In this document: in pieces, positions 1-64,000 of the stretch
Layout: every line of letters begins with the position of its first letter
Position numbering within the stretch: the first letter of the stretch is position 1
Assembly: GCA_902787145.1 (NCBI GenBank)
Contig: CADAEZ010000002.1
Coordinates: forward strand, 1 to 64,000
Direction: 5' to 3'
Length of the DNA stretch: 64,000 nucleotides
Origin: an uncultured Ruminococcus sp.
GTDB taxonomy: Bacteria; Bacillota; Clostridia; Oscillospirales; Acutalibacteraceae
Program-made: the position numbers and the translations under genes
The notes under the pieces: model-generated
Told to the model about the DNA's origin: nothing
Database searches by the model: none
Seen by the model: the letters and a program-made list of their open reading frames with translations, nothing else

Positions 1-16
1 AGGGAGGTAAAAGGTA

Positions 17-415
17 ATGCAGATTACAGATACAATAGCTGATTTACTTACAAGAATCCGTAACGCTAACTCAGCAAAGCATGATACTGTTGAAATCCCC
101 GCTTCAAACTTAAAGAAAGACATCTGTCAGATTCTTGTTGACGAGGGTTATGTAAAAAGCTTCACAGTTATCGAGGACGGTAAGCAGGGCGTAATCAAGG
201 TTACTCTTAAGTATCTTGAGGGCAAGACACCTGTTATCACAGGTCTCCGCCGTGTATCCAAGCCCGGCTTACGTATATATAGTAATGTAGAGGATATGCC
301 GAAGGTTATGAAGGGCCTCGGAGTTGCGATTATCTCAACTTCTAAGGGCGTTATGACCGACAGAAAGGCTCGCGCAGAGCATGTAGGCGGCGAAGTTCTC
401 GCATATATCTGGTAA
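17..415 (+). CDS. rpsH: 30S ribosomal protein S8
   Basis: This 132-aa protein has the full S8 length. It binds 16S rRNA in the central domain during small-subunit assembly and in many bacteria also represses its own operon. The start [16 protein letters not shown] block ([15 protein letters not shown]) and the C-terminal motif GGEVLAYIW are characteristic. A Shine-Dalgarno AGGGAGG at 1-7 precedes the ATG. It is the first complete gene of a co-directional ribosomal-protein operon whose upstream part (rpsN and earlier genes, by analogy with other Firmicutes) lies outside the window. Confidence 0.98.
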
Positions 416-429
416 TAGGAGGTGCGAAA

Positions 430-972
430 ATGTCTCGAATTGGAAGAAAACCTATAAATATTCCCGCCGGAGTTACAGTTTCTGTAGACAACGGTGTTAT
501 CGAAGTAAAGGGTCCCAAGGGAACTCTTGACTTCAAGTTCAACCCTGCTATGCAGGTTGAGGTAAAGGGCGAAGAGATTACAGTTGCGCGTCCGGACGAC
601 AACAAAATCAACCGTTCTTTACACGGCCTTACCCGTACACTCATCGCTAATATGGTGACAGGTGTAACGGAAGGCTACAAGAAGGAGCTTCTCGTAAACG
701 GTGTAGGTTACCGTGTAGAGAAGAAGGGTAAGCAGTGTGTGATGAACCTCGGATACTCTCACAAGGTTATTGTTGAGGAGAACGAAGACATCAAGATTGA
801 AGTTCCCGATCCAAACAGAATCGTAATCTCAGGCATTGATAAGCAAAAGGTAGGTCAGTTTGCTGCCGAGGTTAGAGAGAAACGTCCGCCTGAGCCGTAC
901 AAGGGTAAGGGTATTAGGTACGTTGACGAATATGTCCGCCGCAAGGAAGGCAAAGCCGGTAAGGGTAAATAA
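430..972 (+). CDS. rplF: 50S ribosomal protein L6
   Basis: A 180-aa L6 of usual length with two repeated L6 folds. The N-terminal MSRIGRKPI and the C-terminal GKGIRYVDEYVRRKEGK motifs are diagnostic. L6 binds 23S rRNA near the sarcin-ricin loop. The gene starts 14 bp after rpsH behind a good ribosome binding site (AGGAGGTG), within the same operon. Confidence 0.98.
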   Translation: MSRIGRKPINIPAGVTVSVDNGVIEVKGPKGTLDFKFNPAMQVEVKGEEITVARPDDNKINRSLHGLTRTLIANMVTGVTEGYKKELLVNGVGYRVEKKGKQCVMNLGYSHKVIVEENEDIKIEVPDPNRIVISGIDKQKVGQFAAEVREKRPPEPYKGKGIRYVDEYVRRKEGKAGKGK

Positions 973-990
973 TTAAGGAGTGAATGACTG

Positions 991-1350
991 ATGATAAAAA
1001 GACCAGATACTAAAAAAGCTCGTCTTAACAGACATAAAAGAGTTCGCGGCAAAGTCAGCGGTACCGCTGAGCGTCCCCGTCTCTGTGTATTCCGCTCCAC
1101 CAACAACATTTACGCTCAGCTTATTGATGACGTAAAGGGTGTTACTCTTGCTCAGGCATCAAGCCTCGACAAGACAATCTCCGGTTATGGCGGAAACAAA
1201 GACGCTGCTAAGGCTGTAGGCAAGCTTATCGCCGAGAGAGCAGCTGAAAAGAACATCACAACTGTTGTATTCGACAGAGGTGGAAACATCTACCACGGCC
1301 GCGTTAAGGAATTGGCCGAAGGCGCCCGTGAGGGCGGCCTCAATTTCTAA
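991..1350 (+). CDS. rplR: 50S ribosomal protein L18
   Basis: A 119-aa L18, which binds 5S rRNA in the central protuberance. Diagnostic stretches are [17 protein letters not shown] and the C-terminal [20 protein letters not shown]. Length and position between rplF and rpsE match the conserved spc operon order. Confidence 0.98.
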
Positions 1351-1368
1351 GGAAGGGGAGGAATTACT

Positions 1369-1872
1369 TTGGCTAAGAATAATGAAACACAGACTAAGGA
1401 GCTCGTGGAGAGAGTTGTTACTATCAACCGAGTTTCCAAAACAGTAAAAGGTGGTCGTATCTATAAGTTCGCCGCGCTCGTAGTTGTAGGCGACGGCGAG
1501 GGTACAGTAGGCTTTGGTATTGGTAAAGCGGGCGAGGTTCCCGACGCTATCCGTAAGGGAATCGAGGACGCCAAGAAGAACCTTATCAAGGTAAGCTTAC
1601 GCGGTACTACTATTCCGCACGAGATTATCGGCGCTTACGGCGCGGGCAGAGTTCTTATGAAGCCTGCCGCTCCCGGTACCGGTGTTATCGCCGGCGGTCC
1701 TGTACGTGCGGTCGTAGAGGCTGTAGGTATCAGAGATATCAGAACAAAGGCTTTACGTTCTAACAACCCCTGCAACGTTGTTCGCGCTACTCTCCAGGGT
1801 CTCGCGTCACTTCGTACAGCAGAGCAGGTTGCCGCGGTTCGCGGAAAGTCCGTAAAAGAGATTTTAGAATAA
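1369..1872 (+). CDS. rpsE: 30S ribosomal protein S5
   Basis: A 167-aa S5. The TTG start follows the ribosome binding site GGGGAGG. The double-stranded RNA-binding N-terminal domain ([17 protein letters not shown]) is followed by the S5 C-terminal fold ([18 protein letters not shown]). S5 acts in decoding fidelity and lies next to S4 in the ribosome. It is in the operon between rplR and rpmD. Confidence 0.98.
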
Positions 1873-1887
1873 GGGGAGGTTCATACA

Positions 1888-2058
1888 ATGAAAATTAAGC
1901 TTGTAAAGAGCCTCATCGGTTCTAAAAAGGATCAGATTGCAACCGCCTACGCTTTAGGCCTCAGAAAAATCGGTGACGAGACTACTCAGCCCGATAACAA
2001 GGCCACACAGGGCAAGGTTACAAAAATCAGACACCTCGTAGAGGTTACAGAAGCATAA
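1888..2058 (+). CDS. rpmD: 50S ribosomal protein L30
   Basis: A 56-aa bacterial-type L30. It begins MKIKLVKSLIG and ends HLVEVTEA, including the family pattern of a small beta-alpha-beta fold. The ATG follows GGGGAGG at a good distance, and the gene sits exactly where rpmD is expected, between rpsE and rplO. Confidence 0.96.
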   Translation: MKIKLVKSLIGSKKDQIATAYALGLRKIGDETTQPDNKATQGKVTKIRHLVEVTEA

Positions 2059-2073
2059 GGAGGTGCGAAAATA

Positions 2074-2517
2074 ATGAAGTTATATGAACTTTCACCTGCT
2101 GAGGGCTCAAGAAAGAAAGCTCACAGAGTAGGTCGAGGCCATGCTTCCGGTTGGGGTAAAACCTCCGGCAGAGGTCAAAAAGGTCAGAAGTCAAGATCCG
2201 GCGGTTCAATCAGACCGGGTTTTGAGGGTGGTCAGATGCCACTCCAGCGCCGTTTGCCAAAGAGAGGATTCAATAACATTTTCGCCAAGAAAGTTGTTAC
2301 TGTTAACCTTTCCGAACTCAACCGCAAGTTTGAGGACGGTGCTGATGTTACAATAGACGCTCTCAGAGAGGCGGGTATTGTTAAAAATGCGTTTGACGCT
2401 GTCAAGGTACTTGGCAACGGCAAAATCGAGAAGAAATTAAACGTCAAGGTTTCAGCGTTCTCACAGTCAGCGAAAGCTGCTATTGAAGCTGCCGGCGGAA
2501 AGGCCGAGGTGATCTAA
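2074..2517 (+). CDS. rplO: 50S ribosomal protein L15
   Basis: A 147-aa L15 with the glycine/arginine-rich N-terminal tail ([24 protein letters not shown], shown here only as a pattern of G, R and K) and the motif [17 protein letters not shown]. It is a late-assembly 23S rRNA-binding protein. The stop codon directly abuts the TTG start of secY, suggesting translational coupling. Confidence 0.98.
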
Positions 2518-3831
2518 TTGTTTAAAACAATTTCCAACGCCTGGAAAATCCCTGATTTAAGACGTAAGATTCTTTTCACAATTCTTGTTATCGTTTTCTT
2601 CAGAATCGGTTCGGTTATCCCTGTTCCGTTTCTTGATATGACAAGACTGGCAGAACTGATGAATATGAACGGAGCTAACGAGGGCAGCTCGGCTCTTGCT
2701 TATCTCAACACTCTCTCCGGAGGCGCGTTCTCGAACGCTACAATCTTCGCTATGGGTGTTACTCCGTACATCAACAGTTCGATTATTATGCAGCTCCTCA
2801 CTGTGGCCATTCCCGCGCTTGAGAGAATGTCCAAGGAGGGCGAAGCAGGCCGTAAGAAGATCGCTACTATCACACGTTATGTGACTGTAGGTCTCGGTCT
2901 TGTACAGGGCTTTGCTTACTGGTGGTACCTGAAGGCTTCGGGTGTAACCACTTATAACGATGGCTTCGGCGTTTGGTATTCAGCAATCGTAATCATTCTC
3001 GCTTTCACAGCGGGTACAGCTATTATGATGTGGTTTGGTGAGCAGGTTAACGAGTACGGTATCGGTAACGGTATCTCGATTCTCCTCTTCGCGGGAATCG
3101 TAGCCCGTCTGCCTTACACTCTCAGCTTACTCGGTCAGTACTGGCAGTATGGTCTCCAGGGACTTTCACAGTACTTCATCCTTGTTCCGCTGTGGGTAGT
3201 AATCTTCCTCGTAGTTGTTTGGGTAATTACATTTATGCAGGACAGCGAGAGAAGAATCCCAATCCAATACGCTAAGCGTGTTGTAGGAAGAAAGATGTAC
3301 GGCGGTCAGTCCAGCCACCTTCCGATCAAGGTTGCGCTCGGCGGCGTACTCCCGATCATCTTCGCTTCTTCAATTCTTTCAATTCCAAGTACAATCCAGG
3401 CATTTGGCTTCAACCCGACAGAAGGCTTCTGGAAGAGCTTCTTCGACGCCTTCAACACAACAGGTTGGCTGTATATGCTTATGTACTTTGTTTTGATTAT
3501 AATGTTCGGTTATTTCTACACAACAATCCAGTATAATCCTGTTGAGATGGCTAACAACCTCAAGCAGAACAATGGTACTATCCCGGGTATTCGTCCCGGC
3601 GCGCCGACTGCCGACTTTATCCGCAAGATTCTCTCCAGAATTACACTTATCGGTTGTTTGTTCCTCGCGTTTATCGCTGAGTTCCCACTCGTTTATTCAG
3701 CTGTAACAGGAATGGGCGGTATGTCAATGGGTGGTACATCTATCATCATTATCGTAGGTGTTGCTCTTGAGACATCCAAGCAGATGGAATCTCAGATGAT
3801 GATGCGTCATTACAAGGGCTTCCTTGACTAA
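2518..3831 (+). CDS. secY: Protein translocase channel subunit SecY
   Basis: A 437-aa SecY with about ten membrane-spanning segments, the pore of the Sec translocase in the cytoplasmic membrane. Visible landmarks are PDLRRKILFT at the N-terminus, the plug region after TM1, GVTPYINSSIIMQLL and the cytoplasmic loop YAKRVVGRKMYGGQ. The TTG start directly follows the rplO stop, with an AGGTGAT-type site inside the rplO end. Confidence 0.97.
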   Translation: MFKTISNAWKIPDLRRKILFTILVIVFFRIGSVIPVPFLDMTRLAELMNMNGANEGSSALAYLNTLSGGAFSNATIFAMGVTPYINSSIIMQLLTVAIPALERMSKEGEAGRKKIATITRYVTVGLGLVQGFAYWWYLKASGVTTYNDGFGVWYSAIVIILAFTAGTAIMMWFGEQVNEYGIGNGISILLFAGIVARLPYTLSLLGQYWQYGLQGLSQYFILVPLWVVIFLVVVWVITFMQDSERRIPIQYAKRVVGRKMYGGQSSHLPIKVALGGVLPIIFASSILSIPSTIQAFGFNPTEGFWKSFFDAFNTTGWLYMLMYFVLIIMFGYFYTTIQYNPVEMANNLKQNNGTIPGIRPGAPTADFIRKILSRITLIGCLFLAFIAEFPLVYSAVTGMGGMSMGGTSIIIIVGVALETSKQMESQMMMRHYKGFLD

Positions 3832-3844
3832 GAAAGGATACAAT

Positions 3845-4477
3845 ATGAACATTATTATGTTAGGTGCTCCCGGAGCAGGTAAAGGCACACAGGCTGCCGT
3901 GCTCTGTGAGAAGCTTAATATCCCTACTATTTCTACGGGTAACATTATCCGTGAAGCGCTGAAAAACGGCACTGAGATGGGCTTGAAGGCTAAGTCCTTT
4001 ATGGACGCCGGACAGCTTGTTCCGGACGAAGTTGTTATCGGCATTGTTCGTGACAGACTTCAGGAGGATGACTGCAAGAACGGTTATATTCTTGACGGTT
4101 TCCCAAGAACTATTCCTCAGGCCGAGGCTCTGGACGAGATGGGCGCTGACATCAACTGCGTAATCGACATCGAGGTTGCAGACGAAGTCATCGTTAACAG
4201 ACTGTCCGGACGCCGCGTTTGTGAAAATTGCGGCAGACCTTATCACATCGAAAGCTTAAAGCCTAAGAAGGACGGGGTTTGCGACGATTGTAACGGCGCC
4301 CTTGTTCAGCGCAAGGATGACCAAATTGACACTATTAAGAACCGACTCGACATCTATCACAAAGAGACAGAGCCCCTTGTAAAGTACTACGAGAAACAGG
4401 GCAAGCTCGTTGTTGTCGAGGGCAAAGACACTGTTGCCGCTACTACAGAGGCAGTATTCAGCGCCATCGGAGTTTAA
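3845..4477 (+). CDS. adk: Adenylate kinase
   Basis: A 210-aa adenylate kinase catalysing 2 ADP = ATP + AMP. The P-loop GAPGAGKGTQ lies at residues 7-16. The LID domain has a structural zinc site of four cysteines (CENC and CDDC), typical of Gram-positive enzymes. The chosen ATG follows AGAAAGGA; an in-frame ATG 21 nt upstream would overlap the secY end. The secY-adk-map order is conserved in Firmicutes. Confidence 0.97.
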   Translation: MNIIMLGAPGAGKGTQAAVLCEKLNIPTISTGNIIREALKNGTEMGLKAKSFMDAGQLVPDEVVIGIVRDRLQEDDCKNGYILDGFPRTIPQAEALDEMGADINCVIDIEVADEVIVNRLSGRRVCENCGRPYHIESLKPKKDGVCDDCNGALVQRKDDQIDTIKNRLDIYHKETEPLVKYYEKQGKLVVVEGKDTVAATTEAVFSAIGV

Positions 4478-4478
4478 T

Positions 4479-5231
4479 ATGATCAACGTCAGGACAGCAC
4501 GGGAAATATCCATTATGAAGGACGCGTGCAGAATTTCTGCTAACGCGCTGTGCGTTGCCGGCGAATATGTCAAGCCCGGAGTTTCTACCTTCGAGATTGA
4601 CCGAAAAGTCCGTGAATACATCGAGAAACAAGGCGCTAAGCCTTCGTTTCTCGGTTACGGCGGATTCCCGGCGAGCGCGTGTATTTCCTTGAACAATGTG
4701 GTTATCCATGGCATACCAAGCAAAGAACAGATTCTTAAGGAAGGCGACATCGTATCCGTTGACGTAGGCGCTTTCTACAACGGCTTCCACGGCGACAACG
4801 CTTATACCTTTGCCTGCGGCAAGGTTAGCGAAAAGGCTCAGGATTTGATGGACGCCACAAGAATCAGCCTCGAAAAGGGAATAGAGGCAGCGCTTGCCAA
4901 CAATCGCATCGGCGATATAGGCAACGCGGTTCAGACGTATGCCGAAGCTCGCGGTTACTCGGTGGTACGAGACTTTGTCGGCCACGGCGTAGGCGCGAAG
5001 TTACATGAAGACCCAAGTGTTCCGAATTTCGGCAGAGCCGGACGAGGAGCGCGACTTCTCCCTGGTATGACAATCGCTATAGAACCGATGATTTGTGAGG
5101 GAAGTTATGAGGTTGAGGTTCTCGAGGACGAGTGGACTACCGTTACGGTAGACGGCAAGCTCGCCGCTCACTATGAGAACTCAATCGCGATTACCCCCGA
5201 CGGTCCGGTAATTTTAACGGTTCCGGGTTAA
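4479..5231 (+). CDS. map: Methionine aminopeptidase, type I
   Basis: A 250-aa enzyme that removes the initiator Met from nascent proteins. It has the metal-ligand pattern of type Ia enzymes: Asp in VDVGAFYNG, Asp in FHGDNAY, His in GHGVG, Glu in IEPM and Glu in ENSIAIT. The ATG lies one base after the adk stop and matches the family start INVRTAREI. A longer in-frame reading frame inside adk is an overlap artefact. Confidence 0.97.
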   Translation: MINVRTAREISIMKDACRISANALCVAGEYVKPGVSTFEIDRKVREYIEKQGAKPSFLGYGGFPASACISLNNVVIHGIPSKEQILKEGDIVSVDVGAFYNGFHGDNAYTFACGKVSEKAQDLMDATRISLEKGIEAALANNRIGDIGNAVQTYAEARGYSVVRDFVGHGVGAKLHEDPSVPNFGRAGRGARLLPGMTIAIEPMICEGSYEVEVLEDEWTTVTVDGKLAAHYENSIAITPDGPVILTVPG

Positions 5232-5234
5232 GCT

Positions 5235-5477
5235 ATGGATATCGTTAAAGGCAGCGTAGTAAAATCGAGGGCAGGACGCGATAAGGACGAGTTTTTTGTT
5301 GTACTTGATGTAAAAGATTCATTGGCTTATATCGCAAACGGCAGAGACCGTAAAGTCGAAAAACCTAAGCTTAAGAATCTAAAACATCTCGCAGCTACAA
5401 ATGCAATTCTGTCACTGCCCGCAACTAACAAACAATTGAGAAAAATGCTGAAAGAATTCGGCAATCAGGAGGATTAG
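5235..5477 (+). CDS. KOW-motif RNA-binding protein
   Basis: An 80-aa small protein with an N-terminal KOW-like beta barrel ([22 protein letters not shown]) and a basic C-terminus. Homologues are regularly found between map and infA in Firmicutes and are annotated as KOW or L14e-like RNA-binding proteins of unproven role. It starts 3 bp after map and ends 2 bp before infA, so it is translated within the operon and probably acts in ribosome biology (inference). Confidence 0.88.
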
Positions 5478-5479
5478 TT

Positions 5480-5698
5480 ATGTCAAAACAGGATGTTCTC
5501 GAAGTAGAGGGCAAAGTTGTTGAGGCGCTTCCCAACGCTCAGTTGAAGGTGGAGCTTCCCAACGGCCATGTAATATTAGCTGTCATCTCGGGCAAGCTGC
5601 GTATGAACTACATCCGCATACTTCCCGGAGATAAGGTGACTGTAGAAATGTCACCGTACGACCTCACAAGAGGAAGAATAACTTGGAGAACCAAGTAA
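5480..5698 (+). CDS. infA: Translation initiation factor IF-1
   Basis: A 72-aa IF-1 of canonical length with an S1/OB fold: [21 protein letters not shown], then [30 protein letters not shown] (both quoted only as landmarks). It binds the ribosomal A site during initiation. AGGAGG precedes the ATG, inside the end of the KOW gene. Confidence 0.98.
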
Positions 5699-5735
5699 AT
5701 TAGAAAACTGATTTTTTCGAAAGGAATGATTACAA

Positions 5736-5849
5736 GTGAAAGTCAGACCTTCTGTAAAGAAAATGTGCGAAAAGTGCAAAATCATTAAAAGAAAAGGCAA
5801 GATTCTCGTAATCTGCGAAAACCCTAAGCATAAGCAGCGTCAGGGTTAA
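5736..5849 (+). CDS. rpmJ: 50S ribosomal protein L36
   Basis: A 37-aa L36 beginning [14 protein letters not shown]. The GTG start follows AAGGAATGA. It keeps the zinc-binding set Cys11, Cys14, Cys27 and His32 (the C+ form). It sits between infA and rpsM, as in most Firmicutes. Confidence 0.96.
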
Positions 5850-5921
5850 TCCACTAATCTACTTAAAGGAATGACAAGGCCACCGGCCTAAACTATGAAA
5901 TTTATATGGAGGTGCAACTAA

Positions 5922-6224
5922 ATGGCTCGTATAGCAGGTGTTGACTTACCGAGAGACAAGAGAGTTGAAATCGGACTCACATATATCTACGGTATCGGAC
6001 GTAAAACCGCTACAGACATTATTGCTGCAACAGGCGTTAACCCTGACACTCGTGTCAGAGATTTACGCCGTGATATCGCTTTTGACATTAAAAGACTTAT
6101 TGAAATTGGTTGTTACCGTGGCGTTCGTCACAGAAAGGGTCTCCCCGTAAGAGGTCAGCGTTCTAAGACAAACGCTCGTACACGTAAGGGCCCGCGTAAG
6201 ACAATGGCTAATAAGAAGAAGTAA
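5922..6224 (+). CDS. rpsM: 30S ribosomal protein S13, internally shortened
   Basis: A 100-aa S13 with a normal N-terminus ([14 protein letters not shown]), normal H2TH-like core and normal basic tail ([21 protein letters not shown]). S13 is usually 118-125 aa. The expected stretch between the DTRVRDL block and the LRR block (roughly 22 residues forming a helix and the conserved EGD turn) is absent: residue Leu48 runs straight into Arg49. The reading frame is intact. S13 lies in the small-subunit head and makes inter-subunit bridges to L5. The gap may be a real deletion or an assembly error; see findings. The start follows TGGAGGTG. Confidence 0.93.
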
Positions 6225-6238
6225 GGAGGAGATTAGAT

Positions 6239-6637
6239 ATGGCAGCACCTAAGGGTAAAAAGACTGTACGCCGCCGCCGCGAGAAAAAGCATATCGAAAA
6301 GGGCAGCGCTCATATCCAGTCTACATTCAATAACACAATCGTTACAATTTCCGATACAAACGGAAACGCTGTATCATGGGCATCAGCCGGTGAACTTGGT
6401 TTCCGCGGTTCACGTAAGTCTACTCCCTTCGCAGCTCAGTCAGCCGCCGAGACAGCAGCCAAGACTGCTATCGACTACGGTATGAAGAGCGTAGAAGTAT
6501 ATGTAAAAGGCCCCGGTCAGGGTCGTGAGGCAGCTATCCGCGCACTGCAGTCAGCAGGTCTCGAAGTTACAATGATCAAGGACGTAACTCCGATTCCTCA
6601 TAACGGATGCCGTCCTCCTAAGAGAAGACGCGTATAG
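6239..6637 (+). CDS. rpsK: 30S ribosomal protein S11
   Basis: A 132-aa S11 of usual length with [18 protein letters not shown] and the C-terminal [12 protein letters not shown]. It forms part of the small-subunit platform near the 16S 3' end. The gene follows rpsM by 14 bp behind AAGGAGGAG. Confidence 0.98.
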
Positions 6638-6659
6638 TATATAAAGGAGGAAATAAACT

Positions 6660-7256
6660 ATGGCTAAGAACAGACAGCCTATCGCTAAACGCTGCAGAGC
6701 TCTCGGTATTTCTCCTGCAGTTATGGGTTATTCGGGCAAGAATTCTTTCAGAAATCCTAATGGTAACTCAAGAAGAAAGAAAAGTGAATACAGCCTCCAG
6801 CTTACAGAGAAGCAGAAGGTTAAGTTCATTTACGGTATAATGGAAAAGCAGTTCCGCGCTTACTACGAGAAGGCGGAGAAGGCTCAGGGTAAGACCGGTT
6901 CGGTTCTTCTTACTCTTATTGAGCACAGACTCGACAACGTAGTATTCAGACTCGGACTCGCTTCCACAAGAAGAGAAGCTCGTCAGCTCGTTAACCATGC
7001 TCACTTCACCGTTAACGGCAAGAAGGTCAACATTCCTTCTTATCTCGTTAAGGTAGGCGACGTTATCGAGGTAAAGGAGAGCTCGGTTTCTACTACGAGA
7101 TTCAAGGCTATCGCTGAGAATAACAACACCACTGCTCCAAAGTGGCTCGAGAAATCTCAGAACAAGCTCGGCGGCAAGGTTATCGCGGAGCCTGAGAGAG
7201 AGGATATCGACTTCCCTGTAGAGGAACATCTCATTGTCGAGTTGTACTCCAAGTAA
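6660..7256 (+). CDS. rpsD: 30S ribosomal protein S4
   Basis: A 198-aa S4 with an S4 RNA-binding domain (RLDNVVFRLGLASTRREARQLV) in the middle and the C-terminal motif PVEEHLIVELYSK. The N-terminal zinc cysteines of some S4 proteins are missing (only Cys12 remains), so this is the zinc-independent form. S4 starts 16S assembly. AAGGAGG lies upstream. Confidence 0.98.
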   Translation: MAKNRQPIAKRCRALGISPAVMGYSGKNSFRNPNGNSRRKKSEYSLQLTEKQKVKFIYGIMEKQFRAYYEKAEKAQGKTGSVLLTLIEHRLDNVVFRLGLASTRREARQLVNHAHFTVNGKKVNIPSYLVKVGDVIEVKESSVSTTRFKAIAENNNTTAPKWLEKSQNKLGGKVIAEPEREDIDFPVEEHLIVELYSK

Positions 7257-7327
7257 TCAACACAGATTTATTGAAGGCAGATTACAAAATGACAGCCTGA
7301 CGGCTGCCTGATAAGGAGGATTCGCTA

Positions 7328-8281
7328 ATGATAGAGATTGAAAAACCAAGAATTGAAACAGAAGAACTTACCGACGACGGAAGATACGGCAGATTTGTCG
7401 TAGAACCTCTGGAGCGTGGTTTTGGCAATACATTGGGCAATAGCTTGAGAAGAGTGCTCCTCTCGTCTTTAGAGGGCTGTGCCGTTACATCAATCAAGAT
7501 TGACGGCGTTCTTCACGAGTTCTCAACTATCCCGGGCGTCAAGGAAGACGTTACCGAGATTGCTCTTAATATCAAGAGTCTCGTTCCAAAGCTCATCGAC
7601 ACAGCTCCCAAGGTGGTAGAAATTGCCGCCGAGGGTCCGTGCAACGTGACAGCCGCTGATATCAAGCACGACGCCGAGGTAGAAATCCTCAATCCGGAGC
7701 TTCATATCGCGACCTTAGCCGAGGGCGCAAAGCTCAATATTGAGATTACTCTCGATAGAGGCAGAGGCTACGTTCCCGGAGAGCGCAATAAGATGCTCGC
7801 CGGCAACAACGTAATCGGTGTTCTGCCGATAGATTCAATTTACACACCTGTTTTAAAGGTTAACTATACTGTAGAGAATACCCGTGTCGGTCAGATTACC
7901 GACTACGATAAGCTCACTCTTGACGTTTGGACCAACGGTGTTATCAACGCTCAGGAGGCGGTATCTCTTGCCGCAAAGGTACTCTGCGAGCACCTTAACC
8001 TATTTGTAAACCTGTCCGACAGCGTTACAAACAGTGAGATTATGGTAGAAAAGGACGAGAAGGGCAAGGAGAAAGTCCTCGAAATGACTATCGAGGAGCT
8101 CGACCTCTCAGTTCGTTCGTTTAACTGCCTTAAGAGAGCAGGTATCAACACAGTTGAGGACCTTATTAACAAAACAACAGAGGATATGATGAAAGTTCGT
8201 AACCTTGGTCGCAAGTCACTTGAGGAAGTTGAGTTCAAGCTCGAAAGCCTCGGCTTCGGTCTTAAGAAGGAAGACGAATAA
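7328..8281 (+). CDS. rpoA: RNA polymerase alpha subunit
   Basis: A 317-aa alpha subunit. The N-terminal assembly domain includes [21 protein letters not shown]; the C-terminal domain includes the helix-hairpin-helix [22 protein letters not shown] and [11 protein letters not shown] (landmarks), which contacts UP elements and activators. AAGGAGG precedes the ATG. The 71-bp gap after rpsD contains a small hairpin near 7291-7304 but no clear promoter. Confidence 0.98.
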
Positions 8282-8318
8282 TCCTTTTAAAATAACTTAA
8301 AAAAAGGAGTGAATATCA

Positions 8319-8660
8319 ATGCCAGGTACAAGAAAGCTTGGAAGAACCACTGCCCAGAGAACAGCAATGCTCCGCGCTATGGTTACTTTCCTTCTTGAGA
8401 AAGGTAAAATCGAGACAACTGTTACTCGCGCCAAAGAGGTTAGCTCAATGGCAGAGAAGATGATTACTATATCAAAGACAAACACACTCGCCAACAAGCG
8501 TCTTGTTATGAAATTCGTTACAAAAGAGGACGTAACAAAGAAGCTCTTCGACGAGATTGGACCTAAGTATAAGGACAGAAACGGCGGTTACACACGCATA
8601 ACCAAGATCGGTCCTCGTCGCGGCGACGCAGCCGAGATGGCAATCATCGAGTTAGTTTAA
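8319..8660 (+). CDS. rplQ: 50S ribosomal protein L17
   Basis: A 113-aa L17 ([41 protein letters not shown]). It is the last gene of the operon and is followed by a strong intrinsic terminator. The rpoA-rplQ order is universal in bacteria. Confidence 0.98.
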
Positions 8661-8670
8661 TAGTTCTTTA

Positions 8671-8700
8671 GGGAGCCGCTTATGCGGCTCCTTTGTTTTT
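8671..8700 (+). terminator. Intrinsic terminator of the ribosomal operon
   Basis: An 8-bp GC-rich stem (GGAGCCGC / GCGGCTCC) with the tetraloop TTAT is followed by TTTGTTTTT, 10 bp after the rplQ stop. Confidence 0.93.
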
Positions 8701-8701
8701 G

Positions 8702-8878
8702 CTCTATGGAAACTGCTCAAAACTTGAATAATTTTTTAGTGAATAATTTCTAAATTAGTCATTCATATTTACTTGTTCCTATAGAGCAAAAAACAATTTG
8801 TATTCTCCGCACAGTTTTCTGCTGCGCAGAAACGTGCGATGAGTAGCGAAAAGCGTGCTACAGGCACGCCTTTCTTGA
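8702..8878. repeat. Intergenic repeat, tandem copy 1
   Basis: This is the first of two directly adjacent copies of a roughly 177-bp unit. The left 86 bp form a long imperfect palindrome: CTCTAT-GGAA at the left end pairs with TTCCTATAGAG at 8776-8786, and GAATAA and TTATTC-like arms pair inside. The right half has a hairpin at 8855-8871 (AAGCGTGC / GCACGC) followed by CTTTCTTGA. No coding potential is seen. Related pieces occur elsewhere in the window. Confidence 0.9.
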
Positions 8879-9056
8879 CTCTATAGGAAACTGCTCAAAA
8901 CTTGAATAATTTTTCAGTGATAATTCCTGAATTAGTTATTCATATTTACTTGTTCCTATAGAGCAAAAAACAATTTGTATTCTCCGCACAGTTTTCTGCT
9001 GCGCAGAAACGTGCGATGAGTAGCGAAAAGCGTGCCACAGGCACGCCTTTCTTGTG
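8879..9056. repeat. Intergenic repeat, tandem copy 2
   Basis: The second tandem copy is near-identical to the unit at 8702-8878; the right halves differ by about one base. The left palindrome is better preserved here (CTCTATAGGAA pairs with TTCCTATAGAG, TTCAG with CTGAA, GAATAA with TTATTC), so differences between the copies partly keep the base pairing. Confidence 0.9.
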
Positions 9057-9138
9057 ATAAGAGATAACTCAAAAAATGTATAAATATACAAATCGGCAAC
9101 CTAAAATAGCTTTTAACTTAACTGACTCCTATCACACA
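9051..9138. repeat. Intergenic repeat, divergent left half
   Basis: An AT-rich segment bounded by TTGTGATAAGAG and the inverse-like ACTCCTATCACACAA. It has the same ends as the element at 41288-41403 but lacks the GC-rich right half. It directly follows tandem copy 2. The remainder up to 9258 is AT-rich and holds a TATAAT at 9198-9203 with no convincing -35 partner. Confidence 0.6.
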
Positions 9139-9258
9139 AAAAAATTTAAAAAATTCTTAAAATATTTTGAAACTTTTTTCTCGTTACAAGACACTACTAT
9201 AATGAAAGGTATTGATTTCTTACCTTTAAAATGATATTATTCTCTTGAGGTGAATGAA

Positions 9259-10491
9259 ATGAAAAGATTAGTTTCGATTATTATCACATTGGCAATTTCA
9301 GTAAGTGTATTTATGTTCCCGGCTAACGCTGAGACTGTAATTTCAAAATCACTTATGCAGTACAAGGATCTAAACCTGACCTTTGCCAAGGCTGAGAGCG
9401 CGAACTACAAGTGCAGCGTTACAAACAACGACGGCGGATACATCAAGGTCGACGCTAATAACGAGGGCGCGAATTATTGGCTTATGGTAAAATCGCAGAA
9501 GCCTACATCTAAGGCTAAGCCGAAGATTACCGTTACGGACACAAAGGACGGCTCCGTTGTAAAGAGCTACGAAATCACCGTAACTGCCGCCAAGAAAATC
9601 GCTATGAAGAACGTTAAGATCAACGTAAAGTCTACGGCCGTTATTACCGTAAAGAATCCTTATAACAAGAACTATAAGCTAAAGTACAACAAAAAGATTC
9701 TAAAGTATAAGCAGACTTATACTTACGACGGCAAGTGCGACTATACATTTGTCGGTCTTAAAAAGGGTAAGACTGCCGTTCAGGCTTCTATCGACGGCAA
9801 GGTTTACGGCAAGTTCGTTGTAACAGTCGGCGACTTTAAGTCTTCGCTGAAATCAAAAAAGCAAACGCTAAAATATAACAAGCATATTAAATCATACAGC
9901 TTCGAAGAGGGCGGTAAGATTGATATTGCCGACGCTGTCAAGTACTACCATACTGACGCGACTTACACCGTCAAGATTCAGAACAAGAAAATCGCCGCGG
10001 CGAAAAAACTTAAAAAATCCGCAGGTAAGCCCAAGCGCGTCGAGCTTTATTCGCTGAAAAACGGAAAAACTAAGGTTGCCGTCTACGAAAAGCGCTCAAA
10101 GACTAAGACCAGAAAGGTCGGCACATTTATGCTGACAGTCAAAAAGGTAAAGGACAGCGAGGTCGTAGAGGCCAATATGGCTCAGGATAACGACGGACTG
10201 TTCTATGAGTTCTTTATCCATCCCGGCGAGACGGTTGATCTTAAATCAATAGTGGCCAGAAAGTATATCAACGGCGAATGTACTACAAAGAAATTCGCCG
10301 AAAGAGAGTATAAAATCACCATAACCGCAGGCCCGGAGGACGCGCTTAAGGTTGACGAAAACGGCAATATTAAGTGCTTAGGCTTCGGAGCTAAGAAGGG
10401 CGAGAACAAAGTTACCTATACAATCACCTTCGCCGACGGCTCAAAGGTAAGCAGCTCAGGCTCGTTCTCTATAATGGAGAAGGAATCATAA
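9259..10491 (+). CDS. Secreted lysine-rich beta-repeat protein
   Basis: A 410-aa protein with a clear signal peptide (MKRLVSIIITLAISVSVFM, cleavage after Ala-Asn-Ala near residue 25). The mature part is rich in Lys, Tyr, Val and Thr, with alternating strands suggestive of bacterial Ig-like (Big) repeats; no catalytic motif is visible. The ATG at 9259 is preferred because GAGGTGA at 9246-9252 is correctly spaced from it; a GTG at 9250 lies inside that site. It is monocistronic and followed by a terminator. Function is unknown; a cell-surface or wall-binding role is inferred from the export signal and positive charge. Confidence 0.8.
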   Translation: MKRLVSIIITLAISVSVFMFPANAETVISKSLMQYKDLNLTFAKAESANYKCSVTNNDGGYIKVDANNEGANYWLMVKSQKPTSKAKPKITVTDTKDGSVVKSYEITVTAAKKIAMKNVKINVKSTAVITVKNPYNKNYKLKYNKKILKYKQTYTYDGKCDYTFVGLKKGKTAVQASIDGKVYGKFVVTVGDFKSSLKSKKQTLKYNKHIKSYSFEEGGKIDIADAVKYYHTDATYTVKIQNKKIAAAKKLKKSAGKPKRVELYSLKNGKTKVAVYEKRSKTKTRKVGTFMLTVKKVKDSEVVEANMAQDNDGLFYEFFIHPGETVDLKSIVARKYINGECTTKKFAEREYKITITAGPEDALKVDENGNIKCLGFGAKKGENKVTYTITFADGSKVSSSGSFSIMEKES

Positions 10492-10510
10492 TACAATAGG
10501 CAATATAAAA

Positions 10511-10542
10511 CACCCGACCGATTCGGTCGGGTGTATCTTTTA
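10511..10542. terminator. Terminator between converging genes
   Basis: A 10-bp perfect stem (CACCCGACCG / CGGTCGGGTG) with the loop ATT is followed by TATCTTTTA on the plus strand. It lies between the secreted-protein gene and the converging gpmI gene. Confidence 0.8.
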
Positions 10543-10563
10543 GCCTTTCGTTTAAGTTTATAC

Positions 10564-12075
10564 TTAAACAATAATGCTCTTTCCTGTCATTTCGGCGGGC
10601 TGGTCAAGTCCCATAATCTTCAGCATTGTCGGGGCTATGTCGGCGAGTACGCCGCCTTCGCGAAGCTTACATTCATAGCCGATTACACAGAAGGGAACCG
10701 GATTTGTGGTATGAGCTGTGAACGGCTCGCCGTCGTCGTCAATCATCTTGTCGGCGTTACCATGGTCGGCTGTGATGATAGCCACTCCGCCCATCTCGGC
10801 TACAGCGTCTGTCACCTTGCCTACGCAGGTGTCGACTGCCTCAACCGCTTTTACAGCAGCCTCAAACACTCCCGTGTGTCCTACCATATCGCAGTTGGCA
10901 AAGTTGAGGATAATCACGTCGTACTTGCCCTCTTTGATAGCCGGAACAAGCTTGTCCGTAACCTCGTATGCGCTCATTTCGGGCTGAAGGTCGTATGTCG
11001 CTACAGCAGGAGACTTGACGAGGATTCTGTCCTCGCCCTCGTACTGCTTCTCAACGCCGCCGTTGAAGAAGAAGGTTACGTGGGCGTATTTTTCTGTCTC
11101 GGCGATTCTGAGCTGATTCATACCTAGGCTTGAGATGTATTCGCCCATTGTGTTCTTAAGGCTCTGAGGCTTGAACGCGATATCGACATTCGGCATAGTC
11201 GCGTCGTACTGAGTCATACATACATAGGTGAGAGGGAAGAAACCGTTTTCTCTCTCGAATCCGTCAAAGTCAGGATCAACAAGTGTTCTTGTAATCTCAC
11301 GCGCTCTGTCGGGACGGAAGTTGAAGAAGATAACACTGTCATTAGCTTTGATAGTGTCGCCGTCCTTTACAACAATCGGAATAACGAATTCGTCGGTTAC
11401 TCCGTTGTCATAGCTCTGCTGAATTGCCTCGACAGGGCAGTCAGCCTCGACGCCCTTGCCATACACAAGAGCGCTGTAGGCCTTTTGTACACGCTCCCAG
11501 CGGTTATCTCTGTCCATAGCGTAGTAGCGACCCTCGACAGTGGCGATCTTGCCGACGCCGATTTCCTTCATCTTGTCTACGCACTGAGCGACATATTCCT
11601 TGGCGGATGAGGGCGGAACGTCACGACCGTCAAGAAATGCGTGAACATATACTTTCTCGAGTCCTTTTTCTTTGGCGAGTCTGAGTATGCCATACAAATG
11701 CTCCATATGGCTGTGAACCCCGCCGGGAGACATAAGTCCCATAAGGTGGAGGCTTGTGCCGTTTTCGAGCGCCTTATCCATAGCGTTAACGATAGCCTCG
11801 TTCTCGCCGAGCTTGCCGTCCTCAATAGTTTTTGTAATTCTCGTAAGCTCCTGGTACACAATACGGCCTGCGCCGATATTTGTATGTCCGACCTCGCTGT
11901 TTCCCATCTGGCCGTCCGGCAGACCAACGTCAAGTCCGGAAGCGCCGATTTGTGTAAGCGGATTGTTCTTAAAGAGCCTGTCGATATTAGGTGTCTTGGC
12001 GGCAAAAATCGCGTTACCCTCCGGGGGAGCGATTCCGAAACCGTCAAGTATAGTTAATAATAAAGGCTTTTTCAT
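10564..12075 (-). CDS. gpmI: Phosphoglycerate mutase, cofactor-independent
   Basis: A 503-aa enzyme interconverting 3- and 2-phosphoglycerate with two manganese ions. The alkaline-phosphatase-like fold shows metal ligand Asp11 (LTILDGFG), the phosphoserine Ser60 in [14 protein letters not shown], and the late metal motif ITADHGNAD. Length is normal for the family. It is the last of three glycolytic genes on this strand (pgk, tpiA, gpmI); gap and eno are not in the window. Confidence 0.97.
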
Positions 12076-12126
12076 AATAAATCATTCCTTATTGTATCCC
12101 CTTTTTAAGGGGCGATTTTTGCGTTA

Positions 12127-12897
12127 TTATCCTTTAGTAGCAGCGTCGATGATTGCTCCGAACTTAGCGGCTACGAGTGAGGCTCCGCCGATAAGTCCGC
12201 CGTCTACGTTCTCCTTTGAGAGAAGCTCGGCGGCGTTGGCGTCGTTCATCGAACCGCCGTACTGGATTGTGATAGCCTGGGCAGTCTCTTCGTCATACTT
12301 CTTGGCGAGTTCTTTTCTGATGAAGGCGCAGACTTCCTCCGCCTGGTCGGATGTAGCGGTCTTGCCAGTGCCGATAGCCCATACAGGCTCGTAAGCGATG
12401 ATAGTCTTTTTTGCGTCCTCGGCGGATACGTCGTAAAGGTCAAGCTTGATCTGGCGTGCAATAACTTCTTCGGTGATATCGCACTCACGCTCCCAAAGCA
12501 GTTCGCCTACGCATACGATTGGCTTAAGACCAGCTGCGAGAGCGGCCTTCGTTCTCTTGTTTACAGTTTCGTCTGTCTCGCCGAAGTACTGACGTCTCTC
12601 GCTGTGACCTATTACAACATATTCAACGCCGATTTCCTTTAGCATTCCTGTCGAAATCTCGCCTGTGAAAGCGCCGCTCTCTGCCCAGTGGCAGTTCTCA
12701 GCGCCGATTTTTACGTTTGTGCCCTTAACAGTCTCGATAGCAACGGCAAGGTCAACATATGGAACGCAAGCGATAACCTCGCATCCGGCGTCCTTGGCTA
12801 CGGGGATAATCTCTGTGAGAAGCGCTTTTGCCTCTGACGGAGTTTTGTTCATCTTCCAGTTACCCGCGATAACAGCGGCTCTTTTAGCTTTATTCAT
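12127..12897 (-). CDS. tpiA: Triosephosphate isomerase
   Basis: A 256-aa TIM-barrel enzyme interconverting dihydroxyacetone phosphate and glyceraldehyde 3-phosphate. Active-site residues are Asn13 and Lys15 (AGNWKMN), His98 (IGHSERR) and Glu170 (AYEPVWAIGTGK). AAGGAC precedes the ATG. A terminator-like hairpin lies between pgk and this gene, so its transcription may depend on read-through. A short hairpin (CCCCTT / AAGGGG near 12098-12112) lies between it and gpmI. Confidence 0.97.
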   Translation of the reverse strand: MNKAKRAAVIAGNWKMNKTPSEAKALLTEIIPVAKDAGCEVIACVPYVDLAVAIETVKGTNVKIGAENCHWAESGAFTGEISTGMLKEIGVEYVVIGHSERRQYFGETDETVNKRTKAALAAGLKPIVCVGELLWERECDITEEVIARQIKLDLYDVSAEDAKKTIIAYEPVWAIGTGKTATSDQAEEVCAFIRKELAKKYDEETAQAITIQYGGSMNDANAAELLSKENVDGGLIGGASLVAAKFGAIIDAATKG

Positions 12898-12918
12898 AGT
12901 AATGTCCTTTCTTGTTTG

Positions 12919-12958
12919 AAAAAAGCGGAGACGAGAGCAAAACTCCCGGCTCTCCGCT
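12919..12958 (-). terminator. Terminator-like hairpin between pgk and tpiA
   Basis: Read on the minus strand, AGCGGAGA (12958-12951) pairs with TCTCCGCT (12931-12924), and a run of six T follows at 12924-12919. It lies within the 99-bp pgk-tpiA gap. Being inside an apparent operon, it probably reduces rather than stops transcription (inference). Confidence 0.7.
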
Positions 12959-12996
12959 GTATTTCAGTTTTATAAATTTTATCCGATGGCGGATTA

Positions 12997-14208
12997 TTAA
13001 GCCTTATCAGCGATTACGTCGATTCCGGGAAGAACCTTGCCCTCAAGATACTCGAGAGAAGCGCCGCCGCCTGTTGAGATGTGGCTCATCTTGTCGGCAA
13101 ATCCAAGCTGGATTACTGCTGCCGCGCTGTCGCCGCCGCCGATGATTGTGGTGGCGTCTGTCTCGGCAAGAGCCTTGGCTACAGCGATAGTTCCGGCTGC
13201 GAGAGTCGGGTTCTCAAATACGCCCATAGGTCCGTTCCATACAACTGTCTTGGCGGACTTAACAGCGTCGGCAAAGAGAGCCTGTGTCTTTGTGCCAATA
13301 TCAAGACCTTCCATATCCGCGGGGATCTTGTCGGCGTCAACAACCTCGACGTCGATAGGACCGTCAATCGGATCAGGGAAGTCAGCGGCGATTGTTGTAT
13401 CAATTGGGAGGAGGAGCTTTTTGCCGAGCTTTTCGGCTTTGTCCATCATTTCCTTACAATAGTCGAGCTTTGTATCGTCAACGAGGGACTTACCAACCTC
13501 TAAGCCCTGAGCCTTGAGGAATGTGTAAGCCATACCGCCGCCGATGATGAGGGTGTCGCACTTTTCGAGAAGGTTGGAGATAACGTTGAGCTTGTCCGCA
13601 ACCTTGGCGCCGCCGAGAATAGCGACGAATGGTCTTACCGGATTCTCTACGGCATTGCCGAGATAGTCGATTTCCTTCTGCATAAGATATCCGACAGCAG
13701 TGTCCTTGATATGATTTGTAACGCCGGCGGTTGAGCAGTGAGCGCGGTGAGCCGAGCCGAAAGCGTCCATTACGAATACCTCGGCGAGAGAAGCGAGCTC
13801 CCCTGCGAATGGTTCGAGGTTCTTTGTCTCTTCTTTTCTGAAACGTGTATTCTGGAGGAGTACAACGTCGCCGTCCTTCATAGCGGCAACAGCAGCCTTG
13901 GCATTCTCGCCGACAACCTCGTCGTCATTGGCGAATACTACGTCCTGACCGAGAAGCTCTGAGAGTCTTACAGCTACGGGAGCGAGAGAGAACTTCTCCT
14001 CCGGGCCGTTCTTAGGCTTACCGAGGTGAGAGCAGAGGATAACCTTGCCGCCGTCAGCGATAAGCTTTTTGATTGTCGGTAAAGCGGCTGTGATACGGTT
14101 GTCGTTAGTGATAACTCCGTCCTTAAGAGGAACGTTAAAGTCAACTCTTACGAGTACCTTTTTGCCCTTTACGTTAATGTCGTCAACAGTAACCTTGTTT
14201 AGTTTCAT
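12997..14208 (-). CDS. pgk: Phosphoglycerate kinase
   Basis: A 403-aa enzyme making ATP from 1,3-bisphosphoglycerate. Landmarks are [14 protein letters not shown] near the N-terminus, LCSHLGKPK, and the C-terminal GGGDSAAAV and STGGGASLE. The ATG at 14208 is chosen because GAAAGGACGT lies just upstream and the product starts [10 protein letters not shown] like homologues; a longer frame to 14262 overlaps the promoter. Confidence 0.97.
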
Positions 14209-14253
14209 AGTGTTACGTCCTTTCTTTGTTGATTTAGTATTATACACATAATA

Positions 14254-14282
14254 ATTATACATTAAAACTTAGTTATTATCAA
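14254..14282 (-). promoter_or_regulatory. Sigma-A-type promoter of pgk-tpiA-gpmI
   Basis: On the minus strand, TTGATA (14282-14277), a 17-bp spacer and TATAAT (14259-14254) lie 46 bp upstream of the pgk start. Confidence 0.75.
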
Positions 14283-14350
14283 TAGGCGTTTGTAATTTTT
14301 GTCAATAAATAATCGTTATTTTGGAATAAAACAGCAAATAAAAGTTTTTG

Positions 14351-14379
14351 TTGAAAACAGTATAAGAATATGGTACAAT
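14351..14379 (+). promoter_or_regulatory. Sigma-A-type promoter of the acyltransferase fusion gene
   Basis: TTGAAA (14351-14356), a 17-bp spacer and TACAAT (14374-14379). It is divergent from the pgk promoter and supports the downstream start at 14422. Confidence 0.7.
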
Positions 14380-14421
14380 AAATTTGTATGTAATTCTATA
14401 AAGAAAGAGAGTGATACATTG

Positions 14422-17280
14422 ATGGATGTGAAAAAGCTTGAATCCAGGAATTCATCGCTTGATATTCTGCGAATCGTAGCTGTATTTCTGGTAAATTCAG
14501 TTCACTTTTTCCTCTACAACGGCTTTTACAGCGAGAATGTAGTGGGCGTACCGATGTATATTATGGTACAGATGCGTACATTGTTCTCGACCTGCGTGCC
14601 GCTGTTTATGATGCTCACCGGTTATCTGATGTGCAAAAAAGAGCTAAGCAAAACCTACTATAAGGGTATAAGAAAAACCGTTATAGTATTTGTGCTGGCT
14701 ACAATCGCCTGTATGATATTTAAGGCGACTTACCTGCATGATCAGTTTGACCTGGCCAAGCTTCTGACAGACACGCTCAACTTCCAGGGAGCAACATATT
14801 CCTGGTATATTGAGATGTACATCGGCTTGTTCCTGATTGCGCCGTTCCTTAACCTGGCGTATAACGGGCTTAAAACCCAGAGACGCAAGCAGATTCTGGT
14901 GCTAAGCTTTGTGGTTGTGGCGATTCTGCCGACATTGTTCAACACCTATGTGCTTAATCCGCTTTCGTGGTGGAACGATCCCAAGAGCTCCGATGATTTC
15001 TTCAAGATTATTCCGGGCTACTGGACAATGCTCTATCCGTTCGCGTACTACTTTACCGGCGCTTATATCCGCGAATACGGTATCAAGGCAAGGACAAAGA
15101 CCCTTATCCTTACGTTCGTTATCGGACTGTTCTTCTTCGGTTCCTATAACTATTACCGCAGCTTCGGCGGTCCGTTCAAGTCCGGCGTATATATGACATG
15201 GGGTGGTTTTGAGACCTATATCCTCACTACCATTCTGTTTGTGCTTATAAGCAGGATTAAGACCGACGGTCTGAAGCCGGGATTCAAATTGTTCCTATGG
15301 AAGGTATCCGACCTGGCGCTCGGAACCTATCTGCTGTCCTATATCTTCGACAGGATAATCTATTATGATTATCTTAACAAATATGTTCCGAATATGCAGG
15401 ACAGACTGCCGTTCTACCTGTTGTGTGTACCGATTGTATTTGTACTTTCGATGCTTTTATCGCTGGTTGTAAACTACCTTGCGAACGCTGTGGTTAACGC
15501 TTACTACAGTATCGTCAAGTTTATCAAGAAGCAGAGAGCGCGTGACGATAAGGCAAAATGGCTTGATATCACATTCTTTGTTCTCCTCGGCGCGGGAATC
15601 ATCTTCGCTATCTGGAAGTGCTTCTACGGCTTCGGCGGAAGCGACGAGTGCTTCTACCTGACATTACCGCAGAGATTCCTTCAGGGCGACGCGCTGTTCA
15701 GGGACGAATGGAACCTTTCACAGATGTCGGGCGTACTCCTTATGCCGTTTATGTGGGTATACAGAACTATCGCCGGCTCTATGGAGGGCGTAGTCCTCGC
15801 GGCGAGAATCTATTACGTGATTCTGCACGCCGGAGTTACTGTCGTTATATTCAGGAGACTGCGCAAGTACGGATATATTACTATGTTCGGCGCGCTTCTG
15901 TTCTTCATCTTTACACCTTTCGATATTATGGCCTACAGCTACAATACAATGGGTATCGACCTCGTTGTACTTGCGGGCGTACTCCTTGCTACTGCTAATT
16001 ACGAGCACAAGGCTCCTATTATTGTATCGGGACTTTGCTTTGCCGGAGCGGTACTGTGCAACCCGTATCTGCTCGTGGCGTATCTTGCGTATATCATCTG
16101 TGTTGTAATTCATATGATTCTTAAAAACAGCGAGAAGGATCTCGCCGTAAAGACCGAAGTGTTCGCGCTGAAAACCTTCCTGTGGTTTACCGTGGGAGCT
16201 GCTATCCTGGCAGTGTTGTTTATGGCGCTTATCCTCAGCAGAGAGAGCATCACGGACGTATTCACGGCGCTTCCGAAGATGCTTGACGATCCTGAGCACG
16301 TACAGGGCTCAGTAATCGACAGATTCTTCAAGTATTTCACCTCGATCTATAACTTCCATCCGCAGTTCTACTGGGGCGCGCTGTCCTACCTTGTGATGCT
16401 CGCTGTTATGATTTTAGACAAGAAGCGCAAGGTTCACCGCTCGGTTTATCTTATCTTCTCGTCGTTCGTGATGATTTTCACTCTGGTGCTCACACTTCCG
16501 ACGCTTACGGTATCGAGCTTCAACTCCATAATGTTCCCGATGATTTTTGTCGGAATCACATCCTATGTGCTCATTGACAAAAAGCCCAAGGAACTGTTTA
16601 TGACTCTGTTCTGCTTCGGAATCCTGTATTCGATTATAGTGAATATGAACTCCAACCAGTATTTCTACATTATCTCGGCGACAATTGCTACCGCTAATGT
16701 TGCGAGCTTTGTATTCCTTTCACAGCTTATCCGTGAGCTCAGAGAACGTGACGATGAGCTTGATTACGCAAAGGCTCTCAAGTATGGCGCTATCGTAATC
16801 ACGATTATGATAATTTCGATGCAGACCTTCTGCCAGCTTACCGCAAAGTCCAACCATTGCTTCTGGGAGGGCGGCAACTTAAACACACTGACCGAAAAGC
16901 TTGATAAGGGACCCGGAAAGGGTATCAACACCTCATCCCAAAAGAAGTCGGAGTATAATACGATTATATCCGACCTAGACACTTTCAAAGACAGTGTTGA
17001 CGGCAGGGTGTTTATCCTCAGCGACAAGACATGGGCACACCTCAGCTTTGACCATCCTTACGGCTCATATTCGCCGTGGACAGGCTCCGAGACTATCACA
17101 AAGGTGGAGACTATCTTTACCAGACTCAAGTCTTATTATCAAATGAATCCGAACAATGTTCCGGTATTTGTCTATATCCCCAAGTCAACAGCATTCGACA
17201 AACAAAAGGCTATAAGCGAGTTTGAATCAATGGGTTACAAACTCACCGAAAACGAAAAGAGCTATCAGCTGAAAAAATAA
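14422..17280 (+). CDS. Membrane acyltransferase-3 / GT-C-like fusion protein
   Basis: A 952-aa polytopic membrane protein with two halves. Residues about 10-385 look like an acyltransferase-3 (OafA/YrhL) domain: the R-X10-H signature is present as Arg17 and His28 in TM1, followed by about ten hydrophobic helices. Residues about 390-952 form a second polytopic domain resembling GT-C glycosyltransferases of the PMT/ArnT type: after one helix, an Asp408-Glu409 pair occurs in GGSDECFYLTLPQRFLQGD, as in their first extracytoplasmic loop, and the protein ends in a soluble domain of about 130 residues. A role in decorating cell-surface glycans is inferred. An upstream in-frame start at 14299 overlaps the promoter and is rejected. 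Confidence 0.75.
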   Translation: MDVKKLESRNSSLDILRIVAVFLVNSVHFFLYNGFYSENVVGVPMYIMVQMRTLFSTCVPLFMMLTGYLMCKKELSKTYYKGIRKTVIVFVLATIACMIFKATYLHDQFDLAKLLTDTLNFQGATYSWYIEMYIGLFLIAPFLNLAYNGLKTQRRKQILVLSFVVVAILPTLFNTYVLNPLSWWNDPKSSDDFFKIIPGYWTMLYPFAYYFTGAYIREYGIKARTKTLILTFVIGLFFFGSYNYYRSFGGPFKSGVYMTWGGFETYILTTILFVLISRIKTDGLKPGFKLFLWKVSDLALGTYLLSYIFDRIIYYDYLNKYVPNMQDRLPFYLLCVPIVFVLSMLLSLVVNYLANAVVNAYYSIVKFIKKQRARDDKAKWLDITFFVLLGAGIIFAIWKCFYGFGGSDECFYLTLPQRFLQGDALFRDEWNLSQMSGVLLMPFMWVYRTIAGSMEGVVLAARIYYVILHAGVTVVIFRRLRKYGYITMFGALLFFIFTPFDIMAYSYNTMGIDLVVLAGVLLATANYEHKAPIIVSGLCFAGAVLCNPYLLVAYLAYIICVVIHMILKNSEKDLAVKTEVFALKTFLWFTVGAAILAVLFMALILSRESITDVFTALPKMLDDPEHVQGSVIDRFFKYFTSIYNFHPQFYWGALSYLVMLAVMILDKKRKVHRSVYLIFSSFVMIFTLVLTLPTLTVSSFNSIMFPMIFVGITSYVLIDKKPKELFMTLFCFGILYSIIVNMNSNQYFYIISATIATANVASFVFLSQLIRELRERDDELDYAKALKYGAIVITIMIISMQTFCQLTAKSNHCFWEGGNLNTLTEKLDKGPGKGINTSSQKKSEYNTIISDLDTFKDSVDGRVFILSDKTWAHLSFDHPYGSYSPWTGSETITKVETIFTRLKSYYQMNPNNVPVFVYIPKSTAFDKQKAISEFESMGYKLTENEKSYQLKK

Positions 17281-17286
17281 ATGCTG

Positions 17287-17316
17287 AACGGGCTGTCTTA
17301 TGACAGCCCGTTTTGT
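17287..17316. terminator. Bidirectional terminator
   Basis: An 11-bp stem (AACGGGCTGTC / GACAGCCCGTT) with the loop TTAT, then TTGTTT on the plus strand. It separates the fusion gene from the converging trmL. Confidence 0.85.
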
Positions 17317-17814
17317 TTACCATTTGTGTCTGTGCAGTTGTCCGTGAGTCAGCAGTTCGGGATAATCCCATTGCCGGAGTACCTCGTATGCCGCGATTGC
17401 TACGGAGTTAGATAGGTTAAGGCTCCTCGCGTCCCTTATCATCGGTATCCTTACGCAATTTTCTTTGTTTTCAATCAGCAAGCTTTCCGGCAGACCTCTT
17501 GTCTCTTTGCCGAAAACAAGATAGCAGTCGTCGGGATATTCGGCGTCGGTGTGGCGGTTGAGTGCTTTGGTGGTGAAATAGAAATATTTACCTCCCGCGG
17601 TTTTTGCGAAAAAATCGTCCAGATTCTCATAATATGTAATGTCGAGCAGGCTCCAGTAATCGAGACCGGCTCTTTTTAAATGCTTATCGTCAACAGAAAA
17701 ACCCAGTGGCTTAACAAGATGAAGTCTCGCTCCTGTAGCCGCGCAGGTGCGCGCTACGTTGCCGGTATTTGCCGGGATTTCGGGTTCAACCATTACAATA
17801 TTTAATGTTGCCAA
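17317..17814 (-). CDS. trmL: tRNA (cytidine(34)-2'-O)-methyltransferase TrmL
   Basis: A 165-aa SpoU-family (SPOUT) methyltransferase acting on the wobble base of tRNA-Leu. Motifs are PEIPANTGNVARTCAATG (motif 1), LVFGKETRGLP (motif 2) and IPMIRDARSLNLSNSVAIAAYE (motif 3, deep knot), quoted as landmarks. The TTG start is supported by GAGGTGA six bases upstream. Confidence 0.94.
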   Translation of the reverse strand: MATLNIVMVEPEIPANTGNVARTCAATGARLHLVKPLGFSVDDKHLKRAGLDYWSLLDITYYENLDDFFAKTAGGKYFYFTTKALNRHTDAEYPDDCYLVFGKETRGLPESLLIENKENCVRIPMIRDARSLNLSNSVAIAAYEVLRQWDYPELLTHGQLHRHKW

Positions 17815-17879
17815 AACTTATCACCTCTATTCATATTCTAACAGGAAATAATATAATTGACAAGGTTGGAGGTGATTTT

Positions 17880-18062
17880 GTGACAAAAAATTCAATAATG
17901 AGTATGGCGAAAGGCGTTATCGGAGGAATGATAGCGGGAGTAGCGCTGGGCGCGGCGGGCAAGACGATGATTGACAAAAATCCAAAGACCCGTAAAAAAG
18001 CAAACAAGGCTATGCGCACTATCGGACAGATAGTAGACACAGCCCAGTATATGTTTTCATAA
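17880..18062 (+). CDS. Small glycine-rich membrane-associated protein
   Basis: A 60-aa protein starting at GTG after GGAGGTGA. It has one short hydrophobic glycine/alanine segment (VIGGMIAGVALGAAG, residues about 13-27) followed by a basic region (NPKTRKKANKAMR). It resembles small YtxH-like or DUF proteins common in Clostridia, but I do not recognise the family. It is monocistronic and ends before a terminator. Confidence 0.65.
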   Translation: MTKNSIMSMAKGVIGGMIAGVALGAAGKTMIDKNPKTRKKANKAMRTIGQIVDTAQYMFS

Positions 18063-18075
18063 GAATTAAGAGAAA

Positions 18076-18106
18076 AAGCGGCAGGTTAAATTGTAACCTG
18101 CCGCTT
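18076..18106. terminator. Bidirectional terminator
   Basis: A 13-bp perfect stem (AAGCGGCAGGTTA / TAACCTGCCGCTT) with a 5-nt loop between converging genes. A-rich sequence on the left gives the minus strand a T-run. Confidence 0.85.
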
Positions 18107-18121
18107 GCTGTATTGATAGAA

Positions 18122-19594
18122 TTAAAAGAAGTTTGCCGGATTAAGTCTCTCTCCTCCTGAGGTTCTGATCTCAAAGTGAAGGTGAGGACCGGTGGAGTCT
18201 CCTGTGGAGCCTACCGCGGCGATTGACTGTCCCTTGCTTACGCTCTGGCCTGAGCTTACGTAGAGAGCCGAGCAGTGTCCGTAAAGGGTTTTGTAGCCGT
18301 TATTGTGGTTGATGATTACGTAGTTGCCGTAGCCTGAGCTGTCGTATCCTGCCCATTCCACAGTGCCGCCGTCAGCAGCCACAATGCTCTGTCCGCTTAC
18401 TCCGCCGGAGGCGATGTCGATACCGCTGTGGAAGCGTCCCCAGCGTCCGCCGTAGCCGGATGTAATATTGCTTGTGTAGGGGAGAGGCCATCCGAAGCTG
18501 CCTGAGGAAGCGCCGCTTCCTTCATCACTTGAGTATGATGAAGAATCATCATCGGCGCTGTCGTCCTCCTCGACCTCAACCGGTCTTTCCTTTGTACCCT
18601 CAACAACGATTTTGTTGACAGGCTTTTTAATGGTTTCTTCTTTGGTGAGGACTGTATCGGTCTGAACGCCGTCGGTGTAGGTGAGGCGGTAGATATATCT
18701 TACAACGCCTTCCTTGCCCTTTTGAGTAACCTTGGAGTAATCCTCATACTTATCGTCGTCGTATTTTACCTCGACGTCATAATCCACCTTGCCGGTTGTT
18801 ATGTAGTCGGTGTAAAGGTTAATGCTGAATTTGGATTTGTTGTTAGCGACAATATCGGCACTGTCGGCAACATACATACTCTTGTATGCTCCGTATACGA
18901 TTTCTACCTCGTTGTTGAACTCGTCGGTGGTGGTAGAGTCGTATTTTGCCTTGTGTTCGTCGAGCAACTTCCGGAGCTCAGACTGTAAAGCTTCCTTGTC
19001 CAGCGATACGCCGGCGAGCTGCTTGTCGATGTAAAGTCCGTATCCGTCGGTCAGTATGTCGCCGTCGCTCATTGACTGCGACAGCTCGGTGTGTACTGTC
19101 TTGGAGAGCTGGGTGTCGTTGACCTTGATTGTGTTTGTGGACTTCGGCATATTCTTTTTGATTACGCCTTCTTCGCCCGCCTGAGCGGTTAGAGACATTG
19201 TTCCCGCCGATGCGAGTACGCATAACATTACCGCCGTAAACGATGCTGCCAGACCGAGTAAAGCCTTGCTCTTCAGCAGAGCGGGCTTCTGTCCTTTCCG
19301 GCGGAGAACCCGGTTGCGCGCCTTGTGCGCCTTTGATACGGCGATTGCCGAGGTCGAGAGCTTTTCGGATCCCTGCTTGCGCTGGTTCATATAATGAAGC
19401 TCAACTCTGCTCGGCTTAGCGGCTTTTTTCTTGGCTTTGTTCTCCTTACGCTGTGCGGCGGCGTCCGAAATAAGCTCACGGCTTATTTTTACGAACTTAG
19501 AAAAACTCTTGTGTGAATTTTTGTTCAGTCGTTTTTTGCTTGTCACGGTTTCAATCTCGTTGAAACCGTCCAGACTGATGAATTTTGTTTTCAT
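18122..19594 (-). CDS. M23 (LytM-type) peptidoglycan endopeptidase with G5 domain
   Basis: A 490-aa bitopic protein: a basic cytoplasmic N-terminus (about 110 residues), one transmembrane segment (LLGLAASFTAVMLCVLASAG), an extracellular region with a G5-like domain (around residues 270-330) and an Asp/Ser-rich linker, then a C-terminal M23 domain. Zinc ligands are His389 and Asp393 (HSGID) and His473 in HLHFE. It should cleave peptide cross-bridges in the wall. The ATG at 19594 follows AAGGTG; a longer frame to 19636 lies in the promoter region. WalR-type boxes upstream suggest control by the WalRK system. Confidence 0.9.
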   Translation of the reverse strand: MKTKFISLDGFNEIETVTSKKRLNKNSHKSFSKFVKISRELISDAAAQRKENKAKKKAAKPSRVELHYMNQRKQGSEKLSTSAIAVSKAHKARNRVLRRKGQKPALLKSKALLGLAASFTAVMLCVLASAGTMSLTAQAGEEGVIKKNMPKSTNTIKVNDTQLSKTVHTELSQSMSDGDILTDGYGLYIDKQLAGVSLDKEALQSELRKLLDEHKAKYDSTTTDEFNNEVEIVYGAYKSMYVADSADIVANNKSKFSINLYTDYITTGKVDYDVEVKYDDDKYEDYSKVTQKGKEGVVRYIYRLTYTDGVQTDTVLTKEETIKKPVNKIVVEGTKERPVEVEEDDSADDDSSSYSSDEGSGASSGSFGWPLPYTSNITSGYGGRWGRFHSGIDIASGGVSGQSIVAADGGTVEWAGYDSSGYGNYVIINHNNGYKTLYGHCSALYVSSGQSVSKGQSIAAVGSTGDSTGPHLHFEIRTSGGERLNPANFF

Positions 19595-19618
19595 AAATAA
19601 CACCTTACCAAATAATTC

Positions 19619-19667
19619 GTAACATTTTTGTAACAAATATTGTAACCATTATAACAATAAAGTTACA
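19619..19667 (-). promoter_or_regulatory. Two WalR-like boxes (TGTWAH-N5-TGTWAH)
   Basis: Read on the minus strand, TGTAAC-N5-TGTTAT lies at 19667-19651 and TGTTAC-N5-TGTTAC at 19635-19619. Both match the WalR (YycF) consensus at every position. The first overlaps the promoter spacer and -10; the second lies between promoter and start codon. WalR boxes typically control wall hydrolase genes, which fits the M23 product. Confidence 0.6.
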
Positions 19668-19676
19668 AAAATGCAA
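19648..19676 (-). promoter_or_regulatory. Promoter of the M23 peptidase gene
   Basis: On the minus strand, TTGCAT (19676-19671), a 17-bp spacer and TATAAT (19653-19648). Confidence 0.65.
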
Positions 19677-19763
19677 CCTTTTAGGTAAAAATAGGCATTA
19701 TTTACATTTAATAAATCAAATTTTAATAACCTATGTTTAGTTTGTACACAGCAATCGGTTATT

Positions 19764-20495
19764 TTATTCTGTATACATTATATCTAGGTCAACCGTTCCG
19801 CTTATTCCGTCGACTTTTCCTTCTTTTGAATATTGCAGCATATAGTAGGGGTTGTCATACGGTTCGGTATAGTCCGCGAACCATACTTCCCGGGGGCTGT
19901 AGTCCTCCGCATTCATAAACTTTCCCTTTTTTATATATACAACGGTGTCATAACCGGCTTTCTTGAGCTTTTCGCTAAACACCCCGGAGTTCTTAACTGC
20001 GTCTTTACGGCTTAGGTTGGCTATTCTGGTCATTGTTTCGTCGAGCTTTTCGATATCATACGCTATTGGCAAGTCGAGCTTTGTGTTGCCGAGTTGCTTT
20101 AGTACAAAGTCGGCTTCCTCGCCGGCTTCGTATTCGTTCATAGCCTGACTGAAAAAGTATACGCCTGTCTTAATGCCGTTTTTTTGGGCGTTTACTATAT
20201 TGTAAGCAGCCTTTTTGTCGGCGTATAAAGCGCCTGACTGGGCAAATCCTCTTCCTCCGATACGTATCATAGCGAACTGTACGCCGGATTTCTTTACAGC
20301 CTTCCAGTCGATATCACCGCTGTATGAGGATACGTCAATGCCCTTGAGCTCCTTTTTAACCTTTTTTTCAGAGGTTGAGACAGCGGATGTTGTCTGCGGA
20401 ACGTTTGTAGTTTCTGTTGTGTTGTTATCAGCCGAGCATCCGAAGAAAGTCAGAAAAACTGCCAGACTGAGTATAAGTATTATTGTTTTTTTCAT
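19764..20495 (-). CDS. GH25 family lysozyme-like lipoprotein
   Basis: A 243-aa exported protein. The signal peptide ends in a loose lipobox (FFGC, Cys20), suggesting a lipoprotein; a Thr/Ser-rich linker follows. The GH25 domain starts with GIDVSSYSG (Asp54) and carries Asp147 and Glu149 in AYDIE, the catalytic pattern of Chalaropsis-type muramidases. It should cleave the MurNAc-GlcNAc bond. The ATG at 20495 is spaced five bases from AGGTGA; an earlier in-frame ATG at 20504 overlaps that site. It lies downstream of the M23 gene's region but has its own 5' region. Confidence 0.88.
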   Translation of the reverse strand: MKKTIILILSLAVFLTFFGCSADNNTTETTNVPQTTSAVSTSEKKVKKELKGIDVSSYSGDIDWKAVKKSGVQFAMIRIGGRGFAQSGALYADKKAAYNIVNAQKNGIKTGVYFFSQAMNEYEAGEEADFVLKQLGNTKLDLPIAYDIEKLDETMTRIANLSRKDAVKNSGVFSEKLKKAGYDTVVYIKKGKFMNAEDYSPREVWFADYTEPYDNPYYMLQYSKEGKVDGISGTVDLDIMYTE

Positions 20496-20547
20496 ATTTA
20501 TCACCTACTGAATCTTATCATAAATTACAAAATAAGTAAATAAGATA

Positions 20548-20576
20548 TTGCTAAAAATGAAAAAATAAAGTATAAT
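20548..20576 (+). promoter_or_regulatory. Promoter of small gene at 20622
   Basis: TTGCTA (20548-20553), a 17-bp spacer and TATAAT (20571-20576). Confidence 0.55.
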
Positions 20577-20621
20577 GTATTATATTCGCATTTTTCAGTA
20601 CAAAATGAGGGGGTGCGGCGC

Positions 20622-20855
20622 TTGGCTGAGAAAATGAACAAAAGCGAGCTGATCGAGGCTATCGAAAACAGCAAGACAATCGCGGAGCTTTTTCAGCTTG
20701 TTAAGGAACAAGACATAAATATGCGTATGCATACGGTTCAGGGCGCCAGCAATACAAAACCAAAAAAGCTGGAGATACGCTCTTTTCCGCCGAATACTAC
20801 ATATCTCGACAGGCTGAAAGCGGCAGTAAGGCTCACGGTAGAAAATACAAGATAG
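20622..20855 (+). CDS. Small hypothetical protein
   Basis: A 77-aa soluble protein starting MAEKMNKSELIEAI. A TTG start at 20622 is preferred because GAGGGGG lies about 8 bases upstream; a GTG at 20613 overlaps that site. The N-terminal half looks helical and acidic, the C-terminal half basic (RLKAAVRLTVENTR). I do not recognise the family. It has its own promoter and terminator. Confidence 0.65.
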   Translation: MAEKMNKSELIEAIENSKTIAELFQLVKEQDINMRMHTVQGASNTKPKKLEIRSFPPNTTYLDRLKAAVRLTVENTR

Positions 20856-20893
20856 AAGCGGTGGACAAACTTGTTTTTGTTTACCGCTTTTGT
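20856..20893 (+). terminator. Terminator of small gene
   Basis: A 14-bp stem with two G-T pairs (AAGCGGTGGACAAA / TTTGTTTACCGCTT) and a 6-nt loop, followed by TTGT. Confidence 0.75.
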
Positions 20894-20894
20894 A

Positions 20895-20923
20895 TTGATA
20901 TTTATATTGTTTTGGTGTATAAT
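20895..20923 (+). promoter_or_regulatory. Promoter of the dockerin esterase gene
   Basis: TTGATA (20895-20900), a 17-bp spacer and TATAAT (20918-20923), directly after the preceding terminator. Confidence 0.7.
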
Positions 20924-20954
20924 TTATTGTATATGGATTTAGGAGGAGTAAAAC

Positions 20955-22478
20955 GTGAAAAGAATAATAACATTAATCATTTCTATAGCGCTTTTTACGG
21001 CTACGTTTACGGTTGGCGCCTATACAGTCAAGCAGTATAATAACGGCGACGTTAACCGTGACGGCAATGTGAACGTCAAGGATGCAACCGTTATCCAGGA
21101 GTATGTCGCTAAAATGCGAAAATTCGACCCGATGCAGGAGAAGCTCGCCGACGTAAATCTTGACAGCTTTATCAACGTCAAGGACGCGACCCTTGTACAG
21201 AAGGTTATCGCCAAGCTCGACGTTATGCCTGATGAGGGAATAACCACTCCCAGCGATACGGTAAAGCCGACAGAAACCCAACAGCCTACACAAACAGTTA
21301 CCGAGACAGTAACCCAAAAACCGACAGAGACTCAGCCGGCTACCTCGCCGGACGACGAGATCGTGCCGAAGGTTACTATCTACTATAGAGACAGCCTCAA
21401 CTGGAGCAAGGTTTACTACTATCTCTACAGCTCCGACGGCAAGAAACAGGCCAAAGATTGGCCGGGTGTTACTCCTGCCGAGGGAAGTACGTCAGCAGGT
21501 ATCAAGACTTATAAATATGATGTCGACGTATCAGAATTTGACCGTGTAGTATTTACTAACGGTACAGATAAGAGTATGGATGTTCCGCTGTCGATCGCCT
21601 CAACAGGATTTACACCAAAATCCGGTACAAAGGGCAAGGACGGCAAGTATGTTATCGAAAAGTACAGGGCAGGTAAAATGATCAGAGGAAAGCTTACAAC
21701 AACAACCCTCGAGTATTCAAGCGGTTATAACAAGAAAATCTGGATTTACACTCCGGCGGATTATTCCGAGACTTCCGATAGAAAATTCCCGACTATCTAT
21801 ATGACAGACGGCCAGAACCTCTTTAGCGACCATAAAGACGGTCACGGCGGCTGGGATGTAGAGGGAGCAGTCGACGGTCTCCTCGCAAACACCGGCAAGA
21901 GCGCCATCGTAGTCGGTATTGACAACGGTAACAACAAGCGTGACAGCGAGCTGACCCCGAATATCGGCGCAATCAACTCCGCTATTCCCGCCGGCGAAGC
22001 CAAGAACTATCAAAACGGCACAGGCAAGGCATTCAGTGAGTTTGTTGTCAATAAGGTAATGCCTTATGTACGCGAAAACTACAAATCAAGCGATAAGCGC
22101 GAGGAGAACTGCGTATGCGGTTCGTCCTCAGGAGGACTTGAGGCATTCTATATCGGAATGGAGAACAAGGATAAGTTCGGCACAATCGGCGCGCTTTCGC
22201 CTGCGTTCCTGCTGTTTGATGATACAGTATGGAATAATTACCTCAAAAAGTTTACACTCACTGATAGCAGTATTCCTAAGCTTTATCTCTACTGCGGAAA
22301 CAACGACAGCCTCGAAAAGGATCTCTACACCTTTACCAACGATATGCACAAGCGTCTGTTAAAGAAAGGTTTTCCGCAGGATAAGCTTGTATATTCGATA
22401 TTCGAGCCCGGAATCCACAACGAGCAGTGGTGGAGAATGTACTTCCCCGAAGTTCTCACGTTGTTTTTTGCAAAGTAA
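20955..22478 (+). CDS. Secreted dockerin - starch-binding-like - esterase protein
   Basis: A 507-aa exported enzyme. After a signal peptide (residues 1-22) comes a type I dockerin with two calcium-loop repeats: Asp32, Asn34, Asp36, Asn40, Asp43 and Asp66, Asn68, Asp70, Asn74, Asp77. A Thr/Pro/Gln linker (about 95-135) leads to a CBM26-like starch-binding module (about 138-220; IYYRDSLNWSKVYYY and a conserved WPGV). The C-terminal half (about 245-507) is an alpha/beta-hydrolase esterase (EstD/Fes type) with nucleophile Ser391 in GSSSGG, Asp451 and His488. Dockerins bind cohesins on scaffoldins, so the enzyme is probably part of an extracellular complex. The GTG start follows AGGAGGAG. Substrate is unknown. 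Confidence 0.87.
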   Translation: MKRIITLIISIALFTATFTVGAYTVKQYNNGDVNRDGNVNVKDATVIQEYVAKMRKFDPMQEKLADVNLDSFINVKDATLVQKVIAKLDVMPDEGITTPSDTVKPTETQQPTQTVTETVTQKPTETQPATSPDDEIVPKVTIYYRDSLNWSKVYYYLYSSDGKKQAKDWPGVTPAEGSTSAGIKTYKYDVDVSEFDRVVFTNGTDKSMDVPLSIASTGFTPKSGTKGKDGKYVIEKYRAGKMIRGKLTTTTLEYSSGYNKKIWIYTPADYSETSDRKFPTIYMTDGQNLFSDHKDGHGGWDVEGAVDGLLANTGKSAIVVGIDNGNNKRDSELTPNIGAINSAIPAGEAKNYQNGTGKAFSEFVVNKVMPYVRENYKSSDKREENCVCGSSSGGLEAFYIGMENKDKFGTIGALSPAFLLFDDTVWNNYLKKFTLTDSSIPKLYLYCGNNDSLEKDLYTFTNDMHKRLLKKGFPQDKLVYSIFEPGIHNEQWWRMYFPEVLTLFFAK

Positions 22479-22484
22479 TTGAAT

Positions 22485-22620
22485 AGCTAAACGGAGGTGT
22501 CGCAATATTATATTGCCGGCTCAGTTGTACGTTACGCACGAGCAATGGCCGAGCGAATAATGCGCGCTTTGGCGCATATTATTTTTTGTGCATTTCTTAC
22601 ATTTAATTACATAAATCTTT
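22485..22620. repeat. Intergenic repeat, rearranged copy
   Basis: This gap carries a 15-nt palindrome (GCAATATTATATTGC, 22502-22516), a segment GGCTCAGTTG...CGCACGAGCAATGGC shared with the copy at 24631-24797, a strong hairpin (AATAATGCGC / GCGCATATTATT, about 22556-22582) followed by T6 that can terminate the esterase transcript, and TACATTTAATTACATAAAT, which the other copy also has but on the other side of the hairpin. Confidence 0.65.
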
Positions 22621-22689
22621 GTGCAAATGGCAGAAAAAATTAAAATAAAAACTAAAAATTGTATACTATGATAAATTTGAAAAAAAGCC

Positions 22690-22718
22690 TTGAAAAAGCC
22701 TTCTGCAAGCGTTAAAAT
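22690..22718 (+). promoter_or_regulatory. Promoter of the L,D-transpeptidase gene
   Basis: TTGAAA (22690-22695), a 17-bp spacer and TAAAAT (22713-22718). Confidence 0.6.
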
Positions 22719-22769
22719 AGTGAGGATAAAACAGAAATATATTTATAAATACAGGAAGGAAGTAATGTT

Positions 22770-24596
22770 ATGAAAAAATTCATCGCATTCGTATTGTCAG
22801 CAATGATAATCAGCTCTGTAGTGCCTTTCTCAGTGACAGCTTTCGCGGCTGAGTCGAAAAAGGCCGCGGTTTCTGAGACTGTGGAGGATTCTTTCGGTTT
22901 AAACTCTCAAGAGTTAGTGGTGATGTCCACCACCGAGCCCGTGGAGACTACCGCTCCTGTCGAGCCTACCGAGACTCAGACTCCTACAGAAACCCAGAAA
23001 CCTACAGAAACACAGAAGCCTACCGACGCTCCAAAGCCTACCCAGCCTCATACAGTAGCGCCTGTCAAAAAGATTACCCCCAAGAAGGTTACTTCTCTTA
23101 AGGTCAATTCGGTATCCGCGTCCGCTGTAAAGATTCAGTGGAAGCCATCCGCAAACGCGACAAGCTATCTTGTTCAGTGCGCTGTTATGAACTCAAAGGG
23201 CAAGTTCTCCGGCTATACAAATATCAAGACAGTAGGAGCACAGGTAAAGAGCATCAAGAACACCGGGCTTGCTCCCGCGACCGTATACAGATACAGAGTT
23301 TACGCTTACCGCAACGCCGACGGCTATACAACCCGCAGTGGGGACGCTGTCGTAACAGCTATGACAAAGCCGGGAGAGGTTAAGAAGGTTATTTCAAAGG
23401 ATAAGTCCGATAAAGCCCTCACGCTGAACTGGTCAAAGAACAAGGCAGCGGCAAAGTATTATGTTTACAGAGCTGTTGAAAACTCAAAGGGCAAGCTTTC
23501 GGCATTTAAGCTACATAAAAAGACTAAAAAGACATCTATAAACGAATCCGGCCTTAAATCCGGCACAGTATACAGCTACAAGGTTGTATCTGTCGGCAAA
23601 AAGGGCAAATATACAACCAAGAGCAATGGTAAGTCCCACAAGACGATGACAAAGCTCAGTTCTCCCGAAAAATTCGTTACAAAGGGCGTCAGCTCCAAGA
23701 GAATCACTATCGCGTGGAGCGGCGTCAGAAAGGCTCAGAAGTACGAGCTTTATAAGCGAAGCGAAAGCTCGGATTTCAAGCTTATCGCGACCGTGAAAAA
23801 AAGAACCTATACCGACAAAAACATAACAGCCGGCAAGGATTATGTTTACAAGATAAGAGGTATCAGAGTATATAACAAGAAAAAATACACCGGACTCGAA
23901 AAGCTTCTTTCCTCGGCTACCGGCATAAAGGATATGGGTAAAATCAACACATACTCCTTCCTCAGCAAGGCGCTTCTGGCGTGGTCACCTGTCGAGGGCG
24001 CTACCGGCTACGAGGTATATGTCAAGAGGAACAGCGGCAAATGGGATAAGGTTGACGACGTTGTAAACTGCGCTTACCTTTCCAACAAGGTCAGCGGCAA
24101 GGTCTATAAATTCGCCGTAAAGCCTTACAAGAGGATCGGAAATGATAAGTTATACGGCAAGCTCGCCGCGGCTAAGGTCAAGATAAAGACGGGTACCCTC
24201 TATGGCAACAGCCCGAGAGGTACATGGGTCGAGGTCAGCACAAGCACCCAGATGATGTTTATGTATGTAAACAACAAGCTGTATGTGTCCACTCCCGTTG
24301 TAACGGGTAACATTGGCGACCGCGCTACAACAAAGGGCGTTCACCACGTAATCAGCAAAAAGTCACCGGCAAGACTCCACGGCTCATACGGCGGCTCAAG
24401 TTGGGATACAACGGTTTCATACTGGCTCGGCTTTACCAGCGACGGTCAGGGAATCCACGACGCGTCTTGGCGTTCGGCCTTCGGCGGAAATATCTACAAG
24501 GGCAACGGCTCGCACGGATGTGTAAACACCCCGACAGCCGCTATACGAAAGATGTTCGGCAAAGCATACGTAGGAATGCCGGTAATAGTATATTAA
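22770..24596 (+). CDS. Secreted L,D-transpeptidase with FnIII-like repeats
   Basis: A 608-aa exported protein. A signal peptide (cleavage near FAAES) is followed by a Thr/Pro/Glu-rich linker (about 50-95) and about four fibronectin-III-like repeats rich in Lys and Tyr (about 100-475). The C-terminal YkuD domain (about 480-608) has His563 and the SHGCVN motif with His582 and the catalytic Cys584. It should form 3-3 cross-links or attach proteins to peptidoglycan. FnIII repeats in place of LysM-type domains probably serve as spacer or wall-binding modules (inference). GGAAGG lies before the ATG. Confidence 0.9.
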   Translation: MKKFIAFVLSAMIISSVVPFSVTAFAAESKKAAVSETVEDSFGLNSQELVVMSTTEPVETTAPVEPTETQTPTETQKPTETQKPTDAPKPTQPHTVAPVKKITPKKVTSLKVNSVSASAVKIQWKPSANATSYLVQCAVMNSKGKFSGYTNIKTVGAQVKSIKNTGLAPATVYRYRVYAYRNADGYTTRSGDAVVTAMTKPGEVKKVISKDKSDKALTLNWSKNKAAAKYYVYRAVENSKGKLSAFKLHKKTKKTSINESGLKSGTVYSYKVVSVGKKGKYTTKSNGKSHKTMTKLSSPEKFVTKGVSSKRITIAWSGVRKAQKYELYKRSESSDFKLIATVKKRTYTDKNITAGKDYVYKIRGIRVYNKKKYTGLEKLLSSATGIKDMGKINTYSFLSKALLAWSPVEGATGYEVYVKRNSGKWDKVDDVVNCAYLSNKVSGKVYKFAVKPYKRIGNDKLYGKLAAAKVKIKTGTLYGNSPRGTWVEVSTSTQMMFMYVNNKLYVSTPVVTGNIGDRATTKGVHHVISKKSPARLHGSYGGSSWDTTVSYWLGFTSDGQGIHDASWRSAFGGNIYKGNGSHGCVNTPTAAIRKMFGKAYVGMPVIVY

Positions 24597-24602
24597 GTGA
24601 AA

Positions 24603-24630
24603 AAAGCTGCCTTATTCGGCAGCTTTTTTA
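24603..24630 (+). terminator. Terminator of the L,D-transpeptidase gene
   Basis: A 10-bp stem (AAAAGCTGCC / GGCAGCTTTT) with a 6-nt loop and a T-run, starting 6 bp after the stop codon. Confidence 0.9.
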
Positions 24631-24797
24631 TGTGATAGGAAAGTACAATAAAGAGAATAAATTAATTCTACATTTAATTACACAAATAGTAATCTCAAGA
24701 TGACTCAAACATATTATTCGCTCAGTTGCGACCTTCGTGCGCACGAGCGATGGCGAAAGAAAGCGTCCGCACTTTGGCGCGCACGCTTTCTTGACGT
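24631..24797. repeat. Intergenic repeat copy
   Basis: It begins with TGTGATAGGAA, as do the ends of related copies, contains TACATTTAATTACACAAAT, GATGACTCAAACATATTATTCGCTCAG-like sequence and CGCACGAGCGATGGCGAA, and ends in a large hairpin (AAGAAAGCGT / ACGCTTTCTT) at about 24757-24793. It lies between two converging genes. Confidence 0.65.
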
Positions 24798-24809
24798 ATG
24801 GGAATACTA

Positions 24810-24834
24810 AAGGGCTGCCTCGGCAGCCCTTTTA
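24810..24834. terminator. Bidirectional terminator
   Basis: A 10-bp stem (AAGGGCTGCC / GGCAGCCCTT) with a 2-nt centre, followed by TTT on the plus strand. It serves the minus-strand gene ending at 24843 and lies beyond the repeat. Confidence 0.75.
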
Positions 24835-24842
24835 TGTTTTTA

Positions 24843-25382
24843 TTATAATGTCTTTTTACAAATTACCTTTGACCACTTCGAGAATACTTTTTTCTTACCG
24901 TTCATCTTGTAGGTTCTGATTCTGAAGTAGTACTTTTTCTTGGCGCTCAGGCGGACTATATTGCCTGAGATTACCTTTGACTTAAGATATACTTTCTTGG
25001 TGTATTTCTTAGCCTTCTTGAACTTCTTTGTAACCGACCACTGAAGGTGATAGCCTTTGATCTTCTTGACCTTTTTCCACTTGATCTTGAAACCGTTTTT
25101 CTGAGGAACAAGCAGCTTGATCTCCGTCGGATTCGGCTTGTTGGACTTTTTCTTTTTAACAGTCGTTTTTTTCGCTGGAGCAGGGGTTTTGGCGGTCGAC
25201 TTTGCGGTAGTAGTCGGAGCCGCGGTAGTAGTCTGCGGAGCAGTGGTAGTCTGGGGAGTGGTTGTCACAGGCGAGGTGGTAGGTTCGGTTTCGGCCGAGG
25301 CGGATACTCCCGACACTGCCATTATGCCGCCCAGCATTACGACAGAAAGTATAAGGCTGAGTGCCCTTGTTTTTTTATTCAT
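24843..25382 (-). CDS. Secreted basic FnIII-like protein
   Basis: A 179-aa exported protein: a signal peptide (cleavage after ASA near residue 30), a Thr/Pro/Ala-rich linker (about 32-75), and one very lysine-rich fibronectin-III-like domain (KIKWKKVKKIKGYHLQWS and YYFRIRTYKMNGKKKVFSKWS as landmarks). No enzyme motif is seen. It resembles the repeats of the neighbouring L,D-transpeptidase. GGAGG lies nine bases upstream of the ATG. Confidence 0.82.
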   Translation of the reverse strand: MNKKTRALSLILSVVMLGGIMAVSGVSASAETEPTTSPVTTTPQTTTAPQTTTAAPTTTAKSTAKTPAPAKKTTVKKKKSNKPNPTEIKLLVPQKNGFKIKWKKVKKIKGYHLQWSVTKKFKKAKKYTKKVYLKSKVISGNIVRLSAKKKYYFRIRTYKMNGKKKVFSKWSKVICKKTL

Positions 25383-25505
25383 AACTTCTAGCCTCCGGTG
25401 AAATTATTATAAAATAAGACAAAAAACTTATTTCTTTATAATAATATCATAAAAGAATTATAAATGCAAGTGCAGTGAAGTAATTTCACTTTATTAGATT
25501 AATTA

Positions 25506-25535
25506 AACGCCACTCCGATATCGCGGAATGGCGTT
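25506..25535 (-). terminator. Hairpin downstream of the Na/Pi transporter
   Basis: AACGCCA...CCG and CGG...TGGCGTT can form a 12-bp stem with two mismatches, 12 bp past the transporter stop. On the minus strand it is followed by TTTAATTAAT, a modest U-tract. Confidence 0.55.
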
Positions 25536-25547
25536 GCTTACTATATT

Positions 25548-27218
25548 TTACTGTGTTTGCTGGGGAAGGGCGTTGTGGTTCTTGTACGGAATACAGAACG
25601 CAACGGTTACGGCGTGGTCGCCGATACGCTCAAGGTTAGTCAGGAGTTCGATAAATACAGCTCCGGCCTCGGCGTTACATTCACCCTTGGACAGTCTGTT
25701 TACGTGGTTCTGGCGGAACAGCTCGCAATACTCGTCAATCTGATCCTCAGCCTGTAAAACAGCCTCGGTAAGGTTGGTGTCCTTGCTCTGGTTGATAAAC
25801 ATATAGAAGCTGTCGTCAAGAAGCTTGCTGACAACCTCGCACAGCGTGCGAAGCTCCTTTATAGCCTTGTCGCTAAGGACGGCTTCACCGCTTATAAGCT
25901 CCTGCGCAGAATCACAGATGTTTTCACTGCGGTCGCCTATGCGCTCAAGATCCTGAATCGCGTTGTACATAGCGCCCATAACCTTTCGGTCATAGTCGAT
26001 AATGTCGAGACCGTTAATCTTGACGATGTACTTTGTGATTCCGTGGGTGAGCTTGTCCATCGTGGTCTCATTTTCCTTAACCCTCTCGATAGCCTTGACA
26101 TCGCCGTTTAGTAGGGCTTCCATAGCAAGGTCAAACGCGGCTCTCGCAAGACTGGCGAGTCTTGCGCACTCTTTCTCTGTCTGCTGAACAGCCATCGGCG
26201 GAGTTGTAAGAATACGAGAGTCGAGGAATACTGTGACTTCTTCCTCTTCTTCGGTCTTATCGGGAAGAATAAGCTTTGTAAACTTGATAATAAGGTTTGA
26301 AAGCGGCAGGAAAATAATGGTTCTCGCCACGTTGAACGCGATATGAACAGCGGAAATCTGTGCCGCGGTGTTACCCTTCAGGAAGGGAACGGATTCTACT
26401 AATCCGGAAATCGAGAACGAGGTCGGCTCCAGCACAAGTACCACTGCCGATAAAAGCAAGGCGGCGAATAAGCTGGTTAAGAAGTTTGACAAAGCGACCT
26501 GCTTGGATTCTCTGTTAGCTCCGGCAGCGGACAGGAATACCGGCACACACGCGCCGACGTTCATACCGAAGATGATGTAGATACACTGGTCGATGCTGAC
26601 GATTCCGCTCATACCGAGCGCCATAAGGATACCTACGGACGCCGACGAGCTCTGGATAATACCGGTAAAAATCATACCGACCAATAGTCCGAGCACCGGA
26701 TGAGCCAATGTGGAAACCGTGTTCGCGAAAACCGGCGATTCCTTCAGGAAGTCGAAGTTCTCGCTCATCATAGTCATACCCATAAAGAGTATACCGAAGC
26801 CCGCGGCTATCTGGCCGTAGTAGCGGTAGTTGTTCTTCTTGGCGAATGTGATTACAGCCGCGCCCGCGAACGTGAATATAGGAACAATGGCTTTGATATC
26901 GAACGAAAGCAACAGCGAAGTAACCGTCGTACCGATTTTGGAACCAAAGAGGATACCTATACTCTGGTAAATATCCATAAGCCCGGCGTTGACAAATCCG
27001 ACTACCATCGCGTCGGTCGCCGAGGAGCTCTGAATAACAGCAGTCACCATTAATCCGACAAGCATCGCGATAAATTTCTTGCTTGTGATTTTTTCAAGCA
27101 GAGTTCTCAGCTTGGATCCCGCGGCGAGCTCAAGACCTTCGCCCATCAGCTTCATTCCCAACAGGAATAAGCCGAGACCGCCTGAGACGTTAATCACCTT
27201 GAAGATAATATCTCCCAT
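25548..27218 (-). CDS. Na+/phosphate cotransporter with PhoU-like domain
   Basis: A 556-aa membrane protein of the NptA/YjbB type. Two inverted membrane halves each carry the QSSSA signature (AVIQSSSATDAM and GIIQSSSASVGI). The last third (about 345-556) is a soluble helical PhoU-like domain with the repeated ERIGD motif. It probably takes up phosphate with sodium. The ATG at 27218 is five bases from GGAGG; a longer frame to 27272 runs through the palindrome upstream. Confidence 0.92.
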   Translation of the reverse strand: MGDIIFKVINVSGGLGLFLLGMKLMGEGLELAAGSKLRTLLEKITSKKFIAMLVGLMVTAVIQSSSATDAMVVGFVNAGLMDIYQSIGILFGSKIGTTVTSLLLSFDIKAIVPIFTFAGAAVITFAKKNNYRYYGQIAAGFGILFMGMTMMSENFDFLKESPVFANTVSTLAHPVLGLLVGMIFTGIIQSSSASVGILMALGMSGIVSIDQCIYIIFGMNVGACVPVFLSAAGANRESKQVALSNFLTSLFAALLLSAVVLVLEPTSFSISGLVESVPFLKGNTAAQISAVHIAFNVARTIIFLPLSNLIIKFTKLILPDKTEEEEEVTVFLDSRILTTPPMAVQQTEKECARLASLARAAFDLAMEALLNGDVKAIERVKENETTMDKLTHGITKYIVKINGLDIIDYDRKVMGAMYNAIQDLERIGDRSENICDSAQELISGEAVLSDKAIKELRTLCEVVSKLLDDSFYMFINQSKDTNLTEAVLQAEDQIDEYCELFRQNHVNRLSKGECNAEAGAVFIELLTNLERIGDHAVTVAFCIPYKNHNALPQQTQ

Positions 27219-27260
27219 ATTTTCCTCCGAAAAATAAACATCAGATATATTATTGTGCTC

Positions 27261-27280
27261 GGTGAAAGTCAACTTTCACC
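27261..27280. promoter_or_regulatory. Operator-like palindrome upstream of the Na/Pi transporter
   Basis: GGTGAAAGT and ACTTTCACC form 9-bp perfect arms around CA. On the minus strand it lies just downstream of a TATAAT at 27295-27290, so it would overlap the transcription start region. With almost no loop it looks like a protein-binding site rather than an RNA hairpin. Confidence 0.5.
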
Positions 27281-27366
27281 AATATCAATATTATACCAAA
27301 AAAGTACAGTTTTAATGCGAAAAAAGAATTAAAACAGAATTTTTTACAGTAAATCGTAAAACTACG

Positions 27367-29118
27367 TCACATATCGTCGGAGGGAAGCTTTGGGTCGACA
27401 TAAACCGTGCGGTTGTTTGTAAAAATCACCATACCAGGTTTGGCCCCTACGGGTTTACTGACATACTTGACGAGGGTATAGTCTACGGGCACGTTGGTGC
27501 TGTCCTTAGCCTTTGAGTGATATGCGGCAATCCGTGCCGCCTCGATAATCGCGGTGTCGGAGATTTCCTTTCCCATTGTCTCAACTATTGTGTGAGAACC
27601 CGGAATATCCTTGGTATGAAGCCAGATATCGCGGTTGTTAGCGGTTTTCATAGTGAGCTGATCGTTTTGTCTGTTGTTCCTGCCGACAAGTACCCGGAAT
27701 CCGTCCGAGGTCTTGTATTCCAGCGGCGGCAGCTGGGCAGGCTTTTTCTTCATACTTTTGTTTTGTTTTATATATCCCTGCTCCATAAATTCGAGCCTTA
27801 TCTGATTGAGCTCCTTCTCGCTCTTTACTCTCGACAGCGTATCTCTGAGGCTGTCGAGGTAGACCAGCTCGTCCTCCGCCTTTTTTATCTGAACGGTCAG
27901 AACTTGTTGGGCGGTTTTTGCTTTGTTATAGTCCTTGTAGTATTTCTGGGCGTTTTGCGCCGGTGAAATCGCGGGATTGAGCTTTATCTCGATTGGAGCG
28001 TTGTTTTCGTCATAAAAGTTTTCGACCGTAACACTCTCGGCTCCGCGCTCTATTCTGTACAAATTAGCTTGCAGCAGGTCGCCTTTTATACGAAGCTGTT
28101 CTCTGTCCTCGCATTTTTCCAGTTCACGCTTTTGTATGTTTATTTTATTTGTAGTGCGGTTTACGAGGTTAGTCAGCACACGTGACAGATCCGCCGCTTT
28201 GACTCTCATTCGGTCGGCGCTGTCCCTCTCGATATAATAGCTGTCCAAAAGCTCACAGAAGCTGTCGTATTCTCTGCTCTCGCACAGTGAACCGTACTGA
28301 CCTATGTCGATGAAACTGATGTCGAATGGCTTTGCGTCGCTCTTGTGATAGAGCACAAGCGGCTTGCCCGACGAAGTCAGTATTGTGTCGGAGAGCTTTT
28401 TGATTTCGTCTGCGAGTTTTATTTTGTCATCCTCGCCAAGTTTTTTATTGCTTAAGTCTCTGCCGCCGAGCGTAAGATGTTCAAGCTCGCGGCATATAAT
28501 AGGCGAGATACCCTGTACAGCGCCGAGAATAGCCTTGTTCAGCGTTTTTTCTCCGGGGGTGGAGATGATACTCTCCACAACCTTTTCGGGCGCTGTGAGC
28601 AAGATGTTAAGTTTATCCTGCGGTACCGGATATTCGTAAGGAAGGTTGGGGAGAACAAGCCTCTGTGACGACATTGTCATATCCACGCGTTTAAGCGCGT
28701 CTATTATTATTCCCTTTTCGTCCACGAAAATTACGTTGCTGTACTTGCCCATAATCTCGACGACAACGGTAATTCTCACCTTGTCGCCGAGCTCGTTTAC
28801 GCAGTCAAAGTCAAAGCTGATAACTCTGTCCAGTCCTGCCTGACGAATATCGACAAGCTTGCCGCCGCCGAGTTTTTTTCTCATCAGCATACACAGCATA
28901 GGCGGTGACGCGGGGTTTTCGAGGTTGTATTTTGTGAAATGCACTCTCGGAGAATTGGCTCTTGTAGACAAAAGAAGCCGTTTATTGCCATCCTTAGTGC
29001 GAAGCTGCATAACGATTTCGTCACGGTTAGGCTGATGAATCTGATATACCCTCGCGTCCAGGGCGGAGGTTTTCAGTTCGTTTATAACGTGATGCAGCAT
29101 CATTCCGTCGAGAGCCAT
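27367..29118 (-). CDS. rqcH: Ribosome quality control protein RqcH (NFACT)
   Basis: A 583-aa Rqc2/NEMF homologue that binds 50S-peptidyl-tRNA complexes and adds C-terminal alanine tails. The NFACT-N domain opens with MALDGMMLHHVINEL, a helix-hairpin-helix and long coiled coil (about 290-440) follow, and the NFACT-R domain at about 465-583 includes VLVGRNNRQNDQL and DIWLHTKDIPGSH. It was formerly annotated as fibronectin-binding protein. It is third in the walJ-rlmH-rqcH run. Confidence 0.95.
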   Translation of the reverse strand: MALDGMMLHHVINELKTSALDARVYQIHQPNRDEIVMQLRTKDGNKRLLLSTRANSPRVHFTKYNLENPASPPMLCMLMRKKLGGGKLVDIRQAGLDRVISFDFDCVNELGDKVRITVVVEIMGKYSNVIFVDEKGIIIDALKRVDMTMSSQRLVLPNLPYEYPVPQDKLNILLTAPEKVVESIISTPGEKTLNKAILGAVQGISPIICRELEHLTLGGRDLSNKKLGEDDKIKLADEIKKLSDTILTSSGKPLVLYHKSDAKPFDISFIDIGQYGSLCESREYDSFCELLDSYYIERDSADRMRVKAADLSRVLTNLVNRTTNKINIQKRELEKCEDREQLRIKGDLLQANLYRIERGAESVTVENFYDENNAPIEIKLNPAISPAQNAQKYYKDYNKAKTAQQVLTVQIKKAEDELVYLDSLRDTLSRVKSEKELNQIRLEFMEQGYIKQNKSMKKKPAQLPPLEYKTSDGFRVLVGRNNRQNDQLTMKTANNRDIWLHTKDIPGSHTIVETMGKEISDTAIIEAARIAAYHSKAKDSTNVPVDYTLVKYVSKPVGAKPGMVIFTNNRTVYVDPKLPSDDM

Positions 29119-29136
29119 ATTATCGCTACCGCCTTT

Positions 29137-29619
29137 CTATTTATGATATTTGCCGTTGTTGTTGATTTCGAACGCTCTGTAGATTTGCTCGCAGAGGATT
29201 ACTCTTGCCATCTGGTGGGGAAAGGTCATACGGCTCATTGACAGCCGGAAATCAGACCTTTGTTTCACGTCCTCGCTGAGCCCCCAGCTTCCGCCGATGA
29301 TAAAGTCGACTGTGCTTTTGCCGCTGAGAGCGGCTGCGGAGAGCTTTTCGGCGAGCTGCGGTGAGTCCGTAAGTTTGCCCTCTATGCAAAGTGAAATCAC
29401 ATAGTCGATGTCGGAAATCTTCGACATTATCCTCTTTCCTTCGGCGTCGAGGATGGATGTAATCTGCGATTCGTTCGGATTATTGTAGGTCTTTTCCTCG
29501 TTTAGCTCTATAATATTGAATTTACAAAACGCCTTAAGACGCTTGGAATATTCCAAAATAGCGTCTGTCCAGTATTTTTCTTTGATTTTTCCTATACAAA
29601 TTATGTTTACAGTCAGCAT
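29137..29619 (-). CDS. rlmH: 23S rRNA (pseudouridine1915-N3)-methyltransferase RlmH
   Basis: A 160-aa SPOUT methyltransferase of usual length. It shows the C-terminal knot motif FIIGGSWGLSEDVK and the ending HQMARVILCEQIYRAFEINNNGKYHK (landmarks). It is 7 bp from walJ upstream and 18 bp from rqcH downstream. The walJ-rlmH neighbourhood is also seen in Bacillus. Confidence 0.96.
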   Translation of the reverse strand: MLTVNIICIGKIKEKYWTDAILEYSKRLKAFCKFNIIELNEEKTYNNPNESQITSILDAEGKRIMSKISDIDYVISLCIEGKLTDSPQLAEKLSAAALSGKSTVDFIIGGSWGLSEDVKQRSDFRLSMSRMTFPHQMARVILCEQIYRAFEINNNGKYHK

Positions 29620-29626
29620 ATCCGCC

Positions 29627-30415
29627 TCAGAATACTATTGATCTTCCGTCGCTTTCCTTTGGAACAACGGAGAGTGTAAAGTCAAGATTGCGCTTCATAC
29701 CGATTGATTCAAGCGCGTTGAGGTTGGTGTTCAGCGCCAGTTCGGGAATATTGTTTTGCTCCGAGATGTGTCCGAGCATTATCCTGAAATTTCCGCAACG
29801 TACAAAATCGGCTATTTCTTCGGCGCAGGCATCGTTGGACAGATGTCCTCTGTCCGATAGGATACGAGCCTTTATATGCGGAGGATAGAAGCCGTTTTTT
29901 AGCATTTGAACATCATGGTTGGACTCGATAACCGAGAAATCGCTGTTTCGTACAAGTTCTCTGACGGGATCGGTCATAACGCCCAGATCCGTTGCTACAG
30001 TAGCTTTTCTGCCGTCGGCGGTAATTACCTGATAACAACAGCTTTCCCTGGCGTCGTGAGGTGTGTCGCAGCGGATAATACGCATATTGCCGACGTCCGC
30101 GAAGTCGTTTATAACCGCGCAGGAGTTCTCGGCGGAAATATAGTTCTTCTCCGCCATAGCGTCCAGAGTGCCTTGACTGGCGTAGACTTTGATTCCGTAT
30201 TTCTTCGCGAACACCCTGACTCCCTGACAGTGGTCGACGTGCTCGTGGGTTATGAATATCGCGCCGATTGTGTTGATATCTATTTCGTTTTGTTCCAGCA
30301 TATTAGTCAGCTGCTTGCAATTTCTGCCCGCGTCTATCAGCACTCCCTCGCCCGATGAGCCGATGTAGTAGCTGTTTCCGCTGCTGCCCGAAAATAAAGG
30401 CACTACCTTTGCCAT
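29627..30415 (-). CDS. walJ: Metallo-beta-lactamase-fold protein WalJ (YycJ)
   Basis: A 262-aa MBL-fold protein. It begins with LFSGSSGNSYYI and carries the metal motif HEHVDHCQG, a later Asp in ATDLG and His in ML-GHIS. WalJ is usually part of the walRKHIJ locus and is thought to act as an exonuclease in DNA metabolism. Here walR and walK are not adjacent. The site AAGGAG is rather far (11 bases) from the ATG and overlaps the end of ybaK. Confidence 0.9.
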   Translation of the reverse strand: MAKVVPLFSGSSGNSYYIGSSGEGVLIDAGRNCKQLTNMLEQNEIDINTIGAIFITHEHVDHCQGVRVFAKKYGIKVYASQGTLDAMAEKNYISAENSCAVINDFADVGNMRIIRCDTPHDARESCCYQVITADGRKATVATDLGVMTDPVRELVRNSDFSVIESNHDVQMLKNGFYPPHIKARILSDRGHLSNDACAEEIADFVRCGNFRIMLGHISEQNNIPELALNTNLNALESIGMKRNLDFTLSVVPKESDGRSIVF

Positions 30416-30432
30416 TTTATTTTATTACTCCT

Positions 30433-30909
30433 TTATACTATACTTTCCGTTTTTGCCCCGATAAATTTTATCAGCTCATTCGGAGCTGCTTCTATCTGAA
30501 AGCCTATTTTGCCCGCGCTGATGTATATTATATCGAAGTCAAGCGCGGATATGTCGAATACGGTCGTAAAATCCGACTTCATACCGATTGGCGAGACATT
30601 TCCTCTGGCGTAACCGCAGATTTTCACCAAATCCTTGACATGTGTCATCTCCAGGTTCTTTTCTCCGACGGCACATGCGGCTTTTTTGAGGTTAAGCTGG
30701 GAGTTTACCGGAATGTCAAAGACAAAGAACTCTCCGCTTTTTCCTTTGGCTACAAGGGTCTTGAACACCTGAGCCGGATTCTGTCCCATAAGACGGGCTA
30801 CCTCGTTTCCCTCGACAGCTTCCTTGCCGTGAGGATATTGAAGTACCTTGTATTCAATCCCGGCTTTGTCGAGAATACGCATTACGTTGGTTTTGATATT
30901 TTTTGCCAT
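30433..30909 (-). CDS. ybaK: Cys-tRNA(Pro)/Cys-tRNA(Cys) deacylase YbaK
   Basis: A 158-aa YbaK/EbsC-type editing protein that hydrolyses misacylated tRNA. Visible features are the conserved Lys of QVFKTLV, the VPVN-like FDIPVNSQLNLKK and the GNVSPIG motif. The ATG at 30909 follows GGTGATA; a longer frame to 30957 lies in the intergenic region. It lies between metY and walJ. Confidence 0.92.
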   Translation of the reverse strand: MAKNIKTNVMRILDKAGIEYKVLQYPHGKEAVEGNEVARLMGQNPAQVFKTLVAKGKSGEFFVFDIPVNSQLNLKKAACAVGEKNLEMTHVKDLVKICGYARGNVSPIGMKSDFTTVFDISALDFDIIYISAGKIGFQIEAAPNELIKFIGAKTESIV

Positions 30910-30955
30910 AGTATCACCGAAATTAATTTTATCACAGTATCGGCAACTTTTCAAC

Positions 30956-30986
30956 AAGAAAAAGGAGCTGTCCGAAAACAGCTCCT
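30956..30986 (-). terminator. Terminator of metY
   Basis: On the minus strand AGGAGCTGT pairs with ACAGCTCCT around a 6-nt loop, followed by TTTTTC. It starts 28 bp after the metY stop. Confidence 0.85.
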
Positions 30987-31013
30987 GTGGGGGGATAATA
31001 ATGGAATTAATAA

Positions 31014-32312
31014 TTATTTTACTGCGTCGAAGGCTTCCTGTAAATCGAAGATGATATCGTCGATGTGCTCGGTACCTATCGAAAGTCTGATTGTGTTTTG
31101 GTGGATTCCCTGTTCATTCAGCTCGCTGTCGGAAAGCTGGGAGTGCGTTGTCGAAGCCGGATGAATCGCGAGCGACTTTACGTCCGCAACATTGGCGAGG
31201 AGCGAGAATACCTGCAGCTTGTCGATGAACTTTTTGGCGGTAGCGTCGTCACCCTTTATGTCGAAGGTAAAGATTGAGCCTCCGCCGTTCGGGAAGTATT
31301 TTTTGTACAGCGCGTTATACGGCGAGCTCTCCAGCGACGGATGGTTTATTCGCTCAACCTGGGGATGATTACTCAGGAATTCTATTACCTTTGCCGTATT
31401 GTACGCGTGGCGCTCAACGCGCAGGGACAGAGTCTCCAAACCCTGTAAGAAGATAAAAGCGTGGAAGGGGGAGAGTGTCGCGCCGGTGTCGCGCAGAAGA
31501 ATAGCGCGGATATATGTGACGAAAGAAGCTCCCGGAGCCGCTTCGGTAAATACAGCGCCGTGATAGCTTGGATTAGGCTCGGAAAGCTTTGGAAATTTAC
31601 CGCTCTCAGCCCAGTCAAACTTTCCGCTTTCTACAATAACTCCGCCTATCGCCGTTCCGTGACCGCCGATAAACTTTGTGGCGGAGTGTATGACAATGTC
31701 GGCTCCGTGCTCAATCGGTCTCAACAGGTAGGGAGTGGCAAAAGTGCTGTCTACTACCAGCGGAATATTATGGCTGTGAGCCAGTTCGGCAAGTTTCTCA
31801 ATGTCGATAATATTGGAATTTGGATTTCCGAGCGCCTCGATATAAAGCGCCTTTGTGTTTTCGTCTATCGCTTCCTCAAAGCTTCCCTCGACATCAGGGT
31901 CAACAAAGGAGGTCGTAATCCCGTAGGTGGGTAGGGTGTGGGCGAGAAGGTTGTAGGTACCTCCGTAGATTGTCTTCGCGGCAACAATATTGTCACCGGC
32001 TGAGGCAAGCGCCTGAACGGCGTATGTCACGGCGGCCGCGCCCGAAGCTACCGCTAACGCTGCGGAACCTCCCTCCAGAGAAGCGATTCTTTCCTCAAAA
32101 ACTCCCTGGGTCGGGTTTGTAAGACGGCCGTAGATATTGCCCGCGTCTCTAAGCGCGAATCTGTCGGCGGCGTGCTCGCTGTTATGGAATACATACGAGG
32201 TTGTAGCGTAAATCGGTACAGCTCTGGCGTCTGTAACCGGGTCGGGAGTCTCTTGGCCTATATGAAGTTGTTTTGTCTCAAATCTTAAGTTTCTTTCTTT
32301 TAAATTGCTCAT
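31014..32312 (-). CDS. metY: O-acetylhomoserine sulfhydrylase
   Basis: A 432-aa PLP enzyme of the Cys/Met metabolism family. It makes homocysteine from O-acetylhomoserine and sulfide and can contribute to cysteine synthesis. The PLP lysine is Lys213 in SATKFIGGHGT; also typical are YGRLTNPTQ and LGNPNSNIID. Length matches the MetY subgroup (about 430) rather than MetB/C (about 380-400). AAGGTG lies upstream of the ATG, and this site can be masked by pairing with a Cys-codon leader peptide. The gene is monocistronic with its own promoter and terminator. Confidence 0.95.
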   Translation of the reverse strand: MSNLKERNLRFETKQLHIGQETPDPVTDARAVPIYATTSYVFHNSEHAADRFALRDAGNIYGRLTNPTQGVFEERIASLEGGSAALAVASGAAAVTYAVQALASAGDNIVAAKTIYGGTYNLLAHTLPTYGITTSFVDPDVEGSFEEAIDENTKALYIEALGNPNSNIIDIEKLAELAHSHNIPLVVDSTFATPYLLRPIEHGADIVIHSATKFIGGHGTAIGGVIVESGKFDWAESGKFPKLSEPNPSYHGAVFTEAAPGASFVTYIRAILLRDTGATLSPFHAFIFLQGLETLSLRVERHAYNTAKVIEFLSNHPQVERINHPSLESSPYNALYKKYFPNGGGSIFTFDIKGDDATAKKFIDKLQVFSLLANVADVKSLAIHPASTTHSQLSDSELNEQGIHQNTIRLSIGTEHIDDIIFDLQEAFDAVK

Positions 32313-32314
32313 TG

Positions 32315-32393
32315 TGTAACACCTTTCTAAAAATAATAGTAAATTGTAATTGTTTGTTGATAAACCGGGGTTTTACATTCGTATGGTGTTACA
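32315..32393 (-). promoter_or_regulatory. Predicted translational attenuator of metY
   Basis: On the minus strand TGTAACACC (32393-32385) lies in the leader peptide gene and covers the second Cys codon and the next two codons. It is perfectly complementary to GGTGTTACA (32323-32315), which contains the core of the metY Shine-Dalgarno and the bases before its ATG. The 61-nt loop between holds the leader stop codon. If the helix forms, metY translation should be blocked; a ribosome stalled at the Cys codons would prevent pairing. Confidence 0.6.
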
Positions 32394-32414
32394 ACATCGA
32401 AAAGTATAGTTCAT
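32373..32414 (-). CDS. Cys-Cys leader peptide of metY
   Basis: A 13-codon frame encoding MNYTFRCCNTIRM, with ATG behind AAAGGTGAT at good spacing. Codons 7 and 8 are both TGT (Cys). It lies between a strong promoter and the metY gene, whose product is in sulfur amino-acid synthesis. Polycysteine leader peptides are known to sense cysteine in mycobacteria; a similar role is inferred here. A longer frame to 32813 that contains this peptide overlaps ybeY and is rejected. Confidence 0.7.
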   Translation of the reverse strand: MNYTFRCCNTIRM

Positions 32415-32463
32415 AAAATCACCTTTGCATATATAACCTATAGTTTTAATAGGAATTACGTAT

Positions 32464-32491
32464 ATAATACCATAAAATCCTGATTTGTCAA
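32464..32491 (-). promoter_or_regulatory. Promoter of the leader peptide and metY
   Basis: On the minus strand a consensus TTGACA (32491-32486), a 16-bp spacer and TATTAT (32469-32464). The expected start near 32457 leaves about 43 nt before the leader peptide ATG. Confidence 0.75.
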
Positions 32492-32513
32492 GTAGTTTTT
32501 TAAAAAAATACAG

Positions 32514-32539
32514 AAAAAACCCGGAGATTACTCTCCGGG
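32514..32539 (-). terminator. Terminator of ybeY
   Basis: On the minus strand CCCGGAGA pairs with TCTCCGGG around a 4-nt loop, followed by TTTTTT. It separates the marR-ybeY unit from the metY promoter. Confidence 0.9.
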
Positions 32540-32550
32540 TAATTAAAAAA

Positions 32551-33042
32551 CTAAAAATAACTTCTTGAGGCGGGTAGCCCCAGTTGGTACAAAGCCCATT
32601 CTTCCTTTTCGCGCATAGATACCTTTTCCATAGCGCCGTCATAGCTGTAGCCCAACAGTCCGAGAACGCCGTGAGCCGTAAGATAAGCCATTTCACGTTG
32701 AAAAGAGTGGTCATAAGCTTTTGACTGCTCAACTGCTTTCTTAACAGAAATAACAATACTACCCAGTATCTTCGCGCCGGTAACTCGATCCTCGTCGTAC
32801 TCGCCGTTTTCACCGGCAGGCAACGAGATAACCGCTTCGTCAGTTTCTTTGCCGAAGTATTGAAGACTTAGTTTTTTTAGCTCCTTGTCTTCGGTAAAAG
32901 TAATTCCAATCTCCGCAGAGCCTTTAAAGCCCTCGGTCTCAAGAATTGCATGGCAACAACGTCTGATAAGCATACGGATACCGGTAGGTATCTTAACTTC
33001 TTTTTGGCAGTCTGTGATAATAACCCTCAGCTTGTCCGCCAT
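32551..33042 (-). CDS. ybeY: YbeY-family endoribonuclease, active-site-degenerate
   Basis: A 163-aa protein that aligns along its length with YbeY, the conserved rRNA maturation and quality-control RNase (N-terminal VIITDCQKEV, central VLGSIVISVKKA-like strand, then REMAYLTAHG). The zinc motif is normally H-G-x-L-H-L-x-G-Y-D-H. Here His124 is kept but the other two His positions are Gly128 and Tyr134, and the Asp is Ser133. Catalytic zinc binding is therefore doubtful. It is 18 bp downstream of a MarR regulator and shares its transcript. Confidence 0.8.
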   Translation of the reverse strand: MADKLRVIITDCQKEVKIPTGIRMLIRRCCHAILETEGFKGSAEIGITFTEDKELKKLSLQYFGKETDEAVISLPAGENGEYDEDRVTGAKILGSIVISVKKAVEQSKAYDHSFQREMAYLTAHGVLGLLGYSYDGAMEKVSMREKEEWALYQLGLPASRSYF

Positions 33043-33060
33043 AAACGTTCACCCTTTCGA

Positions 33061-33513
33061 TTATAAATCGTCCCAAGGTGCATTAACTTTTTCCAATAAC
33101 GAAAGCAGGACGTCTTTTTCCTCGTCGTCAAGGCCCGAAAGCAATTCGACAATTCTTAAAGACCTGTACTCGAATGCCTGATCTGCTATTTCTTTGCCCT
33201 CTTCGGTGAGCGAGATTACCATAGTTCTTTTATCGATACTGCTCGGCACACGGCTTACATAGCCCTTTGCCGTAAGCTTCGACAAAACTTCACTCATAGA
33301 GGCAGGCTTAATCTTAAGCATTTCGGTCAATTCGCGTTGAGTGATACCATTTGTATACCTGAGCAGAATCAAAACTCTTCTTTGGCTTTTTTTACCTTCA
33401 TAAAGAAAGTGGATTTTCTGCTCAAGGTCTCGGATGTTTAAAAGAATTTTGTCGTTGACATCCTTGTTTTGATACTCAGACGATTGATTGACATTGTTCT
33501 TTTGTTCTGACAT
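33061..33513 (-). CDS. MarR-family transcriptional regulator
   Basis: A 150-aa winged-helix regulator. The DNA-binding region is visible as GITQRELTEMLKIKPASMSEVLSKL and GYVSRVPSSIDKRTMVISLTEEGKEI (landmarks), the wing carrying the typical D-R-T/R motif. ATG at 33513 fits GTGGGG better than the adjacent ATG at 33516. A longer frame to 33681 runs through the promoter. Two AGGTACCT palindromes flank the promoter, suggesting autorepression. The ligand is unknown; ybeY lies downstream. Confidence 0.9.
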   Translation of the reverse strand: MSEQKNNVNQSSEYQNKDVNDKILLNIRDLEQKIHFLYEGKKSQRRVLILLRYTNGITQRELTEMLKIKPASMSEVLSKLTAKGYVSRVPSSIDKRTMVISLTEEGKEIADQAFEYRSLRIVELLSGLDDEEKDVLLSLLEKVNAPWDDL

Positions 33514-33534
33514 CATAATCCCCACAATTTCGTT

Positions 33535-33593
33535 AGGTACCTTGAGTCTAAAATAATTATACATTATATATTGTCTTGCGTCAAGGTACCTTA
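33535..33593. promoter_or_regulatory. Twin AGGTACCT operator-like palindromes
   Basis: AGGTACCT occurs at 33535-33542 and 33584-33591, centres 49 bp apart. Extended forms are AGGTACCTTGA (33535-33545) and TCAAGGTACCTTA (33581-33593), so the two sites read as inverse copies. One overlaps the -35 and one lies after the transcription start. The rest of 33594-33835 is AT-rich with no further feature seen. Confidence 0.6.
33556..33584 (-). promoter_or_regulatory. Promoter of marR-ybeY
   Basis: On the minus strand TTGACG (33584-33579), a 17-bp spacer and TATAAT (33561-33556). Confidence 0.75.
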
Positions 33594-33835
33594 CATAATT
33601 TTTTTGATTTTTTCTATAAATTTTCTGTTTTCTACAAACTAGACAGAATAAAAATGTATAAATTAGACAAAAAATTATCAATCTTTAACAATACAATAAT
33701 ATTGTGTGCAATCTGTTATTTATTATAGTCAATTTTTCGCATTTTGTCAATATATGTGTAGCAATGTCACAAAAAATATATAAAAATTCAGGGAGCTGTC
33801 TTATAATCAAGACAACTCCCAATACAATTTGAGAA

Positions 33836-34084
33836 TTATGCGTTTGTGCTGAACTTCTGTTTTACACCGTTTATCTTGTTTTGGTCAGCCTGTTCGCCCG
33901 GATACCAGCCTTTCGCCTGCATTTTGAGGTAAATCTCGTCTTGCATTTTCAGCGAATCGTTCAGCGAGCCGGTAAACGCCGAGTGCACGTTGGCGCTTGA
34001 TGATTCGATTGCGCCGTGAAGATAAAGGTCACAGGCGCTTTTTTCGAGAATAAGCATATTCTCCATAAGATTTCTGTCGTCCAT
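33836..34084 (-). CDS. CotF-like spore coat protein
   Basis: An 82-aa helical protein (MDDRNLMENMLILEKSACDLYLHG... KGWYPGEQ). The pattern of a ferritin-like two-helix hairpin and the YPGEQ-type ending match short coat F domain proteins of Clostridia. The ATG at 34084 follows GAGGAGG. It is preceded by a second small gene with which it overlaps at the ribosome binding site. Confidence 0.82.
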   Translation of the reverse strand: MDDRNLMENMLILEKSACDLYLHGAIESSSANVHSAFTGSLNDSLKMQDEIYLKMQAKGWYPGEQADQNKINGVKQKFSTNA

Positions 34085-34095
34085 AAGTGTCCTCC

Positions 34096-34269
34096 TCACA
34101 GCAAATTATAAATGTTACGGAAAATTTCTTTGTGTCTCTGCTCCAAATTCTGAGCAAAGTTCTTTAAATCTCCGTCTTGAATCTGTGAGGCAGTCTCGCG
34201 GCATTTTGTTTGAAAGTACTGTTCGTGACCGAGAGCGTCCTCGACATATAGTAGTTCTTTTGGTGTCAT
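34096..34269 (-). CDS. Small spore-coat-associated protein, partner of CotF-like gene
   Basis: A 57-aa protein starting MTPKELLYVEDALGHEQYF and ending FRNIYNLL, predicted helical. Small proteins of this type often precede CotF-like genes in Clostridia. The ATG follows AGGCGGA, and its stop at 34096-34098 lies inside the ribosome binding site region of the CotF-like gene, indicating a two-gene operon. A spore-coat role is inferred from context. Confidence 0.75.
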   Translation of the reverse strand: MTPKELLYVEDALGHEQYFQTKCRETASQIQDGDLKNFAQNLEQRHKEIFRNIYNLL

Positions 34270-34338
34270 ATTATTCCGCCTTTCGTTTATTTGGCAAGTG
34301 TATTGCCGTCGCTTATATTATCGGCGGAAAAAACTGTA

Positions 34339-35208
34339 TTATTCCGAAAGCTTTCGATTATTATACAAAAACATTATTATAGCCATTGTTACGATGATGA
34401 TATATCCTATAATAGAGTATATATCCGGTATGTCCGCGAATACAAAGAATCCAAGAGCTGAGGCGAATATGATCTGGCTGTAGTCGTAGATTGATATTTC
34501 CCGGGCGGGCGCGTAGGTGTATGCCGCCGTAATTGAAAACTGACCTCCTGCTGCCGAAAGTCCCGCGAGCAACAGCATAATAAGCTGTATCGGTGTGAAT
34601 ATCTTGAAGTTAAACAGCATAAACGGAATCATAGTCAAACAGCTTACTCCCGAGAAAAACAATACTATAAAGCTGCCTTTTTCTCCTCTTATTCCCAAAG
34701 CTCTCACCATAGAGTATGCGGCACCGGCAGATATACCGCCGAAAAATCCGCACAATGACGGAAAAAGCTCAGCGTTAGAAAAGCTCGGCTTTACCACAAA
34801 CATTGCTCCGAAGAAGGCTCCGAGCAAAATAAGCGCCTGCGGAAGCCGAAGCCTTTCTTTTAGAAATATCAGAGAAAACAATACCGCGAAGAACGGCGAC
34901 ATCTTGTTGAGTATGGAGGCGTCTCCCAGCGCAAGGTGGTCGACCGCGTAAAAGTTGCACAGTATTCCCATTGTACCGGTAAGAGAACGCCCAAGTAATA
35001 AAGGAAGATTGCTTTTGTTAAAGTGAAAGCTCTGCTTGTCCTTTATCATAATGATAAGAGCAAAGATAAAGGCGACAAAATTACGGAAAAAGCCTTTTTC
35101 GGGAGTAGGCAGATCACCCGAAAGGCGCACGAACATATTCATCAGCGCAAAACAAAATGCTGACAAAACTATCATAAATATTCCCATATATTTTTTCGGT
35201 ATACGCAC
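34339..35208 (-). CDS. EamA/DMT-superfamily transporter
   Basis: A 289-aa membrane protein with ten predicted helices in two EamA repeats; the first repeat includes GFFRNFVAFIFAL and GRSLTGTMGILCNFYAVDHLALGDASIL (landmarks). It is probably a metabolite exporter; the substrate cannot be told from sequence. The GTG at 35208 follows GGGAGTGG; a longer frame to 35241 would overlap that site. Confidence 0.88.
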   Translation of the reverse strand: MRIPKKYMGIFMIVLSAFCFALMNMFVRLSGDLPTPEKGFFRNFVAFIFALIIMIKDKQSFHFNKSNLPLLLGRSLTGTMGILCNFYAVDHLALGDASILNKMSPFFAVLFSLIFLKERLRLPQALILLGAFFGAMFVVKPSFSNAELFPSLCGFFGGISAGAAYSMVRALGIRGEKGSFIVLFFSGVSCLTMIPFMLFNFKIFTPIQLIMLLLAGLSAAGGQFSITAAYTYAPAREISIYDYSQIIFASALGFFVFADIPDIYSIIGYIIIVTMAIIMFLYNNRKLSE

Positions 35209-35334
35209 GGTAAACCACTCCCGTAAAACAGTGTAGCACAAATATCGTTTTTTTACAATAAATCAAAAACTTTCACTTGCTTTTTTTTCAAAAATAAGTT
35301 AAACTGTCAGTATATCTAATAAGGAGGTCAGACT

Positions 35335-35631
35335 ATGGCTGATATCAACAAAAATGAAGAAATGAACGAGGAAATAATAATCATCGAGCTTACAGACGAC
35401 GAGGGCACCACAACCGAGTTTGAGTATCTCGACACAATCGCTCTCGACGGCGAGGAGTACGTTGTGCTTATCGAGAACGTCGAGGATGCCGACGGTGTAA
35501 TTATCCTCAAGATCGTATCCGTAGATGACGAAAACGAGACCTACGAGGGTGTAGAGGACGAAGAAGTTGTTCAGAAGGTTTACGAAATGTTTAAAGAGAA
35601 CCGTAAGGACGATTTTGACTTTACAGACTAA
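35335..35631 (+). CDS. DUF1292 family protein
   Basis: A 98-aa highly acidic protein with the DUF1292 pattern (ITDDEGTTTEFEYLDTIALDGEEYVVLIE-like). Members are widespread in Firmicutes, often near ruvX and alaS, but have no firmly assigned role; here those neighbours are absent. AAGGAGGT precedes the ATG. A possible promoter (TTGCTT at 35277, 17 bp, TAAACT at 35300) lies upstream. Confidence 0.88.
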   Translation: MADINKNEEMNEEIIIIELTDDEGTTTEFEYLDTIALDGEEYVVLIENVEDADGVIILKIVSVDDENETYEGVEDEEVVQKVYEMFKENRKDDFDFTD

Positions 35632-35713
35632 TCGGGTCGTTATAAAAAATTATAAGAAGTATAGTTTTCGGTCGGGCGCCTGCCCGGCCGTTACCTTTCG
35701 TATAACACTAAGA

Positions 35714-35740
35714 AAAGCGTGCCAAACGGCACGCTTTATC
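35714..35740 (+). terminator. Terminator-like hairpin
   Basis: A 10-bp stem (AAAGCGTGCC / GGCACGCTTT) with the loop AAAC, then ATCTATATG. Its stem resembles the GCGTGC/GCACGC hairpin of the repeats at 8702-9056. Otherwise 35632-35849 shows only a short GC-rich inverted repeat (CGGGCGCCTGCCCG) near 35671. Confidence 0.65.
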
Positions 35741-35849
35741 TATATGCTATTATACATCATCGACAAATACGAATTACGAAACGCCGTTGATGAACGTCTG
35801 AATTATATCAAACCTTTCCAAAGGCGGCTTCGGCAGTCGCGGCTCGCGA

Positions 35850-37025
35850 CTATTCTTCGAAGAATTTTTCGTGGATTGCGGTAACTGCTCTGTCCGCGTC
35901 TTTCTTGTTGATGAGTACCGATACTTTGATCTCGGAGGTTGCAGCCTCAAACATCTTTGTAGCAACTCCCGCGTGGCTTTCCATACCCGCGCCTACGATT
36001 GAGATCTTGGCAACATCTGTGCCTATAAGCAGATCCTTGGCGCCGATGTTCTCGATATACTCCTGCAAGCATTCCTTTACATCGTCAACCTTGTCAAGCG
36101 GAATTGTAAAGGAGATATCCTTTGTGCCGTCTCTGCCTATTGACTGGAGAATTATGTCTACGTTGATGTTCTTGGCCGAAACCTTAGAGAACATCTTAAA
36201 GGCGAATCCCGGTTCGTCCGGAACTCCGATTACAGATACACGGGCTACGTCTGTGTCCTTGGCGACACCGCTGATTAACATTTTCTCCATCTTGCTTTTC
36301 TCCTTTACTATTGTACCCGGAGCCCTGACTAAGCTGGACAGAACCTCGAGTTCTATGTTATATTTCTTTGCCATTTCTACGGAACGGTTGTTGAGTACCT
36401 GAGCGCCGAGTGTAGCGAGCTCCAACATCTCGTCATAAGAGATATCCTTAAGCTTTCTCGCGTTAGGTACAAGTCTCGGATCCGCTGTATAAACGCCTTC
36501 TACATCGGTAAAAATCTGGCACAAATCCGCGTGCATAGCGGCGGCAATCGCTACAGCCGATGTGTCCGAGCCTCCGCGGCCGAGGGTAGTGATGTCGTCA
36601 TATCTGGATACACCCTGGAATCCGGCTACGACAACTATACGCTTTTTGTCGAGCTCCTTGCGTATACGGTTGGGAACAACACGTCTGATTCTCGCGCTTG
36701 TATGAGCGGAGCTGGTCTGGAATCCTGCCTGCCATCCGAGCAGAGAAACTACCGGGAATCCGAGCTTCTCGATAGCCATAGACAGCAGGGCGATACTAAC
36801 CTGTTCGCCTGCAGCTACGAGCATATCGCGCTCACGCTTTGAAGCGTTGGGGTTAATCTCCTGACCCTTTGCGATAAGGTCGTCTGTTGTGTCGCCCTGG
36901 GCCGAAACGACTACTACAACGTCGTTTCCCTGAGCGTATGTATCGGTGACAATCTTCGCCACATTGAACACGCGCTCGGCGTTCGCGACGGAGCTGCCTC
37001 CGAATTTCTGGACAATTAAACTCAT
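35850..37025 (-). CDS. lysC: Aspartate kinase
   Basis: A 391-aa aspartokinase, the first step to lysine, threonine, methionine and diaminopimelate. The kinase domain starts with IVQKFGGSSVAN and includes TTLGRGGSDTSAVAIAAA; two C-terminal ACT domains (about 260-391) bind effectors. It follows hom by 31 bp and ends a PBP1-hom-lysC operon. Confidence 0.97.
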   Translation of the reverse strand: MSLIVQKFGGSSVANAERVFNVAKIVTDTYAQGNDVVVVVSAQGDTTDDLIAKGQEINPNASKRERDMLVAAGEQVSIALLSMAIEKLGFPVVSLLGWQAGFQTSSAHTSARIRRVVPNRIRKELDKKRIVVVAGFQGVSRYDDITTLGRGGSDTSAVAIAAAMHADLCQIFTDVEGVYTADPRLVPNARKLKDISYDEMLELATLGAQVLNNRSVEMAKKYNIELEVLSSLVRAPGTIVKEKSKMEKMLISGVAKDTDVARVSVIGVPDEPGFAFKMFSKVSAKNINVDIILQSIGRDGTKDISFTIPLDKVDDVKECLQEYIENIGAKDLLIGTDVAKISIVGAGMESHAGVATKMFEAATSEIKVSVLINKKDADRAVTAIHEKFFEE

Positions 37026-37056
37026 ATGATTACTCCTTTTGGAAAAATTACCTGAA

Positions 37057-38295
37057 TTATAAATCGGCGATTCGAATGTTCGAGAGAAGCTTTGACTTCT
37101 TGACCTGATTGAGCTTGTCGTTTATCTCACCGATTGTCATCGCCTTTGTAACGACAGCAAACTCGTTTTCGCTCTCATTAGTAATAGAAAGCTGTACAAT
37201 ATCTCCGAACAAATCTTTGACTTCCGCGATGGAAGCTTCTTTGTCGTTGGTCGAGAAACGCAGATAAACGGCTGTAACCGATTCGTTGTAGGGGAGGACG
37301 TTCTCGTTGTTGCTGTCCGCCCAGAAAAGGTACTTTCTCGCCTTAAGGTGCTTGCAGCAGTCAATAATATCAGCCACAACAGCGGAAGCGGTCGGAAGTG
37401 AGCCCGCGCCTTTGCCGTAGAATACAACGTCGTCGGTACAGTCTCCGCGAACCATAATTCCGTTGAACTCGTTGTCGATGTTTGCGAGCTGGCTATGTCT
37501 GTTAACTATCATAGGAGCCACAAAGATGTCGAGCTTGCCGTTTTCGAGGAACTTAACGTCTCCGATAAGCTTTATAACACTGTTAAAGGATGACGCGTAT
37601 TTTACGTCGTTTAAGCTTATGTTGGTGATTCCTTCGGTATGAATACCTTTGGGATAAACGTGCTTGCCTGAGGCGAGCGACGCGAGAATACAGATTTTCC
37701 TGCACGCGTCGTGACCCTCGACGTCAGCCGCCGGATTGCGCTCGGCAAATCCGAGCTCCTGGGCAAGCTTTAGCGCGTCGTCAAATTCCATACCGTCGTC
37801 AATCATTTTGGTGAGGATAAAGTTTGTTGTGCCGTTTAATATACCGGCTACCTCGTGAACGTTGTTGGCTACGAGGCACTGGTTCATAGGACGCAGAATC
37901 GGGATTCCGCCGCCTACCGAAGCCTCAAAGAGATAGTTGGCGTTGTTCTCCTTGGCGATAGCGAGCAGCTCGGCGCCGTGAGTGGCAACTAGCTCCTTGT
38001 TGGATGTTACAACGCTTTTGCCGGATTTAAGCAGCTGCGCCGTAAACTCGTACGCCGGATGAATTCCGCCCATAACCTCGGCTACTACTCTGATTTCCAC
38101 ATCTGTGAGAATATCGTTGAATTCCTTTGTGAATCTGTCGGCCAGAGGAGAATCCGGAAACTCTCTCAGATCGAGAATCCTCTTGATATAAACTTCTTCG
38201 CCGATTGCCGAGTAAAGCTTCTTTTTGTGAGTTGTAAGAATCGAGCAAACTCCGGAGCCCACAACTCCGTGACCCATTATTGCTACCTGTATCAT
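37057..38295 (-). CDS. hom: Homoserine dehydrogenase
   Basis: A 412-aa NAD(P)-dependent enzyme converting aspartate semialdehyde to homoserine, the precursor of threonine and of the O-acetylhomoserine used by MetY. The Rossmann motif VAIMGHGVVGSGV opens the protein; GILNGTTNFILT and AERNPAADVEGHDACRK are the catalytic core; an ACT domain follows near residue 335. It starts 27 bp after the penicillin-binding protein gene. Confidence 0.97.
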   Translation of the reverse strand: MIQVAIMGHGVVGSGVCSILTTHKKKLYSAIGEEVYIKRILDLREFPDSPLADRFTKEFNDILTDVEIRVVAEVMGGIHPAYEFTAQLLKSGKSVVTSNKELVATHGAELLAIAKENNANYLFEASVGGGIPILRPMNQCLVANNVHEVAGILNGTTNFILTKMIDDGMEFDDALKLAQELGFAERNPAADVEGHDACRKICILASLASGKHVYPKGIHTEGITNISLNDVKYASSFNSVIKLIGDVKFLENGKLDIFVAPMIVNRHSQLANIDNEFNGIMVRGDCTDDVVFYGKGAGSLPTASAVVADIIDCCKHLKARKYLFWADSNNENVLPYNESVTAVYLRFSTNDKEASIAEVKDLFGDIVQLSITNESENEFAVVTKAMTIGEINDKLNQVKKSKLLSNIRIADL

Positions 38296-38322
38296 TTATT
38301 TCCACCCTTTCGGAAAAATTTC

Positions 38323-40707
38323 TTATTCTTCTTCGCCGCCGCCGTCTATCTCGACAGCCACGTCATCGTCATCGGAGCCTCCGTCGTCTGCCTGTGACGC
38401 GGAACCGGAATCGGATGAGGAATTCGAACTTGCGGATGACGAGGTTGACTTCGACTTGCTGGAGCCGACAAAGTAGTCTGTGTCGTTGTCGCTTTCCGAA
38501 TCAAAGGAATCGTCGTCGTCATCATCATCGTTGTAATAGTTTCTGTTATAGTTATAACTGTAGTCGTCATCATCATAGTCGTTGCTGACGTAGCCTCCGC
38601 CTGACGGCATATTATCCTCGGTGTAGTAGCCGATATATTTGCCCTCGGAGGCCTCGCCGACATTGTATACAGAGCCGCTGGAGGAGCTGTAGTTGGCTTC
38701 GATTATCGACTTAGGAGCGATGTATTCCTTGTGCTTCTTGCCATTAAGGTAATAGCCCATTACGTCCTTAAACATAGTGGTAGCGGTACGCTGACCTGTC
38801 ATAGATATGGTGTGCGGTTTGTCGAAGCCTGTCCATATCGCGAGCGAGCAGTACGGGCTGATTCCGCAGAACCATGAGTCCTTGTCGGAGTCGGTGGTAC
38901 CTGTCTTGCCGCATATATCCCATCCGTCAACGCGCGCGTATGCCGCGTTGGTATGCGAGGAGTAGGTTATATTGTAGTGAAGCAGACGGTTCATAATATA
39001 TGCTGTCGACGGCGAGTAGCTTTCCTTGGGAACAGCGTCGCGGTTATCAATTATGATATTGTCGTCGGCGTCGGTTACATAGTAGTAGGTGTAAGGCCTG
39101 TAGTACTTACCGCCGTTACCCATATATGTGAAGGTGGCTGCCATTTCTCTGACCGTAACTCCGCCGGTAAGACCACCAATCGAGAGACCACCGGTGTTGT
39201 CCTTGTCGCTTTCCTTCAGGTGTTCAAAGCCTTGCAGCGTTACAACCTGGTTGTAGGCGGCTTCGGGAGAAATCATATTCATAACCTGGGCTGCTGTTGC
39301 GTTTGCCGACCATTCAATAGCGTCGGGCAGCAGCATATTGCCCTTGTAGCTGTGATACCAGTTGTTCGGACCGGCTACGTACTGACCGTTTACAACCTTG
39401 TATTTGGGCAGCGCCTCATCTTTTACGACCGAGCTGTAGCACAGCTTCTTTTTTTCAATAGCGTATGGGTATACAACAACCGGCTTGATTGACGAACCGG
39501 GCTGGAGCACAGAGTCGGTAGCTCTGTCAAAGAGCAGGTTTCCGGTTTTTTCCTGTGATGAACCCGTAGTCGCGATTACCGCGCCGTCCATACCTATCAT
39601 GGTAGCGGCGCACTGCATACCGTGGTCGTAGGTTGTGTCTATATTCATAGCGGCGTTTTCAAGATACTTCTGCGCCTGCTTGTCCATTGCGCAGTAAATC
39701 TTGAGTCCCTCGGAGAATATTTTCTCCGAAGCCGCTTTTTCGCTGATGTTATAGTACTGGGCGAGGTCTTTTTGGAGGTCCTTCTGGAGCTCGTCAAGAT
39801 ACCAGTTCTGAATTTTCTTTGAAATATTAGCTCTGTTCTTCTTGAATCCCACAAACTTTAGGTTTTCGGATTCTTTGATTGCCTCGTTGTACTGTTCCTG
39901 AGTGATTTTTTCCTGGTCAACCATTTCCCGGAGCACAAGCTCGCGGCGTTCCTTGTTGTTTTCCGGATGGGTGAGAGGGTTGAACTTGCTGGGGTTCTGG
40001 GTGATTCCGGCAATCGCGGCGCACTGAGCTATCGAGCATTTGTCGATATTTTTACCGAAGTAAAGGTTAGCCGCCGACTGAACTCCCTGACAGTTGTTGC
40101 CGTAGTTTACGACGTTGAGGTAGGCTTCGAGAATCTCGTCCTTGGTGTACTCGGTCTCCAGTTTAAGAGCCTTGACAATCTCGCGGATCTTACGTGTGAG
40201 GCTTACCTCGTTATCATCCGATATGTTCTTGATAAGCTGCTGGGTGAGGGTCGATCCGCCGTAGCTGGATTGTCCGCTCGACAGGTTGAGTATGGCTCCC
40301 ATAGTACGGTTGAGGTCGACGCCCTTGTGTTCGAGAAAACGCTTGTCCTCAATCGCAATCTGCGCGTCCTTCATATGCTGCGGGATCTTGTTAAAGTCAA
40401 CCCATACTCTGTTCTCGGTCGAGTAAAGCGACTGGTATTTTTTAAAATCGCCCTTAGCGTTCTTAACATAGATGAAGCTTGTCTGGTTTAGCTGTTTAGC
40501 CTTTAGGTTAATACCCGTATCCTCTGCGGCTATGCCGGCTACATACAGCGACAGCGACAGTCCGATTATACCTCCGGTGATTATCAGTACCATAATAACG
40601 GTAAACAAAAACCTTCCGAAAGCCTTAAAAAACCTTTTAGCTCCGTGAGACGCCTTGAACGCCTCGTTGTCGGGAGCTGTGAATTTGCTGATGTCTGTTT
40701 CACGCAT
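38323..40707 (-). CDS. Class A penicillin-binding protein (PBP1)
   Basis: A 794-aa bifunctional peptidoglycan synthase. It has a cytoplasmic tail, one TM helix (about 33-60), a GT51 glycosyltransferase with catalytic Glu120 in EDKRFLEHKG, and a transpeptidase with SxxK at Ser405-Lys408, SAN at 467-469 and KTG at 601-603. The last ~100 residues are a low-complexity Asp/Ser/Tyr tail outside the membrane. AAGGAG lies before the ATG; the 5' UTR has a short hairpin (CCGCTTTTT / AAAAAGCGG). It is the first gene of an operon with hom and lysC. Confidence 0.95.
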   Translation of the reverse strand: MRETDISKFTAPDNEAFKASHGAKRFFKAFGRFLFTVIMVLIITGGIIGLSLSLYVAGIAAEDTGINLKAKQLNQTSFIYVKNAKGDFKKYQSLYSTENRVWVDFNKIPQHMKDAQIAIEDKRFLEHKGVDLNRTMGAILNLSSGQSSYGGSTLTQQLIKNISDDNEVSLTRKIREIVKALKLETEYTKDEILEAYLNVVNYGNNCQGVQSAANLYFGKNIDKCSIAQCAAIAGITQNPSKFNPLTHPENNKERRELVLREMVDQEKITQEQYNEAIKESENLKFVGFKKNRANISKKIQNWYLDELQKDLQKDLAQYYNISEKAASEKIFSEGLKIYCAMDKQAQKYLENAAMNIDTTYDHGMQCAATMIGMDGAVIATTGSSQEKTGNLLFDRATDSVLQPGSSIKPVVVYPYAIEKKKLCYSSVVKDEALPKYKVVNGQYVAGPNNWYHSYKGNMLLPDAIEWSANATAAQVMNMISPEAAYNQVVTLQGFEHLKESDKDNTGGLSIGGLTGGVTVREMAATFTYMGNGGKYYRPYTYYYVTDADDNIIIDNRDAVPKESYSPSTAYIMNRLLHYNITYSSHTNAAYARVDGWDICGKTGTTDSDKDSWFCGISPYCSLAIWTGFDKPHTISMTGQRTATTMFKDVMGYYLNGKKHKEYIAPKSIIEANYSSSSGSVYNVGEASEGKYIGYYTEDNMPSGGGYVSNDYDDDDYSYNYNRNYYNDDDDDDDSFDSESDNDTDYFVGSSKSKSTSSSASSNSSSDSGSASQADDGGSDDDDVAVEIDGGGEEE

Positions 40708-40792
40708 AGGAAAAACTCCTTAAATTCAAATCCTTACCGCTTTTTGATAAAAAAGCGGCGAAATTAAGCGCAATTACACAATATTCTCTGTT

Positions 40793-40821
40793 AGTATAAC
40801 ATATTTGACGAAAAAACGCAA
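40793..40821 (-). promoter_or_regulatory. Promoter of PBP1-hom-lysC
   Basis: On the minus strand TTGCGT (40821-40816), a 17-bp spacer and TATACT (40798-40793). Confidence 0.55.
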
Positions 40822-40903
40822 TAGTATAAAACCATTGTTGTTCGTATAATTTTTTGGCCGCCGCAAAGAATAACTACAAAACAGCGCGAAAGGATAATGC
40901 AGC

Positions 40904-41245
40904 TTGAAAAAAACGATTATAATTACGGGAATTGTGATTTATACACTGTTCGCGGTATCTTTGATTTTTGCCGGACAGCCTGAACAACAAAAAGCTTCCG
41001 TGACTCACCAGCTGCCGACCTCGCTATATACCCGTCCTGCCGTGACAGAGGCAAAGGAGCTTTATGTCGTAAAGGACAAGGACGGACTCATTGCTGTCAG
41101 CGAGATGAGCACCGGAAAAATAATATCTACAACCGAAACAAGAGTAGCGCTCCTGCCCGAATCCGACAGAAAACGCCTGAAAAACGGTATAGTAGTCGAG
41201 GGGAAACGCGCTTTGATCGGTCTGCTTGAGGATATTTGCAGCTAA
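40904..41245 (+). CDS. BofC C-terminal-domain-like exported protein
   Basis: A 113-aa protein with an N-terminal signal or anchor (TIIITGIVIYTLFAVSLIFAG) and a C-terminal domain of about 60 residues (DGLIAVSEMSTGKII, LLPESDRKRLKNGI, LIGLLEDICS). This pattern matches the C-terminal domain of BofC, a sporulation signalling regulator, and its stand-alone clostridial relatives. The TTG start follows GAAAGGA. A role in sporulation is inferred. Confidence 0.75.
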   Translation: MKKTIIITGIVIYTLFAVSLIFAGQPEQQKASVTHQLPTSLYTRPAVTEAKELYVVKDKDGLIAVSEMSTGKIISTTETRVALLPESDRKRLKNGIVVEGKRALIGLLEDICS

Positions 41246-41252
41246 GTTTTTT

Positions 41253-41286
41253 AAAACGGTCAGTGGAAAACCACCGGCCGTTTTTA
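41253..41286 (+). terminator. Terminator of the BofC-like gene
   Basis: AAAACGG...TGG and CCA...CCGTTTT form a stem with a small internal loop around AAAA, followed by T-rich sequence. Confidence 0.8.
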
Positions 41287-41287
41287 A

Positions 41288-41403
41288 TGTGACAGGTAAT
41301 TACATAAACTTTTACAAAACAAACAGCATTTATATTTCAGACTCCTGACACACAATAAAAATATTTGTATTGTTCGCTCGGATATGCGAGCTTTCTTGTG
41401 TCA
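41288..41403. repeat. Intergenic repeat copy
   Basis: It is bounded on the left by TGTGACAGG and carries ACTCCTGACACACA at 41341-41354, a near-inverse of the left end, as in the copy at 9051-9138. It then has ATTTGTATT and a hairpin (GCTCGG...GCGAGC) followed by CTTTCTTG, as in the copies at 8702-9056. Confidence 0.6.
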
Positions 41404-41409
41404 AAACCA

Positions 41410-41438
41410 TTGACTATTTATGTGAATTATAGTAAAAT
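41410..41438 (+). promoter_or_regulatory. Promoter of the fab/acc operon
   Basis: TTGACT (41410-41415), a 17-bp spacer and TAAAAT (41433-41438), 60 bp before fabK. No consensus FapR box is seen. Confidence 0.65.
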
Positions 41439-41497
41439 AAAATAGTATATGAGTAATTACGGATTTTAGCATATATATAAAGGAAAAGGTGATACAT

Positions 41498-42448
41498 ATG
41501 ATTTCAACGGTAATCAACGAGACTCTCGGAATAGAATATCCTATTTTTCAGGGAGGAATGGCCTGGGTGGCGGACGCCTCTCTCGCGGCAGGCGTAAGCA
41601 ACGCCGGCGGACTGGGTCTTATCGCCGCTATGAACTCAAACGGAGAGCAGCTCCGCGCCGAGATTAAAAAGTGCAAGGAGCTCACCGACAAGCCATTCGG
41701 CGTCAATATTATGCTTATGAGCCCGTTTGCCGACGAGGTGGCTGACGTGGTTGTCGAGGAAGGCGTAAAGGTTGTCACAACCGGCGCGGGCAATCCCGGA
41801 AAATATATGGAAAAATGGACAGCCGCGGGAATCAGGGTCATCCCTGTAGTTCCATCCACCGCTTTGGCGAGAAGAATGGAAAAACTCGGAGCCTTTGCCG
41901 TAATCGCCGAGGGCGGCGAGAGCGGAGGTCACGTGGGCGATCTCACCACTATGGCGCTTGTGCCCCAGGTTGTTGACGCTGTAAATATTCCGGTAATCGC
42001 GGCCGGCGGAATCGCGGACGGCAGACAGGTAGCCGCCTGTCTATTGCTCGGAGCGGTAGGCGTTCAGGTCGGAACACGCTTCCTCGTGGCAAAGGAATGT
42101 ACAATCGCGCAGGAATACAAGGATAAGATTCTTAAGGCTAAGGATATCGATACCGTTGTTACCGGCAAAAGACTTGGACATCCCGTGCGCTGTATAAAGA
42201 GCAGCTATACCAGAGAATATACCAAAATGGAATACGACTCAAGCTCATACTCCGACGAGGAGCTGGAGGCTAAAGGCGCCGGAGTGCTGAGACTCGCGGC
42301 TCGTGAGGGCGACGTAAAGAACGGCTGTGTGCTCGCCGGTCAGGTCGCGGCTATGGTCAAGAAAGAAGAACCCGCCAGGGATATTATAGTCGATCTCTTT
42401 ACAAAGGCGGAAGAAGTATTGGGTGGTGCTCAAAAATGGGTAAAATAG
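41498..42448 (+). CDS. fabK: Enoyl-ACP reductase II (FabK)
   Basis: A 316-aa FMN-dependent enzyme of the 2-nitropropane dioxygenase fold. It performs the last reduction in each fatty acid cycle and is insensitive to triclosan. Landmarks are IFQGGMAWVAD, GLGLIAAMNSNGEQL, GGESGGHVGDL and VQVGTRFLVAKEC. The ATG at 41498 follows AAAGGTGAT; a GTG at 41489 lies within that site. Confidence 0.96.
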   Translation: MISTVINETLGIEYPIFQGGMAWVADASLAAGVSNAGGLGLIAAMNSNGEQLRAEIKKCKELTDKPFGVNIMLMSPFADEVADVVVEEGVKVVTTGAGNPGKYMEKWTAAGIRVIPVVPSTALARRMEKLGAFAVIAEGGESGGHVGDLTTMALVPQVVDAVNIPVIAAGGIADGRQVAACLLLGAVGVQVGTRFLVAKECTIAQEYKDKILKAKDIDTVVTGKRLGHPVRCIKSSYTREYTKMEYDSSSYSDEELEAKGAGVLRLAAREGDVKNGCVLAGQVAAMVKKEEPARDIIVDLFTKAEEVLGGAQKWVK

Positions 42449-43338
42449 CATTAGTGTTTTCCGGCCAGGGCGCTCAGTATACAGGAATGGGCAAGGAACT
42501 GTATGAAAGCTCAAAGGCGGCAAGGGCAGTTTTTGATATGGCGGACGCTATCCGTCCGGGTACATCAAAACAATGCTTCGAAGCCGGAACCGAGGAACTC
42601 TCAGTTACGCTCAACACCCAGCCATGCGTTTTTACGGCGGATTTGGCAGCGGCAAGAGCCGTATGCGAAAAGGGGATTCGTCCCGATTGTGTCGCGGGAT
42701 TCTCTCTCGGCGAAATCGCGGCAATCGCGTTTTCGGGTATGCTTTCGGACGAAGACAGCTTCAGACTTGTGTGTGAACGAGGCGTCCTTATGGACAAGGC
42801 GGCTAAAGAGAATCCCGGAGCTATGCTCGCGGTTATGAAGCTTTCCGCCGATAAAATCGAGGAGGTCTGCTCAAAATTTGACAGTACCTATCCCGTCAAT
42901 TACAACAGCCCCGCTCAAACCGTAGTAGCTACCAAGGAAGAAAACGTCGAAAAGCTAATCGAGGCTTTTTCGGACTTAAAGGGCAGAGCTAAGAAACTCG
43001 CGGTAAGCGGAGCCTTCCACTCGCCGTTTATGTCGCAGGCTGCCGACGGACTGATGGAGTATATGGCGAATCTTGAGTTTAAAGCTCCCGAAATCCCCGT
43101 GTATTCTAACTATACCGCAAAACCCTACGACAAAGATTATAAGGCGCTTGTAAAGGCTCAGGTCGAAAACCCCGTCCGCTGGCAGACAATCGTCGAGAAT
43201 ATGGCGGCCGACGGAGTAGAAACGATAATAGAGGTGGGCGTCGGCAAGACCCTCACCGGGCTTATAAAGCGAATCAATCCGGATATAAAAGCCGTAAAGG
43301 TCGAAAATCTGTCCGACCTTGAGGCTCTCGATATTTAA
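42436..43338 (+). CDS. fabD: Malonyl-CoA:ACP transacylase
   Basis: A 300-aa enzyme loading malonyl groups on acyl carrier protein. Nucleophile Ser90 is in GFSLGE and the catalytic His195 in GAFHSPFM; the N-terminal FSGQGAQ is typical. It overlaps the end of fabK by 13 bp, implying translational coupling. Confidence 0.97.
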   Translation: MGKIALVFSGQGAQYTGMGKELYESSKAARAVFDMADAIRPGTSKQCFEAGTEELSVTLNTQPCVFTADLAAARAVCEKGIRPDCVAGFSLGEIAAIAFSGMLSDEDSFRLVCERGVLMDKAAKENPGAMLAVMKLSADKIEEVCSKFDSTYPVNYNSPAQTVVATKEENVEKLIEAFSDLKGRAKKLAVSGAFHSPFMSQAADGLMEYMANLEFKAPEIPVYSNYTAKPYDKDYKALVKAQVENPVRWQTIVENMAADGVETIIEVGVGKTLTGLIKRINPDIKAVKVENLSDLEALDI

Positions 43339-43355
43339 GATAGGAGTAAAAGCTT

Positions 43356-44099
43356 ATGGATTTTAAAGGTAAGACAGCCGTGGTTACAGGCGGCTACAGC
43401 GGAATCGGCAGAGCGGTTTGCGAAAAACTCGCGTCACTGGGCGCGGATATCGCGATTGTCGGTATCGGATCACCGGACGACAAGAACGCCTCGCTTGAAG
43501 CGGTCAAGGCTCTCGGCGTAAAGGCGGAGGCTTATGACTGCGACGTCAGCGATTTTGCTGCCGGCGAAGCTGTGATCAAGCAGATTATCGCTGAATTCGG
43601 CAAGATTGACATCCTCGTAAACAACGCCGGTATCACACGCGACAAGCTTATGCTCAATATGCCCGAGGAGGATTTCGACGCTGTTATCAACGTAAACCTC
43701 AAGGGCGCGTTCAATATGACAAAGCACGTATACAAGCCGTTTATGCGCCAGCGTTCGGGACGTATCGTAAACCTTGCGAGTATCGTCGGAATCAACGGCA
43801 ACGCCGGTCAGGCCAACTATTCGGCCTCCAAGGCGGGACTCATCGGTCTTACAAAGTCCGTAGCCCGCGAGCTTGCCGCCAGAGGAGTTACGGTCAACGC
43901 CGTAGCCCCCGGATATATCGACACACCGATGACACAGGCGCTCTCGGACAAGGTAAAGGACGAAATCTCGGCCGCAATCCCGATGAAGAGGCGCGGCCTG
44001 CCCGATGACGTAGCCAACGTGATAGCATTTCTGTGCAGCGATATGGCGTCCTACGTCACCGGAGAAGTTATTCGAGTAGACGGCGGCATTGCTATGTAG
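43356..44099 (+). CDS. fabG: 3-oxoacyl-ACP reductase
   Basis: A 247-aa short-chain dehydrogenase with the NADPH motif TGGYSGIG (residues 11-18) and catalytic Ser142, Tyr155 and Lys159. It reduces beta-ketoacyl-ACP. It is followed by an unusual 243-bp gap inside the operon. Confidence 0.97.
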   Translation: MDFKGKTAVVTGGYSGIGRAVCEKLASLGADIAIVGIGSPDDKNASLEAVKALGVKAEAYDCDVSDFAAGEAVIKQIIAEFGKIDILVNNAGITRDKLMLNMPEEDFDAVINVNLKGAFNMTKHVYKPFMRQRSGRIVNLASIVGINGNAGQANYSASKAGLIGLTKSVARELAARGVTVNAVAPGYIDTPMTQALSDKVKDEISAAIPMKRRGLPDDVANVIAFLCSDMASYVTGEVIRVDGGIAM

Positions 44100-44326
44100 C
44101 GTTGCGACCGCCGCCTGCGGCGGATGAAGGGAGCAAAAGCGCTCGGCAAAATAAGGAGTTGAAGGACTGCGAGGGAGCAGTCCGCGCAACGACTATATTT
44201 TGACGCGGACAAACGCTTCCGTTATATTAATTTGCGTTAGAGAGCGTCATCTGCGGGAAGGGGATCCTTCGACTCCGCTTCGCTTCGCTCAGGATGACGA
44301 TACTGCGTCATTCACTGACCACTTAA
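44100..44326. repeat. Structured intergenic elements inside the fab operon
   Basis: At 44100-44195, GCGTTGCG and CGCAACG bracket a region with several short hairpins (CCGCCG / CGGCGG, GGACTGC / GCAGTCC). At 44261-44300 there is GGATCCTTCGACTCCGC...CTCAGGATGAC, a type of sequence I recognise as recurring between genes in many bacteria. The end (GTCATTCACTGACCACTT) matches the end of the element at 60584-60786. No reading frame or terminator is evident. Confidence 0.6.
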
Positions 44327-44342
44327 CATAAGGAGAATCAAA

Positions 44343-45575
44343 ATGAGAAGAGTTGTTGTAACAGGCTTAGGCGCCGTTACTCCGGTAGGCAACGATATTC
44401 CCACGATGTGGAAAAATATGCTCGACGGAGTTTGCGGCATTGATAAAATAACTAAATTCGACACCGAAAACCTTGCTGTAAAAATCGCGGGCGAGGTAAA
44501 GGACTTTGATCCTACAACGGTAATCGAAAAGCGTGATGTAAGAAAAACCGATATGTACACTATCTTCGCTCTCGCGGCAGCCGCGCAAGCTGTTGAGGAC
44601 AGCGGAATTATCGGTACCATAGATCCCAAACGCCTCGGATCGTACATAGGCGCGGGAATCGGAGGACTATACACATTCTTCGAGAACGCTCAGGGGTTGA
44701 TTGAGCGCGGACCGCGCAAGGTCAGCCCGCACTTCATCCCGAAGATGATAGGAAATATCGCCACCGGTCAGGTTGCTATCAAGTACAACGCCAAGGGCCC
44801 AAGCCTTTCGACTATGTCGGCATGCGCCTCAGGCGCGAACTCGGTGGGCGAGGCTTTTCACGCGGTTAAGGACGGTTATGCCGACGCTGTAATCGCCGGA
44901 GGCTCGGAGTGTGTTGTACATCCGCTTACTATCGCCGGATTCTCGAATATGAAGGCACTTTCTACTACCGAAGATCCAAAGAAAGCCTCAATCCCGTTTG
45001 ATGTAAAGCGCAACGGCTTTGTAATGGGCGAGGGCGCCGGAGTTTTGATTCTTGAGGAATACGAGCACGCCAAGGCAAGAGGCGCAAAGATTTATGCCGA
45101 AATGATAGGATACGGCAACACCTGCGACGCTCACCACGTCACCGCTCCGTCTCCGGACGGTGAAGGTCTCGCGGAGGCGATCAGGGTTTCGTTTGCCGAG
45201 GGAAATGTCACCGGCGACGATGTAATCTATATCAACGCCCACGGCACCTCAACTCCGATGAACGACAAAACAGAGACAATGGCGTTTAAGTCCGCTCTCG
45301 GCGAAAAGGCATACGACATCAGCGTAAGTTCTACTAAATCTATGACAGGACATATGCTCGGCGCGACCGGCGCTATAGAAGCGATTGTATCCGTTCTCGC
45401 CGTCAGCGAGGGCAAGATCCCTCCGACTGTCGGTACCGACGAGCTTGATCCCGAATGTGACCTCGACTACACTCTCGGCAAGGCGAAGGACAGAGCTATT
45501 ACCGTAGCCGCCAGCACAAATCTCGGCTTCGGCGGTCACGATACCTGCCTTGTGTTCAGAAAATTTTCCGAGTAA
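44343..45575 (+). CDS. fabF: 3-oxoacyl-ACP synthase II
   Basis: A 410-aa condensing enzyme extending acyl-ACP. Catalytic Cys161 is in SACASGANS, with the two His in INAHGTST and MTGHMLGA. Length is canonical. AAGGAG precedes the ATG at 44343. No fabH is present in this cluster. Confidence 0.97.
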   Translation: MRRVVVTGLGAVTPVGNDIPTMWKNMLDGVCGIDKITKFDTENLAVKIAGEVKDFDPTTVIEKRDVRKTDMYTIFALAAAAQAVEDSGIIGTIDPKRLGSYIGAGIGGLYTFFENAQGLIERGPRKVSPHFIPKMIGNIATGQVAIKYNAKGPSLSTMSACASGANSVGEAFHAVKDGYADAVIAGGSECVVHPLTIAGFSNMKALSTTEDPKKASIPFDVKRNGFVMGEGAGVLILEEYEHAKARGAKIYAEMIGYGNTCDAHHVTAPSPDGEGLAEAIRVSFAEGNVTGDDVIYINAHGTSTPMNDKTETMAFKSALGEKAYDISVSSTKSMTGHMLGATGAIEAIVSVLAVSEGKIPPTVGTDELDPECDLDYTLGKAKDRAITVAASTNLGFGGHDTCLVFRKFSE

Positions 45576-45596
45576 GATATTGAAGGAGAAATCAGA

Positions 45597-46052
45597 ATGA
45601 TTGATATTGATACACTGAAAGAATATATAAAGGTTTTGGAGGACAGCTCCCTCGCCGAAATCGAAATCAGCGACGATGAGGATTCTATTCGCCTCGCAAA
45701 ACCTACGGCGGATTCACCGATGGTGAGCTTCTCGTCGACAGCGCCCCAGGCTCCCACTGAGATAAGTCAGCAGCCTGTATCACGGACTCAGCCGGCGCCT
45801 AAGGCTCCCGTGGCTTCGGGCAAGACGATCAAAAGTCCCATGGTAGGCGTGTTCTATGCCGCTCCGTCACCCGAAAAACCTGCGTTTGTAAGCGTCGGCG
45901 ACACAGTCGCCAAGGGCGATGTTGTTTGCATTATAGAGGCTATGAAGATTATGAACGAGATTGTCGCCGACGAAAGCGGCACAATCACCGAGGTACTTGT
46001 AAACAACGGCGATCTGATAGAGTACGACCAGCCGCTGTTCAGACTGGGATAA
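45597..46052 (+). CDS. accB: Biotin carboxyl carrier protein of acetyl-CoA carboxylase
   Basis: A 151-aa BCCP with a helical N-terminus, a Pro/Ala/Ser/Thr-rich linker (about 45-75) and a C-terminal biotinyl domain. Lys117 in EAMKIMNE is the biotinylation site. Confidence 0.97.
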
Positions 46053-46062
46053 GAGGTGCGCT

Positions 46063-46479
46063 ATGTTAAACCAGGAACAAATTAAAGAGATAATCCCTCA
46101 CCGCGACAATATGCTCCTCGTGCAAGAGGCCGAGGCTGTGGACGAGACTACTTCCCACGGCAAATATACCGTAAGCGGCGATGAGTTCTTTCTGAAGGGT
46201 CATTTTCCGGGCAATCCCGTTGTACCGGGAGTGATTCTGTGCGAGATGATGGCTCAGTCCAGCTGCGTAATGCTCGCCGACAAATGCAAGGGCAAGACCC
46301 CGTATTTTACCAAAATGGACAATGTAAAGTTCAAGGGTATGGTAAAGCCCGGCGATACGCTGGAGACTACCTGCACCCTCACCCGTTCGAGAGGCAACTT
46401 CTATTTTATCAACGCCAAGGGCTATGTTGACGGCAAGCTCTGCGTATGCGCTGATTTCAGTTTTGCGTTGGTCGATTGA
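46063..46479 (+). CDS. fabZ: 3-hydroxyacyl-ACP dehydratase
   Basis: A 138-aa hot-dog fold dehydratase. Catalytic His47 is in GHFPGNPVVPG and Glu61 in the following helix. It starts 10 bp after accB. Confidence 0.97.
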   Translation: MLNQEQIKEIIPHRDNMLLVQEAEAVDETTSHGKYTVSGDEFFLKGHFPGNPVVPGVILCEMMAQSSCVMLADKCKGKTPYFTKMDNVKFKGMVKPGDTLETTCTLTRSRGNFYFINAKGYVDGKLCVCADFSFALVD

Positions 46480-46505
46480 TTATCTAAACTTTATGGAGTG
46501 ATTAA

Positions 46506-47849
46506 ATGTTCAGCAAAATACTGGTCGCTAACCGCGGCGAAATCGCCGTGCGTATCATTCGCGCCTGTCGCGAGATGGGCATAGCGACTGTAGCTATATA
46601 TTCTACCGCGGACAAGGACGCTATGCACGTTCAGCTTGCCGATGAGAGCTATTGCGTCGGCTCGGCGAGGGTAGCGGACAGCTATCTTAACGTACCCGCA
46701 ATTCTCACAGCCGCACTCGAAAGCGGCGCCCGGGCAATTCATCCGGGTTACGGACTGTTGTCGGAGAATCCCAAGTTCGTAAAGCTGTGCGAGGAATGTA
46801 ATATTGAGTTCATAGGTCCCACGTCCGAGATGATAAACCTCCTCGGCGACAAGGATATGGCGCGCAAGACTATGCGCGACGCCGGAGTACCCGTGACTCC
46901 CGGTACCGATGTGCTTGAGGATGTGGAATCGGCAAAGGTACTGGCCGCTGAGGTCGGATATCCTCTGCTGATAAAGGCACGCTCCGGTGGCGGCGGACGC
47001 GGAATCCGTCTCGTAAATACGCCCGAGGAGTTTGAAAACGCATACAACAGCGCTTACGCCGAGGCTGAGTCGGCATTCGGCGACGGCGCCTTATACATAG
47101 AAAAATATTTAAAGCCCGTAAAGCATATCGAGATGCAGCTGCTATGTGACAAGCACGGCAACGCTATCTGTCTTGGCGAAAGGGAATGCTCCGTACAGCG
47201 CCACAATCAGAAGCTTATCGAGGAGAGCCCGTCTCCGTCTATCAGCTCCGAAACCAGACAGGCTATGACCGAAGCGGCGATAAAGGCGGCTCACGCCGTA
47301 AACTACAACTCTGTGGGTACTGTGGAGTTCCTGTACGACAAGGACGGTAATTTCTACTTTATGGAGATGAACACACGTCTTCAGGTCGAGCACGGAGTCT
47401 CCGAGATGGTAACGGGTATGGATCTTGTCCAGTGGCAGATTCGCGTAGCGGCCGGTACAAAGCTCAACCGTACACAGGACAAGGTGTACTTCCACGGTCA
47501 CGCTATCGAGTGTCGTATTAACGCCGAGGATCCCGACAACAACTACCGCCCAAGCTGCGGCAGGATTACCGGACTTCACGTTCCCGGCGGCTCATTTGTG
47601 CGATTCGACACGGCTTTATATCAGGATTATACGATTCCGCCATTCTATGATTCTATGATAGGTAAGGTGATTGTCCAGGGCAGAACCAGAGAGCTCGCTG
47701 TCCGTAAGATGAAGATGGCGCTCTCCGAGCTTTCGGTACAGGGGGTAAAGGTCAACCGCGACCTTATGATAGACATTCTCTCCGAGCCGGAGTTCCTCGA
47801 CGGCAGCTATACCACCGATTTTATGGCGGATTTTGAAAAACGTAAGTAA
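46506..47849 (+). CDS. accC: Acetyl-CoA carboxylase, biotin carboxylase subunit
   Basis: A 447-aa ATP-grasp enzyme that carboxylates biotin on AccB. Typical are ILVANRGEIAVRIIRACREMG at the start, the glycine-rich SGGGGRGI loop, and EMNTRLQVEHGVSEMVTG (landmarks). Confidence 0.98.
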   Translation: MFSKILVANRGEIAVRIIRACREMGIATVAIYSTADKDAMHVQLADESYCVGSARVADSYLNVPAILTAALESGARAIHPGYGLLSENPKFVKLCEECNIEFIGPTSEMINLLGDKDMARKTMRDAGVPVTPGTDVLEDVESAKVLAAEVGYPLLIKARSGGGGRGIRLVNTPEEFENAYNSAYAEAESAFGDGALYIEKYLKPVKHIEMQLLCDKHGNAICLGERECSVQRHNQKLIEESPSPSISSETRQAMTEAAIKAAHAVNYNSVGTVEFLYDKDGNFYFMEMNTRLQVEHGVSEMVTGMDLVQWQIRVAAGTKLNRTQDKVYFHGHAIECRINAEDPDNNYRPSCGRITGLHVPGGSFVRFDTALYQDYTIPPFYDSMIGKVIVQGRTRELAVRKMKMALSELSVQGVKVNRDLMIDILSEPEFLDGSYTTDFMADFEKRK

Positions 47850-47862
47850 GAGGTAGTTTTAG

Positions 47863-48726
47863 ATGGACTTATTCTCGTTTATAAAACCTAAAAACGAACT
47901 TGAGCAGCAGGGCACCGCTCCTGAAGCTAAACAGCCCTATGTTCCCGACGAAATGTGGACTAAATGTCCCAAATGCGGAACTCTGCTCCTCACTACCGAT
48001 TTAGAGGAAAACCTACACGTATGCTCAAAGTGCAACCACCACTTTCATCTGGGCGCGCGCGAGCGTATCGGAATTATCGCCGACAGCGACAGTTTTACCG
48101 AGCTTGACGCCGGGCTTACGAGCGTTAATATAATTGACTTTCCCGGCTATGACGAAAAGCTCGAAAAAGGCAAGTCGAAAAGCGGCGAAAACGAAAGCGT
48201 GATCTGCGGCACAGCCCTGATTCGCGGTATAAAGACGGTTATTATCAGTATGAACGCCGACTTTATGATGGGCTCAATGGGTACCGTAACAGGTGATAAA
48301 ATCACACGAGCCTTTGAGTATGCCGCCGACAACGCCCTGCCTGTAGTTGCCTTCACCGTATCCGGCGGCGCCAGAATGCAGGAGGGTATTCTCTCGCTTA
48401 TGCAGATGGCAAAGACCTCCGGCGCTGTTAAAAAACACAGCGACGCCGGACTTTTGTATATAACCGTACTTACCGATCCCACTACCGGCGGAGTTACCGC
48501 TTCCTTTGCTATGGAAGGCGACATAATCCTTGCCGAGCCCGGAGCTCTTATTGCTTTCGCGGGACCGAGAGTAATCGAGCAGACTATACGCCAAAAGCTG
48601 CCCAAGGACTTCCAGACAGCTGAGTTTTTGCAGTCAAAGGGCTTTGTAGACCGAGTGGTCGATCGCCGATATCTTAGGGATACAATCGGTCATCTGCTCG
48701 CAATCCACAACTATAGGGAGGTATGA
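47863..48726 (+). CDS. accD: Acetyl-CoA carboxylase, carboxyltransferase beta subunit
   Basis: A 287-aa subunit with an N-terminal zinc ribbon (Cys35, Cys38, Cys54, Cys57) and the carboxyltransferase crotonase-like fold (MGSMGTVTGDK, SGGARMQEGILSLMQMAKT). It pairs with AccA, encoded immediately downstream. Confidence 0.97.
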   Translation: MDLFSFIKPKNELEQQGTAPEAKQPYVPDEMWTKCPKCGTLLLTTDLEENLHVCSKCNHHFHLGARERIGIIADSDSFTELDAGLTSVNIIDFPGYDEKLEKGKSKSGENESVICGTALIRGIKTVIISMNADFMMGSMGTVTGDKITRAFEYAADNALPVVAFTVSGGARMQEGILSLMQMAKTSGAVKKHSDAGLLYITVLTDPTTGGVTASFAMEGDIILAEPGALIAFAGPRVIEQTIRQKLPKDFQTAEFLQSKGFVDRVVDRRYLRDTIGHLLAIHNYREV

Positions 48727-48728
48727 TT

Positions 48729-49508
48729 ATGAGCGCGTATGACAAGGTGCTTGCCGCGCGCAGCACAAAAAAACTTACCTCGATGGACTATATAAACAGC
48801 CTGTTCGGCGACACGTTTATCGAGCTCCACGGCGACCGAAACTATTCGGACGATAAGGCGGTCGTAGGCGGAGTGGGAATGCTTAACGAAATCCCCGTAA
48901 CCGTAATCGGCCTCGAAAAAGGCCGCAATACCTTCGAGCGTATGGAGCGCAACTTTGGCGCCGCTCATCCCGAAGGCTACCGAAAGGCTCTCCGCCTTAT
49001 GAAACAGGCGGAAAAATTCCACCGTCCTATACTCTGTTTCGTCGACACCAGCGGAGCGTACTGCGGTATCGGCGCCGAGGAAAGAGGACAGGGTCACGCT
49101 ATCGCCACAAATATGATGGAGATGATGGCTCTTAAAACCCCGATTCTGTCTGTGTTTATCGGCGAAGGCGGCTCCGGCGGAGCAATCGCGCTTGCCGTAG
49201 CGGACGAGGTATGGATGATGGAAAACGCCGTGTACTCGGTTATCTCACCCGAGGGCTGCGCGAGTATTTTGTGGAAGGACAGCTCCAAGGCTGCCGAGGC
49301 GGCGGAATGCCTCAAGATGACGTCGAACGACCTCTTTGAGCTCGGAGTAATCGAACGAATCCTGCGTGAACCCACCGCGGGCGACCAAAAGATGTTCGAA
49401 AGCCTGAAGCTGCTCATCTGCCGAACCTTCGAAAAGAACCTCGCGGTTCCTGTAGACGAGCTTACCCGCCAGAGATACAACCGATTCCGAAAAATCGGAG
49501 CACAATAA
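48729..49508 (+). CDS. accA: Acetyl-CoA carboxylase, carboxyltransferase alpha subunit
   Basis: A 259-aa AccA with FIELHGDRNYSDD, GAAHPEGYRKALRLM and GEGGSGGAIALAVAD. It is shorter than the ~315-aa proteobacterial form, as is usual in Clostridia. The ATG at 48729 is seven bases from GGGAGG; an ATG at 48723 is too close to that site. It is the last gene of the operon. Confidence 0.97.
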   Translation: MSAYDKVLAARSTKKLTSMDYINSLFGDTFIELHGDRNYSDDKAVVGGVGMLNEIPVTVIGLEKGRNTFERMERNFGAAHPEGYRKALRLMKQAEKFHRPILCFVDTSGAYCGIGAEERGQGHAIATNMMEMMALKTPILSVFIGEGGSGGAIALAVADEVWMMENAVYSVISPEGCASILWKDSSKAAEAAECLKMTSNDLFELGVIERILREPTAGDQKMFESLKLLICRTFEKNLAVPVDELTRQRYNRFRKIGAQ

Positions 49509-49512
49509 TATT

Positions 49513-49718
49513 AGTGATCAGTGACCAGTAATCAGTGGTCAGTGGATGACGTGTAGATAGAGTTTATATGTCAATATACTTCTGTACCCGACAGAATTAA
49601 TATGTCGCTTCGCGACAGCGAAATACAAATCTGGTCGGGGAGCTACGTTTTTTATACCAGACACTGTCTGCACGACCGAAGCTTATAACTTGCAACTAAC
49701 CACTTACAACTTAATTTA
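49513..49718. repeat. CAGTGATCAGT-type intergenic element, orientation 1
   Basis: The left end has several overlapping AGTGATCAGTGACCAGT-like half-sites and the right end (AACCACTTACAACTT) is an imperfect inverse. The core contains TACCCGACAGAATT, a hairpin GTCGCTTCGCGAC, GGTCGGGGAG and CTGTCTGCACGACC. The core matches, in inverse orientation, the element at 60584-60786. Confidence 0.7.
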
Positions 49719-49767
49719 TGGAATAAAAATATACACCCCAACCTATAATATGGTTGAGGTGTTTTTT

Positions 49768-49944
49768 ATGTTTGAAGATTTCCCAAAGGACTTTTCCTTG
49801 GTATTAAAACAAAATTTCTGCGCTATGAAATACGTCTATACTATGCCCGACAAAAAGCGTGTAAAGCTCGCCAAAGAGGTCAGGAAAATGTCTCCTGACG
49901 AAATGCGAAAATGCGTCAGCGAGCTTGCGAAACACGTCTTTTAA
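49768..49944 (+). CDS. Small hypothetical protein
   Basis: A 58-aa protein (MFEDFPKDFSLVLKQNF...), charged and probably helical in its C-terminal half (KKRVKLAKEVRKMSPDEMRKC). The ATG follows TTGAGGTG; a TATAAT lies at 49744-49749. The last 29 bp overlap the converging gene at 49916. I do not recognise the family. Confidence 0.55.
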   Translation: MFEDFPKDFSLVLKQNFCAMKYVYTMPDKKRVKLAKEVRKMSPDEMRKCVSELAKHVF

Positions 49945-50572
49945 CTACATTTTTGTATCTGAATATAACAGCCGGAATCAGCGCCAGAATCCCGATAACC
50001 GCGCTCATCCGTCCAAAGAATAAAGTCCCGATACACGCCAGCGCTACGCCTATGTGGAAATACAGCAGAGTAAGACCGAAAACTCTGGTCTTAATAAGCC
50101 GGCTTTTGTCCCTGTCGATAGCGTACTCGGTCAGCGAGGTCAGAAACTGACGGTAGTTGTTCGAGCTGAAAATCGTCGAGCAGTTGTATCCGTCAATGTA
50201 TTCGAAGGTTGTCCACTGGAACGCTGTGGCAAAAAATATCGGATAAAGGCTTATAAACGGAGGCAGGTCTTCCGGTAAAAGCATCAGCGTCACAAATGCC
50301 GCAGCGTCTATTGCCAGGCTAACGATTTCGGTCTTGCTTTTTATAAATTTAGGCAGTATTGCCGCCAGCGCGAATCCGAAAAAGTACAGTATAGCCGACG
50401 CCAGCCTGAGCATTAATTCCATAGGCTCGGCGTAGACAACAGAACGCACAAGTGACATCAGGTTAAGCGTCTGCGCGTTGCCGAAAATCTCACCCAGATT
50501 ACAAACCGCGAATCCGCCGAAAACTCCGCCCACAAGCGCCATATTATAATGTAATAGGTTAGTTCGTTTCAT
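49916..50572 (-). CDS. YoaK-like (DUF1275) membrane protein
   Basis: A 218-aa protein with about six hydrophobic helices. The pattern (N-terminal GGVFGGFAVCNLGEIFGNAQT, central FATAFQWTTF, a helix pair after SLTEYAI) fits the DUF1275/YoaK family of unknown function. The ATG at 50572 has no recognisable ribosome binding site and lies about 10 bases from a good -10 box, so the mRNA may be leaderless. Confidence 0.78.
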   Translation of the reverse strand: MKRTNLLHYNMALVGGVFGGFAVCNLGEIFGNAQTLNLMSLVRSVVYAEPMELMLRLASAILYFFGFALAAILPKFIKSKTEIVSLAIDAAAFVTLMLLPEDLPPFISLYPIFFATAFQWTTFEYIDGYNCSTIFSSNNYRQFLTSLTEYAIDRDKSRLIKTRVFGLTLLYFHIGVALACIGTLFFGRMSAVIGILALIPAVIFRYKNVVKRRVSQAR

Positions 50573-50581
50573 AATACGTTT

Positions 50582-50610
50582 ATTATACAACAAAATGATT
50601 GCGTCGGCAA
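50582..50610 (-). promoter_or_regulatory. Promoter directly abutting the YoaK-like gene
   Basis: On the minus strand TTGCCG (50610-50605), a 17-bp spacer and TATAAT (50587-50582). Transcription should start within a few bases of the ATG at 50572. Confidence 0.6.
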
Positions 50611-50621
50611 GTTAAAGGTTA

Positions 50622-50652
50622 CTAAAAAAGCTTCCCGTCAGGGAAGCTTTTA
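50622..50652 (-). terminator. Terminator of the MreB-family gene
   Basis: AAAAGCTTCCC pairs with GGGAAGCTTTT around a 4-nt loop; on the minus strand it is followed by TTTTTTAG. It starts right after the stop codon at 50653. Confidence 0.88.
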
Positions 50653-51678
50653 TCAATACGCCGCCATAAGCGGGTTGATGTCGTTCTTTTTGTTTTTCTC
50701 GACCTCCGTGATATAGCGGATTGCCTCGCCGCAGCCGAGAATTACGCTGTCCTCCGGGTCTTTGGCTACCGTAACCCTGATTCCGGTGTTGTCTGCTATC
50801 AGTTTGGCAAAGCCCCTGAGCTTCGCCAGTCCGCCCGTGAGGGTGATTCCGTCCTCGTAAATATCGCCGACCAGCTCAGGCGGAGCGTTTTCGATAACGT
50901 CCTTGATCATCGTAACAATCTCCATAGCTGTGTCCATAATCACTTTTTTTATCTCGCCGGACTTAACGTCCACGAATCTCGGCAGTCCGCCGATAGCGTC
51001 TCTGCCCTTAACGCGAAAAACTTCTTCGTCATCCTCTTCGCTCAGGTCGCCGATCGCGGCCTTGCACTTCTCGGCCATAGGCTCTCCGATTACGAGCGAG
51101 TACTCGCGCTTCATATATTTTACGATTTCGTCGTCCATATTGTTGCCGCCGGTCTTGATAAACTTGCTCTCGGCGATTCCTCCGAGCGACAGAATAGCCG
51201 CGCTGGAGGTACCCGCTCCGAGATTGGCTATCATAGTGCCGTGAGGCCCCATAATATCGAGCCCGGCGCCCATGGCGGCAACCTTTGTGTTCTCGATAAG
51301 ATAAACCCTGCGCACACCGAACGCGCTTATAGCGTTGACTACGGCGCGCTTTTCGACCTCGGTAACGTCGCCGGGGATAGATGCTACCACTCTCGGCATA
51401 ACAATCTTACTGGTGCATATATGCTTCATCAGAATATGCACCATATCCTCGACCAGCGCCGACTGGGCTATAACGCCGTTTTCAATAGGAAACTCCGCGC
51501 TTATGCTGTCGGGAGTTTTGCCAATCATAGCGTAGGCCTCGTCGCCTACCGCGATAATCCTGTTGGTCATCACGTTGTAAGCCGCTACGCTCGCTTCGTC
51601 GAGAACCTTACCTTTTTTATCTATAAACAGCCTAGTGCGGCTGCTGCCTAAATCTAAAGCTATATCCAAAGTAAACAC
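50653..51678 (-). CDS. MreB/Mbl-family rod-shape protein
   Basis: A 341-aa actin-like ATPase that guides lateral wall synthesis. The phosphate-1 motif LDIALDLGSSRTRLF opens the protein, GTMIANLGAGTSSAAIL is phosphate-2, and ITLTGGLAKLRG the adenosine motif. A GTG at 51678 gives the family-like N-terminus MFTLDIALDLG, but the site AAAGGG lies almost on it; a TTG at 51669 would be better spaced, so the start is uncertain. mreC and mreD are not adjacent. Confidence 0.9.
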   Translation of the reverse strand: MFTLDIALDLGSSRTRLFIDKKGKVLDEASVAAYNVMTNRIIAVGDEAYAMIGKTPDSISAEFPIENGVIAQSALVEDMVHILMKHICTSKIVMPRVVASIPGDVTEVEKRAVVNAISAFGVRRVYLIENTKVAAMGAGLDIMGPHGTMIANLGAGTSSAAILSLGGIAESKFIKTGGNNMDDEIVKYMKREYSLVIGEPMAEKCKAAIGDLSEEDDEEVFRVKGRDAIGGLPRFVDVKSGEIKKVIMDTAMEIVTMIKDVIENAPPELVGDIYEDGITLTGGLAKLRGFAKLIADNTGIRVTVAKDPEDSVILGCGEAIRYITEVEKNKKNDINPLMAAY

Positions 51679-51750
51679 CCTTTATTACTTTAATATATTC
51701 CATTATATTCCAAATATCGTTTTATTTCAAGTATTTTTTATTGTCAGTTA

Positions 51751-53955
51751 TTATCGGTCACTCTCCGTAAGGAAAAACTTTAGTCCGCTGTACCGCTTGT
51801 TTTTGCGGTTATTGTTGACCATTTTTTCTATTATTTCGTACGAGCCGACTATGATTAGCAGTTTTTTTGCCCTTGTGACCGCTGTATACAGCAGGTTGCG
51901 GTAGTACAGCATCGGCGAGCCGCGGTAAAGCGGCATAACCACCGCGTCAAACTCGTTGCCCTGGCTTTTGTGTACTGTCGCCGCGTAGGCGAGGTCGAGG
52001 TCGGGCGCGAAGTCAAAGTCATAGGAAGCAACTTTGTCGTCAAATCGCACCTTTATAATCCGCGAACGCTTGCTTATACTTTCTATTATTCCGATTTCTC
52101 CGTTAAAAATACCTTCGCCGTTTTCACCGTCATCCTTTGTCCAAAGAAGATCGTAGTTATTGCGGATTTGCATAACCTTGTCGCCCTCGCGCAAAACTCT
52201 TTTGCCGGATACCAGCTCCTGCTTATCCTTTTCGGGAGGGTTTATAACCTCCTGTAACGTCGAGTTCAGTTCCGTAACGCCGAGCTCGCCCTTTCGTCCG
52301 GGAGCTAGAATCTGGATGTTTTTTTGTATATCATATCCGTACGCGTTTGTAAGCCTTGTCGAGCACAGGTCGACTACCGTCTTGCGTATAACCGCCTTAT
52401 TCTCGGACGGCAAAAAGAAGAAGTCCTTGTCCCGTACCCGAAGCTCAGGCATTTCGCCGTTGACGATTTTGTGGGCGTTGGTGATGATCAGGCTTTTCAT
52501 CGACTGACGAAAAATTTCCGTAAGCTGTACAACCGGTATCACCCCGGAGCTTATAAGGTCATCGAGCACGTTGCCGGCTCCGACCGACGGAAGCTGGTTG
52601 CTGTCGCCGACGAGTATAAGCCTGCATCCCATTGGCAGCGCTCTCATTACGCTCTCAAAAAGCTGGGCGTCTACCATACTGACCTCATCAATAACTAGAG
52701 CGTCGCATTTTAGCATATTTTTTTCGTTCTTTTTAAAGGCAGGCTTGTCGTCCTTGTCCCACGCTACCTCAAGCAGACGATGGATAGTTTTAGCCTCCTC
52801 ACCCGTAACCTCGCTCATACGCTGAGCCGCTCTGCCCGTGGGAGCACAAAGAAATACCTTTTGTCCCTTGTCCTTCAGTATTCTTATAATGGCATTGAGG
52901 GTGGTTGTCTTGCCTGTACCTGGACCTCCAGTAAGTACAAGCAGTCCGCGCGTCAGCGCCTGGGTAATAGCCTCTTTCTGCATAGAGGCGTATTCGATAT
53001 TGTTGTATTTTTCTATGGCTTCTATGTGCTTGTCGATGTCCTCGATTTTAACAGCGGGGAAGAGCTTCATCATATTCAGTCTTTGGGCGATATAGCTCTC
53101 GGACGAAAACATATCGGTTGAGAAGATATAAGTCCGTCCACCGGTCTCGTAGCTTATAAGAGACTCGTCGGCTATCATCTCCGACAGAACCTCGCCTGTA
53201 AGCCCAAACTCAACCTCAAGAAATCCGCAGGTAGTTTCGATAAGCCTGTCCATTGGCAGACAGGTGTGTCCGTTCGACCTGTTGTGATTAAGTACATATG
53301 CAAGCCCTGCGCGTATCCTCAGTTTCTCGTCGGGGGCGCGGCCTTGCTTAAGAGCGATAGCGTCCGCTTTCTCAAAGCTGATGCCGAAGTCGCCGTTGGA
53401 CAGGCAGTAGGGATTGTTTTTGATTTCCTGAATTGCCCGTGTACCGAAAGCCTTGTAAATTTTTACAGCGCTCGCCGGGGAGATGTCGTATTCTCCCAGA
53501 CAGAGCATAAGTTCCCTGATGCCGGAGTTTTCCTTTAGCTGAGAGCTGATGTCGTTAGCTTTCTTTGCCGAAATACCCTTTATCCGGGCTACGCGGTCGG
53601 GCTCGTTCTGCAACACGTCGAGCGTAGCCTCGCCGAATTCTTTTACAAGAGTAGCGGCCGTAGCCGGGCCTATGCCTTTTACAGAGCCTGAGCTTAGGTA
53701 ACTCAGGATTCCGGCTATGTCCTCCGGCATAGTCTTTTCGTATGTTGTAACCGAGAATTGCATTCCGTAAGAGGCGTGAGGCTTAAAAAAACCGATAAGC
53801 TTTACGTTTTCTCCGACGGACACGTCGGGCATTATTCCGACCGCGGTAGTCTCGTCCTCGTCGTCGAGCTCAATAACGGTGTATCCGTTCGAGTCGTTGC
53901 GGTATATAATTGTATCGACAGTGGCGCAAAGCTCAAAAAGTTCGTTGTTTTGCAT
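51751..53955 (-). CDS. recD2: RecD2-type ATP-dependent DNA helicase
   Basis: A 734-aa SF1B 5'-3' helicase of the RecD2 (YrrC) class, which acts without RecBC. An N-terminal OB and helix-hairpin-helix region (about 1-300, with GSVKGIGPATAATLV) precedes the motor: Walker A GGPGTGKTTT near residue 345, Walker B VIDEVSMVD, and motif VI AYAATVHKSQGNEFD followed by LLYTAVTRAKK. AGGAGC lies upstream. Confidence 0.95.
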   Translation of the reverse strand: MQNNELFELCATVDTIIYRNDSNGYTVIELDDEDETTAVGIMPDVSVGENVKLIGFFKPHASYGMQFSVTTYEKTMPEDIAGILSYLSSGSVKGIGPATAATLVKEFGEATLDVLQNEPDRVARIKGISAKKANDISSQLKENSGIRELMLCLGEYDISPASAVKIYKAFGTRAIQEIKNNPYCLSNGDFGISFEKADAIALKQGRAPDEKLRIRAGLAYVLNHNRSNGHTCLPMDRLIETTCGFLEVEFGLTGEVLSEMIADESLISYETGGRTYIFSTDMFSSESYIAQRLNMMKLFPAVKIEDIDKHIEAIEKYNNIEYASMQKEAITQALTRGLLVLTGGPGTGKTTTLNAIIRILKDKGQKVFLCAPTGRAAQRMSEVTGEEAKTIHRLLEVAWDKDDKPAFKKNEKNMLKCDALVIDEVSMVDAQLFESVMRALPMGCRLILVGDSNQLPSVGAGNVLDDLISSGVIPVVQLTEIFRQSMKSLIITNAHKIVNGEMPELRVRDKDFFFLPSENKAVIRKTVVDLCSTRLTNAYGYDIQKNIQILAPGRKGELGVTELNSTLQEVINPPEKDKQELVSGKRVLREGDKVMQIRNNYDLLWTKDDGENGEGIFNGEIGIIESISKRSRIIKVRFDDKVASYDFDFAPDLDLAYAATVHKSQGNEFDAVVMPLYRGSPMLYYRNLLYTAVTRAKKLLIIVGSYEIIEKMVNNNRKNKRYSGLKFFLTESDR

Positions 53956-54009
53956 AAAATGCTCCTAAAAAATACGATGATTGTACCCGAAACTTTGGTT
54001 ATATATTAA

Positions 54010-54038
54010 TTGATAATTTTTATTTAATGTTATATAAT
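54010..54038 (+). promoter_or_regulatory. Promoter of the CofE-like gene
   Basis: TTGATA (54010-54015), a 17-bp spacer and TATAAT (54033-54038). Confidence 0.7.
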
Positions 54039-54068
54039 AATAAAAAATGTAATTACGGAGGTATACAT

Positions 54069-54767
54069 ATGGAATTCTTCGCGAATGAAGGTAAAAATGT
54101 TGAGATTACCGTAAACGGTACTACATATATGCGTCACGCAATCAAGACTCACTTTGTCAAGCAGGGTGAGGACTATGTTGAGATTTTCAGGAAATACGTG
54201 TCCCCGATTTATCAGGAGGGCGATATCGTGTCATCCTCGGAAAAAATCATCGCTCTCTGCCAGAACAGGGTAGTAAGGCGTGAAGATCTTAAAATCGGAT
54301 TCTGGGCAAAATTCCTCTCGAAATTCGCGTCTCACCCGGAGACTGCCGGAGTAGGTGTAGGCGAGACTATTAAGATGCAGTACGCTATCACCAAGGCAGG
54401 TCTTCCGAAGGTGTTGTGGGCGAGCTTCGCCGGAGGCGTGTGCAAAATTTTCGGCAAAAAGGGCGTTTTTTACGAGATAGTTGGCCAGGATATTGCCGGT
54501 CTGGACGGCTTTTACAACAAGGTTTGGGATGAATACGGCGATATCGGTATCGAAAATCCCGAAAATCCGTCCGGCGTATGTGACGAAATCAAAGAAAAAC
54601 TCGGTATGAGTATGATGATTGTTGACGCTAACGATCTCGGACAGGAGGTTCTCGGCTATTCATCCGATATCACACTCTCCGAGGAAGAACTCCACGGACT
54701 TATCTCCGACAATCCCTGCGGTCAGGGCAAGGAGTGTACCCCGATTATTCTTATCAGAAAGAAGTAA
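54069..54767 (+). CDS. CofE-like gamma-glutamyl ligase family protein
   Basis: A 232-aa protein resembling coenzyme F420-0:L-glutamate ligase domains: an early R-H-A-I-K-T strand, EGDIVSSSEKIIALCQ, GVGVGETIKMQYAI and the late MMIVDANDLGQEVLG with the acidic DAND metal-type motif. Clostridia of this kind are not known to make F420, so the substrate is probably different. The ATG follows GGAGGT; an upstream in-frame start at 54027 overlaps the promoter. It is a single gene. Confidence 0.8.
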   Translation: MEFFANEGKNVEITVNGTTYMRHAIKTHFVKQGEDYVEIFRKYVSPIYQEGDIVSSSEKIIALCQNRVVRREDLKIGFWAKFLSKFASHPETAGVGVGETIKMQYAITKAGLPKVLWASFAGGVCKIFGKKGVFYEIVGQDIAGLDGFYNKVWDEYGDIGIENPENPSGVCDEIKEKLGMSMMIVDANDLGQEVLGYSSDITLSEEELHGLISDNPCGQGKECTPIILIRKK

Positions 54768-54774
54768 TCGCGGA

Positions 54775-55602
54775 TTATTCTTCTTCCCCAAACAGCTTTT
54801 CGTGAGTAGAATAGTATATTTCAATCAGTTCCTCCAGCATTTTTGCTGAGAGGGACATTTTTTCTACCGCTTTTTCGTCCGGAAGAACGGATACAAGCAT
54901 CGAGGATACAAGCGCAAGTGTGTTTGCGCTCTGAATCGCGGGCGCGGCTATGCCGTATCCGCTTCGGCTTTGACCGTCCGGTGAGCCAAGCCTGCCGAAG
55001 GTGCCTTGCGGCGACGCGTGTACCGTCTGATTGGCTACAGTGTAGTTATCCTTCCATACCTCGTCGTTCATATCAGTGAGTTTCAGGATGTCGCCAAAGG
55101 TCACGTGCCGCTTATTCTCCCTGAATGCTCCGCTCGCCATAGCCCAGTCGTATCTGTCCTGTGAGTCCGACGCGGCTATAAACTGTTCCGCGACCGTCTC
55201 ACCGTATTTTAATATAAATGATGAAATTACCGATAGCTCGTGCATCGAGCGCCACCTCGCGAATGCTCCGTCCGAGAATCCGTTCTTAATCAGCGTCAGG
55301 ATTTCCAAATATTCCTGCGAGGCTCTTTTTTGCAGGGTGCTCAGAGCCGTATATGTGTTTATTTTTTCGTCCTTTTCATCGCCGCTCAGGTCGTCTACGT
55401 ATTTTTCGCACAGCTCAACCGCCTGGGAAATAACCGCGTACAGGCACTCCGAGGCTACGAATGCCGTGCCCCAGTTGTCTGAGAATTCTTTTTGAAAGGT
55501 TTTTTCCTCAGCTCTCATTTTGGCGATATAGGTCATAAGGGAGTTTACTTCCCGTTCTGTAAACCCCGCCGTCCTGAAGCTCTGAGATAGTTTTTCGTTC
55601 AT
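54775..55602 (-). CDS. DUF5677-like protein of unknown function
   Basis: A 275-aa, mostly helical soluble protein. The central region (YLEILTLIKNGFSDGAFARWRSMHELSVISSFI) resembles DUF5677 proteins, which keep a W-R-x-x-H-E motif; no function is established. ATG at 55602 follows AGGTGA, whereas a GTG at 55611 lies in that site. It converges with the CofE-like gene, with 7 bp between the stops. Confidence 0.75.
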   Translation of the reverse strand: MNEKLSQSFRTAGFTEREVNSLMTYIAKMRAEEKTFQKEFSDNWGTAFVASECLYAVISQAVELCEKYVDDLSGDEKDEKINTYTALSTLQKRASQEYLEILTLIKNGFSDGAFARWRSMHELSVISSFILKYGETVAEQFIAASDSQDRYDWAMASGAFRENKRHVTFGDILKLTDMNDEVWKDNYTVANQTVHASPQGTFGRLGSPDGQSRSGYGIAAPAIQSANTLALVSSMLVSVLPDEKAVEKMSLSAKMLEELIEIYYSTHEKLFGEEE

Positions 55603-55702
55603 AACATTCACCTGCTTTTCATCCTATTATACCTCGAATCCGCTAAAGTGTAAATACTAAGAACGCACAGATTAATTCACATCCTGAAATTTCCGGAATC
55701 TG

Positions 55703-55731
55703 TTGACATTTTATAGAGAACCTATTATAAT
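55703..55731 (+). promoter_or_regulatory. Promoter of the GntR regulator gene
   Basis: A consensus TTGACA (55703-55708), a 17-bp spacer and TATAAT (55726-55731). The palindrome AGTTATTTAACT follows at about 55739-55750 and may be an operator. Confidence 0.8.
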
Positions 55732-55777
55732 AATATCAAGTTATTTAACTAAGTATATAAGTGATTGGAGTGTTAAT

Positions 55778-56146
55778 ATGAATGTTATAAACGAGAGTAT
55801 TCCGATTTTTGCCAGGATAGCCGAGGGAATCAAAGACCATATCCTTATGGGCGATTTAGAAGAAGGCAGTCAGCTGCCGTCCACAACCGTAATTTCAAAG
55901 GAATACGAAATCAACATTGCTACCGTAAACCGTGCGGTAAACATCCTTGTTAACGAGGGTATTGTGTTTAAAAAGCGCGGTATCGGTATGTTCGTATCCG
56001 AGGGAGCGGTGGATAAGCTGATTAAGGAACGTCGCAAAACCTTTAAGGAAAACTATATTATCGCAACTCTTGAAGAAGCGAAACGTCTCAGGTATTCCGT
56101 CGAGGAACTCCAGGCTATGGTTGCAGAGGTATATAATAAGGATTAA
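55778..56146 (+). CDS. GntR-family (YtrA-type) transcriptional regulator
   Basis: A 122-aa regulator with only a winged helix (about 1-75: PIFARIAEGIKDHILMGDLEEGSQLPSTTVIS, then INIATVNRAVNILVNEGIVFKKRGIGMFV as landmarks) and a short helical tail, the YtrA layout. YtrA genes usually precede ABC transporter genes; here none follows. ATG at 55778 follows TTGGAG; a longer frame to 55703 overlaps the promoter. It may regulate itself and the small operon at 56366. Confidence 0.9.
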   Translation: MNVINESIPIFARIAEGIKDHILMGDLEEGSQLPSTTVISKEYEINIATVNRAVNILVNEGIVFKKRGIGMFVSEGAVDKLIKERRKTFKENYIIATLEEAKRLRYSVEELQAMVAEVYNKD

Positions 56147-56160
56147 GGTTATCGAGATAA

Positions 56161-56192
56161 GAGACCGGCTTTATGCCGGTCTCTGTTTCTTT
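56161..56192 (+). terminator. Terminator of the GntR gene
   Basis: GAGACCGGC pairs with GCCGGTCTC around TTTAT, followed by TGTTTCTTT. Confidence 0.9.
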
Positions 56193-56274
56193 AATAGTAA
56201 ACAACTGACTTTTGTTGTTTAGCTTCGTTTTGCAACGCGCCTAAAAAAATCTTTAAAATAATTTCAAAAAAGGG

Positions 56275-56303
56275 TTGACAAACAGATATCTATATGATAT
56301 ATT
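56275..56303 (+). promoter_or_regulatory. Promoter of the two-gene small operon
   Basis: TTGACA (56275-56280), a 17-bp spacer and TATATT (56298-56303). Confidence 0.65.
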
Positions 56304-56315
56304 ATAGTCACAACA

Positions 56316-56339
56316 GGTTAATCAATCAACTAATTAACC
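56316..56339. promoter_or_regulatory. Operator-like inverted repeat
   Basis: GGTTAAT (56316-56322) and ATTAACC (56333-56339) form perfect 7-bp arms with a 10-bp spacer just after the expected transcription start. The half-site GTTA...TAAC also occurs in the palindrome after the GntR promoter. Confidence 0.5.
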
Positions 56340-56365
56340 AAATACACAGAAAAGGGAATATTGAA

Positions 56366-56467
56366 ATGACAAGTATAAGAAAGATTTTTGAAGTTATAAT
56401 GACAGCCACAGTAGGTTCTATGGAATCACTTGAAAGACCAAAAAAGAGAGATGATTTATATGAATAA
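56366..56467 (+). CDS. Short peptide, 33 codons
   Basis: An ATG behind AAAAGGGA opens a 33-codon frame (MTSIRKIFEVIMTATVGSME..., ending RDDLYE). The stop overlaps the start codon of the next gene, so the two would be translationally coupled. The N-terminal half could form an amphipathic or membrane helix and the C-terminal half is charged. Function is unknown; it could be a leader or a small functional peptide. Confidence 0.5.
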   Translation: MTSIRKIFEVIMTATVGSMESLERPKKRDDLYE

Positions 56468-56879
56468 AAAAAGAGATTTAAAAATCACAGCGATATCCTG
56501 TGCAATCGCAGTCATATTGGCTGTAGTAGCAGCCTCGGTGATTCCGGTAATCAGGGCGAACGCCGCAACTGTTAAAAAGACTTCCTACGCACTTCCCGCC
56601 ACAACCTCCAAGACAAACGAATTCGCAAAGGCGTATTCCTACAAGGCAGCGGCTAAAATCCGCACCGGCTCCGACTGGTCGTTTAAGGCAGACGCAAAGA
56701 ATATAAAAGTAAAGCATTCTGTCGACAAAGCGTCGGGCAAGCACGTGTTTAAGTTCAGCGGTACATCCTACGGACTGTCAAAAGTTACACTAAAGTACAA
56801 GGTTTCCGCAAAAAAGTTTACGACTGTAAAGATGAAACTATTTGTTGACCCGCAAAAATATATTATGCGTACAGCTTAA
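56460..56879 (+). CDS. Small secreted basic protein
   Basis: A 139-aa exported protein: a signal peptide (basic N-terminus, ISCAIAVILAVVAASVIPV, cleavage after ANA near residue 35), then a Lys/Ser/Thr-rich beta-strand domain of about 100 residues. It is similar in style to the other lysine-rich secreted proteins here. The ATG overlaps the end of the 33-codon peptide. Confidence 0.72.
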   Translation: MNKKRDLKITAISCAIAVILAVVAASVIPVIRANAATVKKTSYALPATTSKTNEFAKAYSYKAAAKIRTGSDWSFKADAKNIKVKHSVDKASGKHVFKFSGTSYGLSKVTLKYKVSAKKFTTVKMKLFVDPQKYIMRTA

Positions 56880-56884
56880 CAGAT

Positions 56885-56920
56885 AAAGGAACCGGCTCAA
56901 ACGAGTCGGTTCCTTTTGGC
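56885..56920. terminator. Terminator between converging genes
   Basis: AAAGGAACCGGCTC and GAGTCGGTTCCTTT form a 14-bp stem with one G-T pair and the loop AAAC, followed by TTGGC on the plus strand; on the minus strand it has TTTATC. Confidence 0.82.
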
Positions 56921-57697
56921 TTACAATTCAATTTTGCGTCCGGACGAAATATATTCCAAATCATCTATATATGGTTTTATAAACTCATATTGTCCGATTC
57001 CCGTACAGTGACAGGTGTAGTATTTTGTCGGATAAGAGTTCAGCCTCACGGCGAAGGCCTTGAGCCCGTCGCCCGGATCAAGCTTCATATAATGAAAACC
57101 GCCGATAAGCGTGTCGGGTCTGAACCAGTTTACAATATTTATAATCCCTTTGTGGGAGCAACCGCTTATAAGAATTCGTTTTCCGTTCTCTTCGATAAGT
57201 AGATACTGCTCGTGTCTGAAATCTTCCGGTACGAGCTTTCCGTTCTCAAGCGTACTCAGTCCGGCACAGTCGGTATCAATAATCCTTTTCCGGTTGTTGC
57301 AGGAGAAAAGAGTAAGTCCCTCGCCGATACGGTACTCTTCGTCGGTAAACACCAGCCTGCTGTTTTCGCTGAGGCTTTCGTCAACGCCGATATACTTTCC
57401 GTCCGCGTTGTAGTGAGGCTCAAAGGCATACCTGCTGAGATATACCGGAGCTGTAGTGTTTATCTCTAAAAATCTTTTCAGTCCTCCGCTGTGGTCATAA
57501 TGACCGTGAGAAAGTACCGCAAAGTCAACCATCGCCAAATCAATGTCGAGTTTTTCGGCGTTTTTCTCAAAGAGATTCGACTGCCCTGTATCGAACAGTA
57601 TCTTTTTCGACATAGTTTCGATAAACAGCGACAGTCCGTGTTCGCATCCGATTCCGGGGATATCAGATGTATTTTCAGCTAAAACGGTTATCTTCAT
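56921..57697 (-). CDS. MBL-fold metallohydrolase, DHPPP-synthase-like
   Basis: A 258-aa metallo-beta-lactamase-fold protein with LSHGHYDHSGG (metal His/Asp cluster), ISGCSHKGIIN, IGGFHYMKL and YTCHCTG near the end. This motif set is typical of the family annotated as beta-ribofuranosylaminobenzene 5'-phosphate synthase-like hydrolases; true substrates are mostly unknown. It is divergent from the large secreted-protein gene. Confidence 0.88.
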   Translation of the reverse strand: MKITVLAENTSDIPGIGCEHGLSLFIETMSKKILFDTGQSNLFEKNAEKLDIDLAMVDFAVLSHGHYDHSGGLKRFLEINTTAPVYLSRYAFEPHYNADGKYIGVDESLSENSRLVFTDEEYRIGEGLTLFSCNNRKRIIDTDCAGLSTLENGKLVPEDFRHEQYLLIEENGKRILISGCSHKGIINIVNWFRPDTLIGGFHYMKLDPGDGLKAFAVRLNSYPTKYYTCHCTGIGQYEFIKPYIDDLEYISSGRKIEL

Positions 57698-57773
57698 AGT
57701 TCAACCTCCTAAACAATTATATCTATGTATAGTATTTCTGTCAATAAAGTATTTTACATTTTATATATACAAC

Positions 57774-57802
57774 TTGACTTTTTTTTATAAATATTGTACA
57801 AT
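57774..57802 (+). promoter_or_regulatory. Promoter of the 902-aa secreted protein gene
   Basis: TTGACT (57774-57779), a 17-bp spacer and TACAAT (57797-57802), followed by AGGAGG before the ATG. Confidence 0.65.
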
Positions 57803-57832
57803 TAATTCGAATATTTTATAGGAGGAATCTCT

Positions 57833-60541
57833 ATGAAAAAAAGAATTTCTATCTTACTGGCAATTGTAATGCTGTTTTCTGTATTCAGCGTTACAGCAAC
57901 TGCTGCAAACGGTCCAAGTGACGAACACTTCGAGGAGGATGGCGAGACTTACTACAACGCCTCGATTAGTTTCACTGACTTTGACGCAGATAAAGAATTT
58001 GATGTATTTGTTGATAATAAGGTCGATAATAACGCTATACCCGGCGCAACCTATGACCGCGAGTCCAACACGCTGACTCTATCATCATTCAAGCATCCCG
58101 ATCTTGCTTTGGTTGTGTTTGCTATGGGCAACGATTTTACCGTAAAGGTCGAGGGCGACAACGAGCTTGATTATATCGAGGTTTACGGTCTCAGCTACGG
58201 CGGAAGTCTTAACCTTATCGGCACAGGCTTACTCGTAGTCAACGCCGACAAAGAATACTCCAACGCTATAAACTTCGAGGGCGGCGGCAGCGACTGTAAT
58301 TTTGATATCGCCGACGAGACCAGCGTAAAGATTTTCAGCACCGAGAACGCGGTTGTATTCGATTCGACCTCTCACGAGGACATTCACACTATCTTTATGG
58401 ATAGCGGCAAGGATGTTGAGCATATCAGCGGCGGAAAGAACTCGTATGATGTTCCCGCGACTGTTGAAGGTATCCGAATCAGCGAGCAGAACGAAAACGG
58501 CGCCTACAAGGTAACTAATGACAACGACCCTAACGGTATATATTCCGTAAATATCTATAAAGAAGACGACGTCGACGTATATGAGGTAGACAAGTATATC
58601 CTTCTCGAAGGCATCGGTATGTATATCTCCGATCCGAATTTTGATATCGAAGAGCTCACAAAGGAAGAGTTCGACGCAGCCGGATACAAGATAGTTACCG
58701 AGATGAACGGACCTCTCCAGTCTATGTACGCTAATGATTCCGACGAAGGTTATATCTACGGCACCGGTTATATCATCGACGGCTACAAATCTGATGATGA
58801 TCCCAAGGACAAAGACTTTATGTATCTTGTTGACGAGTTTATGCTCGACGATAAGACCGACAATAACCACCTGTACACTGTGTTCAAGCTCAATCCCGGC
58901 ACCTCCGAGAACAGATTTATTATTGAGACACAGACAGACGGCCTCACGTATAACGAAATCAAGGAGCAGGGCTTCGAGATCGATTACCTGGACGCCGAGA
59001 CTAAGGAAGCGAATTGTATTGTAATCGTCGACGGCGACGGCGATATGTTTGATGCATATAAGCTTAAGAAGGATACTGATCCTAACGGTATCTACGCCAT
59101 TAGCGATCTTCCATACTATCCCGACGACTACCAGACAACACTCTACAGAGTTGTTAAAAACGAGGCGACAGGTGTCTACGAGATCGACTGGGACTCTCAG
59201 GTGGACAGCGTTGAGAGAAAATACTTCGTTGACGGCACATACACATACAGATACGAGGAAGCTCCTGTAGGATTCGACTACAGATACGGTTATATCGACG
59301 AGCTCGCTGTTTGCGCTACAAGCGACGAGCGCAATATCGCTCTTGATACTTTTAACGAAGAAGTATTCAGCTATAACGAAAGACAAACAATAGAAATCGA
59401 CGGTGATGTGTATCCGGTATTCATCCCGGAGCCGAATCTGAACGCGGATAACTATGAGCCTATAATCAATACTTTAGAAGACGATACATACAAGTATCAG
59501 TACGATTATCCCGATTATATCAAGGTTAAGGAGTCCGCTACTCCCGACGAGTCCGAGACCGTAACAGATACTCAGGAAACCTCGGGACAACAGGATGATA
59601 CCTCCGACACATCGGACACATCCGATGTACCGGAAACAACAGATCCTAAGGATACGTCCGATACACAGGCTACCACCGAAACCTCCGATACACAGGATAC
59701 CTCCGACACATCGGATATTCAGGACACAACTTCGGATACACAGGATACAACCTCCGATACCCAGGCGACTACAGACGCGTCCGAGGGTACAACAGCCGCT
59801 ACAGAGCCTGCTACAGGTAATACAGCCGCCACAACAGCCGCTCCGCAGGCTGCAACAGCTAAACCTGACGGCAACAATGCTCCGGTCGAGCCCGCGATAA
59901 AGGAAATCAAGAAGGGCGTTACCGCCTCACAGGCCGACAAGTTCATCAAGGGACTTAAGACCGACAAGGATCCCAAGGGCAGCAAGTTCGGCCTCCTCTG
60001 CGCAAGACAGAAGAAGGTCACAAAGAAAGCGGTTACAATCCGCTGGAACAAGCTTCCTAAGGCTAAAAAGTACGTAGTTTATTCCGCAAAATGCTCGACC
60101 AAGAAGGGCGTAATGACTCCGTACAAAAAGACAAAGACACTCAAAAAGACTACTTATACAAAGAAGAAGTGCAAGAAGGGCACATACTACAAGTTCCTCA
60201 TAGTTGCCTTGGACAAGAACGGAAAGGTTCTCGCTACTTCCACAACAGTTCATTCCACAACCAAGGGCGGAAAATACTGTAACGACAAGACCGTAAAGGT
60301 CAACAAAAAGTCAGTTAAGCTCAAGAAGGGCAAGACAGCCAAACTCACGGCTAAGGAAACTCCCGAAACCAAGGGCAAAAAGGTACAGCGCCACAGAAAG
60401 GTTAAGTACGAAAGCTCCAACCCGGCAGTAGCCAAGGTCAACGGCAAGGGCAAGATCACCGCTAAAAAGAAGGGCACAGCGTATATCTACGTATATCCGC
60501 AGAACGGCCTGTACAAGAAGGTTAAGGTAACAGTTAAATAA
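57833..60541 (+). CDS. Large secreted protein with acidic N-half and basic FnIII/Big-like C-half
   Basis: A 902-aa exported protein. The signal peptide (about 1-24) is followed by an acidic region with a beta-helix-like stretch (about 40-200; NTLTLSSFKHPDLALVVF, LNLIGTGLLVV). Two related segments each have a D-PNGIY motif (near residues 236 and 420) and may be repeats. A Thr/Ser/Asp/Gln low-complexity linker made of SDT-like repeats spans about 565-680. The last ~180 residues are strongly basic: an FnIII-like domain and a Big_2-like domain ending in YVYPQNGLYKKVKVTVK. No catalytic motif is seen. It is probably a surface protein attached through the basic end. Confidence 0.82.
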   Translation: MKKRISILLAIVMLFSVFSVTATAANGPSDEHFEEDGETYYNASISFTDFDADKEFDVFVDNKVDNNAIPGATYDRESNTLTLSSFKHPDLALVVFAMGNDFTVKVEGDNELDYIEVYGLSYGGSLNLIGTGLLVVNADKEYSNAINFEGGGSDCNFDIADETSVKIFSTENAVVFDSTSHEDIHTIFMDSGKDVEHISGGKNSYDVPATVEGIRISEQNENGAYKVTNDNDPNGIYSVNIYKEDDVDVYEVDKYILLEGIGMYISDPNFDIEELTKEEFDAAGYKIVTEMNGPLQSMYANDSDEGYIYGTGYIIDGYKSDDDPKDKDFMYLVDEFMLDDKTDNNHLYTVFKLNPGTSENRFIIETQTDGLTYNEIKEQGFEIDYLDAETKEANCIVIVDGDGDMFDAYKLKKDTDPNGIYAISDLPYYPDDYQTTLYRVVKNEATGVYEIDWDSQVDSVERKYFVDGTYTYRYEEAPVGFDYRYGYIDELAVCATSDERNIALDTFNEEVFSYNERQTIEIDGDVYPVFIPEPNLNADNYEPIINTLEDDTYKYQYDYPDYIKVKESATPDESETVTDTQETSGQQDDTSDTSDTSDVPETTDPKDTSDTQATTETSDTQDTSDTSDIQDTTSDTQDTTSDTQATTDASEGTTAATEPATGNTAATTAAPQAATAKPDGNNAPVEPAIKEIKKGVTASQADKFIKGLKTDKDPKGSKFGLLCARQKKVTKKAVTIRWNKLPKAKKYVVYSAKCSTKKGVMTPYKKTKTLKKTTYTKKKCKKGTYYKFLIVALDKNGKVLATSTTVHSTTKGGKYCNDKTVKVNKKSVKLKKGKTAKLTAKETPETKGKKVQRHRKVKYESSNPAVAKVNGKGKITAKKKGTAYIYVYPQNGLYKKVKVTVK

Positions 60542-60546
60542 AAACG

Positions 60547-60576
60547 AAAGACTGCCGCACTGCGGCAGTCTTTTGT
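60547..60576 (+). terminator. Terminator of the 902-aa protein gene
   Basis: AAAGACTGCCGCA pairs with TGCGGCAGTCTTT around one base, followed by TGTTATT. Confidence 0.88.
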
Positions 60577-60583
60577 TATTAAT

Positions 60584-60786
60584 CAGTTGTCAGTGGCCAG
60601 TGGTAAGTGGTCAGCGCTGGTCGTGCAGACAGAAGTCTATGGGAGATAATTCTGTTTCCCGACAATATTGATATGCTCCGCAAGCGGAGCTGCATAAAAA
60701 TTCTGTCGGGTACGAAAGTTTATTATTCTATCACTTCTATCTTCACGTCATTCACTGATCACTAATCACTGACAACTGGCCACTTA
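60584..60786. repeat. CAGTGATCAGT-type intergenic element, orientation 2
   Basis: The left end GTTGTCAGTGGCCAGTGG and right end ACTGACAACTGGCCACTT are inverted copies. The core has TCGTGCAGACAGAAG, TTTCCCGACAATATTGATATG, a hairpin GCTCCGCAAGCGGAGC and AATTCTGTCGGGTA. It is the inverse of the element at 49513-49718. Confidence 0.75.
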
Positions 60787-60787
60787 T

Positions 60788-60815
60788 AAAAGGCTGACCA
60801 TTTAGGTCAGCCTTT
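60788..60815. terminator. Terminator overlapping the sigma factor stop codon
   Basis: An 11-bp stem (AAAGGCTGACC / GGTCAGCCTTT) with the loop ATTTA. On the minus strand it is followed by TATAAG. Confidence 0.65.
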
Positions 60816-61386
60816 AGTCATTTCCGCGGAGTTTGCGTTTTATTTTTTGCAGTATATTGTCTATCTTTTTCGGAGTTGTGTCGAGCTGCTCGGCGATTTC
60901 CTTGTAAGAGTACCCCTCGGCGTACATATTAAATACCTTTCTTTCGTCTACTGTGAGCATAGCGTTGAGGTGTTGGATAAAGGTCTTAAGGTATTCGCGC
61001 TCCAACACGTGATCCTCGACGTTCTGAGCCTCGTCGGTTTTATCCGAGATTGTCTCCATAGGCACGATCTTCGAGTTAGGCACCGCGCTTTTTGCCTTTG
61101 ATTTTTTAATCAGATCGGTATAGCGGTTCTTTGAGCATTTAACGGCGTAGTTCTTGAACGACGCTCCGCTCTTATCGTCATATGTGTTGCACGCGATAAG
61201 AAAGGCGAGCAGCCCCTCCTGAACAAGATCCTGGGTGTCGTAGTTGTCGATTGTATATTTTGAGGCGAGCGAGTAGATGAGCTTGATGTATCTTATGGTG
61301 ATCTCCTCAAACGCTCGTCCGTCGCCTTTTTTGGTCAGCGCCGCCAGCACGGAGTCGTCAAGATTACTGTAGTTTTTATTGCTCAT
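60814..61386 (-). CDS. SigH-like RNA polymerase sigma factor
   Basis: A 190-aa sigma-70-family protein. Region 2 is YDTQDLVQEGLLAFLIACNTYD with SFKNYAVKCSKNRYTDLIKKS, and region 4 is YAEGYSYKEIAEQLDTTPKKIDNILQKIKRKL (landmarks). The KKIDNILQ(K/R)(I/V)KRKL pattern resembles SigH, the early sporulation and stress sigma factor, but the protein is shorter and more divergent, so the assignment is tentative. A hairpin at 60788-60815 (AAAGGCTGACC / GGTCAGCCTTT) overlaps the stop codon and can act as terminator. Confidence 0.85.
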   Translation of the reverse strand: MSNKNYSNLDDSVLAALTKKGDGRAFEEITIRYIKLIYSLASKYTIDNYDTQDLVQEGLLAFLIACNTYDDKSGASFKNYAVKCSKNRYTDLIKKSKAKSAVPNSKIVPMETISDKTDEAQNVEDHVLEREYLKTFIQHLNAMLTVDERKVFNMYAEGYSYKEIAEQLDTTPKKIDNILQKIKRKLRGND

Positions 61387-61473
61387 TTGCTCACCTTCTT
61401 TATCATTTTATGCTGTTATCATACATTATTCTAAAAAATAAGTCAAATTTATATAGTTTTTTTCACGATGCTA

Positions 61474-61502
61474 TTGAAAAATCGAACATATGTTGTTATA
61501 AT
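61474..61502 (+). promoter_or_regulatory. Promoter of comM
   Basis: TTGAAA (61474-61479), a 17-bp spacer and TATAAT (61497-61502). Confidence 0.75.
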
Positions 61503-61534
61503 CAAATCAGATAATATTTGCCGGAGGGATGACT

Positions 61535-63058
61535 ATGGTAGTAAAATGTAAAAGCTTTGGTTTGTTCGGAATCGAAAGCTATCCCGTAGAGGTCGAGGCG
61601 TCGGTTTCCGGGGGAGTGGCAGCGTTCGATATAGTCGGCTTGCCCGATACCGCCGTCAAGGAAAGCCGCGACAGAGTTCGCGACGCGTTCCGCAACTCAG
61701 GCTTTGAATTCCCGATTTCGAGGCTAACGGTCAACCTCGCTCCCGCCGATACAAAGAAAGAGGGAGCTATGTATGACCTGCCGATTTTTGTAGCTATACT
61801 AAAGGCCGCCGGCGGATTGAGCGAAAGGCTCGACGATTGCGCCTTTCTCGGTGAGTTGGGGCTTTCGGGTGAAGTAAGATCCGTCAACGGCGTACTCCCT
61901 ATGACAATCGAAGCCAAAAAGAACAATATAAAAAGACTCTTCGTACCTGCCGCTAACGCCGCCGAGGGCGCTGTTATCGACGGGGTGGAGGTGTATCCCG
62001 TCAGGACGGTAAACGAACTGTATGACCATTTCAAGGGCAGAACTACTATCACTCCGGCACAGCCCAGGATAATAAAGCCTGATAATTCCGATTTGCCCGA
62101 CTTTGCCCAGGTAAAGGGTCAGTACGAGGCCAAAAGGGCGCTTGAGGTAGCCGCCGCAGGCGGACATAACGTCCTGCTTATCGGCCCTCCCGGCTCCGGC
62201 AAGAGTATGCTAGCCAAGCGTATGACGGGAATCCTGCCCGATATGACTATGGACGAAACAATCGAGACTACAAAGATTCATTCAATAGCCGGTATGCTGC
62301 CCGAGGGTGTATCGCTTGTTTCTGCAAGACCTTTCCGCGCTCCGCATCATACCGTATCGTCTATCTCAATCAGCGGCGGAGGCACTACCGTCAAGCCCGG
62401 CGAGGTCAGCCTCGCCAACAACGGCGTATTGTTCCTTGACGAACTACCGGAATTCGGCAGAAAGACAATGGAGGTGCTTCGCCAACCGCTGGAGGACGGC
62501 ACAGTTACTGTGTCACGCGTCAGCGGAAAATATACATACCCATGTAATTTTATGCTCATAGCGGCGATGAATCCCTGTCCATGCGGCTATTTTACACACC
62601 CGACGAGGCAGTGTATTTGCTCGCAAAACCAGGTCAGAAGATACCTCAACCGCGTATCCGGTCCGCTGCTCGACAGGTTCGATATCCAGATAGAGGTTCC
62701 GCCTGTGGAGTATGACGACCTAAACAAAAAGTTCCGCTGTGAGCCATCGTCCGAGATAAAAAAGAGGGTCAATGCCGCAAGAGCTATCCAGACAGAAAGA
62801 TATAAGGATTCCGCGACAACCTGTAACGCCAGAGTGACGGAGAAGGAGTTCGAAAAGTATTTCGGGCTGACTGACGAAGCGTCTAAGCTTTTGAAGGCGG
62901 TGTTCGAGAAAATGGAACTTTCCGCCCGGGGATACACGCGTATAATAAAGGTTGCGCGTACAATAGCCGACCTCGCCCAAAGCGAAATTATCGACGCCGA
63001 GCATATCGCCGAGGCGGTACAGTACAGGAGTCTTGACAGAAAGTACTGGAGCAGATAG
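61535..63058 (+). CDS. comM: YifB/ComM-type AAA+ ATPase
   Basis: A 507-aa Mg-chelatase-like ATPase. The N-terminal Lon-like domain (about 1-170; VEVEASVSGGVAAFDIVGLPDTAVKESRDRVR as landmark) precedes the AAA+ module with Walker A GPPGSGKSML (about 210) and Walker B LFLDELPEF, then a zinc-type cysteine group (CPCGYFTHPTRQCICS) and the C-terminal Mg-chelatase domain. ComM is a helicase aiding branch migration during natural transformation. ATG at 61535 is six bases from GGAGGG; an ATG at 61529 is too close. Confidence 0.94.
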   Translation: MVVKCKSFGLFGIESYPVEVEASVSGGVAAFDIVGLPDTAVKESRDRVRDAFRNSGFEFPISRLTVNLAPADTKKEGAMYDLPIFVAILKAAGGLSERLDDCAFLGELGLSGEVRSVNGVLPMTIEAKKNNIKRLFVPAANAAEGAVIDGVEVYPVRTVNELYDHFKGRTTITPAQPRIIKPDNSDLPDFAQVKGQYEAKRALEVAAAGGHNVLLIGPPGSGKSMLAKRMTGILPDMTMDETIETTKIHSIAGMLPEGVSLVSARPFRAPHHTVSSISISGGGTTVKPGEVSLANNGVLFLDELPEFGRKTMEVLRQPLEDGTVTVSRVSGKYTYPCNFMLIAAMNPCPCGYFTHPTRQCICSQNQVRRYLNRVSGPLLDRFDIQIEVPPVEYDDLNKKFRCEPSSEIKKRVNAARAIQTERYKDSATTCNARVTEKEFEKYFGLTDEASKLLKAVFEKMELSARGYTRIIKVARTIADLAQSEIIDAEHIAEAVQYRSLDRKYWSR

Positions 63059-63082
63059 TTCAATGCGGAATTATTAATCAGG

Positions 63083-63165
63083 TCGGGAAACAGAGCTTTT
63101 TCGCAGTAGATGCTATCTGCACGACATTCGCTGATTACTGATCACTGACAACTGATAACTAAACC
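63083..63165. repeat. CAGTGATCAGT-type intergenic element, truncated
   Basis: GGTCGGGAAACAGAGC, a CTATCTGCACGACA block and a right end CTGATTACTGATCACTGACAACTGATAACT match parts of the elements at 49513-49718 and 60584-60786. The left end is missing. Confidence 0.65.
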
Positions 63166-63196
63166 AAAAGAGGCTGAATCGTCAGCCTCTTTATAT
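63166..63196. terminator. Bidirectional terminator
   Basis: AAAGAGGCTGA pairs with TCAGCCTCTTT around ATCG; T- and A-rich flanks on both sides. It overlaps the end of the phosphoesterase gene. Confidence 0.8.
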
Positions 63197-63775
63197 TTCC
63201 AGCACGCAGTATTCGTACGCGTTTATTATTGTTGTATCGTTTTTTTTTGTTTTTTGAGGTATGTAGGACGCATAGTTGCGGTGGATGTGACCGTGCAGAA
63301 AGTATTTCGGCCTGTACCGGTTAATCAGCGAGTTAAAGCATTCGAACCCCCTGTGCGGCAGAGTATCAAAATCGTTAAGGTGCCTTGCCGGAGCGTGAGT
63401 TACGAGTACGTCAAAGCCCCTGTGCCTGATGATTTTCGGCATAAGCTTAAACACCCTGCGTTTCATCTGGCTTTCCGTGAACATATACTGTCCGTCACGA
63501 TATTTAAACGAGCCTCCCAGCCCAATAAACCGTACTCCCTTGTATTCGAAATAATCTCCGTCTATACAGATGCATCCCTCGGGCTTTTTTCTGAAATTAT
63601 CGTGATTTCCGTGGATATAAATAAGCGGACAGTCCGCCATTGTTACAAGAAATTCCAGGTATTCCTCGGGTAAATCGCCGCATCCGATAATAAGGTCAAA
63701 CCCCTTTAGCTTGCCGGGTGAGTAAAAGTCGTAGTAAAACTTTGACTCGACGTCGGCGACGGCAAGAATTCTCAT
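63191..63775 (-). CDS. Metallophosphoesterase (calcineurin-like)
   Basis: A 194-aa protein with the metal motifs AVADVES (Asp8), GCGDLPEEY, GNHDN, VTHAPA and HGHIH. The first motif lacks the usual His (D-V-E rather than D-x-H). Substrate is unknown; it is in the class of small phosphoesterases acting on nucleotides or phospho-compounds. Its ATG overlaps the stop of the upstream gene (ATGA), so both are in one operon. Confidence 0.88.
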   Translation of the reverse strand: MRILAVADVESKFYYDFYSPGKLKGFDLIIGCGDLPEEYLEFLVTMADCPLIYIHGNHDNFRKKPEGCICIDGDYFEYKGVRFIGLGGSFKYRDGQYMFTESQMKRRVFKLMPKIIRHRGFDVLVTHAPARHLNDFDTLPHRGFECFNSLINRYRPKYFLHGHIHRNYASYIPQKTKKNDTTIINAYEYCVLEI

Positions 63776-64000
63776 TGGCCTTCACCGACTTTCGTATCAT
63801 CCGGGGATGTATTCTGGGATTTTTCGATTCCCGCCATATCCACGGTAGCCTTGCCCATCGGGCTGAGCTCCTCGTATTTTGGGATCGAGCCGACAACGTT
63901 TTCGACCAGATAATCCATATTTATAATCTCGTCAAGACTTAGCGAGTTCTCCTCGGAGTTTTCGGGCTCAACAAGTTCACCCGATTGTGTAGTCAGCGGA
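63772..64000 (-). CDS. Partial hypothetical protein (C-terminal end)
   Basis: The last 75 codons of a gene running out of the window. The visible part is acidic and low in complexity (VEPENSEENSLSLDEII, then MDYLVENVVGSIPKYEEL) with no recognisable domain. The stop TGA overlaps the ATG of the phosphoesterase gene. Confidence 0.7.
   Translation of the reverse strand, partial: PLTTQSGELVEPENSEENSLSLDEIINMDYLVENVVGSIPKYEELSPMGKATVDMAGIEKSQNTSPDDTKVGEGQ

Follow-up and report, generated by a model that had tools for sequence, protein, structure and literature searches.

A near-invariant CGA-AUG dicodon in short leader frames predicted to control translation of metY in Ruminococcus and other Clostridia

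The metY gene in the analysed DNA, a 64,000-nucleotide stretch from an uncultured Ruminococcus sp. (hereafter the window), is preceded by a 13-codon leader frame that has relatives upstream of many metY genes. The arrangement picked out in the initial annotation is real and is part of something larger than that annotation saw, since the dicodon CGA-AUG at the end of the leader, which had gone unremarked, is its nearly invariant part. We propose, with about even confidence, that the leader is a translational attenuator of metY in which a ribosome pausing at CGA-AUG, likely for want of Met-tRNA, would uncover the metY Shine-Dalgarno (SD) region.

All parts of the locus lie on the minus strand, with the metY start at 32312. 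Read from the sequence in the direction of transcription, they are:

32464..32491, minus strand: sigma-70-type promoter, TTGACA-16 nt-TATTAT, with 11 of 12 consensus matches
32437..32453, minus strand: CCTAT-N7-ATAGG dyad directly past the promoter, a candidate Rrf2-type (CymR-like) operator
32419..32426, minus strand: SD-like sequence AAAGGTGA of the leader frame
32373..32414, minus strand: 13-codon leader frame MNYTFRCCNTIRM plus TAA, with related frames upstream of metY in the genus
32391..32399, minus strand: CGA-TGT-TGT (Arg-Cys-Cys, RCC), present in a subgroup of leaders only (23 of 69 in the genus)
32385..32393, minus strand: 5' arm TGTAACACC of the putative SD-masking helix, within the leader codons, an exact complement of 32315-32323
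32375..32381, minus strand: CGA-ATG-T (Arg-Met and a following T), the near-invariant core by codon conservation and the predicted pause site
32315..32323, minus strand: 3' arm GGTGTTACA, within the metY SD region, an exact complement of 32385-32393
31014..32312, minus strand: metY, O-acetylhomoserine sulfhydrylase, a frame of 432 aa (TIGR01326, 621.5 bits against a cut-off of 495.1)

The leader reads ATG AAC TAT ACT TTT CGA TGT TGT AAC ACC ATA CGA ATG TAA. The initial annotation had described the promoter, the ribosome binding site followed by a 13-codon frame with adjacent TGT codons, the perfect nine-nucleotide complement to the metY SD region and the lack of a terminator between leader and metY, and all four descriptions were borne out. 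The hairpin search found no terminator-like hairpin between leader and metY, the sole one (32540-32519) lying upstream of the promoter, and a transcriptional attenuator of the trp type was rejected because no intrinsic terminator was found between the two. No Rfam model matched the 64-kb window at its gathering score, so that an Rfam riboswitch or T-box at the leader was also rejected. NCBIfam gave no match for the two leader peptides tried.

Transcription of metY is probably under separate control by an Rrf2-type regulator, for which the promoter dyad is the predicted operator. Dyads of the form CCTA...TAGG resembling that of the window were seen by eye at other metY promoters, and an Rrf2-like gene adjoins metY divergently in two loci (L039 and L047; Pfam PF02082 for the one in L047). 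TTGACA is found within 300 nt upstream of 100 of the 175 metY genes. The promoter scan gave two promoter-like sites against 1.2 expected. A weak promoter-like site (9/12) lies between leader and metY at 32333-32360 on the minus strand and would bypass the leader if used. A MarR-family regulator gene (Pfam; 33064-33555, minus strand) lies two genes upstream of metY.

Comparison of metY upstream regions showed that the leader is widespread. With a threshold of E 1e-150, metY was detected in 107 of 150 genus genomes and 74 of 157 class genomes, giving 175 usable upstream regions; eight loci were unusable (too short, or with an unrecognised metY start), and G081, G087, G115 and G137 were left out of the survey (start absent or contig end). 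Short SD-preceded frames containing Arg-Met, with any Arg codon permitted, lie upstream of 105 of the 175 genes (72 of 89 genus, 11 of 16 further genus and 22 of 70 class regions), compared with 1.2 to 2.9% of mononucleotide shuffles. By the same SD-preceded-frame test, 48 of the 70 class metY genes have no Arg-Met leader. In L027, the closest relative (MetY 89%), the leader is retained as MKTFIFRCCKTIRM.

The Arg codon is CGA in 102 of the 105 Arg-Met regions (AGA twice and AGG once in the remainder) and in 103 of 107 frames when every Arg-Met frame is counted. If more than one Arg-Met frame occurred in a region, one with CGA was given preference, which affected L115 alone; among the shuffles, 0.2 to 1.3% have a CGA frame. 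Of all hexamers, CGAATG is the most widespread, being present in 120 of the 175 upstream regions, its reverse complement CATTCG occurring in seven, and it is followed by T in 68 of 72 genus, 9 of 11 further genus and 17 of 20 class frames. Since the leaders were collected by their Arg-Met, the presence of Met is by construction. A class-wide search of 391 genomes with the pattern L/V-R-x-N-F/Y-R-x-G-R-M, in which the last Arg codon was left free, gave 27 sites in 25 genomes; the last Arg is CGA in all 27, and the codons of the two earlier Arg residues vary. The dicodon CGA-AUG, in most cases with U as the next base, is what stays nearly invariant. Conservation of these seven nucleotides, among them the wobble base and, in most cases, the base that follows AUG, would also be expected if CGAAUGU were recognised as RNA by a trans-acting factor, either a protein or a small RNA, the reading frame being incidental or tuning access. 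However, 99 of 106 CGAATGT sites lie in frame 0 of an SD-preceded frame (two and one in frames 1 and 2, and six in no frame), which a plain RNA site does not predict, and we consider such a site very improbable.

Other frames and loci came up in these searches. A frame with CRM[LF]NSR[AV], at about -170 to -270 of metY, occurs far upstream of the gene in L084, L089, L095, L110 and L457 (similar pieces L077 and L078) and may represent another leader class. In L175, what comes after an Arg-Met leader at about 2353 on the minus strand (VTLQFQILVRSNYRYGRMCRCCC) is a terminator-like hairpin (by eye), with no gene directly following. The pattern TGYTGYN9CGAATGT matches 63 of 150 genus genomes; ten of the 30 loci listed passed the short-frame filter, seven of these lying directly before metY, and the other 20 have a long frame or no start within reach. 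RCCxxxRM was therefore rejected as a general regulon marker.

The genes downstream of the leaders point to sulfur metabolism. Among 27 sites of the class, 23 precede a MetY-like gene (translations read), two a metQ-like gene and one an apparently unrelated gene; the site with no gene is in the window's own genome (contig C11). A collection-wide scan with a pattern fixing CGA, ATG, T and a purine gave at least 80 named loci and at least 120 stretches. Among the 80 loci listed, 61 precede MetY (BLAST) and about 11 precede NlpA/MetQ-like lipoproteins (by eye), and Pfam assigned three of the metQ-like proteins (L167, L202 and L226) to the NlpA lipoproteins. The hosts of the loci listed, judged by record title, are mostly Clostridia, with Erysipelatoclostridium and one Treponema MAG; Ruminococcus sp. 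zg-924 is one of those with a leader of this kind ahead of metY. Sulfate-binding-protein genes (query NF008022) numbered 15 in 15 of 150 genus genomes, and an Arg-Met leader precedes seven of them, all with CGA and all with Cys after Met; one of the seven is the query itself, chosen for its leader, so the independent count is 6 of 14. The leaders of L512, L518-L520, L523 and L524 have a common tail after Arg-Met-Cys (e.g. RMCTSFGGKPYCCM and RMCNIVCMSDGGISYC), which was not seen at metY. The common theme of the downstream genes is sulfur amino acid supply, and with metY, metQ-like and sulfate-binding genes among them, methionine or both sulfur amino acids would be the more economical signal.

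In Firmicutes, Met and Cys genes are controlled by SAM (S-box) riboswitches (RF00162) and T-box leaders, as given in passages of PMC2940859. The SAM riboswitch resembles the present leader in lying upstream of some clostridial metY genes. Sampling covered 20 of the 48 class loci lacking a leader and 20 of the 33 in which an Arg-Met frame is present; the riboswitch was found at 3 of 20 metY loci without a leader and 0 of 20 with one, a contrast that is only suggestive at a Fisher P of 0.23. Unlike SAM riboswitches and T-boxes, the leaders gave no Rfam match, either in the window or at the 20 loci with a leader.

The leader peptides are apparently conserved within subgroups, as LxRxNFRxGRM or as RCCFDTRM with varied codons, and between subgroups have almost only Arg-Met in common (NIDRM, FRMCLCCC, SLNRMCCCRCW, KIRMCTSFGG). 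After Met, the genus leaders mostly have a stop codon (41 of 69) or a Cys codon (21 of 69), a resemblance to leaders that stall at termination. Ribosomes stall near the end of a short or N-terminal peptide in TnaC, SpeFL and the MTO1 region of plant CGS1; the TnaC and SpeFL leaders stall at termination, and CGS1 acts in methionine synthesis. The within-subgroup conservation favours a nascent-chain effect, and the main rival to our reading is an arrest in which the peptide end (e.g. LVRANFRFGRM or RCCxxxRM), on sensing a small sulfur metabolite (candidates being SAM, O-acetylhomoserine and homocysteine), would halt the ribosome at Arg-Met, with the SD-masking output unchanged. However, the subgroups share almost nothing but Arg-Met, and a code at the level of the peptide alone leaves CGA in 102 of 105 regions unexplained while other Arg codons vary. 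The near-invariance of a synonymous codon, with the remaining peptide varying between subgroups, also sets the present leaders apart from TnaC, SpeFL and CGS1. We regard peptide arrest as rather unlikely.

The cysteine codons are common and optional. The window leader, with its two adjacent Cys codons, belongs to the RCC subgroup, in which the Arg codon is CGA in 19 genus leaders, CGT in two and AGA in two. The initial annotation held that scarce Cys-tRNA stalls the ribosome at the Cys codons and thereby frees metY. This agrees with the 23 RCC leaders and with the Cys codons directly after Met, present in the 21 genus leaders and in 36 of 56 class leaders (for which the pattern required T then a purine at this place). 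It also agrees with L461, where CGA-TGT (Arg-Cys) replaces the CGA-ATG of its relatives, with Arg-Met-Cys in all seven sulfate-gene leaders and with the polycysteine leaders described for Actinobacteria in passages of PMC1262725. However, 32 of 125 leaders (17 of 69 genus and 15 of 56 class) have no Cys codon and yet have CGA-AUG, as in L093 (MKLLFEKLLRANFRFGRM). Thus, despite the adjacent pair in the window, a Cys run does not define the group, nor is sensing of cysteine alone the general rule. The cysteine signal was not borne out as first worded: the conservation of Cys codons on which it depended is seen only in part, with 23 of 69 genus leaders keeping RCC. We consider it unlikely that metY is freed by a stall governed by Cys-tRNA supply.

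In the window, the duplex TGTAACACC/GGTGTTACA has an energy of -16.9 kcal/mol, which was reached by 18 of 3000 dinucleotide shuffles, and a perfect nine-nucleotide complement was reached by 54 of 3000; taken alone, this complementarity is only moderately unusual. Folding of the whole window leader was uninformative (minimum free energy z 0.68, with 147 of 200 shuffles folding as well). The strong support for the predicted SD masking is comparative rather than drawn from a single sequence. The duplex energy of the Arg-Met stretch with its own metY SD region was compared with those formed with the SD regions of others, using 125 distinct leader-metY pairs (69 genus and 56 class). The input included the 61 MetY loci among the 80 scan loci listed, from which L224, L236, L241 and L246 were dropped (uncertain start), and two duplicates were removed. 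The own pairs averaged -12.77 kcal/mol vs. -9.63 kcal/mol for swapped pairs (z -14.8, 0 of 10000 permutations), the genus alone giving a z of -7.5 and the class alone -11.1. The excess persists among 101 representatives below 75% identity (z -13.3) and among 33 below 65% (z -6.3), both with 0 of 10000 permutations, and the latter value indicates that relatedness is not the explanation.

The own-pair excess is localised to the leader end. Sliding segments of 32 nt (40 permutations per segment) showed it from -38 to +33 relative to the Met codon, with z values of -7.0 to -11.9, a zone of about the span of a ribosome parked at that codon; the remaining segments with enough sequences had |z| < 2, the sequences being too few beyond about +50. 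Three control segments farther upstream gave z values of -1.6, -2.6 and -2.3 (591, 47 and 121 of 10000 permutations), a slight excess indicating that part of the signal is background. Complementarity between leader and SD is kept by change on both sides: L031 carries a covarying version of the window helix (TGTAATACC/GGTATTACA), and helices of other sequence replace it in L046, L053, L087 and L104. The helices vary both in sequence and in the position of the 5' arm, before or after the stop codon. The covarying complementarity in relatives that the initial annotation had proposed to look for is found, together with the excess over swapped pairs. In L027, the nine-nucleotide complement is lost and a 6-bp pairing of leader codons with the SD (CUUCCG/CGGAGG) is found instead; this pairing shows no preference for its own SD (row rank 11 and column rank 39 of 70). 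Pairing is weak in L029, L039, L065-L069, L096 and L101. Masking of the SD does not hold for all pairs, the own SD being among the best 5% for only 31 of the 125 leaders. Ten metQ-like leaders chosen by eye gave a weaker own-pair result than the metY set (z -2.4, 123 of 10000).

Opening of the SD was modelled with a ribosome footprint of 30 nt for 122 leaders, three of the 125 being dropped for long gaps. The modelled opening is highest with the P site at the Met codon, where the mean unpaired fraction rises from 0.395 to 0.556; it belongs to a broad plateau (-24 to +6) in which the Met codon does not stand out, and the change exceeds 0.2 in 44 of the 122. The modelled change of the window itself is small (0.37 to 0.51). 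With no terminator and a leader end able to mask the SD, translational control fits better than transcriptional control. Coupling of the leader ribosome to Rho-dependent or other termination before metY, with the SD complementarity secondary, has a precedent in the suggestion made for actinobacterial cys leaders without terminators in passages of PMC1262725. However, no terminator was found between leader and metY, and a complementarity specific to the SD region and to a ribosome-sized zone is needless for Rho, which makes such coupling highly improbable.

A tRNA-Met-like element accompanies the leader in a few genomes. The window's genome has a second Arg-Met leader, VKIKFESLVRKNYRFGRMCSCCCSHNF (L155:1480-1740; G000:C11:9265-9525, minus strand), with no gene close after it and only a terminator-like hairpin (by eye). 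It is preceded by a tRNA-Met-like element (ARAGORN: tRNA-Met, CAT) whose D-loop has no GG. When four such elements were aligned, three of the four pairs in the anticodon stem proved to have changed on both sides, which is weak for so few sequences: three pairs of this kind overall were reached by 307 of 500 shuffles, and the covariation score by 3 of 500. A model built from the four matched six of 150 genus genomes at 88-100 bits, the next match scoring 52. An Arg-Met leader follows in all six; the gene after it is metY in G108 and a sulfate-binding gene in G063, and none lies close in G000, G033 and G134 (near-identical) or in G010. Among 100 other loci (L246-L252 left out), one has a tRNA-Met-like element, and this is the own copy. 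G033 has three ordinary CAT tRNAs besides the element. The element fits a link to methionine and is no proof of one.

The decoding of CGA may explain its place before AUG. According to passages of PMC10454642, CGA is generally read by tRNA-Arg(ICG) in eubacteria and is about as frequent as other CGN codons in B. subtilis ribosomal protein genes, so that CGA is not rare in every bacterium. In the relative G033, given as 100% complete, ARAGORN found Arg tRNAs with anticodons TCT, CCT, ACG (the inosine type) and CCG and no TCG tRNA; its list also has no Trp and Ile tRNAs, and a TCG tRNA may therefore be missed. A 3' U weakens A-site decoding. An ACG tRNA without TCG, reading by ICG and the 3' U together suggest that the Met codon in CGA-AUG-U is placed so as to be read slowly.

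In the proposed mechanism, the leader frame would be translated, with CGA read by inosine. A CGA in the P site, together with the U that follows AUG, would make the AUG unusually sensitive to the supply of Met-tRNA. With ample Met-tRNA, the ribosome would complete the leader and depart, leaving the leader end free to pair with the SD of metY, and MetY would stay low. A shortage of Met-tRNA would keep the ribosome at CGA-AUG, on top of the 5' arm, so that the metY SD opens. Where there are Cys codons before or after the Arg-Met pair, they may make the switch responsive to cysteine as well. SD masking, the output half of the initial model, is well supported by the comparisons; that methionine, or both sulfur amino acids, are read at CGA-AUG is a guess, better supported than cysteine. 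Against a sensor of single-codon type, one Met codon is thin, and the start codon of the leader also requires Met-tRNA. More tentatively, the family could be a Clostridia-wide one-dicodon sensor in which an inosine-read P-site CGA (A:I wobble) brakes a single AUG(U), amplifies a gauge of Met-tRNA and opens the SDs of sulfur genes, with Cys as a modular second input and the tRNA-Met-like RNA taking part in a few genomes; we hold this fuller version to be possible rather than probable.

In erm-type translational attenuators, a stalled leader ribosome unmasks the downstream SD. A stalled leader ribosome would do the same here, whereas the predicted signal is a sulfur amino acid and not an antibiotic. 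In passages of PMC2965389, ermC is named as controlling translation without amino acid specificity. Polycysteine leader ORFs are described upstream of cys genes in Actinobacteria (passages of PMC1262725; Canestrari 2020 via PMC9094748). They resemble the present leaders in being short frames before sulfur genes, with no terminator found and with Cys codons in many members. However, the core here is CGA-AUG and not a Cys run, and 32 of 125 leaders have no Cys; the predicted output is that the SD of metY is masked, and most hosts, going by record titles, are Clostridia. Six diagnostic leader peptide strings were absent from the open-licence PMC papers searched, which does not prove their absence from print, and the titles and opening abstract lines of open-licence PMC papers on leader peptides and metY, cysteine, sulfur or methionine show no system of this type.

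If the proposal is true, a translational attenuator acting on metY, metQ-like and sulfate-binding genes would close a gap in what is understood of sulfur amino acid control in Clostridia. A near-invariant synonymous codon beside the sensing codon would then be a clean natural case of a codon-pair sensor, which contrasts with sensors built on codon runs or on peptides and would be directly testable by synonymous changes.
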